From the NCBI RefSeq assembly GCF_000695095.2, contig NZ_CP011454.1:682001-746000 (forward strand): a stretch of DNA of 64,000 bases, read 5' to 3'. The position numbers and the translations under genes are program-made. How positions within the stretch are numbered: position 1 is the first letter of the stretch; each line of letters begins with the position of its first letter. Source of the DNA: Gemmatimonas phototrophica (GTDB taxonomy: Bacteria; Gemmatimonadota; Gemmatimonadetes; Gemmatimonadales; Gemmatimonadaceae). Of this stretch, positions 1-64,000 are shown piece by piece. The notes beneath the pieces are model-generated. The model did not search any database and was not told the origin of the DNA. It saw only the letters and a list, made by a program, of their open reading frames with translations.

Positions 1-495
1 CTTGACGGCGACCTTGACGCGCTGATGGAGGCCCTTGCCCGCACCGGCCGTCGGGCCAAGATCCGCACCGGAGGCATCGTGCCGGACGCCTTCCCCGCGC
101 CTGCGCAGATTGTGCGCTTTCTCCGAGCGCTGGTGACACACGATGTCCCGGCCAAGGCGACGGCCGGGTTGCACCATCCGCTCCGCGGCACCTATCGCCT
201 GACTTACGATACCGATGCGCCCAGCTGCCGCATGTTCGGGTTTCTCAATGTCCTGCTCGCGGCGGCCGTGATCGCCAACAGCGGCACCGATCATGACGCC
301 ATGCTCATGCTCGACGAGGCTGATGCCTCGACCATCATGTTCAGTGAAACACACCTCGCTTGGCAAAGGCCCGGAGGGGTGATCATGCTCAACCGGCCGC
401 TGTTGCAGCAGGTGCGGGAGCGTATACTGCTGAGTGTTGGCTCCTGCTCGTTTACCGAACCGGTTGACGAGAGTCGTGCCCTTGGCTGGATCTAG
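1..495 (+). CDS. Conserved protein of unknown function, 5' end outside window
   Basis: The frame is open from the first base, so the gene starts upstream; an internal Met at 25 is not needed as a start. The visible 165 residues end at TAG (493-495). The segment carries a GLHHPLR motif and a hydrophobic stretch around FLNVLLAAAVIA, but I recognise no named domain or catalytic motif. It lies one base upstream of the next start, so it is probably the first visible gene of a unit that includes the small membrane protein and fahA. A role linked to tyrosine breakdown is only a guess from position. Confidence 0.6.
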   Translation, partial: LDGDLDALMEALARTGRRAKIRTGGIVPDAFPAPAQIVRFLRALVTHDVPAKATAGLHHPLRGTYRLTYDTDAPSCRMFGFLNVLLAAAVIANSGTDHDAMLMLDEADASTIMFSETHLAWQRPGGVIMLNRPLLQQVRERILLSVGSCSFTEPVDESRALGWI

Positions 496-496
496 T

Positions 497-772
497 ATGC
501 CCTCATCTTCCACCCGTGTGCTTACCACCTCCGGCGTCTTGCTCGGCGCCCTCGCGGGTGCGGCGGCGGCGTCGGTGCTGTACGGTGTGCTCGATGCCAA
601 TGGTTTCGGACAGACCATCTTTCGGACGCGCCTGTCCATGCTGCTGGTGGGCATTGGTACGCTGCCGTTCTTCACACTCGCCGGCGCCATTCTCGGCGGC
701 GTCACCATGCGGCGGCTCGCGCCCAGCCTCTCGGCGCGTACCTCGTCTTCGTCTTCGTCTTCGTCGGCATGA
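497..772 (+). CDS. Small membrane protein with Ser-rich tail
   Basis: A 91-residue protein starting at ATG 497, directly after the preceding stop. It has two hydrophobic segments (about residues 9-30 and 48-68), so it is probably an inner-membrane protein with two helices. The last residues are a run of serines encoded by a TCGTCT hexanucleotide repeat (743-766). Its stop overlaps the fahA start (ATGA at 769-772), which implies translational coupling. No family recognised. A longer reading from an upstream in-frame codon would overlap the previous gene and is less likely. Confidence 0.55.
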   Translation: MPSSSTRVLTTSGVLLGALAGAAAASVLYGVLDANGFGQTIFRTRLSMLLVGIGTLPFFTLAGAILGGVTMRRLAPSLSARTSSSSSSSSA

Positions 773-2097
773 GCGCTCTCGTCCCACCGCGCAGCTGGGT
801 AACCAGCGCCAACGGCCACCTGGATTTTGCGTTGCAGAATCTTCCGTTTGGCATCTTTCGTCGCGCGGCCAGCAACGAAGCGCCGCGAGTTGGTGTGGCC
901 ATCGGCGACGCCATTCTCGATGTCGCAGCGTGTCTGGCGGCCGGGTTGTTTGATGAGCAGTCAGAACTTACGAGGCAGGCGGCTCGTACCTGTGCGTCAC
1001 CGGCACTGAATGCGCTCATGGCGCTGGGGGCAGACGCCCGGCGCGCCCTGCGCGACGCGGTCATGGCGCTGTTGCATGAGGACTGTGCGGTGCACCGGCA
1101 ACAGATTGCCCAGCACGCTCTGGTGCCACAGCAGGACGCCGAGCTGTTCCTGCCGGCGCAGGTGGGGGATTACACCGACTTTTATGCCTCGGTGCATCAC
1201 GCCACGAATGTCGGCGCCATGTTCCGCCCCGACAATCCATTGCTCCCCAATTACAAGTGGGTGCCCATTGGCTACCATGGGCGCGCCTCCAGTCTGGTCG
1301 TCTCGGGAACACCCGTGCGCCGTCCCAACGGCCAGCGCAAAGGGCCCACCGACGATGTCCCGACCGTTGGCCCCTCCCGTTCACTCGACTACGAACTGGA
1401 ATTGGGCGCGTTTGTCGGAACCGGTAATGCGCTGGGGGAGCCCATCCCGATGGCCAGCGCCGAGTCGCATCTCTGGGGGCTGTGCCTGCTCAACGACTGG
1501 TCCGCGCGTGATCTGCAGGCGTGGGAGTATCAGCCACTTGGCCCCTTCCTGGCCAAGAATTTCGCCAGCACGATCAGTCCGTGGGTGGTGACGCTCGAAG
1601 CGCTTGCACCCTTCCGTGCGCCGCTTGCGCCTCGCGCGTCGGGCGACCCGGAGCCGTTGCCGTATCTCACCGATGCGCGTGATGCCACACAGGGGGGCTT
1701 TGCCCTCACGGTGGAAGTGTGGTTACGCACCCCGCGCATGCGCGACGAGCAGGCGCCACCGGTGCGCATCTCACAGGGCAGTGCCCTCGATCTGTATTGG
1801 AGCTTCGCGCAAATGCTAGCGCACCATGCAAGCAGTGGCTGCAACCTCCGCCCGGGCGACCTGTTGGGCAGTGGTACCATCTCCGGCGCGACCCCTGACA
1901 GTCGCGGATGTCTGCTGGAGTTGACACGGCGTGGGGCAGAGCCGCTGTCGCTCCCTAACGGGGAAACACGCGGCTTTCTCCTCGATGGCGACGAAATCAC
2001 CATGACGGCGTACGCCGAACGGGACGGGGTGGGACGCATTGGCTTTGGGCGATGCGTGGGAGAAGTACGGGCGGCACCGGCCCTCGCCGGAACGTGA
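769..2097 (+). CDS. fahA: Fumarylacetoacetase
   Basis: Hydrolyses fumarylacetoacetate to fumarate and acetoacetate, the last step of tyrosine/homogentisate catabolism, in the cytoplasm. At 442 residues it matches the family length. After an N-terminal SH3-like domain the metal-dependent core shows DYTDFYASVHH (residues 134-144), with the metal Asp and catalytic His, then LDYELELG with the metal-binding Glu pair (209, 211), LLNDWSARD (Asp 243) and PFLAKNF with the conserved Lys 263. The ATG overlaps the stop of the upstream gene by four bases. No other homogentisate-pathway gene is visible nearby, so the rest of the pathway must be elsewhere or upstream. Assignment is secure. Confidence 0.96.
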   Translation: MSALVPPRSWVTSANGHLDFALQNLPFGIFRRAASNEAPRVGVAIGDAILDVAACLAAGLFDEQSELTRQAARTCASPALNALMALGADARRALRDAVMALLHEDCAVHRQQIAQHALVPQQDAELFLPAQVGDYTDFYASVHHATNVGAMFRPDNPLLPNYKWVPIGYHGRASSLVVSGTPVRRPNGQRKGPTDDVPTVGPSRSLDYELELGAFVGTGNALGEPIPMASAESHLWGLCLLNDWSARDLQAWEYQPLGPFLAKNFASTISPWVVTLEALAPFRAPLAPRASGDPEPLPYLTDARDATQGGFALTVEVWLRTPRMRDEQAPPVRISQGSALDLYWSFAQMLAHHASSGCNLRPGDLLGSGTISGATPDSRGCLLELTRRGAEPLSLPNGETRGFLLDGDEITMTAYAERDGVGRIGFGRCVGEVRAAPALAGT

Positions 2098-2121
2098 CCT
2101 GTGCAGGGGGCGTTGGTAAAA

Positions 2122-3513
2122 ATGATGTCCGATCTGATGTTCGCGCGCTCGCAGATGGCGATGTCGCTGGCGTTTCATATTGTGTTTGCCGTGGTGGGCA
2201 TTGGGATGCCGGCGCTCATGGTCATCGCCGAATGGCGGTGGCTCAAGACCCGTGACGCCGTGCAGCTCGAACTCGCCAAGCGCTGGGCCAAGGGTACCGC
2301 CATTCTGTTTGCTGTCGGGGCGGTGTCCGGCACGGTGCTCAGCTTTGAACTGGGGTTGTTGTGGCCCACGTTCATGGAGCATGCCGGCGCGGTAATCGGT
2401 ATGCCCTTTTCGCTCGAAGGGTTTGCCTTCTTCACCGAAGCCATCTTTCTCGGTATTTACCTCTACGCCTGGAAGCGAATCCCGCCGCGCGCACACTTCG
2501 CCGCTGGTGTCGTGGTGGCGTTCAGTGGCGCGCTCAGTGGGGCCTTTGTGGTGTGCGCCAATGCGTGGATGAATGCGCCCGCGGGTTTCGAGATGGTGAA
2601 CGGGCAGGTCACCAACGTCGATCCGCTGGCCGCCATGTTCAATGCGGCCGCGCCATCGCAAATCGTCCACATGACCCTTGCGGCGTACGCCGCCACCGGA
2701 TTTGCCGTCGCCGGCATTCATGCGTTCGCTCTGTGGCGCGGTACACCGCATCGCGCGTTCCATCGCGCCGCTCTGCAAATTGCGCTCACCATTGGCCTCC
2801 CCACCGCGTTGTTGCAGCCGCTCAGTGGCGACTGGAGCGCCCGCGATGTGGCCAAGCGCCAGCCCGTAAAACTGGCGGCTATGGAAGGGCATCTGCGTAC
2901 AGGGCCGGCCGCCTTTGTCATTGGCGGCTGGCCCAATGAAACCACGCTCACGCATACCGGTGCTATCGAAATTCCCGGCGCCCTGTCCCTTCTTTTGCAC
3001 GGGGATGCGCAGGCGGTCGTTCCGGGCGTGGACAGTGTGCCGGCAGAAGACCGGCCGCCTCTGGGCATCGTGCATCTCGCCTTTCAGATCATGATTGCCT
3101 GCGGTACCATCATGGCCGCCCTGTCGCTCTTTGGTGCCTACCGCTGGTGGCAGCGCCGCCGGGAGCGTGGCGTGGCGCTCCCCGACGATCGCGCCTTTCT
3201 CATGGCACTCATGCTGGCCTCACCGCTGGGATTCATTGCGCTCGAAGCCGGGTGGACGGTTACCGAAGTGGGGCGGCAGCCCTGGATCGTGCAGGGTGTG
3301 TTCCGCACCGCCGATGCCGTGACGCCCATGCCCGGATTGGGCGTCACCTTCGCGCTGTTCACCGCGCTCTATCTCGGGCTGGCGGTCGCCGTGGTGTTCC
3401 TGCTCTGGCGGCAAATTCTCAAAACCGGCGTGACGCAGACACCGATCGATCTCACGAGCGAATTACCCATCCCCTCCCGCATGACCGGGGCCCATCCCGC
3501 GCCACGTGGCTGA
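2122..3513 (+). CDS. cydA: Cytochrome bd-type quinol oxidase subunit I
   Basis: Membrane subunit of the bd oxidase, which takes electrons from quinol and reduces O2 to water without pumping protons. Starting at ATG 2122 places the b595/d axial His at residue 19 (SLAFH), as in characterised CydA; an upstream in-frame GTG at 2101 adds seven residues. The b558 ligands are seen as IVH (central) and KLAAMEGH (Met). The signature EAGWTVTEVGRQPW lies near the C-terminus. About 463 residues and a short Q-loop point to the cyanide-insensitive (CioA-like) type. It is followed six bases later by cydB. No CydX-like small ORF is evident after cydB. Confidence 0.95.
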   Translation: MMSDLMFARSQMAMSLAFHIVFAVVGIGMPALMVIAEWRWLKTRDAVQLELAKRWAKGTAILFAVGAVSGTVLSFELGLLWPTFMEHAGAVIGMPFSLEGFAFFTEAIFLGIYLYAWKRIPPRAHFAAGVVVAFSGALSGAFVVCANAWMNAPAGFEMVNGQVTNVDPLAAMFNAAAPSQIVHMTLAAYAATGFAVAGIHAFALWRGTPHRAFHRAALQIALTIGLPTALLQPLSGDWSARDVAKRQPVKLAAMEGHLRTGPAAFVIGGWPNETTLTHTGAIEIPGALSLLLHGDAQAVVPGVDSVPAEDRPPLGIVHLAFQIMIACGTIMAALSLFGAYRWWQRRRERGVALPDDRAFLMALMLASPLGFIALEAGWTVTEVGRQPWIVQGVFRTADAVTPMPGLGVTFALFTALYLGLAVAVVFLLWRQILKTGVTQTPIDLTSELPIPSRMTGAHPAPRG

Positions 3514-3519
3514 TCGCCT

Positions 3520-4581
3520 GTGAACACCACGGCACTCACGTGGACGCTGCCGCACATCGTGGCCGGCGTCATGGTGCTTTCCCTCAATGCCTACGTGCTG
3601 CTTGGCGGCGCCGACTTCGGCGGGGGCGTGTGGGATTTCTTTGCCCGCGGCAATCGACGCGAAGAGCAACGGGCGCTGATTGCCGAGGCGATTGGCCCCA
3701 TCTGGGAAGCCAACCACGTCTGGCTCATTCTGGTGGTGGTGCTGCTGTTTTCCTGTTTCCCTAAAGCGTTCGCCCACCTCTCCACCGAGTTGCACGTCCC
3801 CATCACCATCATGCTGCTCGGGATTGTGCTGCGCGGATCGGCGTTCACCTTCCGCTCCTACGACAGCAAGAAGGACACGGTACAGCGCCGGTGGGGGCGC
3901 ATCTTTTCCATGGCCAGCCTGCTCACGCCGGTCATTCTGGGGGTCTGCCTCGGCACGGTAGCCAGCGGAAAGATCCCCATGCGCACGCGTGAGGCCGCCG
4001 CCGCCCTGTCGTTCACGGAGCGCTTTATCAACCCGTGGTGTGCCTCCCTGTTCCCGTGGGCCGTTGGGGCGCTCACGCTGATGCTCTTTGCGTTTCTGGC
4101 GGCCAGCTATCTCACCGTGGAAGCCCCGGACGAGGCCCTCAAGAACGTCTTCCGGCGCCGCGCACAGCAATCGCAAATCGCGCTGTTGCTCACCGCCTTT
4201 GCCACGCTCCTCCTGGCACGCTTCGAAAATCCGCTGCTCTTTACGGGCCTCACCCGCGGCACCACCGCCTGGGCCATGCACGCCATCACGGCACTCAGTG
4301 CGGTCACATCGCTCTGGGCGCTCAAAACCCGTCGGTTTCAGGTCGCCCGACTGGCCGCGGCGGCCCAGGCCAGCTTCATCCTTTGGGGATGGGCGTGGAC
4401 CCAGTTCCCCTGGCTGCTCCCCCCCGACCGCACCATTACCGCCCTGGCCGCGCCGCGCATCACCCTGCAGTTCACCCTTGGCGCCCTGGCGGTGGGGACC
4501 GCCATCCTGCTCCCGAGCTTCGTCTACCTGTTCCGCGTCTTCAAGAGTGGCGAGACCGCCTTCGGCGACCAGCACGGATAA
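3520..4581 (+). CDS. cydB: Cytochrome bd-type quinol oxidase subunit II
   Basis: Partner membrane subunit of CydA. It has 353 residues with a GTG start six bases after the cydA stop, so the two are clearly co-transcribed. The N-terminus has the family pattern LGGADFGGGVWD, followed by the repeated hydrophobic helices expected of the eight- to nine-helix CydB fold. The conserved EANHVW segment is near residue 65. No cydC/cydD maturation transporter is adjacent. The oxidase type (high-affinity bd versus CIO) is inferred from subunit I. Confidence 0.94.
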   Translation: MNTTALTWTLPHIVAGVMVLSLNAYVLLGGADFGGGVWDFFARGNRREEQRALIAEAIGPIWEANHVWLILVVVLLFSCFPKAFAHLSTELHVPITIMLLGIVLRGSAFTFRSYDSKKDTVQRRWGRIFSMASLLTPVILGVCLGTVASGKIPMRTREAAAALSFTERFINPWCASLFPWAVGALTLMLFAFLAASYLTVEAPDEALKNVFRRRAQQSQIALLLTAFATLLLARFENPLLFTGLTRGTTAWAMHAITALSAVTSLWALKTRRFQVARLAAAAQASFILWGWAWTQFPWLLPPDRTITALAAPRITLQFTLGALAVGTAILLPSFVYLFRVFKSGETAFGDQHG

Positions 4582-4629
4582 CCGTCACACCCTTTCCGGA
4601 CCGCCGGTCCATGTCGTAACTTGCCGCCC

Positions 4630-5325
4630 ATGCGCCCAGACCTCATTCGCGTGGTTCTCGTTGACGACCATCAGATCGTTCGCTCCGGATTGAAGGCGGT
4701 GCTGTCCACCGCCAAGGACATCACCGTCGTCGGTGAGGGTGGATCCGGCAAGGATGCCCTCGTGCTGGCCGAACGTCTCGATCCCCATGTCATCGTCATG
4801 GATCTCTCCATGCCCGACATGGACGGCCTCACCGCCACGCGCGAATTGCAGAAGGCCAACGCCACGCGTGTGCAGGCGCCCGATGAGCCGGTCACCCGCC
4901 GGGTGCTGGTGCTCACCATGCACACCGAGGACGAGCATCTGGTTGCCTTGCTCGAAGCCGGCGCCGGCGGCTATCTGCTCAAATCCGTCGCCGACCGCGA
5001 ACTTGTGGACGCGGTGCGCACCGTGGCTGCCGGCGACGTGTATGTGCAGCCCACCGCCGCGCGGGCCCTCGCCCGTGGTCTTGCCAAGCGCGATGGCAAC
5101 GCCGAAGAGCGCACCCGCTTCGAGAAGCTCACCGACCGCGAACAGGTGGTACTCAAGATGGTGGCCGAGGGGTATACCGCCCCGGAAATCGGCGAGCATC
5201 TGACCATCTCGCCCAAGACGGTGGATACCTACAAGCAGCGCATCGGCGAAAAGCTCGGCCTCACGCACCGCACGGACTACGTGAAGTTTGCGCTCAAGCT
5301 GGGGCTGCTCAAGAACGACGCCTGA
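4630..5325 (+). CDS. NarL/FixJ-type response regulator
   Basis: Two-component DNA-binding regulator of 231 residues from ATG 4630 (a TTG at 4621 would add three). The receiver domain has the acidic pair D12/D13, the phospho-acceptor D58 in VIVMDLSMP, the switch Thr in VLTMHT and the Lys in YLLKS. After a linker, a LuxR-type helix-turn-helix occupies about residues 165-225 (LTDREQVVLKMVAEGYTAPE). No histidine kinase is adjacent, so its partner is unknown. Its position 48 bases after cydB makes read-through from cydAB possible, but a role in respiratory control is only a guess. Confidence 0.92.
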   Translation: MRPDLIRVVLVDDHQIVRSGLKAVLSTAKDITVVGEGGSGKDALVLAERLDPHVIVMDLSMPDMDGLTATRELQKANATRVQAPDEPVTRRVLVLTMHTEDEHLVALLEAGAGGYLLKSVADRELVDAVRTVAAGDVYVQPTAARALARGLAKRDGNAEERTRFEKLTDREQVVLKMVAEGYTAPEIGEHLTISPKTVDTYKQRIGEKLGLTHRTDYVKFALKLGLLKNDA

Positions 5326-5343
5326 GCAGCCGTCCACTCCGCG

Positions 5344-7203
5344 TCAGTCCGTCAGCCCCACCGCGCGCGCCTGCTCGTCACGCGTGAGACTCCACTGCGG
5401 TAACGGCGGGACCGCGACATCCAGCACCGCATCGCTGGACGCATAGCCCTGCTCGGCGCGCACCCGCTGCGCCACACTTCGGCGCAGGTCGTCGATACGA
5501 TCGCCGGCGTCGCCTTCAAGCTCCGTTCGCAGCGCCCGGAAACGTCGGCCGCTCTGCAGGCAGAAGAGCTCCGTGAGGGCAATCTCGCGGGCGCACGCGT
5601 CCACCCCGCGCTCCGCGATGAGCTTCTGCGTGCGGGCAATGGTGGTCGCCCTGGCGTACAGCTCAATCGCCATGTCGGCCAGTCGTTCCACCACCAGCTG
5701 CCGCTGCAGAATCTCCTTGCGGTGCGTCGTGATGGCCTGTTGGGTGGCTTTGGCCAGTTCGGCTACGTGCCGCTCCACAAAGTCGGCCTGCGTCTTGAGC
5801 GCGGGATGGAGCGCCACCTGAAAGCGATCGCGCTTGCCGAACGCACTGGCCACTTTGTCGGCGGCAAAGCTCGACACGAGCACCCAGTTTTTCATGGGGC
5901 TCTTCATCGCGCCGGCAATTTCCTTCAGCTCTTCGGCGGGCCCCTGAATGCCGTTGAGGCCAACAAAGAGTCGCAGAATCTCGTTGGCGCCTTCAAAAAT
6001 GCGATTGATGCGCGCATCACGCAGATAACGCTCGTACGGCCACGGCTTCACGAAGCCGCGCCCACCTGCCAGTTGCACGAGTTCGTCGGAGCTGCGCCAC
6101 ACCAGTTCACTGGCAAAGACCTTCACGCAGGCGGCTTCCAGCGACGCGTCCACGGTTTCCGTGTCGAGCGCCGCTGCCAATGCCCCCACCATGGCATCGG
6201 CGGCATACGTCTCGCTGGCGATGGTCGCCATCTTGCGCTGCGTAATCTCAAAGCTGGCCAGCGCGCCGCCAAACTGCGTGCGCGCCTCAGCGTATCGCGT
6301 GAACTCGCCCAGCAACTTCTTGCACGCCGTTGTGCACCCCGAAGCCAAGGATAACCGCCCGGCATTGAGGGCATTCACCGCCACGCGGAATCCCTTGCCC
6401 ACCTCGCCCAGGACATGGTCATCGGGCACAAAGAGATTCTCAAACACCAACTCGGCCTGCGTCGAGGCGCGAATGCCCAGCTTGCGAATGGTGCCATCGA
6501 CCCGAAAGCCCGGCATGTCGGGGCGCACGATGAAAGCCGTGGGGCGCATGACCGTCTCGCCGTTCTTGAGGACCGGCGTTTGCGCAAACGTGGCAATGAC
6601 TCCGGCGCGTTGCCCGTTGCCAATCCAGTGCTTGCGGCCGTTCAGCACCCATCCCGTGTTGTCGGCGCTGCGTTCGGCGCGCGTCACGATGTGTTGGGCG
6701 TCCGATCCCGTCTCCGGTTCCGTGAGGGCGTAGGCGGCCAGCGTTTCGCCACGGGCGAGCCCGGGCAGATACCGCGCCTTCTGGGCCTCGTTGCCGGCTA
6801 TGACCACCGCCTTGCTTCCCAGCCCGCAGTGCACGCCAATGAGCACGCCCAGTGAGGCGTCGATGGAGGCGACGGCGCCAAACACCCGTGCGTAAGCACT
6901 CGCCGACAACCCCAGACCGCCGTAGGCCTTGGGGATGGTCAGTGCCAGCAGGCCGGCGTTGGCAAACCCCTTGATCACCGCCTCATCAATCCCTTCCTGT
7001 TCATCGAAGCGACGGGCATCAATGAGCCCCGACGCCACCATGTCGTTCACCGCCGACACGAGACGCTGCACGGTGGCCGCTTCGTCGGCGTCGCGCGCGT
7101 CGAGCGTGGCAGGGTAGGGGAAGAGCAGCGATTCGTTGATGTCGCCGGCAAACAGATCGCGCAGGAACGATGGCTTGCTGGCCGCTGGGGCAGACGAACT
7201 CAT
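5344..7203 (-). CDS. Acyl-CoA dehydrogenase, long form
   Basis: FAD enzyme that introduces the alpha-beta double bond into acyl-CoA in beta-oxidation. The start is ATG at 7203; the 22 upstream in-frame residues look non-coding. The 619-residue protein has the N-terminal helical, middle beta (ALTEPETGSDA) and C-terminal helical domains of the family. The catalytic Glu lies in the YLRDARINRIFEGANEI segment. It then continues about 190 residues beyond the usual 380-residue enzyme. This extension resembles VLCAD/ACAD9-like proteins, which suggests long-chain substrates and possibly membrane association. It is convergent with the response regulator gene and shows no operon partner. Confidence 0.9.
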   Translation of the reverse strand: MSSSAPAASKPSFLRDLFAGDINESLLFPYPATLDARDADEAATVQRLVSAVNDMVASGLIDARRFDEQEGIDEAVIKGFANAGLLALTIPKAYGGLGLSASAYARVFGAVASIDASLGVLIGVHCGLGSKAVVIAGNEAQKARYLPGLARGETLAAYALTEPETGSDAQHIVTRAERSADNTGWVLNGRKHWIGNGQRAGVIATFAQTPVLKNGETVMRPTAFIVRPDMPGFRVDGTIRKLGIRASTQAELVFENLFVPDDHVLGEVGKGFRVAVNALNAGRLSLASGCTTACKKLLGEFTRYAEARTQFGGALASFEITQRKMATIASETYAADAMVGALAAALDTETVDASLEAACVKVFASELVWRSSDELVQLAGGRGFVKPWPYERYLRDARINRIFEGANEILRLFVGLNGIQGPAEELKEIAGAMKSPMKNWVLVSSFAADKVASAFGKRDRFQVALHPALKTQADFVERHVAELAKATQQAITTHRKEILQRQLVVERLADMAIELYARATTIARTQKLIAERGVDACAREIALTELFCLQSGRRFRALRTELEGDAGDRIDDLRRSVAQRVRAEQGYASSDAVLDVAVPPLPQWSLTRDEQARAVGLTD

Positions 7204-7256
7204 GGCGGGAACTCCCGGGGGCAGACACGTACGACGCACACACAGGGCATGTACAA

Positions 7257-7282
7257 CGGGGCGCCCCATCTGGAGCGCCCCG
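7257..7282. terminator. GC-rich hairpin between Ig-like and dehydrogenase genes
   Basis: An 8-bp perfect stem (CGGGGCGC / GCGCCCCG) with a 10-base loop lies 3' of the Ig-like lipoprotein gene on the minus strand and 5' of the dehydrogenase gene. It has no T-tract, so it may be a processing or Rho-assisted terminator structure rather than an intrinsic terminator. Confidence 0.35.
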
Positions 7283-7315
7283 CTGACAAAGCTAGTATAC
7301 CGACCGGCCGCGCGG

Positions 7316-9049
7316 TCAGGGCGCTCGTTTCAACCCGGTCGTGGCGGCCGTGATGGTGATCGTGACCGTGGAGGTCTTCCCTTCCGGTTGCCCGTTGCTG
7401 TTGAGCGCCCGCAGCGTGATCGTGGTGGTGCCCACGATGGAGGCGTTGATGGAAATCACCGTTCCCTGGGAGTTGGCCTGCGCCGTGGCCACCGACGGTG
7501 TTGTGCTCTGCACGTTCACCGACCGGTTGAACAGCTGGTTGCCGTTGGAATCCAGCAGGCGAATGGCGAAGGACTTGTTGGCCGCGTTCAGCGCAAAGGA
7601 GTACGTCGCCGGCGACACCGCAATCGAGTCCACCGGAATAGGCTGGATGGTCACCGACGCGTTCCCCGACCGGTTCTCGCTGGTCGCCGTGATGGTCACG
7701 CTCCCCGGCGCGAGCGTCGTTACCAGTCCTGTCCCGGAGACCGTGGCCCGCGTAGGGTCGCTGCTCACCCACTCCACGGTGCGATCCGTCACGGTGGTGC
7801 CGGTGGAGTCTTCGATGGTGGTGGAGAGCTGCACCGTCCCCCCCTGAATCACGCTCGACGACGTGGGCGACACACGCACGATGGTGACTGGAACACGCGT
7901 GACCTGCAACGTGAGTGTGTCCGTGGCCCCTTCCGCATTGATGGCAATGCGTGCCGTGCCCAGCGCCAGCCCGGTCACGAGTCCGGTAGAGTTGACCGTG
8001 GCTATGGTGGGCGTCGCGCTGGTCCAACTCACCACACGGCCGGCCGGAATGTTGCCGCCCACCGAGTCGGTGAGCACCGAGGCGAACTGCCGCGGAATGC
8101 CGAGTCGCAGCGAGCCGCTGGTGGGCGTGATCCGAGCCGTCACAATTCGGGCATCCACCACTTCCACGTTGGCCTGGCAGGTCACGCTCGGGTACTCCAC
8201 CGACGACGCCGTAATCCGCGAGGTCCCGGCCCGGCGGCCCGTCACCAGCCCTGATCCGCTGACCGTCGCCGCCACTTCGTTGTCGCTGCTCCACGCAATC
8301 GGGCGATTGGTGTTGGACAGCACATTGTTCGCCGTATCACGCAGCGTAACCGCCGGTTGCGTCTGCTGGCTGACGGTGATCTTGGTGTTCGTCGGATTGA
8401 GCGAGCAGCTTCCCACCGGAATTTCCGTCACGATCACATTGGCCGTACCGGTTGTCTGGTCGGACTCGGCACTGATGATCACGTTGCCCGGCGCCAGCGC
8501 GGTGACCACGCCATTCTGGTCAACCGAGGCCGTGGCCGAGTTGCTGGAGGCCCAACGGAACGTGCGGCCGGAGATCACCACATTTTGCGAGTTGCGCGCG
8601 ACGGCGGTGAACTGCCGAGTATTGGTGCGCCGCAGCGTCACCGTGCTCGGGCTGAGCGTAACCGTAGCCGCCTGTTCCGGGGTGACGGTCACCTGCACCG
8701 AGGCCGACTTGCCATCGGCGGTGGCCGACACCTGGGCGGTACCTACCGACACGGCGATGACGTTGCCTTCGGACGTGACCGTGGCCACCGCTGAGTTGCT
8801 GGACGAGAACGACACCCGCTTGTTGCGGATGGAGTTGCCGTCGCAGTTGAAGGCCGTGCCCACAATGGTGGTGGCGCCATTCACGGGTAGCGTGATGGAC
8901 GCCGGCGCCACACTGACCGAGCAGGCCGTGGGCGGCTTGAGTGCATCACAGCCCACGGTGCCGCCCAAGGCGATCACCAGCAACGCGGTGCCCACGCGAC
9001 GGGTACCCTGAACTCGCGAGAATGACACAACTCGGTCTGCGACCCGCAT
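7316..9049 (-). CDS. Lipoprotein with about six Big_2-type Ig-like domains
   Basis: A 577-residue exported protein. From ATG 9049 there is a basic N-terminus, a hydrophobic stretch (VGTALLVIALGGTVGC) and a Cys that could be the lipidated residue, although the box (TVGC) is not ideal. The rest is six tandem domains of about 80-90 residues. Each carries the bacterial Ig-like pattern of W(x)SS-x-P/N-x-x-ATV followed by G-x-V-x-x-x-x-G-x-x-x-I-x-A. Such proteins are usually surface adhesins or structural scaffolds; no catalytic domain is attached. An alternative start at 9118 adds residues without a better signal. It is divergent from the glycosyltransferase gene. Confidence 0.8.
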   Translation of the reverse strand: MRVADRVVSFSRVQGTRRVGTALLVIALGGTVGCDALKPPTACSVSVAPASITLPVNGATTIVGTAFNCDGNSIRNKRVSFSSSNSAVATVTSEGNVIAVSVGTAQVSATADGKSASVQVTVTPEQAATVTLSPSTVTLRRTNTRQFTAVARNSQNVVISGRTFRWASSNSATASVDQNGVVTALAPGNVIISAESDQTTGTANVIVTEIPVGSCSLNPTNTKITVSQQTQPAVTLRDTANNVLSNTNRPIAWSSDNEVAATVSGSGLVTGRRAGTSRITASSVEYPSVTCQANVEVVDARIVTARITPTSGSLRLGIPRQFASVLTDSVGGNIPAGRVVSWTSATPTIATVNSTGLVTGLALGTARIAINAEGATDTLTLQVTRVPVTIVRVSPTSSSVIQGGTVQLSTTIEDSTGTTVTDRTVEWVSSDPTRATVSGTGLVTTLAPGSVTITATSENRSGNASVTIQPIPVDSIAVSPATYSFALNAANKSFAIRLLDSNGNQLFNRSVNVQSTTPSVATAQANSQGTVISINASIVGTTTITLRALNSNGQPEGKTSTVTITITAATTGLKRAP

Positions 9050-9387
9050 GCAGCTCCGTCCTGGAAACAAAGAGTGGGAAACGGCGGACCCATGCGGGCC
9101 AGCCGAGGAGATTACCAACAGTAGGACGCCCGGTCGTTAGAAGCCGTAACCGTTACGCCACGGGCACATGGGCACTCGGGCTGTCCCTCCAACCTGACGG
9201 GACATTATCCAACCGGCAAGCGGCGTACCACGAACCCGTGCCCGGCGTTACCAACGCGTTTCTACCCAATTCGCGATAATCCGTTCGAACCGCGCACCGC
9301 GTGGCGTGGCCATCCCGCTGCGGGAGCCACGGAGTGGCCCGATCCGTAGCGAGACCCTCGGGCATCCGTGCAAGTTACGCCGTACCG
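9050..9387. other. Divergent intergenic region, Ig-like gene / glycosyltransferase gene
   Basis: 338 bases with no credible gene. It must hold promoters for both flanking divergent genes; GATAAT-like hexamers occur on both strands (near 9208 on minus and 9266 on plus), but I cannot pair them with convincing -35 boxes. No riboswitch or repeat recognised. Confidence 0.4.
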
Positions 9388-11001
9388 ATGTCGATACCTG
9401 ATGAAACTGCCCGCGCACAGGAACACACCACCCAGTGGCTGATGGTCGCGGGCTGGGTGGTCGGTGCCGCCCTGCTGCGTACGCTGCTGTCGGCCAGTGT
9501 GCCGCTGCTCCCCGATGAGACCTACTACTGGGAGTGGACCCGGCGACTTGAGGCCGGCTACTTTGACCATCCTCCCGGCATTGCCCTGCTGATCACCCTC
9601 GGCGTAAAGCTCTTTGGCAACACGGTGGCAGGGGTGCGCGCTGGCCCCGCCATTGCCGCGCTCGTCACCCATGTCGCCGCGGTGATGTGCGCATGGCAAC
9701 TGGCCGGTCGCGGACCGGCCGGGGCCATCGCGGCGCGGCGCGCGGCCATGCTCATGACCGTGCTCCCCATTGCCACCCTGGGGCTGGTGTTGGCCACCCC
9801 CGACGCCGCCCTGTTTGCCACCGCCATGCTCGCGCTGCTGGCGGTCGAACGCGCCCTGGCCACCCCTGTCCGTTCGCTCGCCAGCCTGGCGTGGTGGGTG
9901 CTGGCCGGGCTCGCTCTGGGCGGCGCCTTCGTGTCCAAGTACACTGCCGTGCTGCTCCCCATGGGGCTGGTCATCGCCTGCCTCGTGCACCCGGCGCTCC
10001 GCAAGCGCTATCTCGATGCCGGCCCCTGGGTGGCCAGCGCCATCGCGCTCGCCCTCTTTGCCCCGGTCGTGGCCTGGAACGCCTTCAATAACTGGATCTC
10101 CTTCCGGTTCCAGTTGGGGCACGGCTTCAATGCGGCGGCGCGTGGCAACCCCCTCTCCCGTGAACTGGAGATGCTGGGCGGGCAGGTGGGGCTCGCCTCC
10201 CCCATTCTCTTCGGCTTGCTGGCCATGGTGGTGTGGTTCGCCCTTCGTGACGGATGGGTGGCACGCCACACTGCCCACCCCACCGATGTCGGGGTGCGCA
10301 GGTTTGCGCTGGCCGTCATTGCCGTGGTCCCGCTGGGATTCTTCGCCGTCAGTGCGTGGCGGCGGCCGGTGGAGGCCAACTGGCCCGCCATGATCTATCC
10401 CGGCGCCATGATGCTTCTGGCCACCAGCGACCGCCCCAGCCTCCAGGGGGCATGGTGGCGCCGTGGCATCTGGGTGGCCGCCGGCTTGCTCATAGTCGTG
10501 GCGCTGCAAGCCTACACACCCATTCTGCCGCTGAAGCCCCGCAAAGATCCTATCGCGCGCGCCCACGGTTGGACCACGTTGGCCGCCGCCGTACAGCAGG
10601 CCCGTCAGGACCCCTTCCTCGACGGCACCATTGATCGCTGGATCGCTGCCGATCGCTATCAGGACGCCTCGGAGATCGCTTTCCATCTCGCCGACCAACC
10701 CACTGTGTTTGCGCTCAACCTCGGTGGCCGCACCAATCAGTACGACGTGTGGCCCAACGCCTGGCAGAAGGTACGCCCCGGCGACGGATTGGTCGTGGTC
10801 TTCGATGCGGATGCCAAAGGTGATTCCCTGGCCGCCGTGGTGGGGAGCTGGTTCAAGGCATCACAGCAGGGCGCCTTGGTCTCCCTCACACGCAACGGGG
10901 GCGAGGTGGCGACGCGCCGCCTCTGGCTCTATCGCATTGCGCGTGATGTGCCGCGGGAAAGCCCGACGCATCCGCCACAGCCCACGACGGCGGCACCGTG
11001 A
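9388..11001 (+). CDS. ArnT/PMT-like membrane glycosyltransferase
   Basis: Polytopic inner-membrane transferase of 537 residues, predicted to use a polyprenyl-phosphate sugar and modify lipid or surface glycan on the periplasmic side. The N-terminal loop has the family pattern LLPDETYYWEWTRRL then GYFDHPPGIALL. The acidic residue in DETYYW is the expected catalytic/metal-binding position of GT-C enzymes. About ten hydrophobic helices follow, then a soluble C-terminal domain. The start at ATG 9388 fits the hydrophilic N-terminus; an upstream reading to 9301 is low in coding character. The stop overlaps the crcB start (GTGA), so the two are coupled. The sugar and acceptor cannot be told from sequence. 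Confidence 0.85.
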   Translation: MSIPDETARAQEHTTQWLMVAGWVVGAALLRTLLSASVPLLPDETYYWEWTRRLEAGYFDHPPGIALLITLGVKLFGNTVAGVRAGPAIAALVTHVAAVMCAWQLAGRGPAGAIAARRAAMLMTVLPIATLGLVLATPDAALFATAMLALLAVERALATPVRSLASLAWWVLAGLALGGAFVSKYTAVLLPMGLVIACLVHPALRKRYLDAGPWVASAIALALFAPVVAWNAFNNWISFRFQLGHGFNAAARGNPLSRELEMLGGQVGLASPILFGLLAMVVWFALRDGWVARHTAHPTDVGVRRFALAVIAVVPLGFFAVSAWRRPVEANWPAMIYPGAMMLLATSDRPSLQGAWWRRGIWVAAGLLIVVALQAYTPILPLKPRKDPIARAHGWTTLAAAVQQARQDPFLDGTIDRWIAADRYQDASEIAFHLADQPTVFALNLGGRTNQYDVWPNAWQKVRPGDGLVVVFDADAKGDSLAAVVGSWFKASQQGALVSLTRNGGEVATRRLWLYRIARDVPRESPTHPPQPTTAAP

Positions 11002-11381
11002 ACACTATGCCATCGGTGGCCGCCCTGCTGGCCGTGGCGCTGGGAGGGGCGGTGGGAAGTGTGGCTCGCTATGTCACCACGCTTGCCCTCACGCCAGTGA
11101 CCGCCACGTTCCCCTACGCCACGCTGCTGGTGAACGTGATTGGATCGTTTCTCATCGGGTATTTCGGTCGCGTTTTTTCTACCCCCGAGCATGACCCCGT
11201 GGTGCGGCTCGCCCTCACCACCGGGCTGTGCGGCGGCTTCACCACCTTCTCCGCACTGAGCGCCGAAACGGTTACCCTGCTGCAGCAGGGGCGAACCGGG
11301 CGCGCCATGACCTACATCGCGCTGTCGCTGGCCCTCGGACTCGGCGCCACGGCGCTGGGGCTCATGGCTGGCCGCAAGTAA
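10998..11381 (+). CDS. crcB: Fluoride exporter CrcB/Fluc
   Basis: Small inner-membrane fluoride channel that lowers cytoplasmic F-. It has 127 residues with four hydrophobic helices; two copies form the functional dimer. Family motifs are present: GGAVGSVARY near the N-terminus, NVIGSFLIGY in helix 2, and GLCGGFTTFSALSAE with the Phe/Thr/Ser residues lining the pore. The GTG start overlaps the previous stop (ATG 11007 is an alternative). There is no room for a fluoride riboswitch immediately upstream, so it is probably expressed with the glycosyltransferase. Confidence 0.95.
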   Translation: MNTMPSVAALLAVALGGAVGSVARYVTTLALTPVTATFPYATLLVNVIGSFLIGYFGRVFSTPEHDPVVRLALTTGLCGGFTTFSALSAETVTLLQQGRTGRAMTYIALSLALGLGATALGLMAGRK

Positions 11382-11431
11382 GCTCTCGCCGCGTCGGCAC
11401 AACGCGCCTTCACCGTCATCCAGACTCCTTC

Positions 11432-12820
11432 ATGTCGCCTATTCCCGCCGATCTCGCCCAGTACTGCGATGCCCACGATGCGGGCGCGCTGGACGAACTC
11501 TTTGCCTTCCTGCGCATCCCATCCGTATCGGCGCGCTCGGAACACAAAGCCGACTGCGCCGCCGCGGCGCAGTTTGTGGCCGAGGCGCTTACGCGCATTG
11601 GATTCACCACCAGCGTGGAACCCACTCCCGGTCATCCCATTGTGGTCGGCGAGTGGCGCAAGGCACCAGCCGGCGCTCCCACGTTGCTCATCTACGGGCA
11701 CTACGATGTCCAGCCGGCCGAACCGCTGGAGCTGTGGACCTCGCCGGCCTTTGAACCCACCATCCGCGACGGCCGTATTTATGCGCGCGGTTCGGTGGAC
11801 GACAAAGGACAGTTGTACCTGCACATCAAGGCGCTCGAAGCCCATCTTGGCGCGCGCGGCACGCTCCCCGTCAACGTGATTGTGCTGGCCGAAGGCGAAG
11901 AAGAAGTGGGGAGCGTGAACCTCGAGCACTTCCTCGAGCGCGAGAAGCAGCGACTGGCCTGCGATGCCGTGGTGATCTCCGACAGCACCATGTTTGCCCC
12001 CGGTATTCCCAGCATTCTGTCATCGCTGCGTGGCATGGCGTATCTCGAGATCAACGTGCGCGGCGCCAACGGCGACCTGCACAGCGGCATGTACGGCGGC
12101 GCGGTGGTCAACCCGGCCATGGCGCTCGCCCGCATCCTTGCCACCATGCACGATGACACCGGGCGCATCGCCATCCCGGGCTTCTACGACGAGGTGCGGC
12201 CGTTCCCTGATCACGTGCGCGCCCAGATGCGCACACTCCCCTTCAGCGACGACGCGCTCATGCACGAGGTGGGCGTCACCGGACTTGGCGGCGAACCCGG
12301 ATACACCACGCTCGAACGGCTCTGGACACGCCCCACCTGCGAAGTGAACGGACTGCTCAGCGGCTATACGGGAGAAGGCGCCAAGACCGTGCTGCCGGCG
12401 GTGTCCATGGCCAAGGTGAGCTTCCGTCTCGTGCCCGACCAGGATCCCGAGAAAATCGCCGAGTTGGTGCAGGATCATGTCGATCGCGTCGCCCCGCCGG
12501 GGGTGACCGTCATGGTGGAGCATCTGCACGGTGGTCGTCCGTGGCGCGCCGATTTGCAGGGTCCCATTATCGATGCCGGCAAGGCAGCGCTCACCGCGGC
12601 GTTTGGGCGCGAGCCGGTCATTACCGGCGAAGGGGGCAGCATTCCGGTGGTGGGCGACTTTGAGCGCATTCTGGGTGCGCCCGTGCTGCTCATGGGCTTT
12701 GGCCTTCCCGGCGAAAACGCGCACGCTCCCAACGAGTGGATCAGCCAGGAGAATTACCAGCTTGGCATCCGGGCGGCGGCGGTGCTGTACGAGGAGTTTG
12801 GCGTGCGCGGTACGCGCTGA
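11432..12820 (+). CDS. M20-family dipeptidase/deacylase
   Basis: Cytoplasmic dinuclear zinc peptidase of 462 residues from ATG 11432. Metal and catalytic residues are visible: YGHYDVQP (His 90, Asp 92), RGSVDDKG (Asp 123) and AEGEEEVGS (catalytic/metal Glu pair about 156-157). A dimerisation (lid) domain sits in the middle (MYGGAVVNPAMAL). The C-terminal GEGGSIPVV and ENAHAPNEW motifs fit the carnosinase/dipeptidase (PepV/CNDP-like) branch better than ArgE or DapE. The substrate is not determinable. It is convergent with the PstS-like gene, with a palindromic element between. Confidence 0.9.
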   Translation: MSPIPADLAQYCDAHDAGALDELFAFLRIPSVSARSEHKADCAAAAQFVAEALTRIGFTTSVEPTPGHPIVVGEWRKAPAGAPTLLIYGHYDVQPAEPLELWTSPAFEPTIRDGRIYARGSVDDKGQLYLHIKALEAHLGARGTLPVNVIVLAEGEEEVGSVNLEHFLEREKQRLACDAVVISDSTMFAPGIPSILSSLRGMAYLEINVRGANGDLHSGMYGGAVVNPAMALARILATMHDDTGRIAIPGFYDEVRPFPDHVRAQMRTLPFSDDALMHEVGVTGLGGEPGYTTLERLWTRPTCEVNGLLSGYTGEGAKTVLPAVSMAKVSFRLVPDQDPEKIAELVQDHVDRVAPPGVTVMVEHLHGGRPWRADLQGPIIDAGKAALTAAFGREPVITGEGGSIPVVGDFERILGAPVLLMGFGLPGENAHAPNEWISQENYQLGIRAAAVLYEEFGVRGTR

Positions 12821-12829
12821 GTGAACTCC

Positions 12830-12903
12830 AACCCCTAACCCAAACACAAAACCCGGAACTGATCAGTTCCGGGTTTCGCGTTCGAGTCTTGGGTTCTGGG
12901 TCG
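12830..12903. repeat. GAACCC-type inverted-repeat element, copy 1
   Basis: Lies between two convergent genes. The core is a perfect 28-bp palindrome (12849-12876) centred on TGATCA. It is flanked by looser AACCC / GGGTT(C) units that extend the pairing on both sides. The half-core GAACTGATCAGTTCCGGGTT recurs near 50269. A similar but less perfect copy is near 48686. It is probably a two-way transcription terminator or 3'-end mRNA structure. Confidence 0.75.
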
Positions 12904-12908
12904 CTGAA

Positions 12909-13340
12909 CTACTTCACATCCACCACTTTCACGCCAGCCGTCGACGCGCCGGCACTCACGTAGCCAATGGCGCCGGGCGTGGCCTTCACGTACGCCACTA
13001 CGTCGTCATCACTCGCCTTGGCCGGCGGCGGCACATCCTTGCCGGAAAAAATCTGCTGCTGCCAGTACGACTCAACAGCACTCACGGCGCGGCCGAGCAC
13101 CGTTTTGCTGAACGTGGCACGCACCGGGCTGGTCTTCGCCTGATCCACCGGTTGCGCCGCGGTGCCGTTGGGGAACTTGGTCGTTTGCTTGAGGAACAGC
13201 TTGGCCGTCACGTCGGCCGGAAGATCGGTCGTGCTGTTCGCACTGTTCACGATCACCTTGAAATCTTGCGCGGCGGCGGGGGCCGCGCTCAACGCGATGG
13301 CCATGAAGGCCACGGCCAGAGTCTTGAATGAAGGTTTCAT
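12909..13340 (-). CDS. Short PstS-like periplasmic binding protein
   Basis: A 143-residue secreted protein: signal peptide with AAPAAAQ cleavage region (about residue 24), then one lobe resembling phosphate ABC transporter binding proteins (KLFLKQTTKFPNG, PGAIGYVSAG). Full PstS proteins have about 320 residues and two lobes, so this is a half-length member; such short proteins are common and their ligand is unproven. ATG 13340 is preceded by AAGGGA. It starts 10 bases after the porin stop, so porin and binding protein form an operon. No phosphate permease genes are nearby. Confidence 0.75.
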   Translation of the reverse strand: MKPSFKTLAVAFMAIALSAAPAAAQDFKVIVNSANSTTDLPADVTAKLFLKQTTKFPNGTAAQPVDQAKTSPVRATFSKTVLGRAVSAVESYWQQQIFSGKDVPPPAKASDDDVVAYVKATPGAIGYVSAGASTAGVKVVDVK

Positions 13341-13350
13341 GGTGGATCCC

Positions 13351-14490
13351 TTAGAAGCTGAAGGCGACGGACAGCAAGCCGTAGTACGTCTTCGAGGCCG
13401 GCGCAAGCGTGGCCACGAACGGCGGGGCCGTCGGCGGAATCACGCTCGGGACAGGTACGTCGAAGGCGTAGCCGTCGATCTTGTGCGCTTCGAGCTTGAA
13501 GGCCACTTGGGCGGACGGCTTGTAGGTCACGCCGATCGCGATGTCTTTGTTGAGCGGCAAATCAAGGTTCGGCAGCGGTGAGAGCTGGAGGTTGTTGTTG
13601 CCACCGCTGTACTCCACGGCAAGCGTCAGCTTCTCAGTGGGCATGACACCGGCCGACGTGTACCACGAGTTGACCTTGATGTAGTTCGGGTCCTTGCTGT
13701 CAAATGCGCTGTATTCCCCGCGGACAAACGCCTTTTCGAAAGTACCGTCCGCTGACAACATGTACGTGGTCGCCCGCGGCGGGCGCGTCGAATCCGGTAA
13801 CCCAGCCGCTGGCGTCTGCTGATAGTTGGCCAGGAACCCACCCACCTTCACACCCTCGATGGGCGTGTTCAGCCACAGCTGCGTACCTACCATGTTTTCA
13901 TTGCGCAGGTTGAACACCAAGTTCCGTGATTCAAAAGGAATCTGCCCCTTCAGGTCAAACCCGCCTCCAAAAGCGTAGCCTTCCACCGACCAGTCGTTGC
14001 CAAGGTCGACCTGCTTGCGAACTACCACACCATCAATGAACTCCAGCGTCTCGCCATATACCGCCGACCCAACACGATAGAAGGGCAGCAGCGTGCCGAT
14101 GAAGCGTACTTCGTTGAACAGACCACGCGGCAGCGGGTTCCGGCCAAGCTTCACCGAAGCGCCGTTGTCGAAACGGTGTTCGTAGAATGCCCACACCGGC
14201 TCCACCACCGGCTGAATGGACTTGAGCGGGCTTGTACCGAAGTTGCGATGTAGCAACTGGGTGACCACGCGATCCTTGTCCGAAATCTTGTAGCCGAACT
14301 GCAGGGCAATCGCGCGGTAGTCCGACGTGCCGTCGCGATTCAGGCCGAAGTATGGCAGGCCATCGGTCTTGCCGTAGCCAATGTTCGCCGACCCGTGAAT
14401 GGACAGCTTGTCATCCTGCGCCGAGGCCAGGGCTGGCGTCAAGGCGATCAGTGCGCACGCGGCAATGCGCGAAAATTTGTGGCTCAACAT
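13351..14490 (-). CDS. Outer-membrane porin-like protein
   Basis: A 379-residue protein with a clean signal peptide (residues 1-26, ending ALASAQ) from ATG 14490; a TTG at 14517 would add nine residues. The mature part is rich in alternating polar/aromatic beta strands (LGRNPLPRGLFNEV, LTLAVEYSGG) and ends ...SVAFSF, the terminal Phe used for outer-membrane insertion. It is therefore a beta-barrel, probably a porin. Co-transcription with the downstream PstS-like gene suggests uptake of an anion such as phosphate, but that is inference. A GC hairpin (about 14526-14549) sits between it and the upstream chemoreceptor. Confidence 0.75.
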   Translation of the reverse strand: MLSHKFSRIAACALIALTPALASAQDDKLSIHGSANIGYGKTDGLPYFGLNRDGTSDYRAIALQFGYKISDKDRVVTQLLHRNFGTSPLKSIQPVVEPVWAFYEHRFDNGASVKLGRNPLPRGLFNEVRFIGTLLPFYRVGSAVYGETLEFIDGVVVRKQVDLGNDWSVEGYAFGGGFDLKGQIPFESRNLVFNLRNENMVGTQLWLNTPIEGVKVGGFLANYQQTPAAGLPDSTRPPRATTYMLSADGTFEKAFVRGEYSAFDSKDPNYIKVNSWYTSAGVMPTEKLTLAVEYSGGNNNLQLSPLPNLDLPLNKDIAIGVTYKPSAQVAFKLEAHKIDGYAFDVPVPSVIPPTAPPFVATLAPASKTYYGLLSVAFSF

Positions 14491-14564
14491 GAGTGTCGGG
14501 GGGGTGAGTATTTTCAACGCGGATACTGGGCGCCGCAGCAGAGAGACGCCCCGCGAAAAGGATG

Positions 14565-16700
14565 TCAGAACGAGCCGAGAATGTCGTCGGACCCGCTGTC
14601 GTCATCAAAGGGAATGAGAGCCGAGGCGCTCACCGGAAAGACATCGTCGCCTTTCGCTGCACCAGCGCCCACGGTCGCCTTGCGGGCGTTCGTGGCAACT
14701 GGGCGTTTGCGTGCCGGGGCCGGGCGAGCCGGCGCTGAGGCCGCGCGACGCGCGGCACTGGTGGTCACCGCCGCGTGGGTCTGCGTCCGCGAACCCACGT
14801 CAAACTGCGACGCCAGTTCCTGCATCTCGGCCGCCTGCGCCGAGAGTTCTGCCGCCGCGCTCGCCGATTCTTCGGCGTTGGCGGCAGTGCGTTGCGTCAG
14901 GCCACTGATCTGCGACATCGCCGTCGTGACTTCCGCGAGCTCCTTTTCCTGCTCCGCGGCGCCTTCGGCAATATTGTTCATGATCGTGGTGGCACGCAGC
15001 ACACCCGTACGGATCTCTTCGAGGCGACGCTTCACGCTCTCGTTGAGCTGCACACCCGTCTCCGCCTTTTGCACGGATTCCTCAATGAGCGCCGCCGTAT
15101 TCCGCGACGCTTCCGACGCGCGGATGGCCAGGCTGCGCACTTCATCGGCCACGACCGCGAAGCCCTTACCCGCGTCGCCGGCCCGTGCCGCTTCGACCGC
15201 CGCGTTCAGAGCCAGCAGATTCGTCTGGAACGCGATTTCGTCAATCGTCTTGACGATCTTGGCCGTCGAGTCCGCGGACTTCTTGATTTCGGCCACGGCA
15301 TCGGCCAGCGCCGTCATGCGCTCAACACCCTGCTCGGTGGTTTGCGTCGCCTTGTCCATGGCGGCGCGGGCTTCCGCCGCGTCCGCCGCATTGGCCTTGG
15401 TACGCTCATCCACCACCGCGATGCGGTTCGACACCTGATCGATGGCGCCCGCCTGGTCGGCCGCGCCGCTCGCCAACTCCTGGCTGCCGTCACCGATCTC
15501 CCGTGCCGCCGAATTCACCTGGCTGATGGCCGTGGTGAGCGACGCAAACACTTCGGCAATATTCTCGAGCGCGGTGTTGAGGGACTCCTTGATGGCGGCA
15601 TGTTCGCCCACGTAGTTGCCCTTCACGCGCGCCGACAGATCCTTGGCCGCCACCAATGCCAATACATCCTTGGCCTCGGTAATGGGCTCAATGACCGCAT
15701 CCAGCGTGGCGTTCGTGCCGGTGATGAGTTCGGCGTACGCGCCGCGGAACTGCTCCGGGTTGCCACGCTTGGAGAGATCACCATGCTTGGCCGCTTCAAT
15801 GACCGTGGCAATCTCGCCCGTCACGCCCCGCAGCGTCTCCGTGGCGCCGTTGATGCTGCGCGACAAGACATCGTGTTCGCTGCGCACTTCCACCTGCGCC
15901 GTCAGATCGCCACTGGCCAGACGATCGGCCGCATGGGCCACGCCGCCGATGTAGCCAATCATGCCGCGGAATGCTTCCGCCAATTCGCCAATTTCGTCCT
16001 TTGACGAAATGTCCACCTGCACGTCAATTTTGCCGCGCGCCAGGTCACGGCCCGTATCCGACAATTGGCGCATCGCTCCAATGACACTGCCCAGCGTGCC
16101 CCACGCCAACACACCCAGCACCGCCAGGGCAACCACCAGCACTCCGGTGGTGACCAGCAGGGTCGTGCTCTGCAAGCGGTCCGCCCCCACGAATGCCGAC
16201 GCAATGGCCTTTTCGCGATCGGCAATCTGATCGGTCAGCGACTTGGACAGCGTGGCATACTTCTCCTTCACGCCAGTCATACCGCCCATGAGATCTTCCA
16301 TGGAGCCGGTGATCATGCCGACGCTGGTGCTCTTCGCCTGCTCCGTGTACGCCACGAAAGCGGCAACCGTGGCTTGCGCCGCAGCGCTATCGACGGTCGC
16401 GTTCTTCCCCAGTGAATCACCCTTGGCGGCAAACGCCGCGATGACCGAATCCGCCTGGGAGATGGCCGCCGTATCACTGGCGCCAACCGCGTCGCGCAGC
16501 GCGCGCTGGTAGCTCTCCAGCAGCGCAAACTGTGCCCGGGAAAGGTCCAACGCCGGCGAGTGGCCGTTTCGGATGGCGGTGAGTTCCGCCTGTGCACGCC
16601 GACCGAGGACTGTGGAAATGCCAAGGGTGGCCAGAAATCCCACCGCCGCAACGACGGGGAGCGCGAGGATTTTGGCCCGAAGCGACAGAGTACGAAACAT
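14565..16700 (-). CDS. Methyl-accepting chemotaxis protein with multiple HAMP-like units
   Basis: Chemoreceptor of 711 residues that passes ligand signals to CheA/CheW. Layout from ATG 16700: TM1 (about 12-32), periplasmic helical sensor (33-190), TM2 (about 200-225), HAMP, then at least one more HAMP-like segment (repeated [26 protein letters not shown] patterns, about 270-420). The conserved signalling hairpin follows ([20 protein letters not shown], about 520-545), then a low-complexity Ala/Arg tail ending in an acidic DDDSGSDD segment. No CheR-tethering pentapeptide is evident. A sigma-28-type promoter lies upstream, which ties it to the motility regulon. Confidence 0.93.
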
Positions 16701-16733
16701 AGGTATCCGCAGGTGACTACAAAGAGGAACGGG

Positions 16734-16755
16734 GCAGGGTGCCAAGTCGCACCCT
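16734..16755 (-). other. Leader hairpin upstream of chemoreceptor gene
   Basis: An 8-bp stem (CAGGGTGC / GCACCCTG) with a six-base loop lies between the predicted promoter and the chemoreceptor start codon. It would form in the 5' leader of the mRNA. Its role is unknown. Confidence 0.4.
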
Positions 16756-16770
16756 GAGCTGTCACCTTTG

Positions 16771-16797
16771 GTATCGGGCGTCGGGAATTGTTCTTTA
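16771..16797 (-). promoter_or_regulatory. Sigma-28 (FliA)-type promoter for chemoreceptor
   Basis: On the minus strand TAAAGAAC (16797-16790), an 11-base spacer and CCCGATAC (16778-16771) match the flagellar sigma-28 consensus TAAAGTTT-N11-GCCGATAA in 5 of 8 and 6 of 8 positions with exact spacing. It is about 70 bases upstream of the chemoreceptor ATG. Chemoreceptors are classic sigma-28 targets, which supports the call. Confidence 0.65.
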
Positions 16798-16877
16798 GTG
16801 AACGCCACGAAATCGTCACACCGCCGGCACAACCGTCACGGTCTGCGCGGATTTTCCAGCTGGGGTATTTCAGGAAA

Positions 16878-16927
16878 TGAAAAACGACGGCGCCGGGAGC
16901 ATGCTCCCGGCGCCGTCGTCTTTTTTT
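16878..16927 (-). terminator. Intrinsic terminator after rho
   Basis: A perfect 36-bp palindrome (16884-16919, stem ACGACGGCGCCGGGAGCA) sits just 3' of rho on the minus strand. Minus-strand transcription leaves the stem into a run of four to five T. On the opposite strand the stem is followed by seven T, so it could work both ways. Its high stability makes this the clearest terminator in the window. Confidence 0.88.
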
Positions 16928-16937
16928 GGTCGTGCAA

Positions 16938-19004
16938 TTACAGGCCGTCGAGCAGCGAATCGTTATTCGACGTGGCGGCAATGCGCTTGATGAGCCACTC
17001 CATGCCTGCCTGCGGTGGCAGCTGGTGCAAGCCACGGCGCAGCAGATGCACTTTCTCCAACTGATCGGGACGATACAGCTTCTCCTCGCGACGCGTGCCA
17101 CTGGTGGCAATGTCGAAGGCCGGGAAGATGCGGCGGTCGGCCAGTGAGCGATCAAGCTTGATCTCACAGTTGCCGGTGCCCTTGAACTCCTCGAAGATCA
17201 CGTCGTCCATGCGCGAGCCGGTTTCAACCAGCGCGGTGGCGATGATCGTGAGCGAGCCGCCGCCGTGTTGCGGTGCAATCATGCGCGCCGAGCCGAAGAA
17301 CGCCTTGGGCTTCTGCATGGCAGTGGCATCAAGGCCACCGGACATGGTACGACCGGTTCCTCGATCGACCGTGTTGTGCGCGCGGGCGAGGCGGGTGATC
17401 GAGTCGAGCACGATGACCACATCCTTCCCTTGCTCGACCAGACGCCGAGCGCGTTCCAGCGTCATCTCCGCCACTTCCACATGGCGCTTGGGCGGCATAT
17501 CGAAGCTGGAGGCCACGACTTCGCCGTACCCCCACGTGATCATCTCACTCACTTCTTCCGGCCGTTCGTCCACCAGCAGTACGAGCAGCGCGGCTTCCGG
17601 ATGATTGATGCTCACGCCTTCGACAATGGCCTGCAGCAGCGTGGTCTTGCCGGCCCGGGCCGGTGCCACGATGAGCGCGCGTTGGCCGTAGCCAATGGGC
17701 GCAATGAGATCGATGGCCCGCCGCGTGAGCTCAGGGCCGGTCTTGGCCGGACGTCCGGTCTCCAACGTGAGCTTCCGGTCAGGATAACTCGCCGTGAGGG
17801 TGTTGAAGTCGGGGCGCTTTTCCAGCACAACGGGTGATCCGTCGTTGAGCTGCTGCACCTCGACCACCACAAAGCGGCCGCGATGATCCCGGCCGTACGT
17901 GACATCGAGCTTGTCGCCACGACGCAGCTGGTGCAGCCGCACCAACGCGGGGGGAACGAACGGGTCGGTGGGTTCCGGGAGGTAGCTGTTTTCCGGACGA
18001 CGCAAAAACCCTCCGTCGCGCGACGCATCAAACCACCCCGCCATCGTGCCTTCCACGGCCACCGGCGTTTGCGGCGCCCGATCAAAGCCGACATCCTGGG
18101 CGGCGCCACCTGCGGCGCCCGGGGCCCCGCCACCGCCGCCTCGACGGAAGCGGTTCCGGCCACGGCGACCATTGCGACGGTCGTTGTCGAAGCCCCCCTG
18201 ACGCTCGGGGCGCTCCGGACGATCTCCGCCAAATTCTGCCGCGGGACGCTCCGGACGTTCAACGCGCTCCGGACGCTCCGGCCGTTCCGGGCGATCGGGA
18301 CGGTCCACGCCCGGCGGACCACCCGGACGCTCGCCACGATCACGATTCCGGTGACGACCACGACGACGTCCGCCACGCTCACGACGATTGTCAAACGGGC
18401 GATCCGGACGATCGGGGCGCTCCGGGCGATCGGGGCGCTCCGTACGGTCCGGGCGCTGTTGTTCGGTGCGTTCCGGCCCATCGGTACGGTCGAAGGCCCG
18501 ATCGTACCGGTTCTGCGGCTCCTGCCGTTCGCTGCGCTCGGCGGGATCGTACACCGGTGGCACATAGCGCTCAGCCCGGAATTCCGGGGCGGCCGGCGGC
18601 CGGGGCTCGTTGCGCGGCTCCGGTGTGGTCTCGGGGCGCGGCTCCGTACGGGTCTCGCTCCGTGGCTCAGCGGCGTCGCTGCCGGCCACTCGCCGAGGGG
18701 TGCCACGCGCGGGGCGGCGTTCGCGAACCTCGGCGCGGGGCGCGTCCGGGGCAGGGGTGGGGGCGGGGGAAGGGGCGGCGGCGGCAGGCGGTGCCGCGTC
18801 GATAGCGTCGCCCTTCGGCTTTCGCGGAGCGCGCGGCCGACGGGGCTTGGCGCCCTCGTCGACGGCTTCGGCCTTGGCGGCCGGCGCGGGTTTTTCGATC
18901 TTTGCGCGCTTCACCGGCGCGTCAAGATACGGATTGTCGTCCCCAGCGATCTCGGGGTTCGGCTGCGTACGCGGCCGGCGGGCTGGACGTTTCGGTTCGG
19001 TCAT
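16938..19004 (-). CDS. rho: Transcription termination factor Rho with long disordered N-terminus
   Basis: Hexameric RNA-dependent ATPase that ends transcription. The C-terminal 360 residues are canonical: a cold-shock-like RNA-binding domain (from about 325, GTMAGWFDASRDGGFLRR), the Walker A loop ARAGKTTLL with Lys 453, the VLLVDERPEEV segment, and the Q/R-loop region with MSGGLDATAMQKPKAFFG. The first 320 residues are low-complexity Pro/Arg/Ala/Glu with many D/E-R-P repeats and RGG-like patches. I do not see the usual N-terminal helical bundle. The total is 688 residues versus about 420 in E. coli. It is followed by a strong terminator and preceded by a 450-base structured region. Confidence 0.95.
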   Translation of the reverse strand: MTEPKRPARRPRTQPNPEIAGDDNPYLDAPVKRAKIEKPAPAAKAEAVDEGAKPRRPRAPRKPKGDAIDAAPPAAAAPSPAPTPAPDAPRAEVRERRPARGTPRRVAGSDAAEPRSETRTEPRPETTPEPRNEPRPPAAPEFRAERYVPPVYDPAERSERQEPQNRYDRAFDRTDGPERTEQQRPDRTERPDRPERPDRPDRPFDNRRERGGRRRGRHRNRDRGERPGGPPGVDRPDRPERPERPERVERPERPAAEFGGDRPERPERQGGFDNDRRNGRRGRNRFRRGGGGGAPGAAGGAAQDVGFDRAPQTPVAVEGTMAGWFDASRDGGFLRRPENSYLPEPTDPFVPPALVRLHQLRRGDKLDVTYGRDHRGRFVVVEVQQLNDGSPVVLEKRPDFNTLTASYPDRKLTLETGRPAKTGPELTRRAIDLIAPIGYGQRALIVAPARAGKTTLLQAIVEGVSINHPEAALLVLLVDERPEEVSEMITWGYGEVVASSFDMPPKRHVEVAEMTLERARRLVEQGKDVVIVLDSITRLARAHNTVDRGTGRTMSGGLDATAMQKPKAFFGSARMIAPQHGGGSLTIIATALVETGSRMDDVIFEEFKGTGNCEIKLDRSLADRRIFPAFDIATSGTRREEKLYRPDQLEKVHLLRRGLHQLPPQAGMEWLIKRIAATSNNDSLLDGL

Positions 19005-19457
19005 TCGACTACTGCGAGTGGTACTGGGCGCTCATGTCCGATCGGACCGAGCACGGCTCTCGCCTACGCTGCAAATCGCAGCGCAGGGCGAAGCCTGAGG
19101 GACGGACCCGCGAACGGGTCGCGAAGCGCGGAAGCGCAGAGTGATGCGGGCTGCTGGGGGACGGAATTGTGCCGTCACACTGCCGGATACACGCAGGCGG
19201 GCATCCGGTACCGCTGAGGGGAACGCGCGGAGGTCATGCCTCCGGTCTCTCGAAAGGGCCGATGTTCGGCTCAACCGCAGCGCGTCATTGCAAGGCGCCG
19301 CAGCACAGAACGTCCTCCGAGTTCCTGTGAGTATTACGAGGCAAGGCCAATCGCGCAACCCTTTGGGGGGAGTTGGAGTTCATGGAATGACGGGAATGTT
19401 ACGGTTTCCCCTGCATATTCCCGGCCGCCCCATTCCGGCCCCTTCTAGTTTTCCCCC
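19005..19457. other. Structured 450-base divergent region upstream of rho
   Basis: No credible gene. The region is rich in stable hairpins: 19068-19082 (5-bp stem), 19105-19120 (6-bp stem, four-base loop), 19160-19176, 19183-19208 (6-bp stem) and 19229-19243 (5-bp stem). It separates rho (minus) from the TPR gene (plus) and may hold a long rho leader, an independent small RNA, or both. I checked for RNase P, tmRNA, SRP and 6S signatures and found none of their conserved cores. Confidence 0.45.
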
Positions 19458-20051
19458 ATGATTGCACCCCTCTCTGACTTGCCGGCGGCCCTCGCTGACG
19501 CCGTCGCCGCCTACGAAGCCTCCGGCAACATCGGTGGCCTCATGGAGCGCCTCCATCATATCCGTGATGGCGCCACCCCCGATGCCCTCGTGGCCGCCAC
19601 CGAGCCGTGGCTGCATATGCCCGAGGTGGCTGGCCCTCTTTATGAACGCATCGTTGACCATCAGCCCAACAATGCCCGGGCCCTGGTCATTCTGGCCAAC
19701 GCCTATTGGCTCTCCGGTCGCGGCCCCGAAGTCGTGGGGGAACTCGCCTCCCGCGCCCTCTCCGCCGACCCTGATAACCGCGGCGCCTGGCACATGTGGG
19801 CCCTTACGGAAGGCAATCAGCGCGATCGGACCATCCGCTGGCTGCAGGTCACGCAGCGCTTCCCCGACGACATGCTCGCCAAGGCCGCGCTCGCCGATAA
19901 CGCCGCGTCACTCGCCGCCGCCGAACATGACCGCGAAGCACTCGACCTGGCCATTGGCGCCTACGAAGAGCTCTGGAACAACTCCCCCACCGAGCAGCAG
20001 CGCGCCGCCCTCGAGACGGCGCTCAACACACTCCGCAACTACCAGTTCTGA
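19458..20051 (+). CDS. TPR-like protein
   Basis: A 197-residue, Ala-rich, helical cytoplasmic protein without signal or membrane segments. The middle (PNNARALVILANAYWLSG... ADPDNRGAWHMWALTEGN) has the spacing of two tetratricopeptide repeats, so a protein-binding scaffold role is likely. It ends eight bases before the next gene, forming a two-gene unit with the AhpD-like protein. No specific partner can be named. Confidence 0.7.
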   Translation: MIAPLSDLPAALADAVAAYEASGNIGGLMERLHHIRDGATPDALVAATEPWLHMPEVAGPLYERIVDHQPNNARALVILANAYWLSGRGPEVVGELASRALSADPDNRGAWHMWALTEGNQRDRTIRWLQVTQRFPDDMLAKAALADNAASLAAAEHDREALDLAIGAYEELWNNSPTEQQRAALETALNTLRNYQF

Positions 20052-20058
20052 GTCCCTG

Positions 20059-20469
20059 ATGTCCGATACCACTGCCGGCGGCCCCCCGCACGACCACTCC
20101 ACTGGTCCCGAAAGCGCCGCCCTCGCGGAGTTCCGTCAGTTTCGCGAGCGCATGAACACCCGCATCCTCGGCGAAAACAATCTCGTCATCAATCGCTTCT
20201 TCAATCTCGACGGCCGCGCCTACGAAGGCGGCGCGCTGTCCGTCAAGACGAAAGAGTTGCTCGGGCTGGTGGCGTCACTCGTCTTGCGCTGCGATGACTG
20301 CATCACCTACCACATCGTGCGCTGCGCCGAAGAAGGTGTGAGCCGCGACGAAATCTTCGAGACGCTCAGCATCGGCCTCATCGTGGGCGGCAGCATCGTC
20401 ATTCCGCATCTCCGCCGCGCCGTCGACCGGTGGGATGATTGCGAGCGGATGCGACAGGCGCAGGCGTAA
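20059..20469 (+). CDS. AhpD/carboxymuconolactone decarboxylase-family protein
   Basis: A 136-residue helical protein of the CMD fold. The redox motif is intact: RCDDCITYH (CxxC followed by His), as in AhpD-type disulfide reductases/peroxidases; decarboxylases of the fold lack the CxxC. The rest (LSVKTKELLGLVASLVL, EIFETLSIGLIVGGSIVIPH) matches the family core. It probably acts in peroxide or thiol stress defence; the substrate is unknown. ATG 20059 follows the TPR gene by seven bases. Confidence 0.85.
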   Translation: MSDTTAGGPPHDHSTGPESAALAEFRQFRERMNTRILGENNLVINRFFNLDGRAYEGGALSVKTKELLGLVASLVLRCDDCITYHIVRCAEEGVSRDEIFETLSIGLIVGGSIVIPHLRRAVDRWDDCERMRQAQA

Positions 20470-20537
20470 GCGAACGGACTGCTGAACAGCCGTCGGAAGC
20501 AGGGAGAAGACATCCGACGCAAGGCAAATGGGGGCAG

Positions 20538-21653
20538 CTACGGCTTCGCCACCGTCTTCGGATTCCCATCCGACACGAACCGCGCCCACTTTCCGCTGGC
20601 CTTGTCCATTTCGTTCAGCGTCGTCGTCAGCTTCGTGCCGCCCTGCAGCGGCACGCGCGGCAACGCCTTCGGATTGAACTGCGGATCGAACGGGCTGCGG
20701 GCCGGTCCACCGGCCACTTCAAACACGGCCTCGTGGCTGTACACCACGGACCGCTTCCCTTTCTTGTCGTACCACGAGCCGCGCAGCGTGAGCGCCCGGT
20801 TCTTGGGCCACAAGCCGTACGGCAGCGCCATGCCGCGCACCTTGTAGCCGGGTACGGCACTGTCAATCGCCATCGCGCCCCGCGCAAACTGCTCCTGCAC
20901 CACGGCGTCGGGATACTTGCTGAGCTTCGCATGCCACAGCGTGTGATTGCACAGCTCGAAGCCCTGCTTCACCAGAAACTGGACCTTGGGGAAGCGCCAT
21001 TCCGTCTTTTGCCCCTGAATACCCTTGTCGCCAAAAAAGGCGTGCCCCGCCTCGGCGGCGGGGAGCATGCAGAACAATCCCTTGGCCTTCCAGTCGGGGT
21101 GGGTCTTGAGGAAGTCCATCAGAATGCCCACCGCACTCGTGGGGTCCACCACCAGCTGCCCGTTGCGCTCGAGATAGCGAAACTGACTGGGCGAGGCATC
21201 GTCGAACGTGAACAGCACCGGGGTCTTGCCGGCCGGCACATCGAACGTCTTGTCGAGAATCTCCGACAGATTCACCGGGACGTAGCCGCGGGCATGCAGT
21301 TCGGCGAGCTCGGCCCGGAAACGCTCGCGCGACACCTTGTACGAACCGTCCGCTTCCCCGACTTGATGCCACTCCACAATGGGGAAACGGCCGAGCTCGT
21401 TTGGGGTGCGTGGTCCAGTGGGGGACGAGGCCGTCCCGGCCGACACTCCCGACAGGGCGTTGGGGGGCACCTTGGACGGTGAGGCGGGGGGCTGCTTGGC
21501 ACTTTCCCCCCGCTCGACTCGTACGAATGGGAGCGCTGCCGCCGGCCAGGCAAGAACGGACGACAGCGCGACAACCGCGGCCACCCTCCGCGGTGTCTTG
21601 GATGGCAGGGCCCGAAGGGTGAAACGGAACACGATGTTGGTCTGGCTGGCCAT
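20538..21653 (-). CDS. Secreted polysaccharide deacetylase
   Basis: Carbohydrate esterase 4-like protein of 371 residues that removes acetyl groups from a surface or wall polysaccharide. From ATG 21653 there is a signal peptide or anchor (about residues 20-42, VAAVVALSSVLAWPAAALP) and a Pro/Ser linker. The NodB-like domain follows: VLFTFDDASPSQF carries the catalytic/metal Asp pair and FELCNHTLWH the HxxxH-type metal site. The C-terminal motif is unusual for chitin deacetylases, so the substrate is open. Its start lies 40 bases from the divergent class A PBP gene, which suggests shared control of envelope genes. Confidence 0.85.
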   Translation of the reverse strand: MASQTNIVFRFTLRALPSKTPRRVAAVVALSSVLAWPAAALPFVRVERGESAKQPPASPSKVPPNALSGVSAGTASSPTGPRTPNELGRFPIVEWHQVGEADGSYKVSRERFRAELAELHARGYVPVNLSEILDKTFDVPAGKTPVLFTFDDASPSQFRYLERNGQLVVDPTSAVGILMDFLKTHPDWKAKGLFCMLPAAEAGHAFFGDKGIQGQKTEWRFPKVQFLVKQGFELCNHTLWHAKLSKYPDAVVQEQFARGAMAIDSAVPGYKVRGMALPYGLWPKNRALTLRGSWYDKKGKRSVVYSHEAVFEVAGGPARSPFDPQFNPKALPRVPLQGGTKLTTTLNEMDKASGKWARFVSDGNPKTVAKP

Positions 21654-21692
21654 GAGGCAGTGGCGGCGATCGACGGCGGAGAACGACAAGCG

Positions 21693-24077
21693 ATGAGTGA
21701 TCAACCTAACGAGTCCAGGGAGCCACTTGCGGCTTCCGTGAGTGCGCCCGCACCATCGGCGCGCCCACGGTGGCGCTTGCGTGCGCCCCGGCTTGGCAAG
21801 GTGTTGCTGTACGGTGTGGCGGCTGCCATTGCCGGCGCCCTGATCACGACGTCGTGGTGGTGGAGTTGCGGATGGCAATCGTGCCCCACGCCGCAGCAAT
21901 TGCAGGCCTGGCGCCCCACCGAAGGTGGTACGCTGCTGGCCCGCGATAGTGCCTTTGTCAGTGCCCTCTCACCGGTACGTCGGGTCAACGTGCCGCTATC
22001 GCGCGTGCCGCGGCATGTCACCGCGGCCTTCATTGCCGTGGAAGATCGTCGCTTTCACGAGCATCACGGTGTGGATTGGTATGGCGTCGCCCGTGCCATG
22101 GTCAGCAACGTACGGGCCGGTGGCGTACGCGAAGGCGCGAGCACTATCACCATGCAGCTCGCCCGCAACGTCTTTCTCGGCAACCGCGCCGCCGAACGCA
22201 GCTTCGGCCGCAAGTTTCTCGAATGGCGATACGCCGGCTTGCTCGAAGCCGCACTCAGCAAAGACGATATTCTCGAGCGCTACCTCAACGCCATTTATCT
22301 TGGCAACGGCGTGTATGGCGTTGAAGCGGCCAGCCGTGATCTGTTTGGCAAAAGCATCGCCGAGGTCACGCTAAGCGAAGCGGCCATGCTGGCAGGGCTG
22401 CCCAAGGCCCCGTCAAGCTATTCCCCGCGCAACAGTCGCAAGCGGGCGCTTGCGCGCCGGGCGATCGTGTTTGGTGTGCTCGAGCGTGAACGAATAGCCG
22501 ATGCCGGCACCATTGAGGCGGCACGGCGCGCTCCGTTCAAGATTGCCAAACGCGAATTCGTTCCTACCCGTCCAGTCGATTCCTGGGCGGTGGAAGCGGT
22601 ACGCGTGGTGCTCGATTCCCTGCGCACGGCTGGCGTGATTCCGCGCGCTCTCAACGACGCCCAGCTGCGCGTCTGGACCACCATCGATCGCCGGGCCCAA
22701 TTGAGCGCCGAACGCGCCATCGCCGCTGGCGCAGCCGCCATCGATGACGAACGCCGCTGGGGTGGTTTTGACGTCCGCGGTGAAAATCGCACACAGGGCG
22801 CTCTGGTCGCTCTCGATCCCATGAATGGCGCCGTACGCGCCATTGTGGGTGGGCGTCGCGTCGAGCGCAAAGGCTTCAATCGTGCACTCCGCGCTCAGCG
22901 GCAACCGGGCTCCACCTTCAAACCGTTCGTCTACGCCGCGGCGCTGCAGCAGGGCTTTACTCCCGCCACCATGGTGGAGGACCAGCCGGTGGAAATTGAC
23001 ACGGGCAACGATGTCTGGCGCCCGTCCAACTACGGCGACAGCTACTCCGGTCGCATCACGCTGCGTGATGCGCTCAACCGCTCGGCCAACGCGGCAACTG
23101 TGCGCGTGAGTCGTGATGTGGGGGTCGCGAAAATTGCGGCACTCGCGCGGGCGCAGGGCATTACCAGTGACTTGCCGATCGTGCCGGCCTTGGCGCTCGG
23201 TGCCGCGTCAGTGACCCCCATGGAGATCACAACGGCCTACGCGGCCTTCGCCAACGGCGGCGCACGCGTGGTGCCCTATCTCATCGACAAAGTTGAAGAT
23301 CCGTTCGGGCGGGTGCTGTGGCAGGCCCCTCCGCGTCGCAACCGAACCGTGCTCGCCGCCACCGACGCGTTTCTCGTCACCTCATTGCTGCAGAGTGTGG
23401 TGGATCGTGGTACCGGACGTCCGGTACGCGACGCAGGCGTTCGCGGACCAGTGGCCGGGAAAACCGGGACGACCAACGACGGCGCTGATGTCTGGTTTGT
23501 GGGCTATACCCCCTCGCTGGTCGCGAGTGTCTGGCTGGGCGCCGATCGCCCGCAGCCACTGGGCTGGAACGCCAGCGGCGGCCGACTGGCGGCACCGGTG
23601 TGGGCGCGTTTTCTGCGCGATGGGTGGCGCAGTCCGGAGGAAGATATTGCCTGGACGGCTCCCGCCGGCATTGAGACCAAGCAGATCGATGTCGGCACCG
23701 GCAAGCTGGCGAGCGACTGGTGTGGTCCCTCGCGTCGCGAGTTCTTCAAGACCGGCACCATGCCCACCACGTCGTGCGAAAACGAAGTGACGTGGGCCAT
23801 GCGTGACGCGGAACCGCCGGATTGGCACGAAGACACCGACGGTACCGGTACTGTGGATCCGGAAATGCTGGGGAACGCGGTTGAGGCAGTGCTGGAAGCC
23901 ACACAGGCCAACGAACAGCTGCGCGCCGTCTCAGGGCGCGTGATGCGCGAAATCCGTCGCGCCGCCGAACGCGAACGTCAAAGCATCGAACGCGATCGTC
24001 GCAACGCCGAGCGGCAGCAACGCAATCTTCCGCGTGCTCCCGCTCCGCCTGCGGCTCCAGTGCCTCCGCGCAACTAA
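21693..24077 (+). CDS. Class A penicillin-binding protein (PBP1-type)
   Basis: Bifunctional peptidoglycan synthase of 794 residues anchored by one N-terminal helix (about 32-58). The glycosyltransferase domain has EDRRFHEHHGVDW with the catalytic Glu, then GASTITMQLARN and the second Glu region ILERYLNAIYLG. The transpeptidase domain has the three penicillin-binding motifs: STFK (Ser 407, Lys 410), SAN (464-466) and KTGT (from Lys 590). A charged, Arg/Ala-rich C-terminal tail follows (about 740-794). Its stop overlaps the convergent DUF1501 stop by four bases. Confidence 0.95.
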   Translation: MSDQPNESREPLAASVSAPAPSARPRWRLRAPRLGKVLLYGVAAAIAGALITTSWWWSCGWQSCPTPQQLQAWRPTEGGTLLARDSAFVSALSPVRRVNVPLSRVPRHVTAAFIAVEDRRFHEHHGVDWYGVARAMVSNVRAGGVREGASTITMQLARNVFLGNRAAERSFGRKFLEWRYAGLLEAALSKDDILERYLNAIYLGNGVYGVEAASRDLFGKSIAEVTLSEAAMLAGLPKAPSSYSPRNSRKRALARRAIVFGVLERERIADAGTIEAARRAPFKIAKREFVPTRPVDSWAVEAVRVVLDSLRTAGVIPRALNDAQLRVWTTIDRRAQLSAERAIAAGAAAIDDERRWGGFDVRGENRTQGALVALDPMNGAVRAIVGGRRVERKGFNRALRAQRQPGSTFKPFVYAAALQQGFTPATMVEDQPVEIDTGNDVWRPSNYGDSYSGRITLRDALNRSANAATVRVSRDVGVAKIAALARAQGITSDLPIVPALALGAASVTPMEITTAYAAFANGGARVVPYLIDKVEDPFGRVLWQAPPRRNRTVLAATDAFLVTSLLQSVVDRGTGRPVRDAGVRGPVAGKTGTTNDGADVWFVGYTPSLVASVWLGADRPQPLGWNASGGRLAAPVWARFLRDGWRSPEEDIAWTAPAGIETKQIDVGTGKLASDWCGPSRREFFKTGTMPTTSCENEVTWAMRDAEPPDWHEDTDGTGTVDPEMLGNAVEAVLEATQANEQLRAVSGRVMREIRRAAERERQSIERDRRNAERQQRNLPRAPAPPAAPVPPRN

Positions 24078-25348
24078 CCCAGCACGCCGAGCCAGTCTTT
24101 CGCGCTCCCCGTGTAACCGGGGAACATCGTCGAGGTATCGGTTGCGCCGAGATGTTTGTTGGCGATCTCGGAGAACACCGCACGGAAGTCGGTCGTGAGC
24201 GCCAGGTCGCGCCCTTCGTACAACTGCTCGGGGGCGAGCCCGGGCCACCGGCCGTGCACCTTGCGCGCGCTCCCCAGCGCACCGCCCAGCACGAACATCG
24301 CGCCTGCGTGGCCATGATCGGTGCCCCCGGTGCCGTTCTGTCGCACCGTGCGCCCAAACTCCGAGCAGGTGAGAATCACCACGTCGCCCATGCGATCGCC
24401 AAGATCGGTGACCAGCGCGGCAATGGCGTCGCTGAAATCGCGGAGCCGGTTGGCCAGTTGCCCCTGCGCGCCCCCCTGATTCACGTGCGTATCCCAGCCG
24501 CCCACGTCGGCAAACGCCACTTCCAGCCCCACGCCCGCCTTGATGAGCTGCGCAATCTGGAGCAGGCGCTGACCGAACGGTGACCGCGGGTACGCCGCGC
24601 CCGCGGCTGGCTTGTATTGCAGCGGGTTGGCCGCGCGCAGCACTTTCAGCGCTTCAAACATGTCGCTGCCGCTGCCGTGAATGAGATCGGCGTTGCCCGT
24701 GCGGTACAATGCTTCCAGGCGCTTCTCCGCGTCGCCGCCATTCGTGCGAATGGAGAACTCCTCAATGGCGTTCATCGCCACCACGGGAGAACTCCCCTCC
24801 AGAATGCGCGGTGTTTGCGCTGACATGGCGACCGCGCGAAAGGGACTGGTGGCAGCGCCGGGTGCACACGATTCGCAGGTGCCCTTGACGGCGAGATAAC
24901 GATTGAGCCAGCCATCGGTGGTGCCTTTGCGGTCGGGCGTGCCGGTCTCCATGTAGTCCTGCGCATCGAAGTGCGAGCGTGTGGCACTGGGACTCCCCAC
25001 CGCATGCACCGGGGCCAGCAGCCCGCGGTCCCAGAGGGGTTTGAGGCTGGCCATGGCCGGATGCAGGCCAAAGTACCCGTCCAGATCAATGGCGCCGCCG
25101 GTGCCGTTGCCACGCGCTGGCGAGGGAATGGCGAGCTGCGGACGTGCGGCGTAATAGCCGCGGTCACCGAATGGCACGAGCACGTTGAGCGCGTCGGCTG
25201 CTCCGCGTTGAAACAGCACAATGAGCGTCTTGCCGCGGGCGGCGCGCGGCAAATCCATGGCCAGTGCGGTGCGACGCAAAAAGCTGGGCGAGAGCCCAAG
25301 GGTGAGCAGTGATAACGCACCGCCCTTCAGAAATACGCGACGATCCAT
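24074..25348 (-). CDS. Tat-exported DUF1501 protein
   Basis: A 424-residue protein beginning MDRRVFLKGGALSLLTLGLS, a twin-arginine signal for export in the folded state. The body matches the DUF1501 family, related to the alkaline phosphatase/sulfatase fold: LIVLFQRGAADALNVLVP, GGWDTHVNQGG and TCSEFGRTVRQNGTGGTDHG. These carry the His/Asp residues expected of a metal site. The activity has not been defined for the family, as far as I know. It lies 23 bases after the DUF1800 gene, the usual genetic partner of DUF1501, and the two probably act together in the periplasm or at the surface. Confidence 0.9.
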   Translation of the reverse strand: MDRRVFLKGGALSLLTLGLSPSFLRRTALAMDLPRAARGKTLIVLFQRGAADALNVLVPFGDRGYYAARPQLAIPSPARGNGTGGAIDLDGYFGLHPAMASLKPLWDRGLLAPVHAVGSPSATRSHFDAQDYMETGTPDRKGTTDGWLNRYLAVKGTCESCAPGAATSPFRAVAMSAQTPRILEGSSPVVAMNAIEEFSIRTNGGDAEKRLEALYRTGNADLIHGSGSDMFEALKVLRAANPLQYKPAAGAAYPRSPFGQRLLQIAQLIKAGVGLEVAFADVGGWDTHVNQGGAQGQLANRLRDFSDAIAALVTDLGDRMGDVVILTCSEFGRTVRQNGTGGTDHGHAGAMFVLGGALGSARKVHGRWPGLAPEQLYEGRDLALTTDFRAVFSEIANKHLGATDTSTMFPGYTGSAKDWLGVLG

Positions 25349-25371
25349 GAGTCAGGTCTCCGTAGCGGTGG

Positions 25372-27285
25372 TCAGCGACGCTGAAATTCGGGAGCGCCCA
25401 GGGCAAGCCCCACAATGAGCGCCAGCCCGGTGGGGGCCACCGTGGCTCGACGGGCCGCCGGTGTCATTCTCGGCTCGTCATCGTCCGGGTCGGTGAGCAA
25501 CGTGTCAGTGCCAGCACCGCGGGCCGCAAGAAACGGATTGGTGCCGGTCATCAGCACCTGGCGTGTATCGCTGGAGACGGCGCCACCCAACAGATCACGA
25601 ATCACGCCTTCGACCTGCGCCTCGCGATTGAGTGACGCCAGCGTGCGATACGACGGCCACTGCGCCAGTCGCACACCGGCCATCCGCCCACTGGCTACCG
25701 TAAGCCCGAAGTTGATGCGGTTGAGAATGGCGCCGGTGTTCATCCAGGCGCTCCCCACTTCGGGATAGCCGTTGGGTGCCTGGTGGCCAAAAATGGGTTG
25801 CCCAAGCCGGCTCACCACCTGCGCGGTGCGCGGCGTCCCGTCGGCAGGGGCCTGTAAGGCGCGCAACGTACTGGCCACCAGCTCAAACGGGCTTTTCACC
25901 TTGGCGCGATAGGCCGCTGTGCTGAAGAACTCCGGGCTCGTAACGATGGTGCGCACCGTTTCGCGAATATCCCCGTCGGTGCGACGGAACGTCGCGGCCG
26001 CGCGCGCCACCAACGCCGGCGGTGGGGTATCGCTCACCAGCCGTCGCGCCAGCTTTGAGGCAATGAACGTGGCCGTCTGCGGGCGCGATGCGAGCAGGTC
26101 GAGCACGGCCTCGCCTTCTTCCACCCCACGCCCCGCCGGGAAACTCTTCCCCAGAATGGTCTTGGCCCCAGCGTCGTGCACCTGACCACGAAAGACAAAC
26201 CCGCCACCCTGCGCACCACGCTCCAGTGTCCAGCCGGTCAGCGCCTGCGCCACGGCAATCACATCCTGCTGCGTGTAGCCGCCGTCCACGCCCAGCGTGT
26301 GCAGCTCCATGAGTTCACGGGCGTAATTCTCGTTCAAGCCGCGGCGGCGCTGCGCCAGTTGCTGTAGAGCCGGATTCTGCGCCATACGATCCATGACCCG
26401 CTGCCGCGCCACGTCGGCGCGACGTTGTGCGGCCCGGCTACCAGCTCGGGCGTTGGCCCGCACCGGCTGCAAGGTGGGACGTCCGCTGTCGGCCACACTC
26501 TGCCAATTATCGAGGTAGTAGAGCATGGCCGGGCTCTTGGCCACCGCCCCCAGCAGCGCCCGGAAATTGCCCAGGGCATGCTGCCGTATGGTGCGGTCAT
26601 AGTCCGTCAGGAAATAGCGGGTCCGATCCTTTCCGGCGAACACGTTGAAGTGATTCTCCCAGAAATCCACCAACACCTCTTCCAGCTGGCGCTCGCTGAC
26701 CACAGCACGCGCCACCCGACTGGAGGCGAGCTCGCCCAGAAACTGCGTCGATCGGCGCGCCTGCTGGCGCAGCCGCGCCGAGTCTTCGGCTGAGACAACC
26801 CCGTTGCCGCGACGCGCCAGTGCGGCGAGCGCGACGTTGGCGGGTGGGTATTCTGCCAACAACTGTTCCGCCGTCATGGACACCGTCTGATAGCGGCCCA
26901 TCAGCGCCGTCGTGACGCTGTCCGGCAAACGCTCCGGATGCAGTTGCTGCTCAATCCACGCATCTACCCCAAACCGGCGCACCGCCTCCACATCCCCCGG
27001 GCGCGGCCCGAACGCGAGGCGGTGCAGCACGTGCTGGACCTGTTGATCCGCCGTCTGTTCGCGGGGCAGACGCGCCTCGGCTGACAGCCGTTCCGGTGCG
27101 GCCCCTTCGAGCACCTGACCGGTCGCACTGGTGCCCCCGGCGGGTGAGGCGCAGCCACTCAGGAGCCACGCGGCACTGCACACCGGCCACACGAGACGGT
27201 GCCAACCACGCGTCACGAGAAGGGACGAACGGCGACCAACGGCATTCTGTACGGTCTGGCGCGATTTGGCGAAGCACAACGGCAT
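25372..27285 (-). CDS. DUF1800 lipoprotein, partner of DUF1501
   Basis: A 637-residue protein. From ATG 27285 a basic N-terminus and hydrophobic stretch lead to the lipobox LLSGC, so it is probably a lipoprotein. The DUF1800 body shows HVLHRLAFGPRPGDVEAVRRFGVDAWIEQQL near its start, then FWENHFNVF, GLNENYARELMELHTLGVDGG and QDVIAVAQALTGW. The family has no established biochemical function; it regularly occurs upstream of DUF1501, as here. The longer upstream open frame to 27633 overlaps the divergent gene and looks non-coding. Confidence 0.88.
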   Translation of the reverse strand: MPLCFAKSRQTVQNAVGRRSSLLVTRGWHRLVWPVCSAAWLLSGCASPAGGTSATGQVLEGAAPERLSAEARLPREQTADQQVQHVLHRLAFGPRPGDVEAVRRFGVDAWIEQQLHPERLPDSVTTALMGRYQTVSMTAEQLLAEYPPANVALAALARRGNGVVSAEDSARLRQQARRSTQFLGELASSRVARAVVSERQLEEVLVDFWENHFNVFAGKDRTRYFLTDYDRTIRQHALGNFRALLGAVAKSPAMLYYLDNWQSVADSGRPTLQPVRANARAGSRAAQRRADVARQRVMDRMAQNPALQQLAQRRRGLNENYARELMELHTLGVDGGYTQQDVIAVAQALTGWTLERGAQGGGFVFRGQVHDAGAKTILGKSFPAGRGVEEGEAVLDLLASRPQTATFIASKLARRLVSDTPPPALVARAAATFRRTDGDIRETVRTIVTSPEFFSTAAYRAKVKSPFELVASTLRALQAPADGTPRTAQVVSRLGQPIFGHQAPNGYPEVGSAWMNTGAILNRINFGLTVASGRMAGVRLAQWPSYRTLASLNREAQVEGVIRDLLGGAVSSDTRQVLMTGTNPFLAARGAGTDTLLTDPDDDEPRMTPAARRATVAPTGLALIVGLALGAPEFQRR

Positions 27286-27405
27286 GCGAACACTCCAGTG
27301 AAGTCCCCCGTTTGGACGCTGTGGGGACGATCCCGTTAAGCGGCGGTGATCGATGACCCCTGTGAAGTCATCCGAACCCTGTGCCTTCAGCGTATATCTT
27401 ACCGC

Positions 27406-27885
27406 ATGCATTCTTCTGCCCCGTCGGGACGATTCGAGCGATTGCTCGATGCCGCCTTTGCCACTGGTACCCTTGCCGCGATCGCCACCGGTGGGACGTT
27501 GCTGGGGTTGGGATGGCGTGAGGGGGAGGCGGGGCGGGTGTTCCGGCTGGCCGGGCGTGGACTCCTTGAGCGATTCGGGGTGGTCTCGGCCGCGGCCCCG
27601 CTCACCTCGGTGGCGCTCGGGTACCTGCATCATCTGCTGATCGCCTCCCTCTGGGGATTTCTGCTTTCCCTGCTTCTGCTGCCGCTCCGCGGAGCCCTTC
27701 GCTTCGTGGCCGCCGGCGTTGCGGCCGTGGGATATGTCGTGCTCGCCGCACTGTTTCTCCCGCCTGCCCTCCGCATTGGCTATGCAGTGACGTCGGACAT
27801 ACCCAGTGGGGTTCCTATAGGGGCGGCGTTGGCGTTGGCGTTGCTGGGAGGCGTCTGGTTGGAGGCCGCCCAGCAGGAGCCCTGA
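27406..27885 (+). CDS. Polytopic membrane protein of unknown function
   Basis: A 159-residue protein from ATG 27406 with four hydrophobic segments (about 17-34, 58-75, 82-110 and 132-150), so a four-helix inner-membrane protein. The residues before this Met in the open frame are unlikely to be translated. There are no charged motifs suggesting catalysis. It is divergent from the DUF1800 gene, with about 120 bases between for both promoters. Confidence 0.65.
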   Translation: MHSSAPSGRFERLLDAAFATGTLAAIATGGTLLGLGWREGEAGRVFRLAGRGLLERFGVVSAAAPLTSVALGYLHHLLIASLWGFLLSLLLLPLRGALRFVAAGVAAVGYVVLAALFLPPALRIGYAVTSDIPSGVPIGAALALALLGGVWLEAAQQEP

Positions 27886-28072
27886 CGACTATCCGGTCCG
27901 TTCCAATTGTGACTCGGTCGCAACACCCGGAGCACTCCGGAAGGCCGTTGGCACCAGTTATGCTCAGGAGTCGTTGCTCAATAGCAGGTGGAACGTCCTT
28001 CTCACGTGGACGGCGCACGTGACGAGGCGGAGCCCCACCGGTCCTTGCAGGACATTTTTTCAGGAGGTAGAC

Positions 28073-28621
28073 ATGGACGTCCTCGTACGACTCGAGGAGC
28101 GTCCGAGCGATTCGCCGGTACTTGCGCACGTGAACTCCATTCCCGTGCTTCCGTTCGGAACTCGCTCGCGGCGTGAAGTGGTAACGCTGTACGGACAGGC
28201 CGATGCCCAGTCACTCGCACTGGCACTGGCTGCCACGTTCGAGAGTGAGCGCATGGAAGCCTCGGCGTCAGGGGTTGTGCGTCACCTTGGTGTCTGGCCG
28301 GACCGCGGGGCAGTGGGTGATTCAGCGTGGCGCGATGGTGCCACTGGTCGCCTCGTCACACAGGATCTCGACATCCCGTTGCTGACGCTTGAAGCACGGG
28401 CCTCTGAACTGCTCGGAGCCTGTGGGACCACCATTCGGCGCGTGGCCGCAGGACTCGCCATGTCCGACTGGCCGGAAGGAACCGAACGGGCGTTGACCTT
28501 CTCGCTCGCAAGTGGTGTCAGTGGCGGCGGCGCGCTGGACGATGAGGCCGGCACCGAGAATTGGCTCGACTCGCTCCGACAGGCGGATGCGTACTCGTAC
28601 GATGAAACGGAGGCAGACTGA
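28073..28621 (+). CDS. Unknown soluble protein with strong ribosome binding site
   Basis: A 182-residue acidic protein preceded by a near-perfect Shine-Dalgarno sequence (AGGAGGT, 28062-28068) at good spacing, which fixes ATG 28073 as the start and suggests high expression. No signal peptide, membrane segment or named domain is visible. The N-terminal third (RSRREVVTLYGQADAQSLALAL) looks like an alpha/beta unit; the C-terminus is rich in Asp/Glu/Ser. It is followed by a hairpin terminator. Function unknown. Confidence 0.65.
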   Translation: MDVLVRLEERPSDSPVLAHVNSIPVLPFGTRSRREVVTLYGQADAQSLALALAATFESERMEASASGVVRHLGVWPDRGAVGDSAWRDGATGRLVTQDLDIPLLTLEARASELLGACGTTIRRVAAGLAMSDWPEGTERALTFSLASGVSGGGALDDEAGTENWLDSLRQADAYSYDETEAD

Positions 28622-28653
28622 TCGGCCTTGTCTTGTCTGAACTTTCGCAGGAA

Positions 28654-28689
28654 AAAGCGGGCGAATCACTCCGGTGATGCGCCCGCTTT
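28654..28689 (+). terminator. Terminator after unknown acidic protein gene
   Basis: A 9-bp perfect stem (AAAGCGGGC / GCCCGCTTT) encloses a second small stem (ATCAC / GTGAT). It lies 32 bases after the stop codon. The stem itself ends in TTT, followed by an AT-rich GTATTTG. Confidence 0.6.
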
Positions 28690-28706
28690 GTATTTGCGGT
28701 CAGATA

Positions 28707-28858
28707 GAACTGAAGACTGAAAACTCCCACTGCCAACGGAAAACTCCAACTCACAACTGAAAACTCCCCTCACGACGCAAGCGCCAGGCGGCGAGCAGGA
28801 GTTATAAGTTCTCAGTTGGAGTTCGCAGTTCTCAGTTGGAGTCTTCAGTTCTCAGTTC
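28707..28858. repeat. ACTGAAAACTC-type inverted-repeat element, copy 1
   Basis: The left arm (28707-28770) is four to five degenerate direct copies of ACTGAAAACTC(C). The right arm (28797-28858) is the same in reverse complement (GAGTTNTCAGTT). Together they can fold into a roughly 60-bp imperfect stem with a GC-rich 26-base loop. It sits after the preceding gene's terminator. A related element occurs at 50502-50641. Confidence 0.8.
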
Positions 28859-29131
28859 TTGAAGCTCAAATCCTGAATTTCAAATCTCACTGCTCATCTC
28901 TCCGCCAAATCCAGTCAGGCTTCCCCCGACCGTTCGTCCGGCCCAGCATGCTTGCTCCCCTCCGGTCCGGGGCGCACCGTCCAAGTGGTCAGTTCACCAC
29001 CCCGGACCGGCCCACGGCATTCCCTGCGAATCGCCGCGACCGTCGGGATCACTTGCGGACCGTCTCCCTGTTCGTGCGGTTCGCTCACCACGCCGAGTGG
29101 CGTCCCCCGCCACCGGCCGTCAGGAGGGACG
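28859..29131. other. Upstream region of EF-G-like gene
   Basis: 273 bases without a credible gene. An in-frame extension of the EF-G-like ORF reaches back to 28952 but has no coding character. The region presumably holds the promoter and leader of the EF-G-like gene, whose ribosome site AGGAGGG is at 29122-29128. I see no riboswitch or clear promoter boxes. Confidence 0.4.
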
Positions 29132-31228
29132 ATGCGCGACTACGACAGCGCCGGCATCAGAAACATCGCCGTGGTTGGCCACGGCAGTAGCGGCAAGACC
29201 AGTCTCGTGGATGCACTCTGTTTTGCTGCCGGCTCCAGCAAGCGCCACGGCAACATCAAAGACGGTACCGCCCTCACCGATCATCTCCCCGAAGAGATCG
29301 ACCGCGGCTACAGCATCAGCCTCGGGTGTGCCTATGCAGAATGGCAGGACAGCAAAATCAATTTCATTGACACCCCGGGCTCGCTCGACTTTCAGGGCGA
29401 TGCGGTCGCGGGACTCGCCGCCGCAGATGGCGCGCTCTGTGTAATTGGCGCGGCCAGCGGTGTGGAAGTGGGCACCGAGCGCATGTTCCGCGCCGCCATG
29501 GCCAAGCAGGATCCGGTGCTCTTTGCGGTCAGTATGATGGACAAGGAACACGCCGACTTCGATCGCATTTACCGGCAGATCAAGGAGCGGCTGACCAGCA
29601 AGGTGATTCCGGTGGAGATCCCGTGCGGTGAAGGTGCCAGCTTCCGTGGTGTCATCAATCTGTTCACGCAGCGCGCCTACATGTACACCACCGGCACCAA
29701 GGGGGAGTTCGTCGAGGCCGACATCCCTGCCGAGTGTCAGGGGCAATTCGAGATCTACCGGCAGGAGCTCATTGAAGCCATCAGCGCCACCAATGACACC
29801 CTGCTCGAGCGCTACCTCAACGGGCAAGAGATCTCCCGCGACGATGCCATTCATGGCATGAAGGACGCCATGGCCCGTCTGGATCTCTTTCCGCTGTTCT
29901 GCGTGTCCAGCGAGAACATGATCGGGGTGCGGGCGCTGCTCACGGAGCTGGTGCAGCTCATGCCCAACGCGTGGGAGATGGAGGAGATCCATGCGCTGAC
30001 GGGCGCGGAAGGGCACAATCCTGTGCAGTTGCACGCGAAAGACGACGGCCCGTTCGCGGCCCTGGTGTTCAAGACGTTGGCCGAACCCCATGTGGGCGAC
30101 GTGACGTACTTCCGCGTGCTGTCGGGGAAAGTCACCACCGGACAGGATGTCTTCAACGCCAGCCGTGACGGCGCTGAAAAGCTGGGGCACCTTTCGGTAC
30201 CGCTGGGCAAGGAACGCGTGGAAATTGCCACGCTGCACGCTGGCGACATTGGCTGCGTGGCCAAACTCCGCAACACGCACACCAACGATACGCTCTCCAC
30301 TCGCGAACACCCGATCCGGTTGCCGGCCATTTCGTATCCCGAACCGGTGGTCCACTTCGCGGTCCGGGCAACGATCCGCGGCGAAGAGGACAAGCTGCAG
30401 CAGGGGTTGCACCGGCTGCACGATGAAGATCCCACCTTCGGTGTGCACTACAACCCGGAAACACACGAAACCATCGTGGGCGGGATGGGAGAACGTCACC
30501 TCGACGTGGCCATGGCGGTCCTCAAGCGCAAGTTCGGGGTGAGTGCTGACCTCGCGAAGCCGCGCATTGCGTACCGCGAAACCATCACCGCCAAAGCCGA
30601 AGGGCAGGGGCGCCACAAGAAACAGAGCGGCGGGCGTGGGCAGTTCGGCGATTGCTGGATTCGCCTCGCCCCCATGCCGCGCGGCGAAGGTTATCTGTTC
30701 GACGACAAGATCGTGGGCGGAGTGATTCCATCCAAATACATCCCGGCCGTGGATCGTGGGGTGCAGGAGGCCGCTGCCCGCGGGGTGCTGGCCGGGTTCC
30801 CCCTCGTGGATTTCCGCGCGGAGGTGTACGACGGCTCCACCCACTCGGTGGATTCGAACGAAATGTCCTTCAAGATGGCCGGCATTCTGGCGTTCAGGAA
30901 CGTGGCCAGCAAGTGCCGACCGGTCATTCTTGAACCGCTCGATCTACTCGAAATCACCGTGCCCGATCGGTACCTGGGAGACGTGCTGGGCGATCTCTCC
31001 GGACGTCGCGGCAGCATTCTGGGCACCGACAGCAACGGCAAGGAGGCCATCGTACGCGCGGTGGTGCCGCAGTCGGAGTTGCATCTGTATGCCACGCAAC
31101 TCTTCTCGCTCACCCACGGCTTTGGCATGCTGTCCCGTCGTTTCAACGGATACGATCAGGTGCCACACGATGCGGCGCTCAAGGTCATCGCCGAGCACGC
31201 GCGGGAAATGGAAGACGCCGACGTGTAG
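29132..31228 (+). CDS. EF-G-like translational GTPase with altered G4 motif
   Basis: A 698-residue protein with all EF-G domains; ATG 29132 follows AGGAGGG. The P-loop GHGSSGKTS (16-24) and G3 motif DTPG (80-83) are intact. In switch I the usual RGIT is RGYS (58-61). In the G4 position canonical NKMD is SMMD (134-137), so the guanine-recognising Asn and Lys are both missing. Domain IV (GGRGQFGDCWIRLAPM) and domain V (GDLSGRRGSILG) are well preserved. It is probably the second EF-G paralogue (EF-G2/fusA2-like), not the main translocase. It is convergent with the pilin operon, 17 bases apart. Confidence 0.88.
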   Translation: MRDYDSAGIRNIAVVGHGSSGKTSLVDALCFAAGSSKRHGNIKDGTALTDHLPEEIDRGYSISLGCAYAEWQDSKINFIDTPGSLDFQGDAVAGLAAADGALCVIGAASGVEVGTERMFRAAMAKQDPVLFAVSMMDKEHADFDRIYRQIKERLTSKVIPVEIPCGEGASFRGVINLFTQRAYMYTTGTKGEFVEADIPAECQGQFEIYRQELIEAISATNDTLLERYLNGQEISRDDAIHGMKDAMARLDLFPLFCVSSENMIGVRALLTELVQLMPNAWEMEEIHALTGAEGHNPVQLHAKDDGPFAALVFKTLAEPHVGDVTYFRVLSGKVTTGQDVFNASRDGAEKLGHLSVPLGKERVEIATLHAGDIGCVAKLRNTHTNDTLSTREHPIRLPAISYPEPVVHFAVRATIRGEEDKLQQGLHRLHDEDPTFGVHYNPETHETIVGGMGERHLDVAMAVLKRKFGVSADLAKPRIAYRETITAKAEGQGRHKKQSGGRGQFGDCWIRLAPMPRGEGYLFDDKIVGGVIPSKYIPAVDRGVQEAAARGVLAGFPLVDFRAEVYDGSTHSVDSNEMSFKMAGILAFRNVASKCRPVILEPLDLLEITVPDRYLGDVLGDLSGRRGSILGTDSNGKEAIVRAVVPQSELHLYATQLFSLTHGFGMLSRRFNGYDQVPHDAALKVIAEHAREMEDADV

Positions 31229-31245
31229 ACGCGGAGGCGGTACGG

Positions 31246-32379
31246 TCAGTACACGGTGGACCACGCCCGTTGCTTGGTGCGGACGGGCGTGGCCAGTGAG
31301 GAGAATGCCTGATCAACGGCACAGCGCGAATACGCCATGGTGGCATTCCCGCGGAAGCGGGTGCCCGTCCCGTTGGCATTCCGCGACATCGCCGCGCCAT
31401 GCAATGACATGTTGCCCGCGATGTCAAGTTCATCCCGAACGACAATGAGCCCAACAAAGGCAAAGTTGCCCGTGATCTTGAGACTGCCGTTCACCAGCAA
31501 GACGCCTTGCCCGCGGCCGTTTGATAACTGCAGGTTCCCTGCGGCATAAATGATGGGGAAATAGCCGTAACACCCGGCAACACTCCCCGTTCCGCGGGTG
31601 GGCTCACCCCAATTGCTGCTGTAGCTGAAACATTCCGTGCTGTTGCCGCTCGGTGTTGGTGAAGGATTTCCGGAGACCAGCACGTTGGCCCGTGCCACCA
31701 GTGAGTTCCAAGTCTCGGTCCCGAACGTGTTGTAGGTGCTGGTGTCCCCTGCGCGGGGATCGGCCTTCGTCCCCCCCACCGCCTGCGAACTGGGTTTCTG
31801 CACCTTGATGCTCGCGCCCGGCCGGTATGACACCGCCACCGTATCTCCTCCGGTACCGGCGCAACTGGTCCACCCTGGCGGTGTCGTGTTTTTCCCGGTG
31901 ACGCTCGGAGAACCTTGGATGTCCACCGCGCCATACGACGTGAGCAGCCCGCCGGGCTTGACCGACGGTGCGCTTACTTGAACGAGCAGGCTCACCTGGC
32001 GCTGCGCCTCCAGCAGCCCATTGTCGATCCCGGCACGACCAACTGAAATCACATTGAAGGTGCGCGAGGTGAGCCGCTGAATGCGCACGGTCGCGCTGTC
32101 CCCGCTCGCCACTCCCACGATGGTGGAGTCGATCGCCCCGTTGGCCATGGCACTGCGCGCCGGTGTCCAGTTGGTGAGCTGCAGGTTGAGCCCGTACTCG
32201 GCCACCGACAGCGCCCGCTGCTGAATCTGCGCAGCGCGCGAAGAACGCGCTTCCTGAAAGGCGGTCATCATGGCGGCCGATGAGAGCACAGCCAGCACCA
32301 CCATGGCGACCAACACCAGCAGCAGGGCGGTCCCGCGCCGCGGTCGACTGCCGCGACGGCGGACGCTCGGCGACATCAT
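31246..32379 (-). CDS. PilX-like type IV pilus assembly protein
   Basis: Last gene of a four-gene minor-pilin cluster. The 377-residue protein starts at ATG 32379 or 32376 and has a basic N-terminus, then a hydrophobic helix (about 15-37, GTALLLVLVAMVVLAVLSSAAMM) without the classical prepilin Glu5, as in PilX/GspK-like proteins. The large C-terminal part has repetitive beta-rich segments (NLQLSNGRGQGVLLVNGSLK) typical of bactofilin-like or parallel beta folds in PilX homologues. Its start overlaps the PilW-like stop, so expression is coupled. Confidence 0.72.
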   Translation of the reverse strand: MMSPSVRRRGSRPRRGTALLLVLVAMVVLAVLSSAAMMTAFQEARSSRAAQIQQRALSVAEYGLNLQLTNWTPARSAMANGAIDSTIVGVASGDSATVRIQRLTSRTFNVISVGRAGIDNGLLEAQRQVSLLVQVSAPSVKPGGLLTSYGAVDIQGSPSVTGKNTTPPGWTSCAGTGGDTVAVSYRPGASIKVQKPSSQAVGGTKADPRAGDTSTYNTFGTETWNSLVARANVLVSGNPSPTPSGNSTECFSYSSNWGEPTRGTGSVAGCYGYFPIIYAAGNLQLSNGRGQGVLLVNGSLKITGNFAFVGLIVVRDELDIAGNMSLHGAAMSRNANGTGTRFRGNATMAYSRCAVDQAFSSLATPVRTKQRAWSTVY

Positions 32380-33296
32380 CGCCGGTTCCTCATGGCAACG
32401 CTCAGCTTCACGGAATCGGTGACGATTGTCGCCGACGGGTCCGACCCGCCTTGCCCTTGAGCGCGCAACGCGAGATCGATGCGGGCGATGCCGCGGCTGT
32501 TGCCGCCCACTGCCACCGTGGTGCCGGTACTGTCGAAGTAGCTCAACGCGAAACCGCTGGCACCACTGGGGGCTGGTGCCACAAACGGGCCACCCACAAC
32601 AACCCCCTGCGTCCACTGGCCCGCCTGAATTTCCTTGCGTTGCAAGTACCAGCGTCCCGATGTCTGCTGAGCCAGTTCATAGCGGGCCGTCCGCGTGAAC
32701 CGCAGTGCCGATCCCGTGACCACCGAATCGGGGAGTGTCGGCGTCACGGTGAAGCGATAGCGCGACTTGCCGGCATCAAGGAGGACATCGGTGTAGACCG
32801 AGGTGAGGCACAGCCCTGCACCAGCTGAGACAGCGGTGATGCGATGCGCGGACCAATAGTCACCCGATACGCCCGACGAGTCGTGACGCAACGCAAAGAC
32901 GGTATCGCCTACCGCTGGCGTAACGACCCAATTGGAGGTCGAGGTCCGCGCCGTATTGATTGGCGGGACGTCTATCGATGACGATGACGTCTTTTCGCAG
33001 ACGAAGGACGTGCCGATGGTACTGCGGAAGGTGAGCGACGAGGCCGAAAACGCCGAAATGTCGCCGCCTACCGAGGAGACCCCACGCAGTTCCGTCGGCA
33101 TCGTGGAGAGCGCGGTGCGTAGTTCGCGGCGCACCTGTGCCTGATCCGACATACGCTGGAAAAACCGTTGTTGCCGCATCATGAGTTGCGCGACCATGGT
33201 CCCCATTACACCCAACAGGGTCACCGTGATGATCAACTCCACCAGCGTGAAGCCCACACGATGGCGCGCGCGAGGTGGCCTCCGCGCTACTGACAC
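32376..33296 (-). CDS. PilW/PulJ-like minor pilin
   Basis: A 306-residue prepilin-like protein. The GTG start at 33296, overlapping the PilV-like stop, gives a short basic leader followed by VGFTLVELIITVTLLG, the prepilin peptidase recognition site with Gly-1/Phe1 and Glu5. The rest is a beta-rich globular domain (pilW-type) with several Ser/Thr stretches. It probably primes pilus assembly with the neighbouring minor pilins. The longer open frame upstream overlaps the PilV-like gene and is not real. Confidence 0.8.
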   Translation of the reverse strand: MSVARRPPRARHRVGFTLVELIITVTLLGVMGTMVAQLMMRQQRFFQRMSDQAQVRRELRTALSTMPTELRGVSSVGGDISAFSASSLTFRSTIGTSFVCEKTSSSSIDVPPINTARTSTSNWVVTPAVGDTVFALRHDSSGVSGDYWSAHRITAVSAGAGLCLTSVYTDVLLDAGKSRYRFTVTPTLPDSVVTGSALRFTRTARYELAQQTSGRWYLQRKEIQAGQWTQGVVVGGPFVAPAPSGASGFALSYFDSTGTTVAVGGNSRGIARIDLALRAQGQGGSDPSATIVTDSVKLSVAMRNRR

Positions 33297-33670
33297 GGGA
33301 CCAGCGTCGTGTAGGTGTACGGCGTCTTGAGGCGCGGCAGGACCAGTGAAAGGGTGACCCGTCGCGTGGCCCCACTGCCGGACACGGTCCACGACTCCTG
33401 AATCCCGCTTGAGACCCCGCTCCCAGTGGGAGTGGCAGACAGCGCGGAGCAAGGGACACTCAGCAAGGAGTCCAGACGTCGCTGGGCAATGCTGGCCGCC
33501 ATCATCTGGCGACGCCCGGCTCCCATCTGCTGCGAGATGCTGGTGGAGGACCCCAGCAGCCCCAACACGGCAACCGTCATCATGACGGCGGCGATCAACA
33601 CTTCCACGAGCGAGGTCCCGTTCCGTGGTCGGGCGATGGCCCGGCGAGCCTGTGGGGAACCGGTGCTCAC
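33287..33670 (-). CDS. PilV/PulI-like minor pilin
   Basis: A 127-residue protein with a GTG start at 33670 that overlaps the previous gene's stop (GTGA). The N-terminal helix NGTSLVEVLIAAVMMTVAVLG has the prepilin cleavage pattern with Glu5; Thr replaces the usual Phe at position +1. The short C-terminal domain is beta-rich. Its position between FimT- and PilW-like genes matches type IVa minor-pilin clusters. Confidence 0.8.
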   Translation of the reverse strand: MSTGSPQARRAIARPRNGTSLVEVLIAAVMMTVAVLGLLGSSTSISQQMGAGRRQMMAASIAQRRLDSLLSVPCSALSATPTGSGVSSGIQESWTVSGSGATRRVTLSLVLPRLKTPYTYTTLVPCQ

Positions 33671-34137
33671 AGCACACACCCCTTGGCCATCACGGTCCCC
33701 GCGCCGGTGAGGCACACCGTATCGGCCAGGGTGCCAATCTGCAGCTGATACCGGGCCACCGAGGTGGTCGTGGGGGTAATGAGTCCCCGGGCGTCGTACA
33801 CAATGGTCGTGGGGGCGCCCGACAGCGGCGTCAACATTGCGCCCGTGGTGCGCTCCAGACGCAAGGGGCCGTAGATCTGCAGCGACTGCGCACTCAGCCC
33901 CGTCGTGGCGCTCACAACGATGGTGCTGTTGGACAGCGTCACACTGGCGGTCTTCCCTTTCTGGACAGACGCGGCCCGCGCCGCGGCCAACGCCGAGACG
34001 AACTGTTCCCGCGCCGCCCGCAGCCCACTGCGCTCACGGAGTTCCGAGATCGAGGGTACCACCATTGACGCGACCACCGCGAGCACGGCAATCACGGCCA
34101 ATAATTCGGGCAAAGAGAAACCGCGGCGTCGTCGCAC
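33667..34137 (-). CDS. FimT/GspH-like minor pilin
   Basis: First gene of the minor-pilin cluster, 156 residues. GTG 34137 gives the short leader VRRRR before GFSLPELLAVIAVLAVVASMV, a prepilin helix with Glu5 preceded by Pro. The globular part (ERSGLRAAREQFVSALAAARAASVQKGK) matches the GspH/FimT domain. Longer in-frame starts exist up to 34419 but would give an implausible leader. It is followed by PilV-, PilW- and PilX-like genes with overlapping ends; no PilY1 gene is present. Confidence 0.8.
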   Translation of the reverse strand: MRRRRGFSLPELLAVIAVLAVVASMVVPSISELRERSGLRAAREQFVSALAAARAASVQKGKTASVTLSNSTIVVSATTGLSAQSLQIYGPLRLERTTGAMLTPLSGAPTTIVYDARGLITPTTTSVARYQLQIGTLADTVCLTGAGTVMAKGCVL

Positions 34138-34298
34138 GAGGTATTCCGGGTTGGGCGAGTACAAATGCGTGAAGGCAGAGCCCCGACCTCCGGAAGGAGA
34201 ACGGGTGATTCTGTGATCTCTCTGCTCTCCCTGTGATATCGGCAGCACGCGGCGTGACCTTGAGCGGGTGCCCCACATTCCGGAAGGGACAAAACGCG

Positions 34299-34323
34299 AA
34301 AAGGCCACGGTTTCCCGTGGCCT
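34299..34323 (-). terminator. Terminator after thyX
   Basis: An 8-bp stem (GGCCACGG / CCGTGGCC) with a four-base loop lies 30 bases 3' of thyX on the minus strand, followed by TTTT in that direction and further T-rich bases (CGCGTTTTG). Confidence 0.7.
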
Positions 34324-34351
34324 CCCCCGTTTTAAGCCCCGCAGCCAGCGC

Positions 34352-35119
34352 TTAGACCTTGTGGTACATGAGTTTAGCCGCCTCGCGCCGGTCGGTGGCC
34401 ATGTAGATCTCAAAGTCACTGAAGAACGCCGGAGCTTCCTGCTGCAACACCCGCAGCACCATTACCGCGAGGCGACGGATCTCCACTTCCGCCCCTTCGC
34501 TGGAGCGCAGCTCCAGCAGCGTGCGCCACGCGCGTGCGTTGCCGGTCACCACGATCTTGGTTTCGGTGCTGTTGGGCAGCACGCCGCGCGCCGCTTCCCG
34601 CGCCATCTTGCGACGGTGCACCTTGTCATCCACCCAGGCGTAGCGCGTCATGAGAGAATCCACGAGCCCGATATAACTGTCGAGCGCCGAGGACACCTGA
34701 CTGGTCCACGCCTCTTCGAGCGGCGCGTCGCCAATGATGGCGGGCGGCATCACGAATTGCGCATCGCTTTCGTCCACGTAGCGCTGGGACAACTGCGAGT
34801 ACGCAAAGCCGGCGCGGTGACGGACCAACTCGTGCGTGAGCGAACGGCTCACCCCTTCCAGCAGCAAGGAAAAGTTGGCGTGCTCCAGCACACTGCCGTG
34901 TCCCTGTTTCTTGATGTTCTCGATGTACTCGCGCGTCGAGCGACCCGCCGGGTTCCGCTGGCTCATGTAGCACAGGCGGCCGGCAAACTCCGACAGTCGC
35001 TCGCCGTCGGTTGACTCGCCCATCCACTGCACCGGCATGTGGGCCGGCTCAGCAAACTGGGGGCGGGCAAGCACCGTGACCTTGGGTTCACGAAGAATGG
35101 CGGCAGCGGAGAGCGGCAT
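34352..35119 (-). CDS. thyX: Flavin-dependent thymidylate synthase
   Basis: Makes dTMP from dUMP with methylene-tetrahydrofolate, FAD and NADPH. It has 255 residues from ATG 35119 (a TTG 15 bases upstream is also in frame). The ThyX signature RHRAGFAYSQLSQRYVDES (from Arg 100) supplies the flavin and substrate contacts, and the His/Arg pair in EHANFSLLLEGVSRSLTHEL precedes it. The C-terminal TGNARAWRTLLELR segment is also typical. No thyA is visible. It is divergent from the MarR-type gene and ends in a terminator. Confidence 0.96.
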   Translation of the reverse strand: MPLSAAAILREPKVTVLARPQFAEPAHMPVQWMGESTDGERLSEFAGRLCYMSQRNPAGRSTREYIENIKKQGHGSVLEHANFSLLLEGVSRSLTHELVRHRAGFAYSQLSQRYVDESDAQFVMPPAIIGDAPLEEAWTSQVSSALDSYIGLVDSLMTRYAWVDDKVHRRKMAREAARGVLPNSTETKIVVTGNARAWRTLLELRSSEGAEVEIRRLAVMVLRVLQQEAPAFFSDFEIYMATDRREAAKLMYHKV

Positions 35120-35180
35120 CGAATGGGAGAGCAAGAGGGGTGGTATTGGGGCAGCCAGTGTCTCACGGCACCGCGCTGCG

Positions 35181-35188
35181 ACTATAGT
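35181..35188. promoter_or_regulatory. Possible shared -10 region between thyX and marR-like gene
   Basis: The palindrome ACTATAGT contains TATAGT on both strands and lies midway in the 127-base divergent intergenic region. It could serve as a -10 hexamer for either gene. I see no strong -35 hexamer at 17 bases on either side, so this is tentative. Confidence 0.3.
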
Positions 35189-35246
35189 TTAACCAGAGCT
35201 GGGGCCGCTGTCGGTCCCAGTCCGCATTTTCCCTCCGTTGCACCCC

Positions 35247-35732
35247 ATGTCCGACCGTCCAAGCTCCCGCTCAGTCCTGCAGGAGATCCAACAGACCCGC
35301 CCGTTCCGCTCCCGGGCGCAGGAGGCCACGATTGCCCTCATGCGCACCGCCTCGGTCATCTCCCGTCGGTATGCACGACTGGTTGAGCCCCACGGTATCA
35401 GTCTCGCCCAGTACAACGTGCTGCGCATTCTGCGAGGCGCCGGCCCCGATGGCTTGCCCACCCTGGCGATTCGCGACCGCATGATCGACGAGGGCTCCAC
35501 GGTCACCCGGCTGCTCGACAAGCTCGAACAGGCCGCCCTGGTGAGCCGCGACCGGAGCCGCCCCGACCGCCGTCAGGTGCTCTGTCGTATCACCCCAGCA
35601 GGCGAGCAGCTCCTGGCCCAACTGGACCCCGTCATGGACAGCGCCGACGTGACCTCAATGGCCGTGCTCGACGACGAACAGCTGGCGCGGTTCATTGACC
35701 TGCTGGCCACAGTCAGAACGGGCCAAGACTAG
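35247..35732 (+). CDS. MarR-family transcriptional regulator
   Basis: A 161-residue winged helix-turn-helix dimer. The core from about residue 50 (ISLAQYNVLRILRGAG, LAIRDRMIDEGSTVTRLLDKLEQAALVSRDRSRPDRRQVLCRITPAGEQLL) contains the recognition helix and the wing with the conserved D-R-R. Such regulators respond to small aromatic or oxidative signals. The divergent thyX is the nearest possible target, but self-regulation is equally likely. ATG 35247 is preferred over a TTG nine bases upstream. Confidence 0.92.
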   Translation: MSDRPSSRSVLQEIQQTRPFRSRAQEATIALMRTASVISRRYARLVEPHGISLAQYNVLRILRGAGPDGLPTLAIRDRMIDEGSTVTRLLDKLEQAALVSRDRSRPDRRQVLCRITPAGEQLLAQLDPVMDSADVTSMAVLDDEQLARFIDLLATVRTGQD

Positions 35733-35868
35733 AAACGCGTACAAGCGTTATGGGTCATGAGTCATCGGGTCACCGAGTGACGGCGGTGAAAACACGCCAA
35801 ACCGCGGTACCCGCAGTTACTCGGTGACCTGATAACCCATAACCCATGACGCCTTTACACGCCGTTTC
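35732..35868. repeat. GGGTCA-type inverted-repeat element between convergent genes
   Basis: The left arm (35732-35781) and right arm (35816-35868) are reverse complements over about 50 bases with a few mismatches, e.g. GGGTCACCGAGT against ACTCGGTGACCT. The left arm repeats GGGTCAnnGAGT twice. The 34-base loop has its own small stem (GGCG...CGCC). It exactly fills the gap between the marR-like and FAD-oxidase stop codons, touching both. Confidence 0.85.
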
Positions 35869-37507
35869 ACGTCTGCAGTCTGTATCGTCCCCAGTCTCGC
35901 GTCTTTTCGATCTGAGCCAGCAGTGCCGCCGCCTCGGCCGGTAGTGCCGGCGCCTCCGGGTCATGCCGAAGGACGTCAAAGGGCACGTCTCCCGGTCGCG
36001 CCACTTTGCAGCCGGGGTTGAGAACGCCGCTCGGGTCGGCGGCGTCCTTGATGTGCGCAAAGGCGCCCAGCGCCTCCAGTCCCCACACGCGCCCCAGGAG
36101 CGGCGCCCGCAGGCGGCCATCGCCATGCTCGCCGGCCAGCGTGCCGCCCAGCGAGGCCGTGAGCTCGCAGACGCTGTCCAGAATGCCCTGCACCCGGTCG
36201 CGCCAGCCGGGAGCCGTCGTGTCCACCAGCGGGTTCACATGGGCATGGGCATCACCGGCGTGTCCGAAAATCACCCCCAGGGTGCCAAACCGGTCGAGCG
36301 TGGCGCGCACGCCCCGCACGTAAGCCGGGAACTGCTCGGGAGGGACGCAGCCGTCTTCAATGAACTGCATGCTCCGCAGCCGCGGCGCCAGCTGCGACAG
36401 AATGGGGCTGGCCGCGTGGCGCAGTGCCCAGAGGCGATGCTCTTCGGCAGGATCTGCTGCCTGATGTATCTCTATAGCGCCATGTTGACGCCATAATCCA
36501 GCCAATTGCTGCAAACTCCCGCCGCACGTGGAAACGGTATCCCCTTCCACTTCGGCAATCAGCACCGCCTCCGCGCTGGCCGGCACTCCTGTGGGGCCGC
36601 CCCGCGACGCGACATCCAGAAACGTCCGGTCCAGCAACTCGCACGCCGTCGCGCCCGCGTCGGCGGCCAGCCCGGCGCACACGGTCGCGGCTTCCAGCGA
36701 CCCGAAAGTGGCCAGCACCGTGGCCGTGGCGCCGGCCACCGGGAGCAGCGCCACCTCCACCTCGGTGAACAGGGCCAGCGTCCCTTCGCTCCCCACCAGC
36801 ACATCCACCAGATGCCCGCCGGGCGACAGCGCCGCCGCCAACCCGTACCCCGACGATTCCTTGCGCACCCCCGCGTGCCGAAGCTGCGCCAGCGGCACCC
36901 CGCGCCCAATCTCCTCCATCGCCTGCACCAGCCGACGCACCGCTGGCAGCGCGGTTGGGAGCGGCCGCTCGCGGTGAATCCACGCGTCGGTGCCGTCGTC
37001 AAATACACAGCGCACCCCCAGCACCCACGGGCGGGTGGCTCCAAAGCGCAGCGTGCGCGCCCCCGCCGCATTGGCCCCCACCATGCCGCCCAGCGTGCAG
37101 AACGCCCCGCTGGAAGGGTCCACCGGAAAGCGGAGCCCCACGGCGCGCGCCGCCGCATCCAGCGCGCCACGCAACACCCCCGTACCGGCCACCACCCGCC
37201 GAGCCTCGAGCTGCACCGGTCCCAGGCCGTTGAGTCGCGACAGATCTACCACGACACCCGGACCCACCGCGCCCGCCGCCATCCCGCTCCCGGAGCCGCG
37301 CGGAATGAGCGCCGCCCCCGTGCGCTTGGCCCACCGCGCCAACGCCGCCACATCCTCCGTACTCGCCGGTACCGCCACCGCCGCCGGCAGACAGCGCGCG
37401 ATACCCGCCCCTTCGGCGTACAACGCCCGCGCCATCAGGTCGGTACGGAAGACGCCACCAAAGTCGGTCGGCCGATCGGCCGCATGCAAGGCAGAGAAAT
37501 CAGTCAC
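35867..37507 (-). CDS. FAD-linked oxidase (GlcD/D-lactate dehydrogenase-like)
   Basis: A 546-residue flavoprotein that oxidises a 2-hydroxy acid such as glycolate or D-lactate. The PCMH-type FAD domain shows IPRGSGSGMAAGAVG (about 90-105) and the GGMVGANAAGARTLRFG segment. The C-terminal FAD-oxidase domain ends with the HVNPL and GEHGDGRLRAPLL motifs, whose His residues bind metal or substrate. GTG 37507 is preceded by GAGAGG at good spacing, so I prefer it to the TTG at 37576. It lacks a fused iron-sulfur domain, so an electron-accepting partner must be encoded elsewhere. It is divergent from the squalene/phytoene synthase gene. Confidence 0.87.
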   Translation of the reverse strand: MTDFSALHAADRPTDFGGVFRTDLMARALYAEGAGIARCLPAAVAVPASTEDVAALARWAKRTGAALIPRGSGSGMAAGAVGPGVVVDLSRLNGLGPVQLEARRVVAGTGVLRGALDAAARAVGLRFPVDPSSGAFCTLGGMVGANAAGARTLRFGATRPWVLGVRCVFDDGTDAWIHRERPLPTALPAVRRLVQAMEEIGRGVPLAQLRHAGVRKESSGYGLAAALSPGGHLVDVLVGSEGTLALFTEVEVALLPVAGATATVLATFGSLEAATVCAGLAADAGATACELLDRTFLDVASRGGPTGVPASAEAVLIAEVEGDTVSTCGGSLQQLAGLWRQHGAIEIHQAADPAEEHRLWALRHAASPILSQLAPRLRSMQFIEDGCVPPEQFPAYVRGVRATLDRFGTLGVIFGHAGDAHAHVNPLVDTTAPGWRDRVQGILDSVCELTASLGGTLAGEHGDGRLRAPLLGRVWGLEALGAFAHIKDAADPSGVLNPGCKVARPGDVPFDVLRHDPEAPALPAEAAALLAQIEKTRDWGRYRLQT

Positions 37508-37645
37508 TCGCGCAACCTCTCGCCGCCCACGAGTCGCGGCAAGGTCCCTGGTCGATTGCCCGTCCAACTCCGTCAATCACAAGCATTCTCATCCGTGAGT
37601 CCGAACTCGGTGACGCAATCGCCCTCCTCGCGTATCTTCTCCGGT

Positions 37646-38707
37646 ATGAGCCTGCCTGCCCCCGTTTACGACGCCCTGTCCCGCCGCGACGCGGCGCGCT
37701 TCTGCGAGGCGATCCTGCCCGCCGTCTCGCGCACCTTCGCCTTGGGCATCAAGGTGCTGCCGGGTGATTTGGGGCAGGCCGTGCTCGACGCGTATCTGCT
37801 CTGCCGCATTGCCGATACCGTGGAAGACGCCCCCGGCATTGATCCGCAGGTGAAAGCGGCGCTCTTCGACGATTTTCTCGCCGCGTTCGACGATCCCACC
37901 GCGCTGGCCCGCTTCAACGAGGGCGTGCAATTGCTCACGGGCGACGAGGCGCATCTCACCCTCACGCAAAACACGCCGCTGGTCTTTGCGCACTTTCAGC
38001 AGCTGCCGCCCAATACGCAGGCGCTGGTGAGAAAGTGGGTGGCCGAGATGGCGGTGGGGATGCGCAAGTTCGTGCTGCTGTACCCCAATGGCATCCGCAT
38101 TCAGACCATCGACGAGTACAAGGAGTACTGCTACTACGTCGCCGGCACTGTGGGGTACATGCTCACCGATCTGTGGCACGAGCATTCGCCCAGTATTGGC
38201 TCCAAGCGCTACGAAATTTTGCGCGAGCGGTGCCGTGCCTTTGCCGAAGCGTTGCAAACGGTGAACATCCTCAAGGATGTGGCCATCGATGCGGAGAAGG
38301 AGAACTCGGTGTACGTGCCCGAAGAGCTCCTGCGCGCGCACGGCAGCTCACAGAGCAGCATTCTGGCCCCCGAGCTCATCGCCAGAAACCGCGAAGCGCT
38401 CTCGCAGCTCATCAAGCTGGCCTGGCATGATCTCGAAGAAGCGCTGGTGTATCTGCTCGACATTCCGCGGCGCGCCGTGAGCATCCGCCTCTTCTGCATT
38501 CTGCCGCTGCTCCTGGCCTACGCCACACTGCGCGACCTGGTCAAAAGCAACGCCATGCTCACCCCTGGCGGCAGTGTGAAAATCACACGCCGCGAAGTGA
38601 AGAGCCTGCTCATGACCGGCAGCATGCTGGTCATGAGCAACGCGGGGGTACGGTGGCTGGTCGCGCGCGTACGCCGCCGCAGCTTCGAGTTGGCGTTCGC
38701 GGGCTGA
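37646..38707 (+). CDS. Squalene/phytoene synthase family protein
   Basis: Head-to-head prenyl transferase of 353 residues. Both Asp-rich motifs are present: LLCRIADTVED (about 53-63) and NILKDVAID (near 205-213). With SRTFALGIKVLPG and EYCYYVAGTVGYMLTDLW these fit the squalene-synthase-like branch (farnesyl diphosphate to squalene) slightly better than phytoene synthase. There is a hydrophobic segment near residue 275 and a basic C-terminus, so membrane association is likely. No other isoprenoid gene is adjacent. ATG 37646 is the first good start; a much longer upstream reading overlaps the divergent oxidase. Confidence 0.88.
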   Translation: MSLPAPVYDALSRRDAARFCEAILPAVSRTFALGIKVLPGDLGQAVLDAYLLCRIADTVEDAPGIDPQVKAALFDDFLAAFDDPTALARFNEGVQLLTGDEAHLTLTQNTPLVFAHFQQLPPNTQALVRKWVAEMAVGMRKFVLLYPNGIRIQTIDEYKEYCYYVAGTVGYMLTDLWHEHSPSIGSKRYEILRERCRAFAEALQTVNILKDVAIDAEKENSVYVPEELLRAHGSSQSSILAPELIARNREALSQLIKLAWHDLEEALVYLLDIPRRAVSIRLFCILPLLLAYATLRDLVKSNAMLTPGGSVKITRREVKSLLMTGSMLVMSNAGVRWLVARVRRRSFELAFAG

Positions 38708-38721
38708 ACGTCCCGCCCGGG

Positions 38722-39549
38722 TTACAGGCTCCCCGACCCACCCTTGAGCATGCGATCCAGTAAACTGGGCGACTGCTCCAGTCGCCCCTGCTGCGCTTCG
38801 TCCAGCAGATACTCCACGCGCTGTTGCACACGCCCCACCATGAGCCGGAACTGCTTGGTGAGCATGCGCCACGAAAACCACGTGACGCCCGCCGAGATCG
38901 TACCCAGCAGCGCCAGCACCACCGCGGCCACCTGCGGCACCACCAGCGATAGAAATACCAACGGCAGCGCGGCGATGAACATGATGAGCAGCATGCCGGC
39001 CGCGGTGCCAATGGTGGCGTTGCGCACCGAGCGACGGGCACCATCCACCACGGCATCAAAGCGCAACACCGAGCGCGTGTCGTCCACCTTGGTGGCACTG
39101 ATCACCAGCTGATCGAGTCGCACCAGATCAAAGCGCCGGCCGCCGGAGCCCAGCGACCGAAAGAAGTTTCCCAACGGATCACGCCGCGGTTCCCATACCA
39201 TGCGATCACTCGTGCGGCGGACCGCCACCATGAATTCGCCGCGCGGCAGAAATGCCTCGAGGTTCCGCAGCAACTGCTCCGGCGTACCGGTTACCGTGCG
39301 CTGCGCACTCACAACGGATGGTCCGAGCGAGGACAAAATCGCCCCGCTGCTCTCGGGCGCCAGCGACACCTGGGCGCGCTCCTCGGCGATGGCCTGACGC
39401 ACATGATTCACATCGAGCCCAACCTCCTTGGCAATCTCCACCAGCCGCGCTTCGCTGATGGTGTCGCCCGGCTCGGTGGTGGAGCTGCTCTGCAACTCCG
39501 ACGCGCGCGCCAGGACCCGCTCAAGGGACGTGCGGGGAAGTTCACTCAT
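38722..39549 (-). CDS. Membrane protein of unknown function with N-terminal helical domain
   Basis: A 275-residue protein from ATG 39549. Residues 25-60 (ISEARLVEIAKEVGLDVNHVRQAI) look like a small helical or DNA-binding-like bundle. The middle is beta-rich (MVWEPRRDPLGNFFRSLG). Two hydrophobic helices follow (about 178-205 and 208-225), then a charged helical C-terminus. This suggests a cytoplasmic sensor or scaffold tethered to the inner membrane. I do not recognise a named family. It is convergent with the squalene synthase gene and 22 bases downstream of the next gene, with which it may be transcribed. Confidence 0.65.
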   Translation of the reverse strand: MSELPRTSLERVLARASELQSSSTTEPGDTISEARLVEIAKEVGLDVNHVRQAIAEERAQVSLAPESSGAILSSLGPSVVSAQRTVTGTPEQLLRNLEAFLPRGEFMVAVRRTSDRMVWEPRRDPLGNFFRSLGSGGRRFDLVRLDQLVISATKVDDTRSVLRFDAVVDGARRSVRNATIGTAAGMLLIMFIAALPLVFLSLVVPQVAAVVLALLGTISAGVTWFSWRMLTKQFRLMVGRVQQRVEYLLDEAQQGRLEQSPSLLDRMLKGGSGSL

Positions 39550-39571
39550 TGGGTACGCTCGTGGGCCACGT

Positions 39572-40687
39572 TCATATGCCACTCAGGACGATATCGATTT
39601 GCCGCACCAGCGCATCGCGAATGATGGGCGGCAGTGCAAACGTCTTGTCAAAGGCGGCTGCCACCGACCCGGTGACGCGCTGGCCAGCCTGGGCGAGATA
39701 ATAGCTGTGATACGCCGACACGAGCTCCGGCGCGAGACGCGCCAGCAGAACAGCGCCCGCCTGCACCTGCGCCGCTGAGACATAGCGATCGGCCACGCCG
39801 GTGCGCTGCTCGGCCGGCGTCGTGTTGTCGCTCACGACCGGACCAGCCAACGCGCCGGTGACTTCGTGCGCCAGCACCAGCAACGCCTGCGCCGCATCGG
39901 CGGGGCGCGCCGGGTAGGTGACCGCCACCATGGTGCGCCCGGTATACCCCGGCCCGGTGCGCCCCTCACCGCCAATAGGAAGCGACAGCACCAGGTCGCC
40001 CTGCCGCTGCGACGTATTGTTCAGGAAGCGCTCAAATTTGGTGCGATACACCTGCTGCCAGAGGCTATCCACTGCGGTAATGGTGGCTGCACGCTCGCGC
40101 AGCAGTCGCTGGTGCTCCGGGAGAAAGAAGCGCGTGGCTTCGTCCTGCACGCCGGAAAGAAACAACCGCAGCCACTCCCGATCGGCCGCCGTCGTGAACA
40201 CCGAGGCAAACTGCTGCATGCGTATGGCCGCTTCCCGGGTGGGCGCCCGCCGTGGGTCACCGGCCAGCTGCAGAAACTGTTCAGCGCTGGCCCGGAGCTC
40301 CTCCCAATTGGCGTACCCGAACGGCAGAAACTGCGCGTTCAGATAGCCGTTGCGGCGCAGTCCCTTGATGAGCGTCTCCCGATTGCCATCGAGCGCCGTG
40401 AGCAGGTTGCGCTGATTCTTGAGGACCGTGATGGAATCACGATATCCGCGACGGTACAGCGGTACCGTGGCCGAGTCGTCACTGAGCATGGCAAACGCGT
40501 GCAGCCACAAGTCTACGTGCGGCACGGTGCGCACCGGCCAGCGGAGCGGCGGCTGAGCGGTGCCGAGCGTGGGGTCGGCGGCGTCGGCTATCGGAGCGGC
40601 CGCCGGGGTAGCCGTTGCGGCGGGCCCGGCGGAGGCGCAGCCGAGGAACAGGCTGGCGCTCAGGCAAAGAAGCAAACGGAATCGCAT
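39572..40687 (-). CDS. Predicted lipoprotein of unknown function
   Basis: A 371-residue protein. From ATG 40687 the leader MRFRLLLCLSASLFLGCAS ends in a lipobox (LFLGC), so lipidation is likely. An Ala/Pro-rich linker leads to a mostly helical domain with YRRGYRDSITVLKNQRN and an AHEVTGALAG segment. That His-Glu pair resembles a metalloprotease helix but lacks the second His (HExxH), so I would not call it a protease. Export to the periplasm seems secure; function unknown. Confidence 0.7.
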   Translation of the reverse strand: MRFRLLLCLSASLFLGCASAGPAATATPAAAPIADAADPTLGTAQPPLRWPVRTVPHVDLWLHAFAMLSDDSATVPLYRRGYRDSITVLKNQRNLLTALDGNRETLIKGLRRNGYLNAQFLPFGYANWEELRASAEQFLQLAGDPRRAPTREAAIRMQQFASVFTTAADREWLRLFLSGVQDEATRFFLPEHQRLLRERAATITAVDSLWQQVYRTKFERFLNNTSQRQGDLVLSLPIGGEGRTGPGYTGRTMVAVTYPARPADAAQALLVLAHEVTGALAGPVVSDNTTPAEQRTGVADRYVSAAQVQAGAVLLARLAPELVSAYHSYYLAQAGQRVTGSVAAAFDKTFALPPIIRDALVRQIDIVLSGI

Positions 40688-41124
40688 CCTCTCAATACAC
40701 ACAGAGAGGGGTTCCGGATTCAAGACGGCAGAGCGCAGCGATAAGGAGCAGGCCTCGTTTTGCAGTCCCTGCGAGTCTTGCCATCATCACCAGTGACGGG
40801 GGAGGCACCGCTCAAAGACCTTACGGGGACTGTCCCGTGGATTCGGACAGGGCGTCCGACGAGGACTGCGACGGCGCAGGCGACGGCGAACGCCCGCCTC
40901 CTCAAGATCACCAAGAAAAATGCACTGCATGGCCGGAGCGGTACGGCACCTGAAGAATGCCGGGGCCAGTCCTCGTTTGGACGCCCTCGCCGCCCAGACG
41001 GAGCAGTCCTCGCAATGCAGTTCCAATCCAAGTGCCGACATCACCCATCCCGCGGTAAGCACCGCGGTACTGCCGTAGCAGACGGAAACAGCCGAACCTG
41101 ACGTCGCAAACGGTCTAAATGGTC
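40688..41124. other. Intergenic region, no gene seen
   Basis: 437 bases between two minus-strand genes. An open frame from 41440 down to 40787 spans it but overlaps the zinc-ribbon gene in another frame and has no coding character. It contains an imperfect 20-base inverted repeat (40849-40868 and 40967-40987) and a small palindrome CCGCGGTAAGCACCGCGG near 41050. It should carry the promoter of the lipoprotein gene. Confidence 0.45.
40849..40987. repeat. Imperfect inverted repeat, 20-bp arms 98 bases apart
   Basis: AGGGCGTCCGACGAGGACTG (40849-40868) is the reverse complement of 40967-40987 apart from one inserted base and one change. It lies upstream of the lipoprotein gene. It may fold into a long-range stem in a transcript or be a remnant of a duplication. 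Confidence 0.55.
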
Positions 41125-41745
41125 CTACCCGCTCCGCCCGCAGGTCACGCAGAACTTCCAGTGCGCTTCGAGCTCGGTGCTGCAGGCCGGACACTGCCGC
41201 TTGGTCTGATCCATGCCGCAATGCGGGCAGAAGGTCACCTTGCGACCTTCGGGGAGCCGGTTGTCGCAAAAGCGGCAGCAGGGCTTGGTGCTCTTGACTG
41301 GCGCCGACGGCGTGGCCGCGGCGGACGGGGCCGGAAAGAGGTCGTGTTCGTCGCTGGGGCGCGGCGCGGGGATGGTCACGGAGGCGCCACTGCCGGAGGG
41401 GTTGCCAGCCTGGGTGAGCTGCAGTGTGCTCGTGGCCCACGACCGGACCATAGCCATGGTGGGCGACGGAAACGCCAGCGCCTGCCGGCAGGCGTTCTGG
41501 AGCTCCGGATCGGTCAACAGGTAGCCACGCTCACCGGCAATGAGGCGCAGCAACGCCGACTCAAACGCATCGGCGCCACCGTTGGCCATCTCGCGGCGCA
41601 CATCACGGAAGGGGAGCAGCCGCTCCTCAAGGTCGCTGAGGGTAAACCCCTGCGCCAACAGTTGCGGGTACTGCGTACGAATCGTGCGCGACAGCCGGAA
41701 CGCCAGACGATCGAGGTCGTCGAGAGAGCGTGCGACGACGGTCAC
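41125..41745 (-). CDS. Double zinc-ribbon protein
   Basis: A 206-residue cytoplasmic protein. The N-terminal 120 residues are helical (RSLDDLDRLAFRLSRTIRTQYPQLL). A Pro/Ala/Ser linker leads to a C-terminal pair of zinc ribbons with CRFC...CPHC and CPAC...CVTC, DZANK-like. The GTG start at 41745 overlaps the stop of the upstream small membrane protein (GTGA). It probably binds protein or nucleic acid; no specific function can be named. Confidence 0.72.
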   Translation of the reverse strand: MTVVARSLDDLDRLAFRLSRTIRTQYPQLLAQGFTLSDLEERLLPFRDVRREMANGGADAFESALLRLIAGERGYLLTDPELQNACRQALAFPSPTMAMVRSWATSTLQLTQAGNPSGSGASVTIPAPRPSDEHDLFPAPSAAATPSAPVKSTKPCCRFCDNRLPEGRKVTFCPHCGMDQTKRQCPACSTELEAHWKFCVTCGRSG

Positions 41746-41924
41746 TTGGAGTCGCCCGTCCCGTACCGGGTATCAACGTCGTTCCCCATACGCTCACGCG
41801 TCTCGCCGCCGATACGCTCAATGACGCGTTCGGCGACGTTCTTTTCGTGCTGTTGCGCATCCTTCCAGCCGTAGCCGTAACCGATGGCCAGACCTACCAG
41901 AAGAGCGAGAAAGAACTTGAACAT
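41742..41924 (-). CDS. Small single-pass membrane protein
   Basis: A 60-residue protein from ATG 41924: one hydrophobic helix (about 3-20, FFLALLVGLAIGYGYGW) and a charged, helical tail, similar in build to YtxH-like small proteins. It is translationally coupled to the downstream zinc-ribbon gene and lies about 50 bases after rnhA, so it belongs to the same minus-strand run. Confidence 0.6.
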   Translation of the reverse strand: MFKFFLALLVGLAIGYGYGWKDAQQHEKNVAERVIERIGGETRERMGNDVDTRYGTGDSK

Positions 41925-41972
41925 GGGCACCCAGGGTGACCCCAGCGCCCCTGCGCCGGGAGAATACTCACC

Positions 41973-42599
41973 TCAAGGACGCGCCGCCGAACTGGACGGT
42001 AACGGCGGAGCGGGAACAAACCGTTCCGCCACGGGAAAGGGGGACAGCGCCTGTGAGCGGGTTTTGGGCCCCTGCGCGGCCAGCCATTCCTCAAACTGCG
42101 ACGGCACCAGCCCTTCCGACGCATTCTGTTCGGCGGCGGCGCGCGTGGCGAGGTGATTGGCGTATTCGTTCTGCGGGTGTCCGGCATGCCCCTTCACCCA
42201 GCACCACTGCGACTCGTGCAGCGCAATGGACGCCACGGCTTCCTGCCACAGTTCGACGTTCTCCACCGCCCCGTCTTTCCGGCGCCAGCCGCGGGCCATC
42301 CAGCCCTTCACCCAACTGGTCATGCCGTCCACGATGTAGCGCGAGTCGGTTGTGAACTGCACCGAGAGCCGGTTCCCCTTTCGCGACATGGCGGCGTAGC
42401 TGTCGATCACCGACCGCAAGGCCATGCGGTTGTTGGTGGTATCCGGCTCGGACGCCCAGAGGTCAAACCGGGAGACGGACCCGTCGGCCTTCCGGAACTC
42501 GATCAGCGCCCCCAGCCCCCCCGGCGTTGCTCCGCTCTTGCCATTCCCCAGACACGACTCGTCGGCGTATACGGCCACCAACGGGTAGCGGGCGCTCAT
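41973..42599 (-). CDS. Ribonuclease HI-like protein, two catalytic acids replaced
   Basis: A 208-residue RNase HI homologue with a 50-residue C-terminal extension. The fold is clear from YADESCLGNG, TTNNRMA, TTDSRYIVDGMTSWVKGW and WCWVKGHAGHPQNEYANHLA. Aligned by eye with E. coli RNase HI, Asp10 and Asp70 are kept (Asp 12, Asp 85) and so is His124 (His 138). However, Glu48 is Ala 60 and Asp134 is Asn 148, so two of the four DEDD carboxylates are lost. Activity may be weak, Mn-dependent or absent. It overlaps the stop of the small upstream gene. Confidence 0.88.
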   Translation of the reverse strand: MSARYPLVAVYADESCLGNGKSGATPGGLGALIEFRKADGSVSRFDLWASEPDTTNNRMALRSVIDSYAAMSRKGNRLSVQFTTDSRYIVDGMTSWVKGWMARGWRRKDGAVENVELWQEAVASIALHESQWCWVKGHAGHPQNEYANHLATRAAAEQNASEGLVPSQFEEWLAAQGPKTRSQALSPFPVAERFVPAPPLPSSSAARP

Positions 42600-42811
42600 C
42601 GCACCGCTTCCATGGAGTCGATTTCCGCAATAACGAGTTCGAGGCGTGCCCCGGTGCTGGGATGGCGGGCCACAATCACTTCGCGTCCACTCTCCACGCG
42701 CAGGCGCTCCGGAATGACGGCGTACTCCGTGCCCCGACGCATGACGGTGATGCGCGCGCCATCAATGATGGCACGTTCGAGCAGGTCGTACTGGGCGGTG
42801 GTGGGCTGCAT
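42596..42811 (-). CDS. Small protein of unknown function
   Basis: A 71-residue protein from ATG 42811. Its start overlaps the M20 deacylase stop and its stop overlaps the RNase HI-like start, so it is clearly part of one transcript. The sequence is a helix (AQYDLLERAIIDG) followed by beta strands (RITVMRRGTEYAVIPERL), suggesting a small SH3- or ribbon-like domain. No family recognised. Confidence 0.6.
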   Translation of the reverse strand: MQPTTAQYDLLERAIIDGARITVMRRGTEYAVIPERLRVESGREVIVARHPSTGARLELVIAEIDSMEAVR

Positions 42812-43974
42812 CAGGTGGTGCCAAGGGGAAACGACAACAAGACGGTCTCCAGAATGGTTGCCGCCTGTGCAATCTGCTCCACTTCCACCCATTCGGTGGC
42901 CGAATGCGCGCGGGCAATGTCACCCGGGCCAAAACACAACGCCGGAATGCCCTGCTCAGCGAAGAGTGCGGCATCGGTCCAGCAGAAGAGCCCTTCAATG
43001 GCACCGTGCACCCCGTGCGTCACACACGCGGCGCGCATGGTCTGCACCAGCGCATGATCCACCGCGAGATCAAGCGGCGGCTGCGCTCCGCCCGAGGTGC
43101 AGGTGGCATGGAATCGCGCATCCCGCGCCCGTAGTGCGTCCAGTAGCGCCTGAATCTCCGCGGTCACCATCGCGGCATCTTCACCGGGCAACGTGCGACG
43201 TTCCAGGCGCACGAGGCACTGCTCGGCATAGGTGGACCAGCCCGTACCACCTGCGACAATCGGCGCATGAATACTGGCACGACCCAACAGCGGATGGATA
43301 CGCGAGGTCAGCACCTCCTGCTCGAACGTGTCGAGGGCGGTAAGAAAACGCGCCGCCATGCGGTTGGCATCAATCCCGACCTCGTATTGGCTGCCGTGTG
43401 CCGCGTGTCCACGCACCAGCACTTCCAGCCAGGCGAAGCCTTTGTGCGCCGGCACCACGGCCAGGCCTGTCGGTTCGGTAATGATGGCGCCGGTCGCCGT
43501 GAGCCCATCGGCGAGCAGCGCCTTGGTGCCAATGCTGGCAAACTCTTCATCGCAGACGGCGGCGATGATCACTTCACGGCGCAGCGTGCCAGCGGCAGAT
43601 GCACGCGCCGCGGCCACACACATGGCGGCGATGCCCGCTTTCATGTCCGTCGCGCCTCGCGCGTACAGATTGCCGTCGCGCGTGACCGGCGTGAACGGGT
43701 CGTGCGTCATGCCGTCAACGCCTACGACATCGAGGTGCCCGTTGAGCACCAGCGGTGACACGCCGGCCGGACCAATGCGCGCCACAACGTTGCTGCGACC
43801 GGGCTCCACCTCGGTGAGCGTCGTGGCACATCCCCACCCTTCAAGGACCTCAGCGAGAAACGCCGCGCACGCCTGTTCTCCGGGCGCACCGGCCACCAGG
43901 CTGGGGTTCCGCGAGTCTATCGCAACGAGCGCTTCCGTGAGCGCAACCGGATCGAGCGGAAAACGTGAGGGCAC
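42811..43974 (-). CDS. M20-family deacylase (ArgE/DapE-like)
   Basis: Zinc-dependent amidohydrolase of 387 residues. Metal and catalytic residues are visible: LNGHLDVVG (His, Asp), RGATDMKAG (bridging Asp), CDEEFAS (Glu pair) and ITEPTGL with the metal-binding Glu. The lid domain includes GHAAHGSQYE. It resembles N-acetylornithine deacetylase and succinyl-diaminopimelate desuccinylase, and the substrate cannot be chosen between these by eye. The GTG start at 43974 is the first in-frame start after the upstream inverted repeat. First gene of a five-gene minus-strand run to 41125. Confidence 0.87.
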   Translation of the reverse strand: MPSRFPLDPVALTEALVAIDSRNPSLVAGAPGEQACAAFLAEVLEGWGCATTLTEVEPGRSNVVARIGPAGVSPLVLNGHLDVVGVDGMTHDPFTPVTRDGNLYARGATDMKAGIAAMCVAAARASAAGTLRREVIIAAVCDEEFASIGTKALLADGLTATGAIITEPTGLAVVPAHKGFAWLEVLVRGHAAHGSQYEVGIDANRMAARFLTALDTFEQEVLTSRIHPLLGRASIHAPIVAGGTGWSTYAEQCLVRLERRTLPGEDAAMVTAEIQALLDALRARDARFHATCTSGGAQPPLDLAVDHALVQTMRAACVTHGVHGAIEGLFCWTDAALFAEQGIPALCFGPGDIARAHSATEWVEVEQIAQAATILETVLLSFPLGTT

Positions 43975-44090
43975 ACCCGCAGTCTAGCGCGGGGCGTCGC
44001 TGTTGTGCAACACGAGTCGGGGGGGCGAGGCAATCGCTGGATGTGTGCCGGAGGCTGGGGGACCACAACAGCCGGGCGCCCTGCGGGCGC

Positions 44091-44235
44091 GACAACAGCC
44101 TGAGCTACGGCATGACAACAGCATGACAACAGCATGACAAAGCAACGAACAGAAAATGCACCGCTGTCACTGTGCTGCTCATCCGCTATTCCGCAGTGCT
44201 CATGCTGTTGTCATGCCGTAGCTCATGCTGCTGTC
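44091..44235. repeat. ATGACAACAGC-type inverted-repeat element
   Basis: The left arm (44091-44138) contains ATGACAACAGC in tandem. The right arm (44200-44235) pairs with its first 36 bases with few mismatches, including a perfect GAGCTACGGCATGACAACAG / reverse complement. The roughly 60-base interior has weaker pairing. It fills the 298-base gap between the GHMP kinase gene and the M20 deacylase gene on the minus strand. Confidence 0.8.
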
Positions 44236-44272
44236 CCGGCAGTCGTCGCTGTTTCCCCGGCAGCCGTTGCCG

Positions 44273-45220
44273 CTACCCGGCCACCGCACCACCAGCCTCA
44301 ACCCGCACCCCTGCTCGCGCTACGCGCCACGGCAGCACCTCTCCTAATTCCGCCACGGCGGCACGCACGCCTGCGGCCACTCCCACTGGCGACAGCGCCA
44401 CCACGCAGCCGCCGCCGCTTGCGCCGAGGGCTTTGAACCCTGTGGCGCCAGCGGCGCGCACTGCGTGTTCAATGGCATCAATGCGTGCGGTGGTAATGGC
44501 CGGATGCAGCGATCGCTGGTGTGTCCAGTGTTCATCCACCAACGCCGCCAGATCGGACACACTGCCCACGTGCAGCGCTTCAGCCATCTCGCGCGCCAGC
44601 TGGGCCATGCGATCCAGCGCCTGCACCACGCGCGGTACCCGATCGCGATAGGCTTCAAGCACCGCGGTGATGGTTTGCGCCGAAATGCGCGATTCCCCGG
44701 TGTAGATCACCGTGAGGCGTGCTTCGAGGGCGGCGATGGCGACCTGGGACAGGGGGATCGGCGTTGCCACCCGCGTGCGTCCCAACGTCAAGGCAAGGGC
44801 GCCACCATAGGCCGCCGCGAAATGATCCTGGAATCCACCGGCCACTCCCAGCTCGTCCACCTCAGTGGCGCGGCTCGCCTCAGCCAAGGCGTGCGCGGTG
44901 GGGGCTTGGTGCTGCGCCGCGGCAATCGCTGCTTGCAGCGCCACACCAGCGGCCGATGAGCCACCCAACCCTGCGCCAACCGGAAAGTCACTGGCGATCG
45001 CAACGCGGACGTTGGTCATCCCCGCCCGTCGCAGCGCGGCCGCGACCAGCGGATCAGGCGCTGGTGCAGGTTCGTCGGACGACGACGCATGAAGTGTGAC
45101 CGTCGCCCGCCGTTCGATGGCCAGGTTACAAACAAACCCGCCTCGCTCTTCGGGGAAGGGAGGGACATCTGTCCACCCTCCGCCGAAGTCGAGGCGGGTT
45201 GGCGCCGACGCGACGATCAC
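44273..45220 (-). CDS. GHMP-family sugar kinase (heptose-kinase-like)
   Basis: A 315-residue small-molecule kinase. The N-terminus APTRLDFGGGWTDVPPF is typical of D-glycero-D-manno-heptose 7-phosphate kinase (HddA) and related fucokinase-type enzymes. The ATP-binding loop is PVGAGLGGSSAAG (about 100-112) and the C-terminal GHMP motif GASGGGCV. Other heptose-pathway genes are not in the window, so the exact sugar is uncertain. GTG 45220 lies six bases after the Ala/Lys/Pro-rich gene. Confidence 0.85.
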   Translation of the reverse strand: MIVASAPTRLDFGGGWTDVPPFPEERGGFVCNLAIERRATVTLHASSSDEPAPAPDPLVAAALRRAGMTNVRVAIASDFPVGAGLGGSSAAGVALQAAIAAAQHQAPTAHALAEASRATEVDELGVAGGFQDHFAAAYGGALALTLGRTRVATPIPLSQVAIAALEARLTVIYTGESRISAQTITAVLEAYRDRVPRVVQALDRMAQLAREMAEALHVGSVSDLAALVDEHWTHQRSLHPAITTARIDAIEHAVRAAGATGFKALGASGGGCVVALSPVGVAAGVRAAVAELGEVLPWRVARAGVRVEAGGAVAG

Positions 45221-45226
45221 GTCGGA

Positions 45227-46099
45227 TTACTTCTTCTTCGCGGGCGCTTTCTTGGCAGGAGCCTTGGCCGGGGCCTTGGCGGCCGGCTTGGCCGGAGCCT
45301 TGGTGGCCGGAGCCTTGGCCGCGGGCTTGGCCGGAGCCGCCTTTGCGGCTGGCTTGGCCGCAGGTGCTGCCTTGGCGGCCGGCGCGGCCTTGGCCGGAGC
45401 CTTCGCCGCTGGTGCCGCCTTGGCCGGAGCCTTTGCTGCCGCCGGTGCTGCTTCCTTCTTGGTGGGCGCCGGTGCGGGGGCCGCCTTGGCTGCCGGCGCG
45501 GCTTTGGCGGCTGGTTTGGCTTCTACCTTGGGTTCCGGCTTGGCCTCAACCTTGGGTTCCGGCTTTGGCTTGGGCGCGGGCTTGGGGGGCAACGGCGCAA
45601 AGGTGACCTTGTCCGACGGCTTCTGCGGTTCGATACGCATGGCCGCCCGGGCTTCGAGGGCCGCTTCGGCCGCTGCTGCCGGGGCCTGCACCGCCTTGGG
45701 CATCTGCCCCAGCGGGACCGGCTTGGGGGGCGCCGCCTTGGGCTGCGGGGCAGGGAGCGCGCCGTGTTTGGCGATGTACGCGGCCTCGGCCTGCGCAATC
45801 AGCGCGTCGGCTTCGTCCTGGTTCATCTGGCCACGGCGGACCATGTAGTTGATCAGATCGCGCGCACTCTCGATAACAAAGCTGCTGAGGCCAGCGGCCG
45901 CACCAACAACGTCACGCATAGCGCCAGCCATCCGGCTACCCGCTTCGAGACTGATCTCATGGGCCCGCGCGGCCATTTCCGCTGCGGTATCGCGGGCGTC
46001 CGCCGCACGATGCCCGGGGCCGCGGCGCGGCGCTGGGGCAGATGCCGGCGCGTCGCCTTCCGCGAGGGTTTCGTCGTCAGCCTGGGGCAAATCGGCCAT
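45227..46099 (-). CDS. Phasin/histone H1-like protein with Ala-Lys-Pro tail
   Basis: A 290-residue protein from ATG 46099. Residues 35-115 form amphipathic helices (AAEMAARAHEISLEAGSRMAGAMRDV, INYMVRRGQMNQDEADALIAQAE) resembling phasin or polyhydroxyalkanoate-granule regulators. The last 130 residues are near-pure Ala/Lys/Pro with repeats of AKAAPA and ending APAKKAPAKKK, like bacterial histone H1 or PhaF tails. Binding to DNA, polyphosphate or granules is likely. The combination resembles PhaF, but no PHA synthase gene is nearby. The tail is made of repeated codons and could expand or contract. Confidence 0.72.
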   Translation of the reverse strand: MADLPQADDETLAEGDAPASAPAPRRGPGHRAADARDTAAEMAARAHEISLEAGSRMAGAMRDVVGAAAGLSSFVIESARDLINYMVRRGQMNQDEADALIAQAEAAYIAKHGALPAPQPKAAPPKPVPLGQMPKAVQAPAAAAEAALEARAAMRIEPQKPSDKVTFAPLPPKPAPKPKPEPKVEAKPEPKVEAKPAAKAAPAAKAAPAPAPTKKEAAPAAAKAPAKAAPAAKAPAKAAPAAKAAPAAKPAAKAAPAKPAAKAPATKAPAKPAAKAPAKAPAKKAPAKKK

Positions 46100-46390
46100 A
46101 GGTGGAGCGCACTCCTTCCGCCATACATGGAGGTCGAGGTGGTCGCTTCACGGAATTCGGGGGAGTCGTACAGTTGCCACCCGAGTGGTCCGCGTCCACC
46201 GGAACGGGGGTAACTATATGATTTTCAGTCATCTATGCAAGGCGTAGCACGTGCTTTCCCGGCGATACGCTCATATAATTGCGCAGCGACCCACTCCGCT
46301 CCAAACTCATAAGATAGATGAAATGCGCAAATTGTCTCCAGATCGTGGCACTCCAAAGAGTATTTATAAGAACACTATAAAAACACTAAC
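46100..46390. promoter_or_regulatory. AT-rich divergent promoter region
   Basis: 291 bases between the Ala-Lys-Pro gene (minus) and the CoA-transferase gene (plus), clearly lower in GC than its surroundings, above all 46220-46390. Several TATAAT-like hexamers occur (TATAAG near 46366, TATAAA near 46376). I could not pair them with a convincing -35 box. The local AT content may reflect promoter or nucleoid-protein binding. Confidence 0.45.
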
Positions 46391-47533
46391 GTGACATTGC
46401 CACTTTTTGGCGTACGGGTCCTCGATCTCTCCCGGGTGCTGGCCGGACCGCTCTGTTCCATGATGCTGGGCGACCTTGGCGCCTCCGTCATCAAGGTCGA
46501 ACGCCCCGGCGCCGGCGACGATACTCGCGGTTGGGGGCCGCCTTTTGCGGAAAATGGACAGTCCGCCTACTTCCTGAGCGCCAATCGCAACAAGCTCTCC
46601 CTCGACGCCAATTTCGCCGATCCGATCGATCGTGCCCTCATTCTCGACCTCATCAGCGAAGCCGATGTCGTCGTCGAGAACTTCATGCCCGGGGCACTCG
46701 CCCGAAACGGCATTGATGCTGACGCGTTACTGGCGCAGTATCCGCAATTGCTCTGGTGCACTATCTCCGGGTTCGGGCCCGCCAGTGATCGCCCGGGCTA
46801 CGACTTCGTGGTCCAGGCCGAAAGCGGCTGGATGGCCATTACTGGAGAGCCCGAGGGCGATCCCATGAAAGTCGGTGTGGCCATGGTCGATGTGACCACC
46901 GGCAAGGACGCCGCGATCGGAATCCTGGCCGCTCTCGCCGCGCGCGAGCGGGCAGGCGCCAGCGGGCTCCCGGCCTCGATGCGCCGTGTGCACGTCACCC
47001 TGCAGTCCAGCGCGCTGGCCGCCTTGGTCAATGTGGCGCAAAACACCCTGGTCAGCGGGCAGGAGGCCCGGCGGTGGGGGAACGCCCACGCCAATCTGGT
47101 TCCCTACCAGCTCTTCCAGACCGCCGACCGTCCGGTGGTCATTGCGGTCGGCGCCGACAGTCAATGGACGGCGGCCATGCAGGCGCTCGATCTCCCAACG
47201 CTCGGCGATAACCCGGCGCTCGCCACCAACGCCGGCCGGCTGGCCCAGCGCGACCATGTGGTTGCCACCATCGCGGCCCAGCTTCGGACCGCTGGGGCGG
47301 CCCACTGGATGGAGCGACTCACCGCCGTCGGGGTGCCCTGCGGCGTGGTGCGATCGGCACGCGAAGCCGTCACGGAATCGCTCAATGAAGTACCTTTCAG
47401 CGTTACCGACGCGGCACGCGTTGGCATGCCTCCACTGTGGAATGGTCGGGTTCGCTTCGAGCCGCCCTTTTGTGGCGAACACAGCGTTACGGTGCGGGAA
47501 AAACGCTGGGCTTCATTCGAGAAACTGACGTGA
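46391..47533 (+). CDS. CaiB/BaiF-type CoA transferase
   Basis: Class III CoA transferase of 380 residues that moves CoA between carboxylic acids. The N-terminus VRVLDLSRVLAGPLCSMMLGDLGASVIKVERPGAGD and the SANRNKLSL segment are family signatures. The catalytic Asp is in VAMVDVTTGKDAAIG (about residue 164). The substrate pair is not determinable. GTG 46391 is the start. Confidence 0.92.
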   Translation: MTLPLFGVRVLDLSRVLAGPLCSMMLGDLGASVIKVERPGAGDDTRGWGPPFAENGQSAYFLSANRNKLSLDANFADPIDRALILDLISEADVVVENFMPGALARNGIDADALLAQYPQLLWCTISGFGPASDRPGYDFVVQAESGWMAITGEPEGDPMKVGVAMVDVTTGKDAAIGILAALAARERAGASGLPASMRRVHVTLQSSALAALVNVAQNTLVSGQEARRWGNAHANLVPYQLFQTADRPVVIAVGADSQWTAAMQALDLPTLGDNPALATNAGRLAQRDHVVATIAAQLRTAGAAHWMERLTAVGVPCGVVRSAREAVTESLNEVPFSVTDAARVGMPPLWNGRVRFEPPFCGEHSVTVREKRWASFEKLT

Positions 47534-47700
47534 CCCTCCACACAAAATCTGTGATATCGCTGTGACCTCTTTGTCTCCCCTTCGTCTTTTCCGCGAGACG
47601 TTCAGCAGGTGTCGCGATCAACGGAACGCAAGTTCCGGGTCGAGGTTGTGCGGCAGGGGTGTCAAACCCGTCCGATCGGCGTTATCCTAGCGCCGTGACT

Positions 47701-48261
47701 ATGACGGAATCCGAAATCCCACCAAACGACGTCGATAACGATCAAGACGTCATCTCCCGGGTCCTTGCGGGAGATCGCGAATCGTTCGCGTTGCTGATTG
47801 GCCGGTACAGTGATCCGCTGTATCGACATGCGCTTGGCATGACGGGCAGCCCTGACGTCGCCGAGGACATTCTTCAGACATCGTTCATCAAGGCCTATCA
47901 CCATCTCGGTGAAGTCCGTGGTCGCTTCGATGCCTGGTTGTTCCGGATCGTTGCAAACGGGTGCAAGGATTGGCTGAAGAACATTCGGCGCACGCACCTG
48001 AGCTACGACGAAGACGACCAGCCCTCTGGCTTCGCGAGTCCCGATGAGGACCTCGACCGCACGGAACTGCGGCAGGATCTCGATGCAGCACTCTCGCAGC
48101 TGGCGCCGTCTCTTCGGGAAGCCTTCATCATGAAGCATGTTGAAGGTCGCTCCTACGAAGAAATGGCGGACCTCCTGGGTACTACAGTTGGCGCCCTGAA
48201 AATGCGCGTGCATCGGGCACGTGAAGCACTTCAGGCCCTGCTCGAGGAGAAATACGCGTGA
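47701..48261 (+). CDS. ECF-type RNA polymerase sigma factor
   Basis: A 186-residue extracytoplasmic-function sigma factor. Region 2 (about 20-90, ILQTSFIKAYHHLGEVRGRFDAWLFRIVANGCKDWL) binds core polymerase and the -10, and region 4 (about 130-178, IMKHVEGRSYEEMADLLGTTVGALKMRVHRAREAL) binds the -35. ATG 47701 is the best start; GTG 47695 is two codons earlier. It overlaps the next gene's start, so both come from one mRNA. The palindrome GGAACGCAAGTTCC lies upstream (47623-47636) and might be part of an autoregulatory promoter. Confidence 0.92.
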   Translation: MTESEIPPNDVDNDQDVISRVLAGDRESFALLIGRYSDPLYRHALGMTGSPDVAEDILQTSFIKAYHHLGEVRGRFDAWLFRIVANGCKDWLKNIRRTHLSYDEDDQPSGFASPDEDLDRTELRQDLDAALSQLAPSLREAFIMKHVEGRSYEEMADLLGTTVGALKMRVHRAREALQALLEEKYA

Positions 48262-48587
48262 TGCTCGACCGACACGAATCGCACGAAAATCTGAATCCCA
48301 AAGCTCGCGATTCTCGCGATGCGGCGGTGTCTGCTGAGCGTCCCCTGGCGGATCGCGAAGTGCCCCTTCCTGGCGTTTCCGCGGCTGACACGGCGGCTGA
48401 TACGGTTCAGATGTGGCTCGATGGCGAGGCGACCGAAATGGAAGCCCGCGCAGAAAACGACAAGGCAGTGGAGTTCTGGGCCCGCGTGGCCAAGGACACC
48501 GACACGATGCGTCAGGTGAAGGCCCCGGCTCACTTCACGGCCAACATCATGGCCGCGCTGTCAGCAAAGGCGCCGCTGGCGGACTGA
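48261..48587 (+). CDS. Small partner protein of ECF sigma factor, possible anti-sigma
   Basis: A 108-residue soluble protein whose ATG (48261) shares a base with the sigma-factor stop. It is charged and helical towards the C-terminus (MWLDGEATEMEARAENDKAVEFWARVAKD), with no membrane segment and no HxxxCxxC zinc motif. Genes in this position usually encode anti-sigma factors; that is inference from context only. Confidence 0.6.
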   Translation: MLDRHESHENLNPKARDSRDAAVSAERPLADREVPLPGVSAADTAADTVQMWLDGEATEMEARAENDKAVEFWARVAKDTDTMRQVKAPAHFTANIMAALSAKAPLAD

Positions 48588-48607
48588 GTCTGCTGCCGTT
48601 CGATGTG

Positions 48608-48641
48608 AAAAACGCCGCCCGGGAAACCCGGCGGCGTTTTT
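48608..48641 (+). terminator. Intrinsic terminator of sigma-factor operon
   Basis: A stem of about 15 bp (AAAAACGCCGCCCGGG, loop AAA, CCCGGCGGCGTTTTT) with one bulged C, ending in TTTTTCTCTTT. It is 20 bases after the stop codon. Confidence 0.88.
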
Positions 48642-48662
48642 CTCTTTGCCGAACCGTCAATT

Positions 48663-48732
48663 CGAAACTCGAACCCACGTCCCGCACCTGATCAGTTCCG
48701 GGTTCTGGGTTCGAGTGACGGGTTCGGGTTTC
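48663..48732. repeat. GAACCC-type inverted-repeat element, copy 2
   Basis: Same family as 12830-12903 and 50236-50308: CTGATCAGTTCCGGGTTCTG with flanking GAACCC units. The left arm is more degenerate here. It lies between the sigma-factor operon terminator and the convergent lpdA stop. Confidence 0.7.
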
Positions 48733-50143
48733 ACATGTGAATCGCTCTCCCCAGCGCACTGAGCGCCGCTTCCTTCACGGTCTCGCTCAGCGTGGGGTGC
48801 GAGTGCACCGTGATCGCAATGTCCTCGGCGCTGCCGCGGTACTCCATGGCCAGCACCACCTGCGCGAGGTTGTCGGCCACGTGCGGGCCGAGCATGTGGC
48901 ACCCCAGAATTTCGTCGGTGCTCTTGTCCACGATGAACTTCACGAAGCCCTGCGTCTCGCCCATGGTGCGCGCGCGACCGTTGGCGCTGAAGGGAAACTT
49001 GCCCACGCGGTAGGCACGGCCACTGGCTTTCACTTCCTGCTCGGTGAGTCCCACCGTGGCAATCTCGGGCCACGTGTACACCACGCCGGGCATGGTGCGG
49101 TAGTGCATGTGCACCGGCTTGCCGGCAATCACTTCGGCAGCAATGGTGCCTTCTTCTTCGGCCTTGTGCGCGAGCAGCTTGCCGCCCACCACATCACCAA
49201 TGGCATATACGCCCGGCAGGTTGGTGCGCAGCTGGTCGTCCACCAGAATTTCGCCGCGCTGGCCCATGGCGAGTCCCAGTGCCGCCGGGTCCACCCCGCG
49301 CAGCGCCGGCTTGCGTCCCACCGACACCAGCACGTAGTCGCCTTCAATACTTGAGGCCGCGCCGTTCTTTTCCACGTGCACGGTTACGCCGTCGGCGCGC
49401 ACGTCGGCCCCGGTGACCTTGGTGCCCGTGTGGATCTCCAGTCCCTGCTTCCGGAAGATGCGGTCGGCTTCCTTCACGATGTCGTCATCGTTGCCAGGAA
49501 GAATGGTGGGCGCGTATTCCACCACCGTCACCTTGGCGCCCAACCGACGCCACACGGAGCCCAGCTCCAACCCAATCACGCCGCCGCCCACCACAATGAG
49601 GTGCTTGGGGACCTCGGGAATGGTGAGCGCGCCCACGTTGGAGAGCACGCGCTGCTCATCGAAGGGGAGGAACGGCAGCTGCACCGGCACTGACCCCGTG
49701 GCAAGAATGACGGACTTGCCCTGCCAGGCGGTGATGGTGCCGTCGGCCGCCTGCACCTCCACCACGTTCCCCGGCTTGAGCGTGCCCCAGCCCTTCGCCC
49801 AGGTCACCTTGTTTTTGCGGAACAGGAACTCGATGCCCTTGGTGTTTTGCGCCACCACGTCGGTCTTGCGCGCCATCATGGCCGGCAGGTCCACCGCGGT
49901 GCCATCCACCTTGATGCCATGTTCGGCGGCGTGCAGGCGGAGCCACTCGTAATGCTCGCTGCTTTGCAGCAGCGCCTTGGACGGAATGCAGCCCACGGTG
50001 ACACACGTGCCGCCGAGGGTCGTATCTGCTTCAATGCAGGTGACAGTCAGCCCGAGCTGCGCGGCGCGAATGGACGCCACATAGCCACCGGGGCCGCCAC
50101 CGAGGACGACCACGTCGGCGGTCTGGATGTTGGGGGAGGTCAT
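48731..50143 (-). CDS. lpdA: Dihydrolipoamide dehydrogenase (E3)
   Basis: FAD/NAD enzyme that reoxidises the lipoyl group of 2-oxoacid dehydrogenase complexes. It has 470 residues from ATG 50143. The Rossmann motif is VVVLGGGPGGYVA (about 11-23) and the redox disulfide is GGTCVTVGCIPSKALL (Cys 47, Cys 52). The NAD-binding site is VVGGGVIGLELGS and the C-terminal catalytic His is in HSHPTLSE. The residues between the redox cysteines (VTV, usually LNV) are a mild variant. It lies about 500 bases downstream of sucB on the same strand. Confidence 0.96.
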   Translation of the reverse strand: MTSPNIQTADVVVLGGGPGGYVASIRAAQLGLTVTCIEADTTLGGTCVTVGCIPSKALLQSSEHYEWLRLHAAEHGIKVDGTAVDLPAMMARKTDVVAQNTKGIEFLFRKNKVTWAKGWGTLKPGNVVEVQAADGTITAWQGKSVILATGSVPVQLPFLPFDEQRVLSNVGALTIPEVPKHLIVVGGGVIGLELGSVWRRLGAKVTVVEYAPTILPGNDDDIVKEADRIFRKQGLEIHTGTKVTGADVRADGVTVHVEKNGAASSIEGDYVLVSVGRKPALRGVDPAALGLAMGQRGEILVDDQLRTNLPGVYAIGDVVGGKLLAHKAEEEGTIAAEVIAGKPVHMHYRTMPGVVYTWPEIATVGLTEQEVKASGRAYRVGKFPFSANGRARTMGETQGFVKFIVDKSTDEILGCHMLGPHVADNLAQVVLAMEYRGSAEDIAITVHSHPTLSETVKEAALSALGRAIHM

Positions 50144-50235
50144 GGATTGCAAGATAATGGGGGGACCGTCACTGTCGAACGGGTTCTGGGTTTGCGCTAA
50201 CCGGTGAAAGCTGAAATGCCGGTCTGGGGCAGTGA

Positions 50236-50308
50236 GACCCATAACCCGGAACCCGAACCCAGAACCCAGAACTGATCAGTTCCGGGTTCTGGGTTCGAGT
50301 TTTGGGTC
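50236..50308. repeat. GAACCC-type inverted-repeat element, copy 3
   Basis: The arms are made of repeated GAACCC/AGAACCC (left) and GGGTTC(T/G) (right) around ACTGATCAGT (50271-50280). Pairing is extensive and ends with GACCC / GGGTC. It lies upstream of lpdA on the minus strand. The centre matches the other two copies. Confidence 0.78.
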
Positions 50309-50501
50309 GTGAGTATCTGCCGTCCATTTGTTACCCGGGTCACAGTCGCGCGTCCTGTACTTGACGGCACGAATCTCGCTGTTACCAATCCTATCGTTAG
50401 CAACGGCCCCAACCTTCGCGTTGAAAACGTCTGTTAACGAAGCCCGACGTCCCGGCGGAAACGCTTAGGGGCGTCGTGGTGCATTTGGGGGTGGATTTTG
50501 G

Positions 50502-50641
50502 AAAACTGACAACTGAAAACTCAAACTGACGACTGAAAACTCCCACTGAAAACTGAAAACTCCCAGCCGGGGCCAGGAGTGATCAGTTGTCAGTTCACGT
50601 TGTCAGTCGTCAGTCGAAGTTTTCAGTCTTCAGTTCTGAAA
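50502..50641. repeat. ACTGAAAACTC-type inverted-repeat element, copy 2
   Basis: The left arm (50502-50566) is about five tandem degenerate copies of ACTGA(A/C)AACT(C). The right arm (50577-50641) is their reverse complement (AGTTNTCAGT). A short GC-rich loop (CCGGGGCC region) separates them. It begins immediately 3' of the sucB stop codon. Same family as 28707-28858. Confidence 0.8.
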
Positions 50642-50645
50642 ACCC

Positions 50646-51857
50646 TCAGTACACCAGCATCGCCCCCGGGTCTTCCATGAGCTCCTTGAAGCGCACGAGG
50701 AAGAGCACGGCCTGCTGCCCGTCAATGATGCGGTGGTCGTAGCTGAGCGCGACGTACATCATGGGGCGAATCTCCACCTTGCCATCAATGGCCACGGGGC
50801 GATCCTGGGTCTTGTGGAGCCCCAGAATGCCCACCTGCGGGTAATTGATGATAGGCGTGGAGATCAAAGAGCCGAACACGCCGCCGTTCGTAATCGTGAA
50901 CGTGCCGCCGGTCAGATCATCCATGGACAGCTTGCCGTCGCGCGCCCGCTTGGCCACGGCGCCAATGTCCTTGCCGATCTGCACAATGCTCTTGGTGTCG
51001 GCATCCTTGATGTTCGGCACCACGAGCCCGCCGTCGCTGGCGACGGCGATGCCCATGTTCACATAGTGCTTGTAGACAATCGTGTCGCCATCGATCTGCG
51101 CGTTCACCACCGGGTACGCCTTGAGCGCCAGCGTGGCCGCCTTGGCAAAGAACGGCATGAACGACAGCTTCACGCCCTGCTCCTTCTCCACGCGTTCCTT
51201 GAGTCGCTCACGCAGGGCCGTAATGGCCGTCATGTCGATCTCGTTGAACGTCGTCAGGTGCGCCGTGGACTGCTGCGACTGCAGCAGGTTCTCGGCAATC
51301 CGCTTGCGGCGCGTGGTCATCTTTTCGCGCGTCTCGCGGCTGCCGGCGCTCACGGCCGGCGCGGCGGCCACGGGGGCCGGCGCCTTTGGAGCGGGTGCGG
51401 CCGGAGCGGCCGGCGTGGCCGCCACCGCGCCCATCACATCCGCCTTGCTCACCACCCCACCGCGCCCCGTACCCGCCACGTCGGCCGGGGTGATACCGCT
51501 TTCCGTGGCCAGGCGGGCCGCCGCCGGTGACACCTTGGCCTCAGCGGCCGGTGCTGTCACGGCAGGAGCAGGTGCCGCTGCCGGGGCAGCCACCGCAGCC
51601 GGAGCAGCCGCTCCCGCGCCCGTGCCGGCCCCGAGCTCACCGAGCACGTCGCCCACCGCCACCACATCGCCTTCGCCCTTCGCGCGCGACGTCAGGACGC
51701 CGGCCTCCAGGGCCGGCACTTCGACGGTGATTTTGTCGGTCTCGAGTTCGATCAGCGAATCGCCAACCGCCACGGCGTCGCCAACATTCTTGAGCCAGCG
51801 CGAGACAGTCGCCTCGACGATCGATTCGCCGAGGGGGGGAACCTTGATGGACGACAT
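50646..51857 (-). CDS. sucB: Dihydrolipoamide succinyltransferase (2-oxoglutarate dehydrogenase E2)
   Basis: Core of a 2-oxoacid dehydrogenase complex, 403 residues from ATG 51857. The N-terminal lipoyl domain has the modified Lys 42 in [13 protein letters not shown]. After an Ala/Pro-rich linker comes the E3-binding domain ([26 protein letters not shown], about 140-180). Then the acyltransferase core follows with SYDHRIIDG (catalytic His 375, Asp 379). The sequence [18 protein letters not shown] and [11 protein letters not shown] favour the succinyl (SucB) over the acetyl type. sucA is not in the window. It is divergent from the alcohol dehydrogenase gene. Confidence 0.92.
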
Positions 51858-51950
51858 GAGCGGAACCTGAAGTGGATCGATGTAGGGAGCGAGCCTTGAA
51901 TATATGGAGCGGTCAGGAGGAATTGCTCCCGGCTTACTAGATTCCGGCGT

Positions 51951-53021
51951 ATGAGCCTCTTCCACACCATGCGGGCCCTCACCTTCACCGCCCATGGCGG
52001 CCCCGAGCAGCTGGTCGTCCGTGACGACCTGCCTCGCCCGTCGGTGCACGCCACCGATGGCGTCCGCGTGCGTATCCATGCCGCCGCGCTCAACCGGCTG
52101 GACTTGTGGGTGCTGCAGGGGATCCCCGGCTCCAAGGTGAAGCCCGGCTGGGCCCTGGGTTCCGATGGCGCCGGCATTGTGGAGTCGGTGGGTTCGGCGG
52201 TCACCTCGGTCAAGGTGGGCGACCGCGTGATTCTCAACCCGGGGGTGGTAGACCGCACCTGCCGCTGTGAGTACTGCCGCGACGGCGACCAGCCGCTCTG
52301 TCTCTCCTTTGGCGTCTTGGGGGAGCACTACCCGGGCACCATTGCCGACTACGTGGTGGTGCCCGAAGCCAACGTGCGCATCATTCCCGACTGGCTGCCG
52401 TGGGATGTGGCCGCGGCGTTCCCGCTGGCCACGCTCACCGCTTGGCGCATGATCGTCACGCGCGCCAAGGTGCGCCCCGGCGAACAGGTGCTCATTTGGG
52501 GCATTGGCGGCGGGGTCGCGCTCGCCGCCCTGCAGATCTGCAAGCACATCGGCGCCACCGCGTGGGTCACCTCCAGCAGCCCGGACAAGCTCGAACGCGC
52601 CATGCTGGTGGGCGCCGACCATCGGCTTGACCATCGCGAGCCGGAGCTGGGCAAAACCATTCGCGCCATGACCAACAAGCGGGGCGTGGATGTGGTGATC
52701 GACAGCGTGGGGGAAGCCACCTGGCCGCAGTCGCTCATTGCCCTCGGCCGACGCGGCCGGCTGGTGACCTGCGGCGGCACCAGTGGCCCCATTGTGCAGG
52801 TCGACGTGCGCCGCATGTTCTGGAACCAGTGGACCCTCATGGGCTCCACCATGGGCAACGACGCCGAATTCGACGCCATGACGGAGTTCTTCCGGCACGG
52901 GTCGCTGCAGCCCCCGGTGGACTCGGTGTGGACCCTCGAGGACGCCCCGCAAGCCTACGCCCGCCTCGCCTCAGGGGCGCAGTTCGGCAAGGTGGTCATT
53001 CGGCTGGTGCCGGAGGGGTAA
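51951..53021 (+). CDS. Zinc-type alcohol dehydrogenase/quinone reductase
   Basis: Medium-chain dehydrogenase/reductase of 356 residues; a later Met at 51969 is an alternative start. The four-Cys structural zinc lobe is present ([14 protein letters not shown], about 103-116). The Rossmann fold follows with [29 protein letters not shown]. The usual catalytic-zinc Cys near residue 45 is replaced (LDLWVLQG), so it may act without catalytic zinc, as quinone oxidoreductases do. Substrate unknown. It is followed four bases later by a small zinc-ribbon gene. Confidence 0.88.
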
Positions 53022-53025
53022 CCCT

Positions 53026-53331
53026 GTGGCCGCCAACGATTCCAGCGCCAACGGCGCTCCGCCCGACGACCCGTCTGCCAACTCGGCCACTCCGTCGGCG
53101 AAACCGGCCGGCGCCAACGCCCGTTTTACCCCTGACGAAGAGAAAGCCATGCGAGTCGTGGTGCAGGGGGGCGGGATGCCCGAGTGCCCGCGTTGTACGG
53201 TACGCATGACGCACCGGCCTCTTGGTGGTGGCTCTTTCGGCCTGGGTTATCATCGTCAGCGCGAATGGCTGCTGTGTCCGTCGTGCAAACGCAGCGCCAT
53301 TTTTGATGTGCGCCGCGGCACGAGGTTGTGA
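53026..53331 (+). CDS. Small zinc-ribbon protein
   Basis: A 101-residue protein with a GTG start four bases after the dehydrogenase stop and a GGAGGGG ribosome site before it. The first 35 residues are disordered (Ala/Ser/Asn/Pro). The C-terminal half has CPRC and CPSC pairs about 30 residues apart, forming one zinc ribbon. It probably is an accessory or regulatory protein; no function recognised. Confidence 0.6.
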   Translation: MAANDSSANGAPPDDPSANSATPSAKPAGANARFTPDEEKAMRVVVQGGGMPECPRCTVRMTHRPLGGGSFGLGYHRQREWLLCPSCKRSAIFDVRRGTRL

Positions 53332-53456
53332 CATTGCACGAACCAGTGGAAAACGACAGCAATCGCACTAACGTTAGGTCAGAAATCACCGTTGGTGACG
53401 TGCTCGCGCCCACGTGGCTCGCACGTTCGTAGGACCCACATCTCCAACTGACCGCT

Positions 53457-54383
53457 TTGCAGCAGCTTTCTGATACCCTTCTCGTTGCCACCGCGGCAAC
53501 GCAGGACGGCTCTGGCGCCGGGACCGTGACCAGCACCTTCTCCGAGCGGCTCGAACAGAGCTTTGCGCTGCTCGGCGAGTTCGTGCCGGCGCTATTTGGT
53601 GCGCTGGTCATCCTCTTCGCCGGCTATCTCGTCGCGAAGGTGGTGGAGAAGGGCACCGCGCGCCTGCTGCGCCGCATGCGCTTCAACCAGCTGCTCGAAC
53701 GCGGAGGCGTGCTGCAGGCCGTGGAGCGGTCGGGGTCGCATCTCAACCCGGCCAAGGTCATTGCCAACCTGCTTTTCTGGGTGGTGATGTTCGCGGTGCT
53801 CCTCATTGCCGCCAGCGCCATTGGGCTCGACTCGCTGGCCAATGTATTCACCGAGCTCATGAGCTATATCCCGAGCGTGATCGCGGCCATCGTGATCATC
53901 ATTCTCGGCATCGTGCTGGGCGGTTTTGTGGGCGGGCTGATTATGGCGTCGGCCGGCGGGTTGCACGGCGGCCCGTGGCTGGCTCGCATTGGCCGTGGCG
54001 GTGTGATTGTGCTGGCGGTGTTCATGGCCCTGCAGGAGCTGGGCATTGCCACCGAAATCGTGACCACCGCCTTTGCCATTCTCTTTGGCGCCGTGGCGCT
54101 GGCACTGTCGCTCTCCTTCGGGCTGGGCAACCGCGATCTGGCGGGGCAGGTGACGCGCGAGTGGTATGAGCGGTACCAGGCCGAGCGTCGCGCGATCGAC
54201 GCCGAGGCGGCAGCCGAAGAGGCCGAAGAACTGGCCGAAGAACATTCGGAAGACGCGGCCGACGAAGCGGCGGAAGCGGCCGAGGCCGCGCAGGCGGCCG
54301 TGCGGCGCGAGGCGCAGGCGCGCGTCGCCCTCAATCGCTCAGCGTTGGATCGCCCTGCGTTGGATCGCACCGCGACCACGTGA
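53457..54383 (+). CDS. Membrane protein with conserved MscS-type TM helix repeats
   Basis: A 308-residue inner-membrane protein; the best start is TTG 53457. Five hydrophobic helices are visible (about 42-65, 102-122, 139-163, 180-200 and 205-225). The segment LFGALVILFAGYLVAKVVEKGTARLL and its later echo IAAIVIIILGIVLGGFVGGLI match the small TM-helix unit found in mechanosensitive-channel-related proteins. The beta domain of true MscS is missing. The C-terminal 70 residues are a charged Glu/Ala/Arg helix, probably a coiled coil. A role in osmotic adaptation is inference. Confidence 0.72.
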   Translation: MQQLSDTLLVATAATQDGSGAGTVTSTFSERLEQSFALLGEFVPALFGALVILFAGYLVAKVVEKGTARLLRRMRFNQLLERGGVLQAVERSGSHLNPAKVIANLLFWVVMFAVLLIAASAIGLDSLANVFTELMSYIPSVIAAIVIIILGIVLGGFVGGLIMASAGGLHGGPWLARIGRGGVIVLAVFMALQELGIATEIVTTAFAILFGAVALALSLSFGLGNRDLAGQVTREWYERYQAERRAIDAEAAAEEAEELAEEHSEDAADEAAEAAEAAQAAVRREAQARVALNRSALDRPALDRTATT

Positions 54384-54416
54384 TTCCCTGACGGTCCCGG
54401 ACGGTTGCGAGGTGTT

Positions 54417-55310
54417 ATGAAGGGCGTGGTACAAGCATGGTCGATGGGTGTGGTGTGCGCCGTTGGGCTGTTCAGCCCCGCATCGGGACGGGCGCAGCAG
54501 GGCACGGCGGCAAAGCCGTCGGCGGCGAAAACCGTCCCCAAGGCGCCGATGGACAGCAACGCCATCGTGCTGCGCAAGCTGGCCGACGACGAACGGTGGG
54601 CCGTGGGGCGTCTGACGACGCTGCGGGCGCGCTATCTGCGCAAGGCCGACTGGGCCGATCTGGGCGACCGGTGTTCGCCGGGCGCGCTGCGGGTCTTCCC
54701 GCGCGATACCACCCCCGGCGGCCGCGATTCGGTGCAGGTGCTGGCCGAGGACATGGAGCGAATGGTTGTAGGGCGTGGAGCGGGGAGTCCGCTCAATACG
54801 CCCGAGGCGCGCGCGCTGTTGCGGGTCGTGGTGGGGTGGGAAGCGGGTATTGACCGTCCCAACTGGGATGTGGCCGGTACCGCCAAAACGCGCCAGGCCA
54901 TTGCCACCGGGCTCACCGGCGAAGTGCCCGATCCGGCCGGACCGGGGTGTTTGCCGTCGCCGGCCATGGGCGATACGGTGACGTTCGTGGTTCCGGGGTT
55001 CACGGACATGGACTTCCCCAATGCGCCGCGCCCGCGGGTGAAGGCGTATTTCGGCCCCGAGGGGCAGCTGCGGGTGCGCGACGAGTTCTTTGCGGCGGTC
55101 GGGAGCAAGAATCCCACGGCGGAGCTCCGGTACATCGTCGTGGCGCCCATGGTGCTCTGGAAAGGGTACGCCATGGTGGGCGTGCGTCGCCCGCAGGAGT
55201 TGGGAGGCGTTCAGGTAGACGGCTCCAACCGCGGGGGGGCGGCATACCTGTTCCGGCAGGTCGGTAAAGAGTGGCGGCTACTGTCGATCGTACGCACCTG
55301 GGGTGGGTGA
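54417..55310 (+). CDS. Secreted protein of unknown function
   Basis: A 297-residue protein from ATG 54417, with GAGG at good spacing before it. Residues 1-27 form a signal peptide (WSMGVVCAVGLFSPASGRAQ). The mature protein has no membrane helices and a beta-rich C-terminus (AYLFRQVGKEWRLLSIVRTWGG), typical of small NTF2-like or periplasmic folds, but I cannot assign a family. It lies 33 bases after the MscS-like gene and ends in a hairpin, so the two may share a transcript. Confidence 0.65.
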   Translation: MKGVVQAWSMGVVCAVGLFSPASGRAQQGTAAKPSAAKTVPKAPMDSNAIVLRKLADDERWAVGRLTTLRARYLRKADWADLGDRCSPGALRVFPRDTTPGGRDSVQVLAEDMERMVVGRGAGSPLNTPEARALLRVVVGWEAGIDRPNWDVAGTAKTRQAIATGLTGEVPDPAGPGCLPSPAMGDTVTFVVPGFTDMDFPNAPRPRVKAYFGPEGQLRVRDEFFAAVGSKNPTAELRYIVVAPMVLWKGYAMVGVRRPQELGGVQVDGSNRGGAAYLFRQVGKEWRLLSIVRTWGG

Positions 55311-55314
55311 ACGG

Positions 55315-55356
55315 CACGGAGTCGCCGGCCTGCTGCCGTGTCCCGGCGACTCCGTG
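55315..55356 (+). terminator. Hairpin after secreted-protein gene
   Basis: A 14-bp perfect stem (CACGGAGTCGCCGG / CCGGCGACTCCGTG) with a 14-base loop, five bases after the stop codon. It is followed by GAGGGGTTTGGGG, a poor T-tract, so it may act as a pause or Rho-dependent site. Confidence 0.55.
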
Positions 55357-55532
55357 GAGGGGTTTGGGGAACTCGCCTCGCTCCCGGCACTGCCGCAGGT
55401 GTCCAAAGTCAATCCCCGCAAACGATTTACGTGCCCTGAAGTTGGCCCGTTTGCCCCTGTGATTGAAGGCAAGAGGCGGGTAATTTTCACAGGTTGTATT
55501 CCTGCCGTGTGTGACCCATTTCCCGCCGTCTC

Positions 55533-58088
55533 ATGACCGCACCGAACGCCCGCGAACGCATCCTGCCGCGCCTCATCGACGAGGAGATCAAGGAGTCGTT
55601 CATCAACTACTCCATGAGCGTCATCGTGTCGCGCGCCCTGCCGGACGTGCGCGATGGCCTCAAGCCCGTGCATCGCCGCGTGTTGTACGCGATGAACGAG
55701 CTCGGATTGATGCCCGGGCGTCCCTTCAAGAAGTGTGCGACGGTCGTAGGTGACGTGCTCGGCAAGTACCACCCGCACGGTGACAGCAGCGTGTACGACG
55801 CGCTCGTGCGTATGGTGCAGACCTTCTCGCTGCGTTATCCGCTGGTGGACGGGCAGGGGAACTTCGGGTCCATGGACGGCGACGGGGCGGCCGCGTACCG
55901 CTACACCGAAGCGCGCCTCACGCGCCTGTCGGTGGAAATGCTCAACGACATCGACCAGAACACCGTCGACTTCGCGCCCAACTTCGACGACCGGCTGGAA
56001 GAGCCGCGCGTGTTGCCGTCTGGCTTCCCCAACCTGCTGGTGAACGGTTCGTCGGGCATTGCCGTGGGCATGGCCACGAACATCCCGCCGCACAATCTCA
56101 AGGAAGTCATCGAGGCGGTCATCACGATCATCGACAACCCCGAGATCGAGCCGCAGGCGCTGCGCAAAATTGTCAAAGGGCCTGACTTCCCCACCGGCGG
56201 CTATGTGTACGGCCGGGCCGGCATTGCCGACTATCAGGACACCGGTCGCGGCCGCATCGTCATGCGCGCGCGTGCGGTCATCGAAGAAAAGGAATCGAGC
56301 AGCAAGTCGCAGATTGTCATCACGGAGCTGCCGTATCAGGTGAACAAGGCCAAGCTCGTGGCCGACATCGCCGAACTCGTGCGCGAGCAGAAGCTCACCG
56401 GCATCAGCGCGCTGCGCGATGAGTCGGACCGCGACGGCATGCGCGTGGTGGTGGAGCTCAAGCGCGATGCCATTCCGCGTGTGGTGCTCAATCAGCTGTA
56501 CAAGCACACCGCCATGCAGAGCACGTTCGGCGTGATCATGTTGGCACTGGTGCCCGATGTGAACACCCGGCAGCTGGTGCCCAAGGTGCTCACGCTCAAG
56601 CAGTGCCTGGAGCATTACGTGACGCACCGGCACGAGGTCATCGTGCGCCGCACGCAGTTCCAGCTGGACAAGGCGCTGGAGCGTGAGCACATCCTGGAAG
56701 GGCTCAAGATCGCCGTCGACAACATCGACGAAGTGATCGCCCTCATTCGGGCCGCCGAAGACACGCCCATCGCGAGCACGCAGCTCCAGACGCGGTTCGG
56801 ACTGTCCGAGCGGCAGGCGGAAGCGATCCTCAACTTGCGCCTTGCCAAGCTCACCGGCCTCGAGCGCGACAAGCTGGAGCAGGAGCTGCGGGAAGTGCAG
56901 GCCGAGATCATCGAGCTGCGCAGCATTCTCGAGTCGAAGCCGCGCCGCATGGAGATCCTCAAGGGCGAACTCCTCAAGGTCTCCGAGACGTACGGCGACG
57001 AACGCCGCACCGAGATCGTGAGCGACGAAGGCGAGTTCTCCATCGAAGATCTCATTGCCGAAGAAGAGATGGTGGTGACCATCACGCACAGCGGCTACTG
57101 CAAGCGGACGCCACTGTCGTTGTACAACCGCCAGGGGCGCGGCGGCCGCGGCAAGGCCAGCGCCGATCTCAAGGAAAACGACTTCATCGAACGCTTCTAC
57201 GTGGCCAGTACGCACACGTACATGCTGATTTTCACCGATGACGGTCGCTGCTTCTGGCTCAAGGTGCACGAATTGCCGCAGGCCGGGCGAAACACGCGCG
57301 GCAAGCCCATCGTGAACCTCATCAACGTCACCCCTGATACGCGCATTCGCGCCATCGTGGTCACCAAGGAGTTCTCGGATACCGAGTTCCTGCTCTTCGG
57401 CACGAAGAACGGCACGGTGAAGAAGACGGCGCTCTCGCAGTACTCCAACCCCCGGTCCAATGGCATCAAGGCCATCAAGATCGAGGAAGGCGACGAGCTC
57501 ATGGATGTGGCAGTGACCAGCGGCAGCAACGATGTGGTGCTGGCCACGCGCGACGGTCTGTCACTCCGTTTCCACGAGAGCGATGTCCGCGAGATGGGTC
57601 GTGATACCACCGGCGTGAAGGGCATCGAGCTCAAGCTCAACGACACCGTGGTGGGAATGGTCGTCATCAAGCGGGAGGCCACGCTGCTGGTGGTCACCGA
57701 GCGCGGCATGGGCAAGTGCAGCGAGGTGAGCGAGTACCGCGTGCAGAAGCGTGGCGGCAAGGGCATCAAGACGCTCGATCTCACGCAGAAGACCGGTCAT
57801 GTGGTGGCGCTCATGGAAGTCGTTCCCGAAGATGAGCTCATGCTCATGACGAAGGCCGGCATCGCCATTCGCTCCAAGGTCAGCGAAATCCGGGTCACCG
57901 GCCGCATTGCTCAGGGAGTGAAGCTCGTGGCGCTCGACGACCAGGACATGGTCATGGCCGTCGCGCGCGTGATTCCCGAAGACAAGGATGATGGGGACGA
58001 GGGGGCCGAGGGCGCGGGCGACAACGCGGGCAGCACGGGCGGCGACAGCGATGCCGGTCCCGAGCTCGCGCTGGGTGACGGCGAGTAA
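55533..58088 (+). CDS. gyrA: DNA gyrase subunit A
   Basis: Breaks and rejoins DNA during ATP-driven negative supercoiling. It has 851 residues from ATG 55533. The winged-helix region has the catalytic Tyr 122 in [11 protein letters not shown]. The quinolone-determining segment [13 protein letters not shown] carries Ser 85 and Asp 89, the residues equivalent to E. coli Ser83 and Asp87 in their wild-type state. The C-terminal beta-pinwheel includes the GyrA box QKRGGKG. Another pinwheel motif is RQGRGGRGK. The tail after residue 820 is acidic and Gly-rich. gyrB is not in the window. Confidence 0.97.
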
Positions 58089-58203
58089 GACGCCGTCGTC
58101 AATCTTCATCGGAGACCGCAGGTCCGGGGCACGTCCCCGGACCTCGCTCCGACTCAGTAGTGGGCAGCGCACAGGGCGCTGGCCGTGACCTCATGGGGTG
58201 GGA

Positions 58204-59682
58204 ATGGCGACGTCGCGCATCCTGGTAGCTGATGACGACGAGGCGGTGCTCGAATCCGTGACCTGGTTGCTCCAGGAGAACGGATACGATGTCGTTCCCG
58301 CAAACGGCGGCACCGCGTGCCTGGAGCAGCTCGAGAAGAAGTCTCCCGACCTTCTCCTGCTCGACATCCTCATGCCGGATGCTGACGGCTGCCAGCTGCT
58401 GGAGCGCATCAAGGGCGAAGAGCGCTGGCGCGACCTGCCAGTGCTCATGCTCAGTGCACAGCCCCCCGAAGAAGCCTCCGTGCGGTCACTGGGGCTCGGT
58501 GCCGCCGATTTCATCCGCAAGCCGTATCGCCCCAAGGAGCTGCTGGCGCGTGTTCAGGCGCAGTTGCGCATGGGGGCCCTGTTGCGCTCTACGCGCGCCG
58601 CCTTGCTGCGCTCTGAGGAACAGCTCCATCGCGCACAGCAGGACGCCGACAGCCGCCGCAAGTTGGTGGACATCCTGCACGAGGTCACCGGTGACCTGTC
58701 GGTGAGCGAGCTGTTTCACCTGCTGGTCCGTCGCGCCGCCCGGGCCCTGGGAGTGTCGCACTGTTCCGTGGTGTTGGCCCGGCCCGGTGACGCGCATGCC
58801 ACCGTCGTGGCGGCCTTTGAGAATCCGGGGCTGCAGCAGCTCGTCGTGCAGCTCGATCGCTACCCGGAACTCAAGGCGGCGCTGGAAAGTGGCCAGCCCG
58901 TGCTGGTGGAAGACCTCGATACGCACGAGCTGTACGAAGGGGTGCGCCACGTGTGGGGCATCGAAGGCATCGAGATCCCCATCCGTTCGGTCATTGCGCT
59001 GCCGTTCTCCATTGATCGCGGACAGTACGGCGTGTTCCTCGTGCGCCGCACGCGCGACCAGGAACGGTTCGGCCCCGCCGACCTCGAGTTTGCCCAGGCC
59101 GTGATCACCGCCGCCGTGGCTGTCATCCAGCGCGCGCAGATGGTGGAAAGCACCATGGCCGACAACGCGCGCCTGGAACAGCTCGCGCAAACCGATCCGC
59201 TCACCCAGCTGCTCAATCGGCGGGCGCTCACCGAACGCATCACCGCCGAAATGGAGCGGGCGCTGCGCTACGACAGTACGCTGGCGCTGCTCATGATCGA
59301 CCTCGATCACTTCAAGCGCGTCAACGATACCTACGGCCACCTCGTGGGTGACGACGTGCTGCGCGATGTGGCCCAGCTGCTCAGCGACACCATTCGTGGC
59401 AGCGATATCGTGGCCCGGTACGGTGGCGAGGAATTTCTGGTGCTGCTCCCCGAAACCGACGACGCTGGAGCGGAGTCGTTCGCCGATCGCATTCGGGCCG
59501 CCGTGGAAGAACACCAGTTCGCCAGCGATTCCCTGGGTGGCGAACCGCTGCGCCTCACCGCCTCAGTGGGCGTGGCCGTCTATCCGGCCGCCCGCATTGA
59601 AAGCGTGGAAGACCTCTTCGCGCGCGCCGACGCCGCACTCTACCGCGCCAAAGCCGACGGCAGAAACAGAGTCAGAATGTAG
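58204..59682 (+). CDS. REC-GAF-GGDEF diguanylate cyclase
   Basis: Signal-controlled enzyme that makes cyclic di-GMP, 492 residues from ATG 58204. The receiver domain (1-125) has the phospho-acceptor Asp 54 in LLLLDILMP. A coiled linker follows (about 126-160), then a GAF-like sensor (about 160-320). The GGDEF domain (about 330-492) has an intact active site GGEEF (407-411) and the product-inhibition I-site RGSD (398-401). It should therefore be catalytically competent and feedback-regulated. No histidine kinase is adjacent. Confidence 0.93.
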   Translation: MATSRILVADDDEAVLESVTWLLQENGYDVVPANGGTACLEQLEKKSPDLLLLDILMPDADGCQLLERIKGEERWRDLPVLMLSAQPPEEASVRSLGLGAADFIRKPYRPKELLARVQAQLRMGALLRSTRAALLRSEEQLHRAQQDADSRRKLVDILHEVTGDLSVSELFHLLVRRAARALGVSHCSVVLARPGDAHATVVAAFENPGLQQLVVQLDRYPELKAALESGQPVLVEDLDTHELYEGVRHVWGIEGIEIPIRSVIALPFSIDRGQYGVFLVRRTRDQERFGPADLEFAQAVITAAVAVIQRAQMVESTMADNARLEQLAQTDPLTQLLNRRALTERITAEMERALRYDSTLALLMIDLDHFKRVNDTYGHLVGDDVLRDVAQLLSDTIRGSDIVARYGGEEFLVLLPETDDAGAESFADRIRAAVEEHQFASDSLGGEPLRLTASVGVAVYPAARIESVEDLFARADAALYRAKADGRNRVRM

Positions 59683-59733
59683 AGCGGCCTCCGGATCTTC
59701 TCGTACTGAGTGATCCAGTTTGAGACGAGGACA

Positions 59734-59975
59734 GTGAGAGCGTTGAGACCATCGAGGTGCGATGGATATCGAATGTGAGAGGGTCGAGACAACCACGACA
59801 ATGAGAGGTCCGAGTGCTGGCGTCCGCTCGTAACGGCGGGGACGACCGCTGTTCCAGCGGCGTCCGTGGGGGGCACTCACGTGCGGAGGCAACTGCTCGG
59901 ACCTCTCACATCGTGGTTGTCTCGACCCTCTCACATTCGATATCCATCGCACCTCGATAATCGCAACGCTCTCAC
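59734..59975. repeat. GTGAGAG-type giant inverted-repeat element
   Basis: The left arm (59734-59814) and right arm (59896-59975) are reverse complements over about 80 bases. They include a perfect block of 48 bases that starts ATCGAGGTGCGATGGATATC. The arms contain GTGAGAGnGT(C/T)GAGAC in degenerate repeat. The 81-base centre has its own stem: 59840-59865 (GGACG-n-CCGCTG / CAGCGG-CGTCC). It lies between the convergent GGDEF and CoA-binding genes. Confidence 0.92.
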
Positions 59976-60034
59976 CTCCCCGTCCCGCCTCGGCAGACTG
60001 ACCTCGCACGTCTGGACACGGGACCCGAAAGCGC

Positions 60035-60499
60035 CTATCGCCGTATTCTGTCCAGTTCCACTTTGACGCAGCGGTCCTGGATCACGTCGATCCCTGCGCG
60101 CGCCAACTGCTCCGCCACCTGAGCGTGCCGTATGCCCAGCTGCATCCACACCACGCTGGGCTTGTGCGCCAGGATCTCGTCGAGATGACGCGGCACATCA
60201 TTGGGGCGCCGGAAGAGCTGCACCATATCGACCGGTGGTGAGATGGTCGCCAGTGAGCGATGTATTGGCGCCCCCAGAATCTCCTGGATGTCCGGGTAGT
60301 ACACGGGCACCGGAATGATCTCGTAACCGGACTGCTGCATGCGTTCCGGGACATAAAACGCCGGACCACCCACCATCGCCGGCTTGATGCCGATGACGGC
60401 CACGCGCTTCACACGCTCGAGTATACGCAATACATCCGCCGTGCTTTCCAGCAGATGGTCCCGCCATGACGGAGCCGTCGCAATTACATTCTCCTGCAC
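60035..60499 (-). CDS. CoA-binding domain protein
   Basis: A 154-residue single-domain Rossmann protein of the CoA-binding family (succinyl-CoA-synthetase-alpha-like N-terminal fold): VKRVAVIGIKPAMVGGPAFYVPERMQQSGYEIIPV and HKPSVVWMQLGIRHAQVAEQL. No catalytic residues are recognised; the ligand may be CoA or a nucleotide. GTG 60499 is preceded by GGGAGGGAG, which fixes the start; the longer upstream frame overlaps the divergent gene. The divergent neighbour is the saccharopine-reductase-like gene, 39 bases away. Confidence 0.8.
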   Translation of the reverse strand: MQENVIATAPSWRDHLLESTADVLRILERVKRVAVIGIKPAMVGGPAFYVPERMQQSGYEIIPVPVYYPDIQEILGAPIHRSLATISPPVDMVQLFRRPNDVPRHLDEILAHKPSVVWMQLGIRHAQVAEQLARAGIDVIQDRCVKVELDRIRR

Positions 60500-60538
60500 G
60501 ATCTCCCTCCCCGGATTATCACCACTGGAGTACCCCCA

Positions 60539-61693
60539 ATGCGTATGCTGGTGCTCGGGGCGGGGCTGCAAGGCTCCGCCTGCGCGTTTGATTTGCTGCA
60601 GGAACCCACGGTTACTCACGTCACCCTCGCCGACGTGCGCGTGGCGACGTTGCCCTCTTTTCTGCAGCAGCGCGCCGATGCTCGACTCGCGTGTGTCGCG
60701 CTTGATGTTCGTGATGCACACGCGGTCCGCGCGGCCTTTGCGCAGTGCGATGCGGTGTTGAGCGCGATTCCGTACTACTTCAACGCCGCCCTCGCACGAA
60801 TTGCTGTCGAGGTTGGCGTGCACTTCGCCGATCTTGGGGGGAACACGCAAATCGTGCAGGAACAAAAGCAACTGCACGACGCGGCGTGTGCCAAGGGGAT
60901 CAGCGTGATTCCCGATACCGGGCTCGCCCCCGGCATGGTCAACGTCGTCGCACAACATGGCATCGACCAATTCGACACGGTCGAGTCCGTACAGCTCTAT
61001 GTCGGTGGACTCCCCCAGGTGCCGGAACCACCACTCGGCTACCAGATCGCCTACTCCATCGAAGGGATGGTGGACTACTACACCACGCCTTCACTCGTGG
61101 TGCGCGATGGGACTCCCACCACCGTGTCAGCGCTTTCTGAAGTGGAGTTCATCAAGTTCGAGGACGGTGTCGGGACTCTCGAAGCGTTTCACACCGCCGG
61201 CGGCCTGTCCACCATGGTCTATCGCTACGCGGGAAAAATTCCGGTCATGGAGTACAAGACGCTGCGCTATCCCGGCCACGCCGCCGTGATGCTGGCCATT
61301 CGTGATCTGGGGTTGCTGAGCACCACACCGGTGGATGTCAAAGGGCAGCAGATTGCGCCGCGCGATGTGTTTGTGAAGGTGGCCGGCGAGGCACTGCGCA
61401 AAGGCAAGCCCGATCTCGTCGCCCTGCGCGTGGTGGTGGTCGGCAGCAAGGACGGTGTCTCCCGCACCCGTGCGTGGGAGGTCGTCGACCGCTACGACAG
61501 TGCCCACGCCATTTCGGCCATGATGCGCACCACAGGCTACACCCTCTCGATCACCGGGCAACTGCAGGCGGCCGGTGCGATCGCGCCGGGGGTGCATACC
61601 CCGGATGAATGCATTCCCGCCGAGCGGTACTTCGCCTTGCTGGCGGCGCGTGGGGTCATGGTGCGCGAAATCGCTACACCCGAAACTCCGTAA
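60539..61693 (+). CDS. Saccharopine dehydrogenase-like NAD(P) oxidoreductase
   Basis: A 384-residue enzyme. The Rossmann motif [18 protein letters not shown] is at residues 3-20. The saccharopine reductase-type body follows ([29 protein letters not shown], then [21 protein letters not shown]). The C-terminal domain includes the conserved [15 protein letters not shown] segment. Family members act on lysine or related amino acids; lysine dehydrogenase-type proteins have this length. The exact substrate is not determinable. It overlaps the convergent chemoreceptor gene by 20 bases. Confidence 0.82.
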
Positions 61694-63389
61694 TCAGGCC
61701 GCGTACGCGTAGGCTGGCCGTCTGCAGCATCTCCGCCGTCGCGCTCACTTCCTGCGCCGAGGCGGAGGTCTGCTCGGTGCTCGCCGCCACCTGTTCCGCG
61801 GCGGCGGCGTGTCCTTCGGCGGTATCGCGCGCCGCTGTCAGCGACCGTTGCACCTGACCGAGTGATTGCCGGTTGGTCTCCACCGCGTTGGTCACGCGCG
61901 CGGTGGCAACATCCACCTGCGCCACGGCGTGCTCAATGCGCGCGAGCGCGCCGCCAACCGCTTCGGCCACCGTTTCCACGTCACGCAGCCGGGTCGCACC
62001 GGCTTCCACCGCCCCGGAGGCACTGGCGATACGCGAGCGGAACCGCTTGACGTTCTCCGTGACTTCGTTGGCGGCATTGGCACTCTGTTCCGCCAGAGCG
62101 CGGACCTCCTGTGCCACCACGGCAAACCCACGTCCGGCGCTGCCGGCGCGTGCCGCCTCAATGGCCGCATTGAGCGCCAGCAGGTTGGTCTGCGTGGCGA
62201 TCTCGGAGATGACACTCACGAAGTCGTCAATCACACTCGTGGAGTCGCGCAGTGCCATCATTTCCTGACGCGACGCGGCTACCACTTCCCGTGCGTTGAG
62301 CAACGTATCCACGGCCACCTGCACCTGATCGCGGGCGCTGTTCGTGGTCGTGCGGATCTCGCGGCCCACTCGGTCGGTTTCGTCCGCTGCCTCACCAATC
62401 GTGGCGCCGGCTTCCGCCAGCTCCTTTACCGTTTCTCCCGCATGCTTGAGCGCAGACAGCTGCACACCAGCGCCGTGCGAAATGTCCATCACGGCCGTGG
62501 TGACATGCTGCGATGACGCCGCGGCCGACGAGGCCGACGCGGACAATTCGCTGGCGGCCAGCGTTACCTGATCGGCTTCTTCCTGCACCCGCGACAGCAG
62601 GATGCGCAGCCGTTCACGCGCCTGCTGCATGGCATCAATAAGCTCGGCGTATTCCTGGGCCACGCCACCAAAGCGGAGATCAATCTCCGGGTCGCGCAGA
62701 TCGCCGGCGCCAATGGCCATCATCTCGTCGCGCAGCTGCACCAGCGGATCGGTCACGGCCCGCGCCGTGGACAACCCGAAAAAGGCGGCTACGCCAAAGG
62801 CCAGGGCCACCACCACGGCGAGACTCGCCTCGGCATTGAAGAGGCCGTCCCGCATGGACTCCATGGAGGCGTCCGCCCCGCTGCGTGCGCCTTTGCGCAG
62901 GGCCTGCAGTTCGTTCTCGATGGCGTCCATGTCGCGCGTGGTTTGCGCGAGCACGCGGTCGGCGTTGGCCGTTTGCCCCGCCACCTGCCACGCGCGTGTC
63001 ACCGCAATGCGCACTTCGAGGGAGGCCTGCAGTCGTCCGATGTTCTCCAGGTGCCGCCGTTCGCTCGAGTTGAGCGCACCACGGCCCAGGGCATCATTGC
63101 GCAGCTGTTCGGCCTGCGTCACCAACGTGCGATACACCTGTTCGTCGTCGCTGGTGCCGGTGCTGAGGTAGCGCAGCCCGGCGACCAGTTCGCGCAGCAC
63201 GGTGTTGGTGGCGCGTTCAATGAACTCCGACCGGTCGGCCAACGCGCGGACCGTGTTTTCGGCGTCGCGATTACTGCGCGAGAGCCCGTACCAGCCCAGG
63301 AGACCGGCCACGAGCAACAGCGTGATGGAAATCCCGAAGCCCGCAATGAGTCGGGCGCGAATGGTGGTGAGGCGCCAGATACCGCTCAT
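61674..63389 (-). CDS. Methyl-accepting chemotaxis protein, coupled to a binding protein
   Basis: Chemoreceptor of 571 residues: TM1 (about 13-33), a helical periplasmic sensor (34-185, four-helix-bundle-like), TM2 (about 188-210), HAMP (211-265) and the signalling hairpin with [23 protein letters not shown] (about 395-417). Its start overlaps the stop of the upstream substrate-binding protein (63386-63389), so the two are made together. This suggests that the binding protein presents its ligand to this receptor, as in ribose or galactose chemotaxis. No methylation or CheR pentapeptide is obvious at the C-terminus. Confidence 0.93.
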
Positions 63390-64000
63390 GGCCGACCTCC
63401 CGATCCGCTGGCCGGCCCCGTGGGGGGCTCACCGGGCACCCGGGTAATGACCACCGTGCGTCCCTTGATGTCATGGTTCTTCTCGAAGGCAATGCGGCCC
63501 ACGACGCCATCCACCGACGGCGCCCCGTTGCCAACTTGCTCCAGCGCGAGCCGCAACGCCGCCCGCGTACGCACCCCATTCGCCACGGTGCGCCCAACCA
63601 CGATCGCGGCGTCGTAGGCCAGCGCCGCAAACATGTCGGGGGCGCGGCCAAAACGGGCCTTGTACGCGGGCAGGAAATACTGGGCTTCTTTGCTGGAGGC
63701 CCGGGACTCATCGAAGAAGGCCACGTAGCGCGCACCGGCGGCATCGCCGTCCTCTTTCATGTTCTCCGTGCCATCGCCTCCAATGAAGGGCACCGTGATG
63801 CCTTTGCGGCGCAACGCGCGCATGAGTTCCAGAGCATCAGCGCCGTCACCGGGAAAGAGCAGCACATCGGGGGCGAGCGACGCAATGAGCGCCGCGTAGG
63901 CGTCAAACTCCACGACGCCGGTGAGGTACGGGTCACGCATGACCACCGCGCCCCGCCCCTGTTCGAACGTCTGGGCGAAGGTGGCGGCCCAGTCGCGGCC
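63386..64000 (-). CDS. Periplasmic substrate-binding protein, branched-chain amino-acid type, 5' end outside window
   Basis: The C-terminal 204 residues are visible; the frame is still open at 64000, so the signal peptide and first lobe lie beyond. The visible part has the type I periplasmic-binding fold: [51 protein letters not shown], and [11 protein letters not shown]. It resembles leucine/isoleucine/amide ABC transporter binding proteins. No permease genes follow; the chemoreceptor does, with overlapping codons. A role as a chemotaxis co-receptor is therefore likely. Confidence 0.82.

Follow-up and report, generated by a model that had tools for sequence, protein, structure and literature searches.

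A long hairpin between convergent genes of Gemmatimonas phototrophica belongs to a dispersed palindrome family with an S23 gene in one member

Introduction

Intervening sequences (IVS) of 23S rRNA with an S23 ORF occur in Leptospira and Brucella as well as in Coxiella, and to our knowledge the movement of IVS and the role of S23 have been puzzles since about 1990. ERIC and Correia/NEMIS elements are MITE-like palindromes, i.e., non-coding dispersed elements of 100-350 nt. For the heptamer repeats of cyanobacteria, Xanthomonas and Beggiatoaceae we know of no mechanism.

The IVS of Coxiella burnetii combines an S23 ORF with inverted ends and heptamer repeats, and the proposal has been made before that it is mobile by means of its ORF; 23S rRNA IVS are excised by RNase III (PMC4990558). 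Heptamer repeats have been described as TAACTGA in Beggiatoaceae (PMC4679880) and as GGGAATC, often in inverted pairs, in Xanthomonas and GGGGA(C/T)T in Nostoc (PMC4692102). Term searches of both reports (PMC4679880 and PMC4692102) returned no mention of S23 or four-helix-bundle genes.

Here, a near-perfect hairpin between two genes of G. phototrophica was analyzed. The hairpin lies in a window of 64,000 nucleotides (C1:682001-746000) of a genome assembled as a single contig (C1, 4,716,552 bases).

Results and Discussion

Structure and stability of the hairpin

The hairpin (59734-59975) consists of two ungapped arms of 65 nt (59734-59798 and 59911-59975) that are 95% complementary and are continued inward by a second paired segment (59802-59831 with 59879-59908). 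Folding of 59720-59990 as RNA yielded 113 pairs, 107 of them Watson-Crick, with 59721/59987 as the outermost pair. The longest unbroken stack comprised 48 perfect pairs between the left (59751-59798, + strand) and the right half (59911-59958, - strand) of the stem block. The folding energy was -203 kcal/mol for RNA (z -20.7) and -123 for DNA (z -19.3), and none of 200 shuffles folded as well. Among all 240-nt stretches of the window, the hairpin ranked first in stability by a wide margin (z -5.7; runner-up -3.9). The near-perfect pairing, the 48-base perfect block and the refolding centre of the original prediction were confirmed by these folds. Because a refolding part of 112 nt separates the arms, the hairpin is a spaced and not a perfect palindrome. 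The search of 58000-62000 against Rfam covariance models gave no match up to an E-value of 1.

The hairpin is a lineage-specific insertion

The intergenic region with the inserted element, delimited by synteny and by empty sites elsewhere, spans 352 nt (59683-60034). As predicted, it lies between convergent genes, which were assigned by Pfam to a Response_reg-GAF-GGDEF protein (diguanylate cyclase; 58198-59682, + strand) and a CoA_binding_2 protein (60035-60508, - strand; orthologues in 13 of 15 same-genus genomes searched). In 11 same-genus genomes the two genes are likewise neighboring and convergent, with gyrA next in synteny, and a mere 6-70 nt separates their 3' ends, compared with 352 nt in the window. 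The hairpin is therefore a lineage-specific insertion, and the comparison of the locus, which had been proposed as a check for sister strains, found the element missing at this site in all 11 sister species. Lineage-specific does not mean very recent, since even the closest of the species compared show differences at ~42% of fourfold sites. Neither a clean target-site duplication nor exact ends could be read at the window site, where the flanks are too diverged from the empty sites. The original prediction had taken the retention of such a structure as a sign of recent formation or function. The former holds in that the insertion is lineage-specific and its site empty in 11 sister species, but the hairpin was not formed at the site, as it is one of ~51 dispersed copies.

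The hairpin belongs to a dispersed family of palindromes

DNA searches together with R1, a sequence-only covariance model built from 68 arms, revealed ~80 arms at ~51 places across the 4.72-Mb chromosome. This family, termed F1, resembles MITEs in being short and non-coding, in its terminal inverted repeats and in its many insertion sites. An assembly artefact, which had been named as a possible refutation, is very unlikely because the chromosome is a single contig with dozens of non-identical F1 copies, each in a different intergenic region. In the window copy, the left arm (59722-59841, + strand; R1 match C1:741730-741836) and the right arm (59869-59987, - strand; R1 match C1:741870-741986), both placed by alignment A1, enclose an asymmetric, GC-rich centre (59832-59868) that folds into small hairpins of its own and varies among copies. 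In full F1 copies, the distance between the starts of the two inverted arms is mostly 174-180 nt, and the arm-spacing count gave 18 solitary arms. Most solitary-arm copies are of type B: one arm is complete, and of the other only the outer part is left, followed by heptads of the GGTTATG type (F2-type); copies with internal deletions were also found.

The arm core TGCGATGGATATCGA hardly varies among copies. Conservation of the 17-nt F1 core far exceeds that of the neighboring sequence, which suggests sequence recognition. The outer arms have a period of 7 nt (lag-7 identity 0.42 versus a mean of 0.28, pooled over the family). In the window, alignment A2 and model R2 place the left outer arm at 59706-59769 (+ strand), where it terminates in the core TGCGATGGATAT, and the right outer arm at 59940-60002 (- strand; E 1.9e-17). 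Scanning the genome with the outer-arm model R2 added few F1 places, and a pattern search for the F1 arm had no match in the genome contig collection.

With R1, nothing comparable to F1 was found in 29 same-genus genomes, so the family is essentially absent from them. The R1 matches in three genomes (G017, G032, and G036) were coding sequence, pilin-like in G017 and G032, and were dismissed as chance.

Placement of F1 copies and divergence of the arms

F1 insertions are intergenic and located mainly by gene 3' ends, with arms ending just past stop codons. According to the crude gene calls of a simple home-made finder, no divergent gene pair flanks any of the 28 full copies, though 41 of 241 sampled gene pairs are divergent. 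A reading of the palindrome as no more than a pair of 3'-end modules from convergent genes was abandoned in view of the fixed arm spacing and of full copies between codirectional genes. No F1 arm was found in C1:1849751-3156203 (~1.3 Mb; p ~7e-8 if the sites were independent, which they are not). Because the first gene of C1 is one which we take to be dnaA, recognized from its own sequence without a database search, this gap lies around the expected terminus. Separately, a 114-kb sample at 1.888-2.497 Mb was free of long palindromes of any family.

The avoidance of divergent pairs, the arm ends directly past stop codons and the core conserved far above its surroundings would all fit a retained bidirectional 3'-end element that terminates or protects both convergent transcripts in the manner of REP/BIME. 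However, purifying selection against insertions into genes and promoters would leave the same 3'-end placement, which moreover depends on the home-made gene finder; the hairpin lacks a T tract and gave no intrinsic-terminator match, 11 sister species have no hairpin at the same site, and the inner stem lacks a signal of compensatory pairing. We regard such a retained 3'-end element as unlikely.

Comparison of the arms bears on the predicted function of the pairing. In the inner arm, the similarity of the two arms within a copy (0.719) did not exceed that between copies (0.721), so that a function of pairing finds no support for the inner stem. In the outer arm a within-copy excess was found (0.591 versus 0.532; 0 of 2000 permutations). 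Left-arm and right-arm distances across copies were uncorrelated (Mantel r -0.09, p 0.70). Since the F1 arms do not covary, the window copy more likely owes its near-perfect stem to a sequence close to the family consensus than to selection for that stem. Arm shuffling or old decay would account for this lack of covariation just as well as copying of the whole unit would.

S23 and GxxExxY genes of the genome are bordered by palindromes

One F1 member (C1:1231114-1231973) encloses an intact S23 ORF between its arms (1231114-1231222, + strand, and 1231865-1231973, - strand). Its product was assigned to the S23 / 23S_rRNA_IVP four-helix-bundle family (PF05635, E 2e-16; TIGR02436, E 5.5e-18) and has a relative in the PDB (2gsc, E 7e-5), XCC0516, which is the S23 protein of Xanthomonas campestris ATCC 33913. 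The ORF is missing in the window copy, and among the F1 members found the one at C1:1231114-1231973 is the only one that carries S23.

The genome contains four S23 and four GxxExxY (PF13366) genes in total. Each of the eight has palindromes or inverted arms at its borders, in most cases of a family not shared with the others. F1, F2, F3, and F5 pair with S23 genes, whereas F6, F7, and two others pair with GxxExxY genes. An unbiased sample of 445 kb contained 23 long inverted repeats of several unrelated families (shuffles: 0-1). Nineteen of the 23 matched a palindrome of an S23 or GxxExxY gene with E<=6e-6, three of the 19 being those gene-flanking palindromes themselves; the best match among ~190 random control segments was 8e-4. 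Three of the four without a gene match were only 18-22 bp long, and no gene partner was linked to F4 and one other sampled palindrome.

The window contains further palindromes. Long F3 palindromes with AACTGAAAACTCC heptads and arms of 60-62 nt are located at 28706-28859 and 50504-50635, and F3 also borders the S23 gene at C1:1684458. An F2 palindrome (GCGTTATGGGTCATGAGTCATCGGGTCACC) lies at 35736-35861; F2 flanks the S23 gene at C1:3778395 with arms of 57 nt that are 96% complementary. The inverted repeat at 44088-44238, with a period of 11/23 nt (GACAACAGCATGA), matches the palindrome beside the GxxExxY gene at C1:2731476. F4 palindromes, composed of CCCAGAA heptads centred on TGATCA, are found at 50234-50317 and 48664-48730, and for these no S23 or GxxExxY partner was found.

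These associations bear on the question of how F1 spread. As a non-coding, multicopy family with inverted ends and a lineage-specific insertion, F1 could be a MITE that depends on a DDE or Y1 transposase of the usual kind, the S23 gene being a chance passenger of one copy. Against this, Y1_Tnp (PF01797) had no match in the genome while positive controls were detected, and no F1 member with a transposase emerged from the outer-arm scan. Furthermore, all eight S23 and GxxExxY genes are located at palindromes, most with a family of their own, and the same kind of repeats flanks S23 genes elsewhere, which makes an ordinary transposase quite improbable. Least probable is a local origin by strand switching or fold-back synthesis over a heptamer array, with spread by recombination or gene conversion and no dedicated protein: the heptamer periodicity, the copies with internal deletions or chimeric structure (type B) and the mixing of arms between copies agree with it, but the common arm of ~100 nt, the nearly invariant core, ~51 scattered sites and an empty ancestral site require copying of sequence between sites.

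The window copy as a probable non-autonomous mobile element

With a probability of about 0.72, we consider the hairpin to be a MITE-like, non-autonomous copy, devoid of the ORF, of a palindromic mobile element that is in general type like the 23S rRNA IVS. In the full element, two inverted arms of ~100-200 nt, heptamer-periodic toward the outside, would enclose a gene that encodes an S23 four-helix-bundle protein. Most F1 copies would have lost this gene or never had it, retaining the arms and a short folding centre. The S23 protein may recognize the arms or the hairpin and drive copying, possibly via a hairpin intermediate of DNA or RNA, and ORF-less copies such as the window hairpin would be moved in trans, as RAYT does for REPINs. 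Such S23-driven mobilization of F1 is inferred, and S23 could be a passenger, because only one S23-bearing F1 member was found. The surviving insertions would be those that break neither genes nor promoters. Transcripts of the window copy may be cut by RNase III, which is plausible by analogy because the 23S rRNA IVS that share S23 are excised by this enzyme (PMC4990558).

The inverted ends of F1 form a long stem like those of 23S rRNA IVS, and the member at C1:1231114-1231973, unlike the window copy, has an S23-family ORF in the loop. F1 differs from 23S rRNA IVS by its location outside the 23S rRNA gene, between protein genes, and by its ~51 mostly ORF-less copies per genome; its stem (48 perfect pairs, >100 in all) is longer than the IVS stem of 28 bp. 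With REPIN-RAYT and REP/BIME, F1 shares an intergenic palindrome population, paired and single-arm forms and the avoidance of divergent pairs. As in REPIN-RAYT systems, one gene per repeat family is flanked by family members, S23 or GxxExxY replacing RAYT, whereas the F1 arms measure ~100 nt instead of 20-30 and a cognate Y1 transposase is missing from the genome. By strict definition, the window copy is therefore neither an IVS nor a REPIN, though it resembles both. Like ERIC and Correia/NEMIS as generally known, F1 is non-coding and dispersed, has inverted ends and folds as RNA; it differs from them in its heptamer-periodic arms, the associated S23 gene and in having no known parent transposase. 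The 7-nt repeats in intergenic DNA resemble TAACTGA, GGGAATC, GGGGA(C/T)T and the cyanobacterial STRR, but the F1 heptads are degenerate and embedded in arms of ~100 nt.

With eight S23 and GxxExxY genes and matching palindromes for most of them, a single genome connects the puzzles of IVS, S23 and heptamer repeats. It also provides a testable system: a single candidate protein and a single repeat family, numerous copies, and close relatives that lack F1.

S23 genes in sister species and other phyla

The closest homologue of the F1 S23 protein is a protein of the sister genome G013 (57%, versus 23-36% for the other S23 proteins of the G. phototrophica genome). Its gene sits between two hairpins already picked up independently with the F1 arm model. 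The weak R1 matches in G013, at about nine places, share the hairpin architecture of F1 and have diverged in sequence, and such a diverged F1-like family was found only in G013 among 30 genomes. The S23 gene of G016 is likewise located between long palindromes (L191:17468-18474; arms up to 122 nt, ACGACTGCCGGCACGCC...). The sister species G031, G004, and G016 have 1.8-7.5 long palindromes per 100 kb, with sequences that differ from those of the genome analyzed here.

A wider survey with two query proteins yielded 21 S23 loci, 14 from Chloroflexi, Planctomycetes, Verrucomicrobia, Cytophagales and others and seven on plasmids, mostly cyanobacterial. In the flanks of the 21 loci, lags of 7, 14, and 21 ranked highest, with a lag-7 identity of 0.412 versus 0.265±0.008 (0 of 300 controls). 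Inverted repeats exceeded the 95th percentile of the controls at 7 of the first-named 14 loci. Heptamer inverted repeats thus border S23 genes in other phyla, as in Nostoc edaphicum, where the locus reads (GGGAGTA)n-S23-(TACTCCC)n. Plasmid GxxExxY genes tend to have inverted arms, but without the 7-nt period; a clean 9-nt period of GxxExxY flanks was not significant (29 of 300), and no GxxExxY relative was confirmed among viral contigs.

The presence of S23 genes between similar inverted repeats in many phyla suggests a widespread and overlooked kind of mobile palindrome. Tentatively, and at slightly less than even odds, S23 proteins (and GxxExxY proteins of the nuclease fold) may define a widespread class of transposase-free palindromic mobile elements, with each protein keeping up its own chromosomal population of non-coding hairpins. 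The 23S rRNA IVS and many heptamer repeats (STRR, TAACTGA, GGGAATC) would then be members or remnants of this class. In the open-access literature, where an earlier report could be missed, we found no paper tying S23 or GxxExxY to dispersed palindromes.

Some of the surveyed S23 genes have distinctive neighbors. On the plasmids of Anabaena sp. 90 (L222) and Pseudanabaena galeata (L226), heptamer-armed S23 genes are located between cas6 and cas4 in CRISPR loci, and the S23 gene of N. edaphicum (L225) lies between two ribonucleotide reductase genes.
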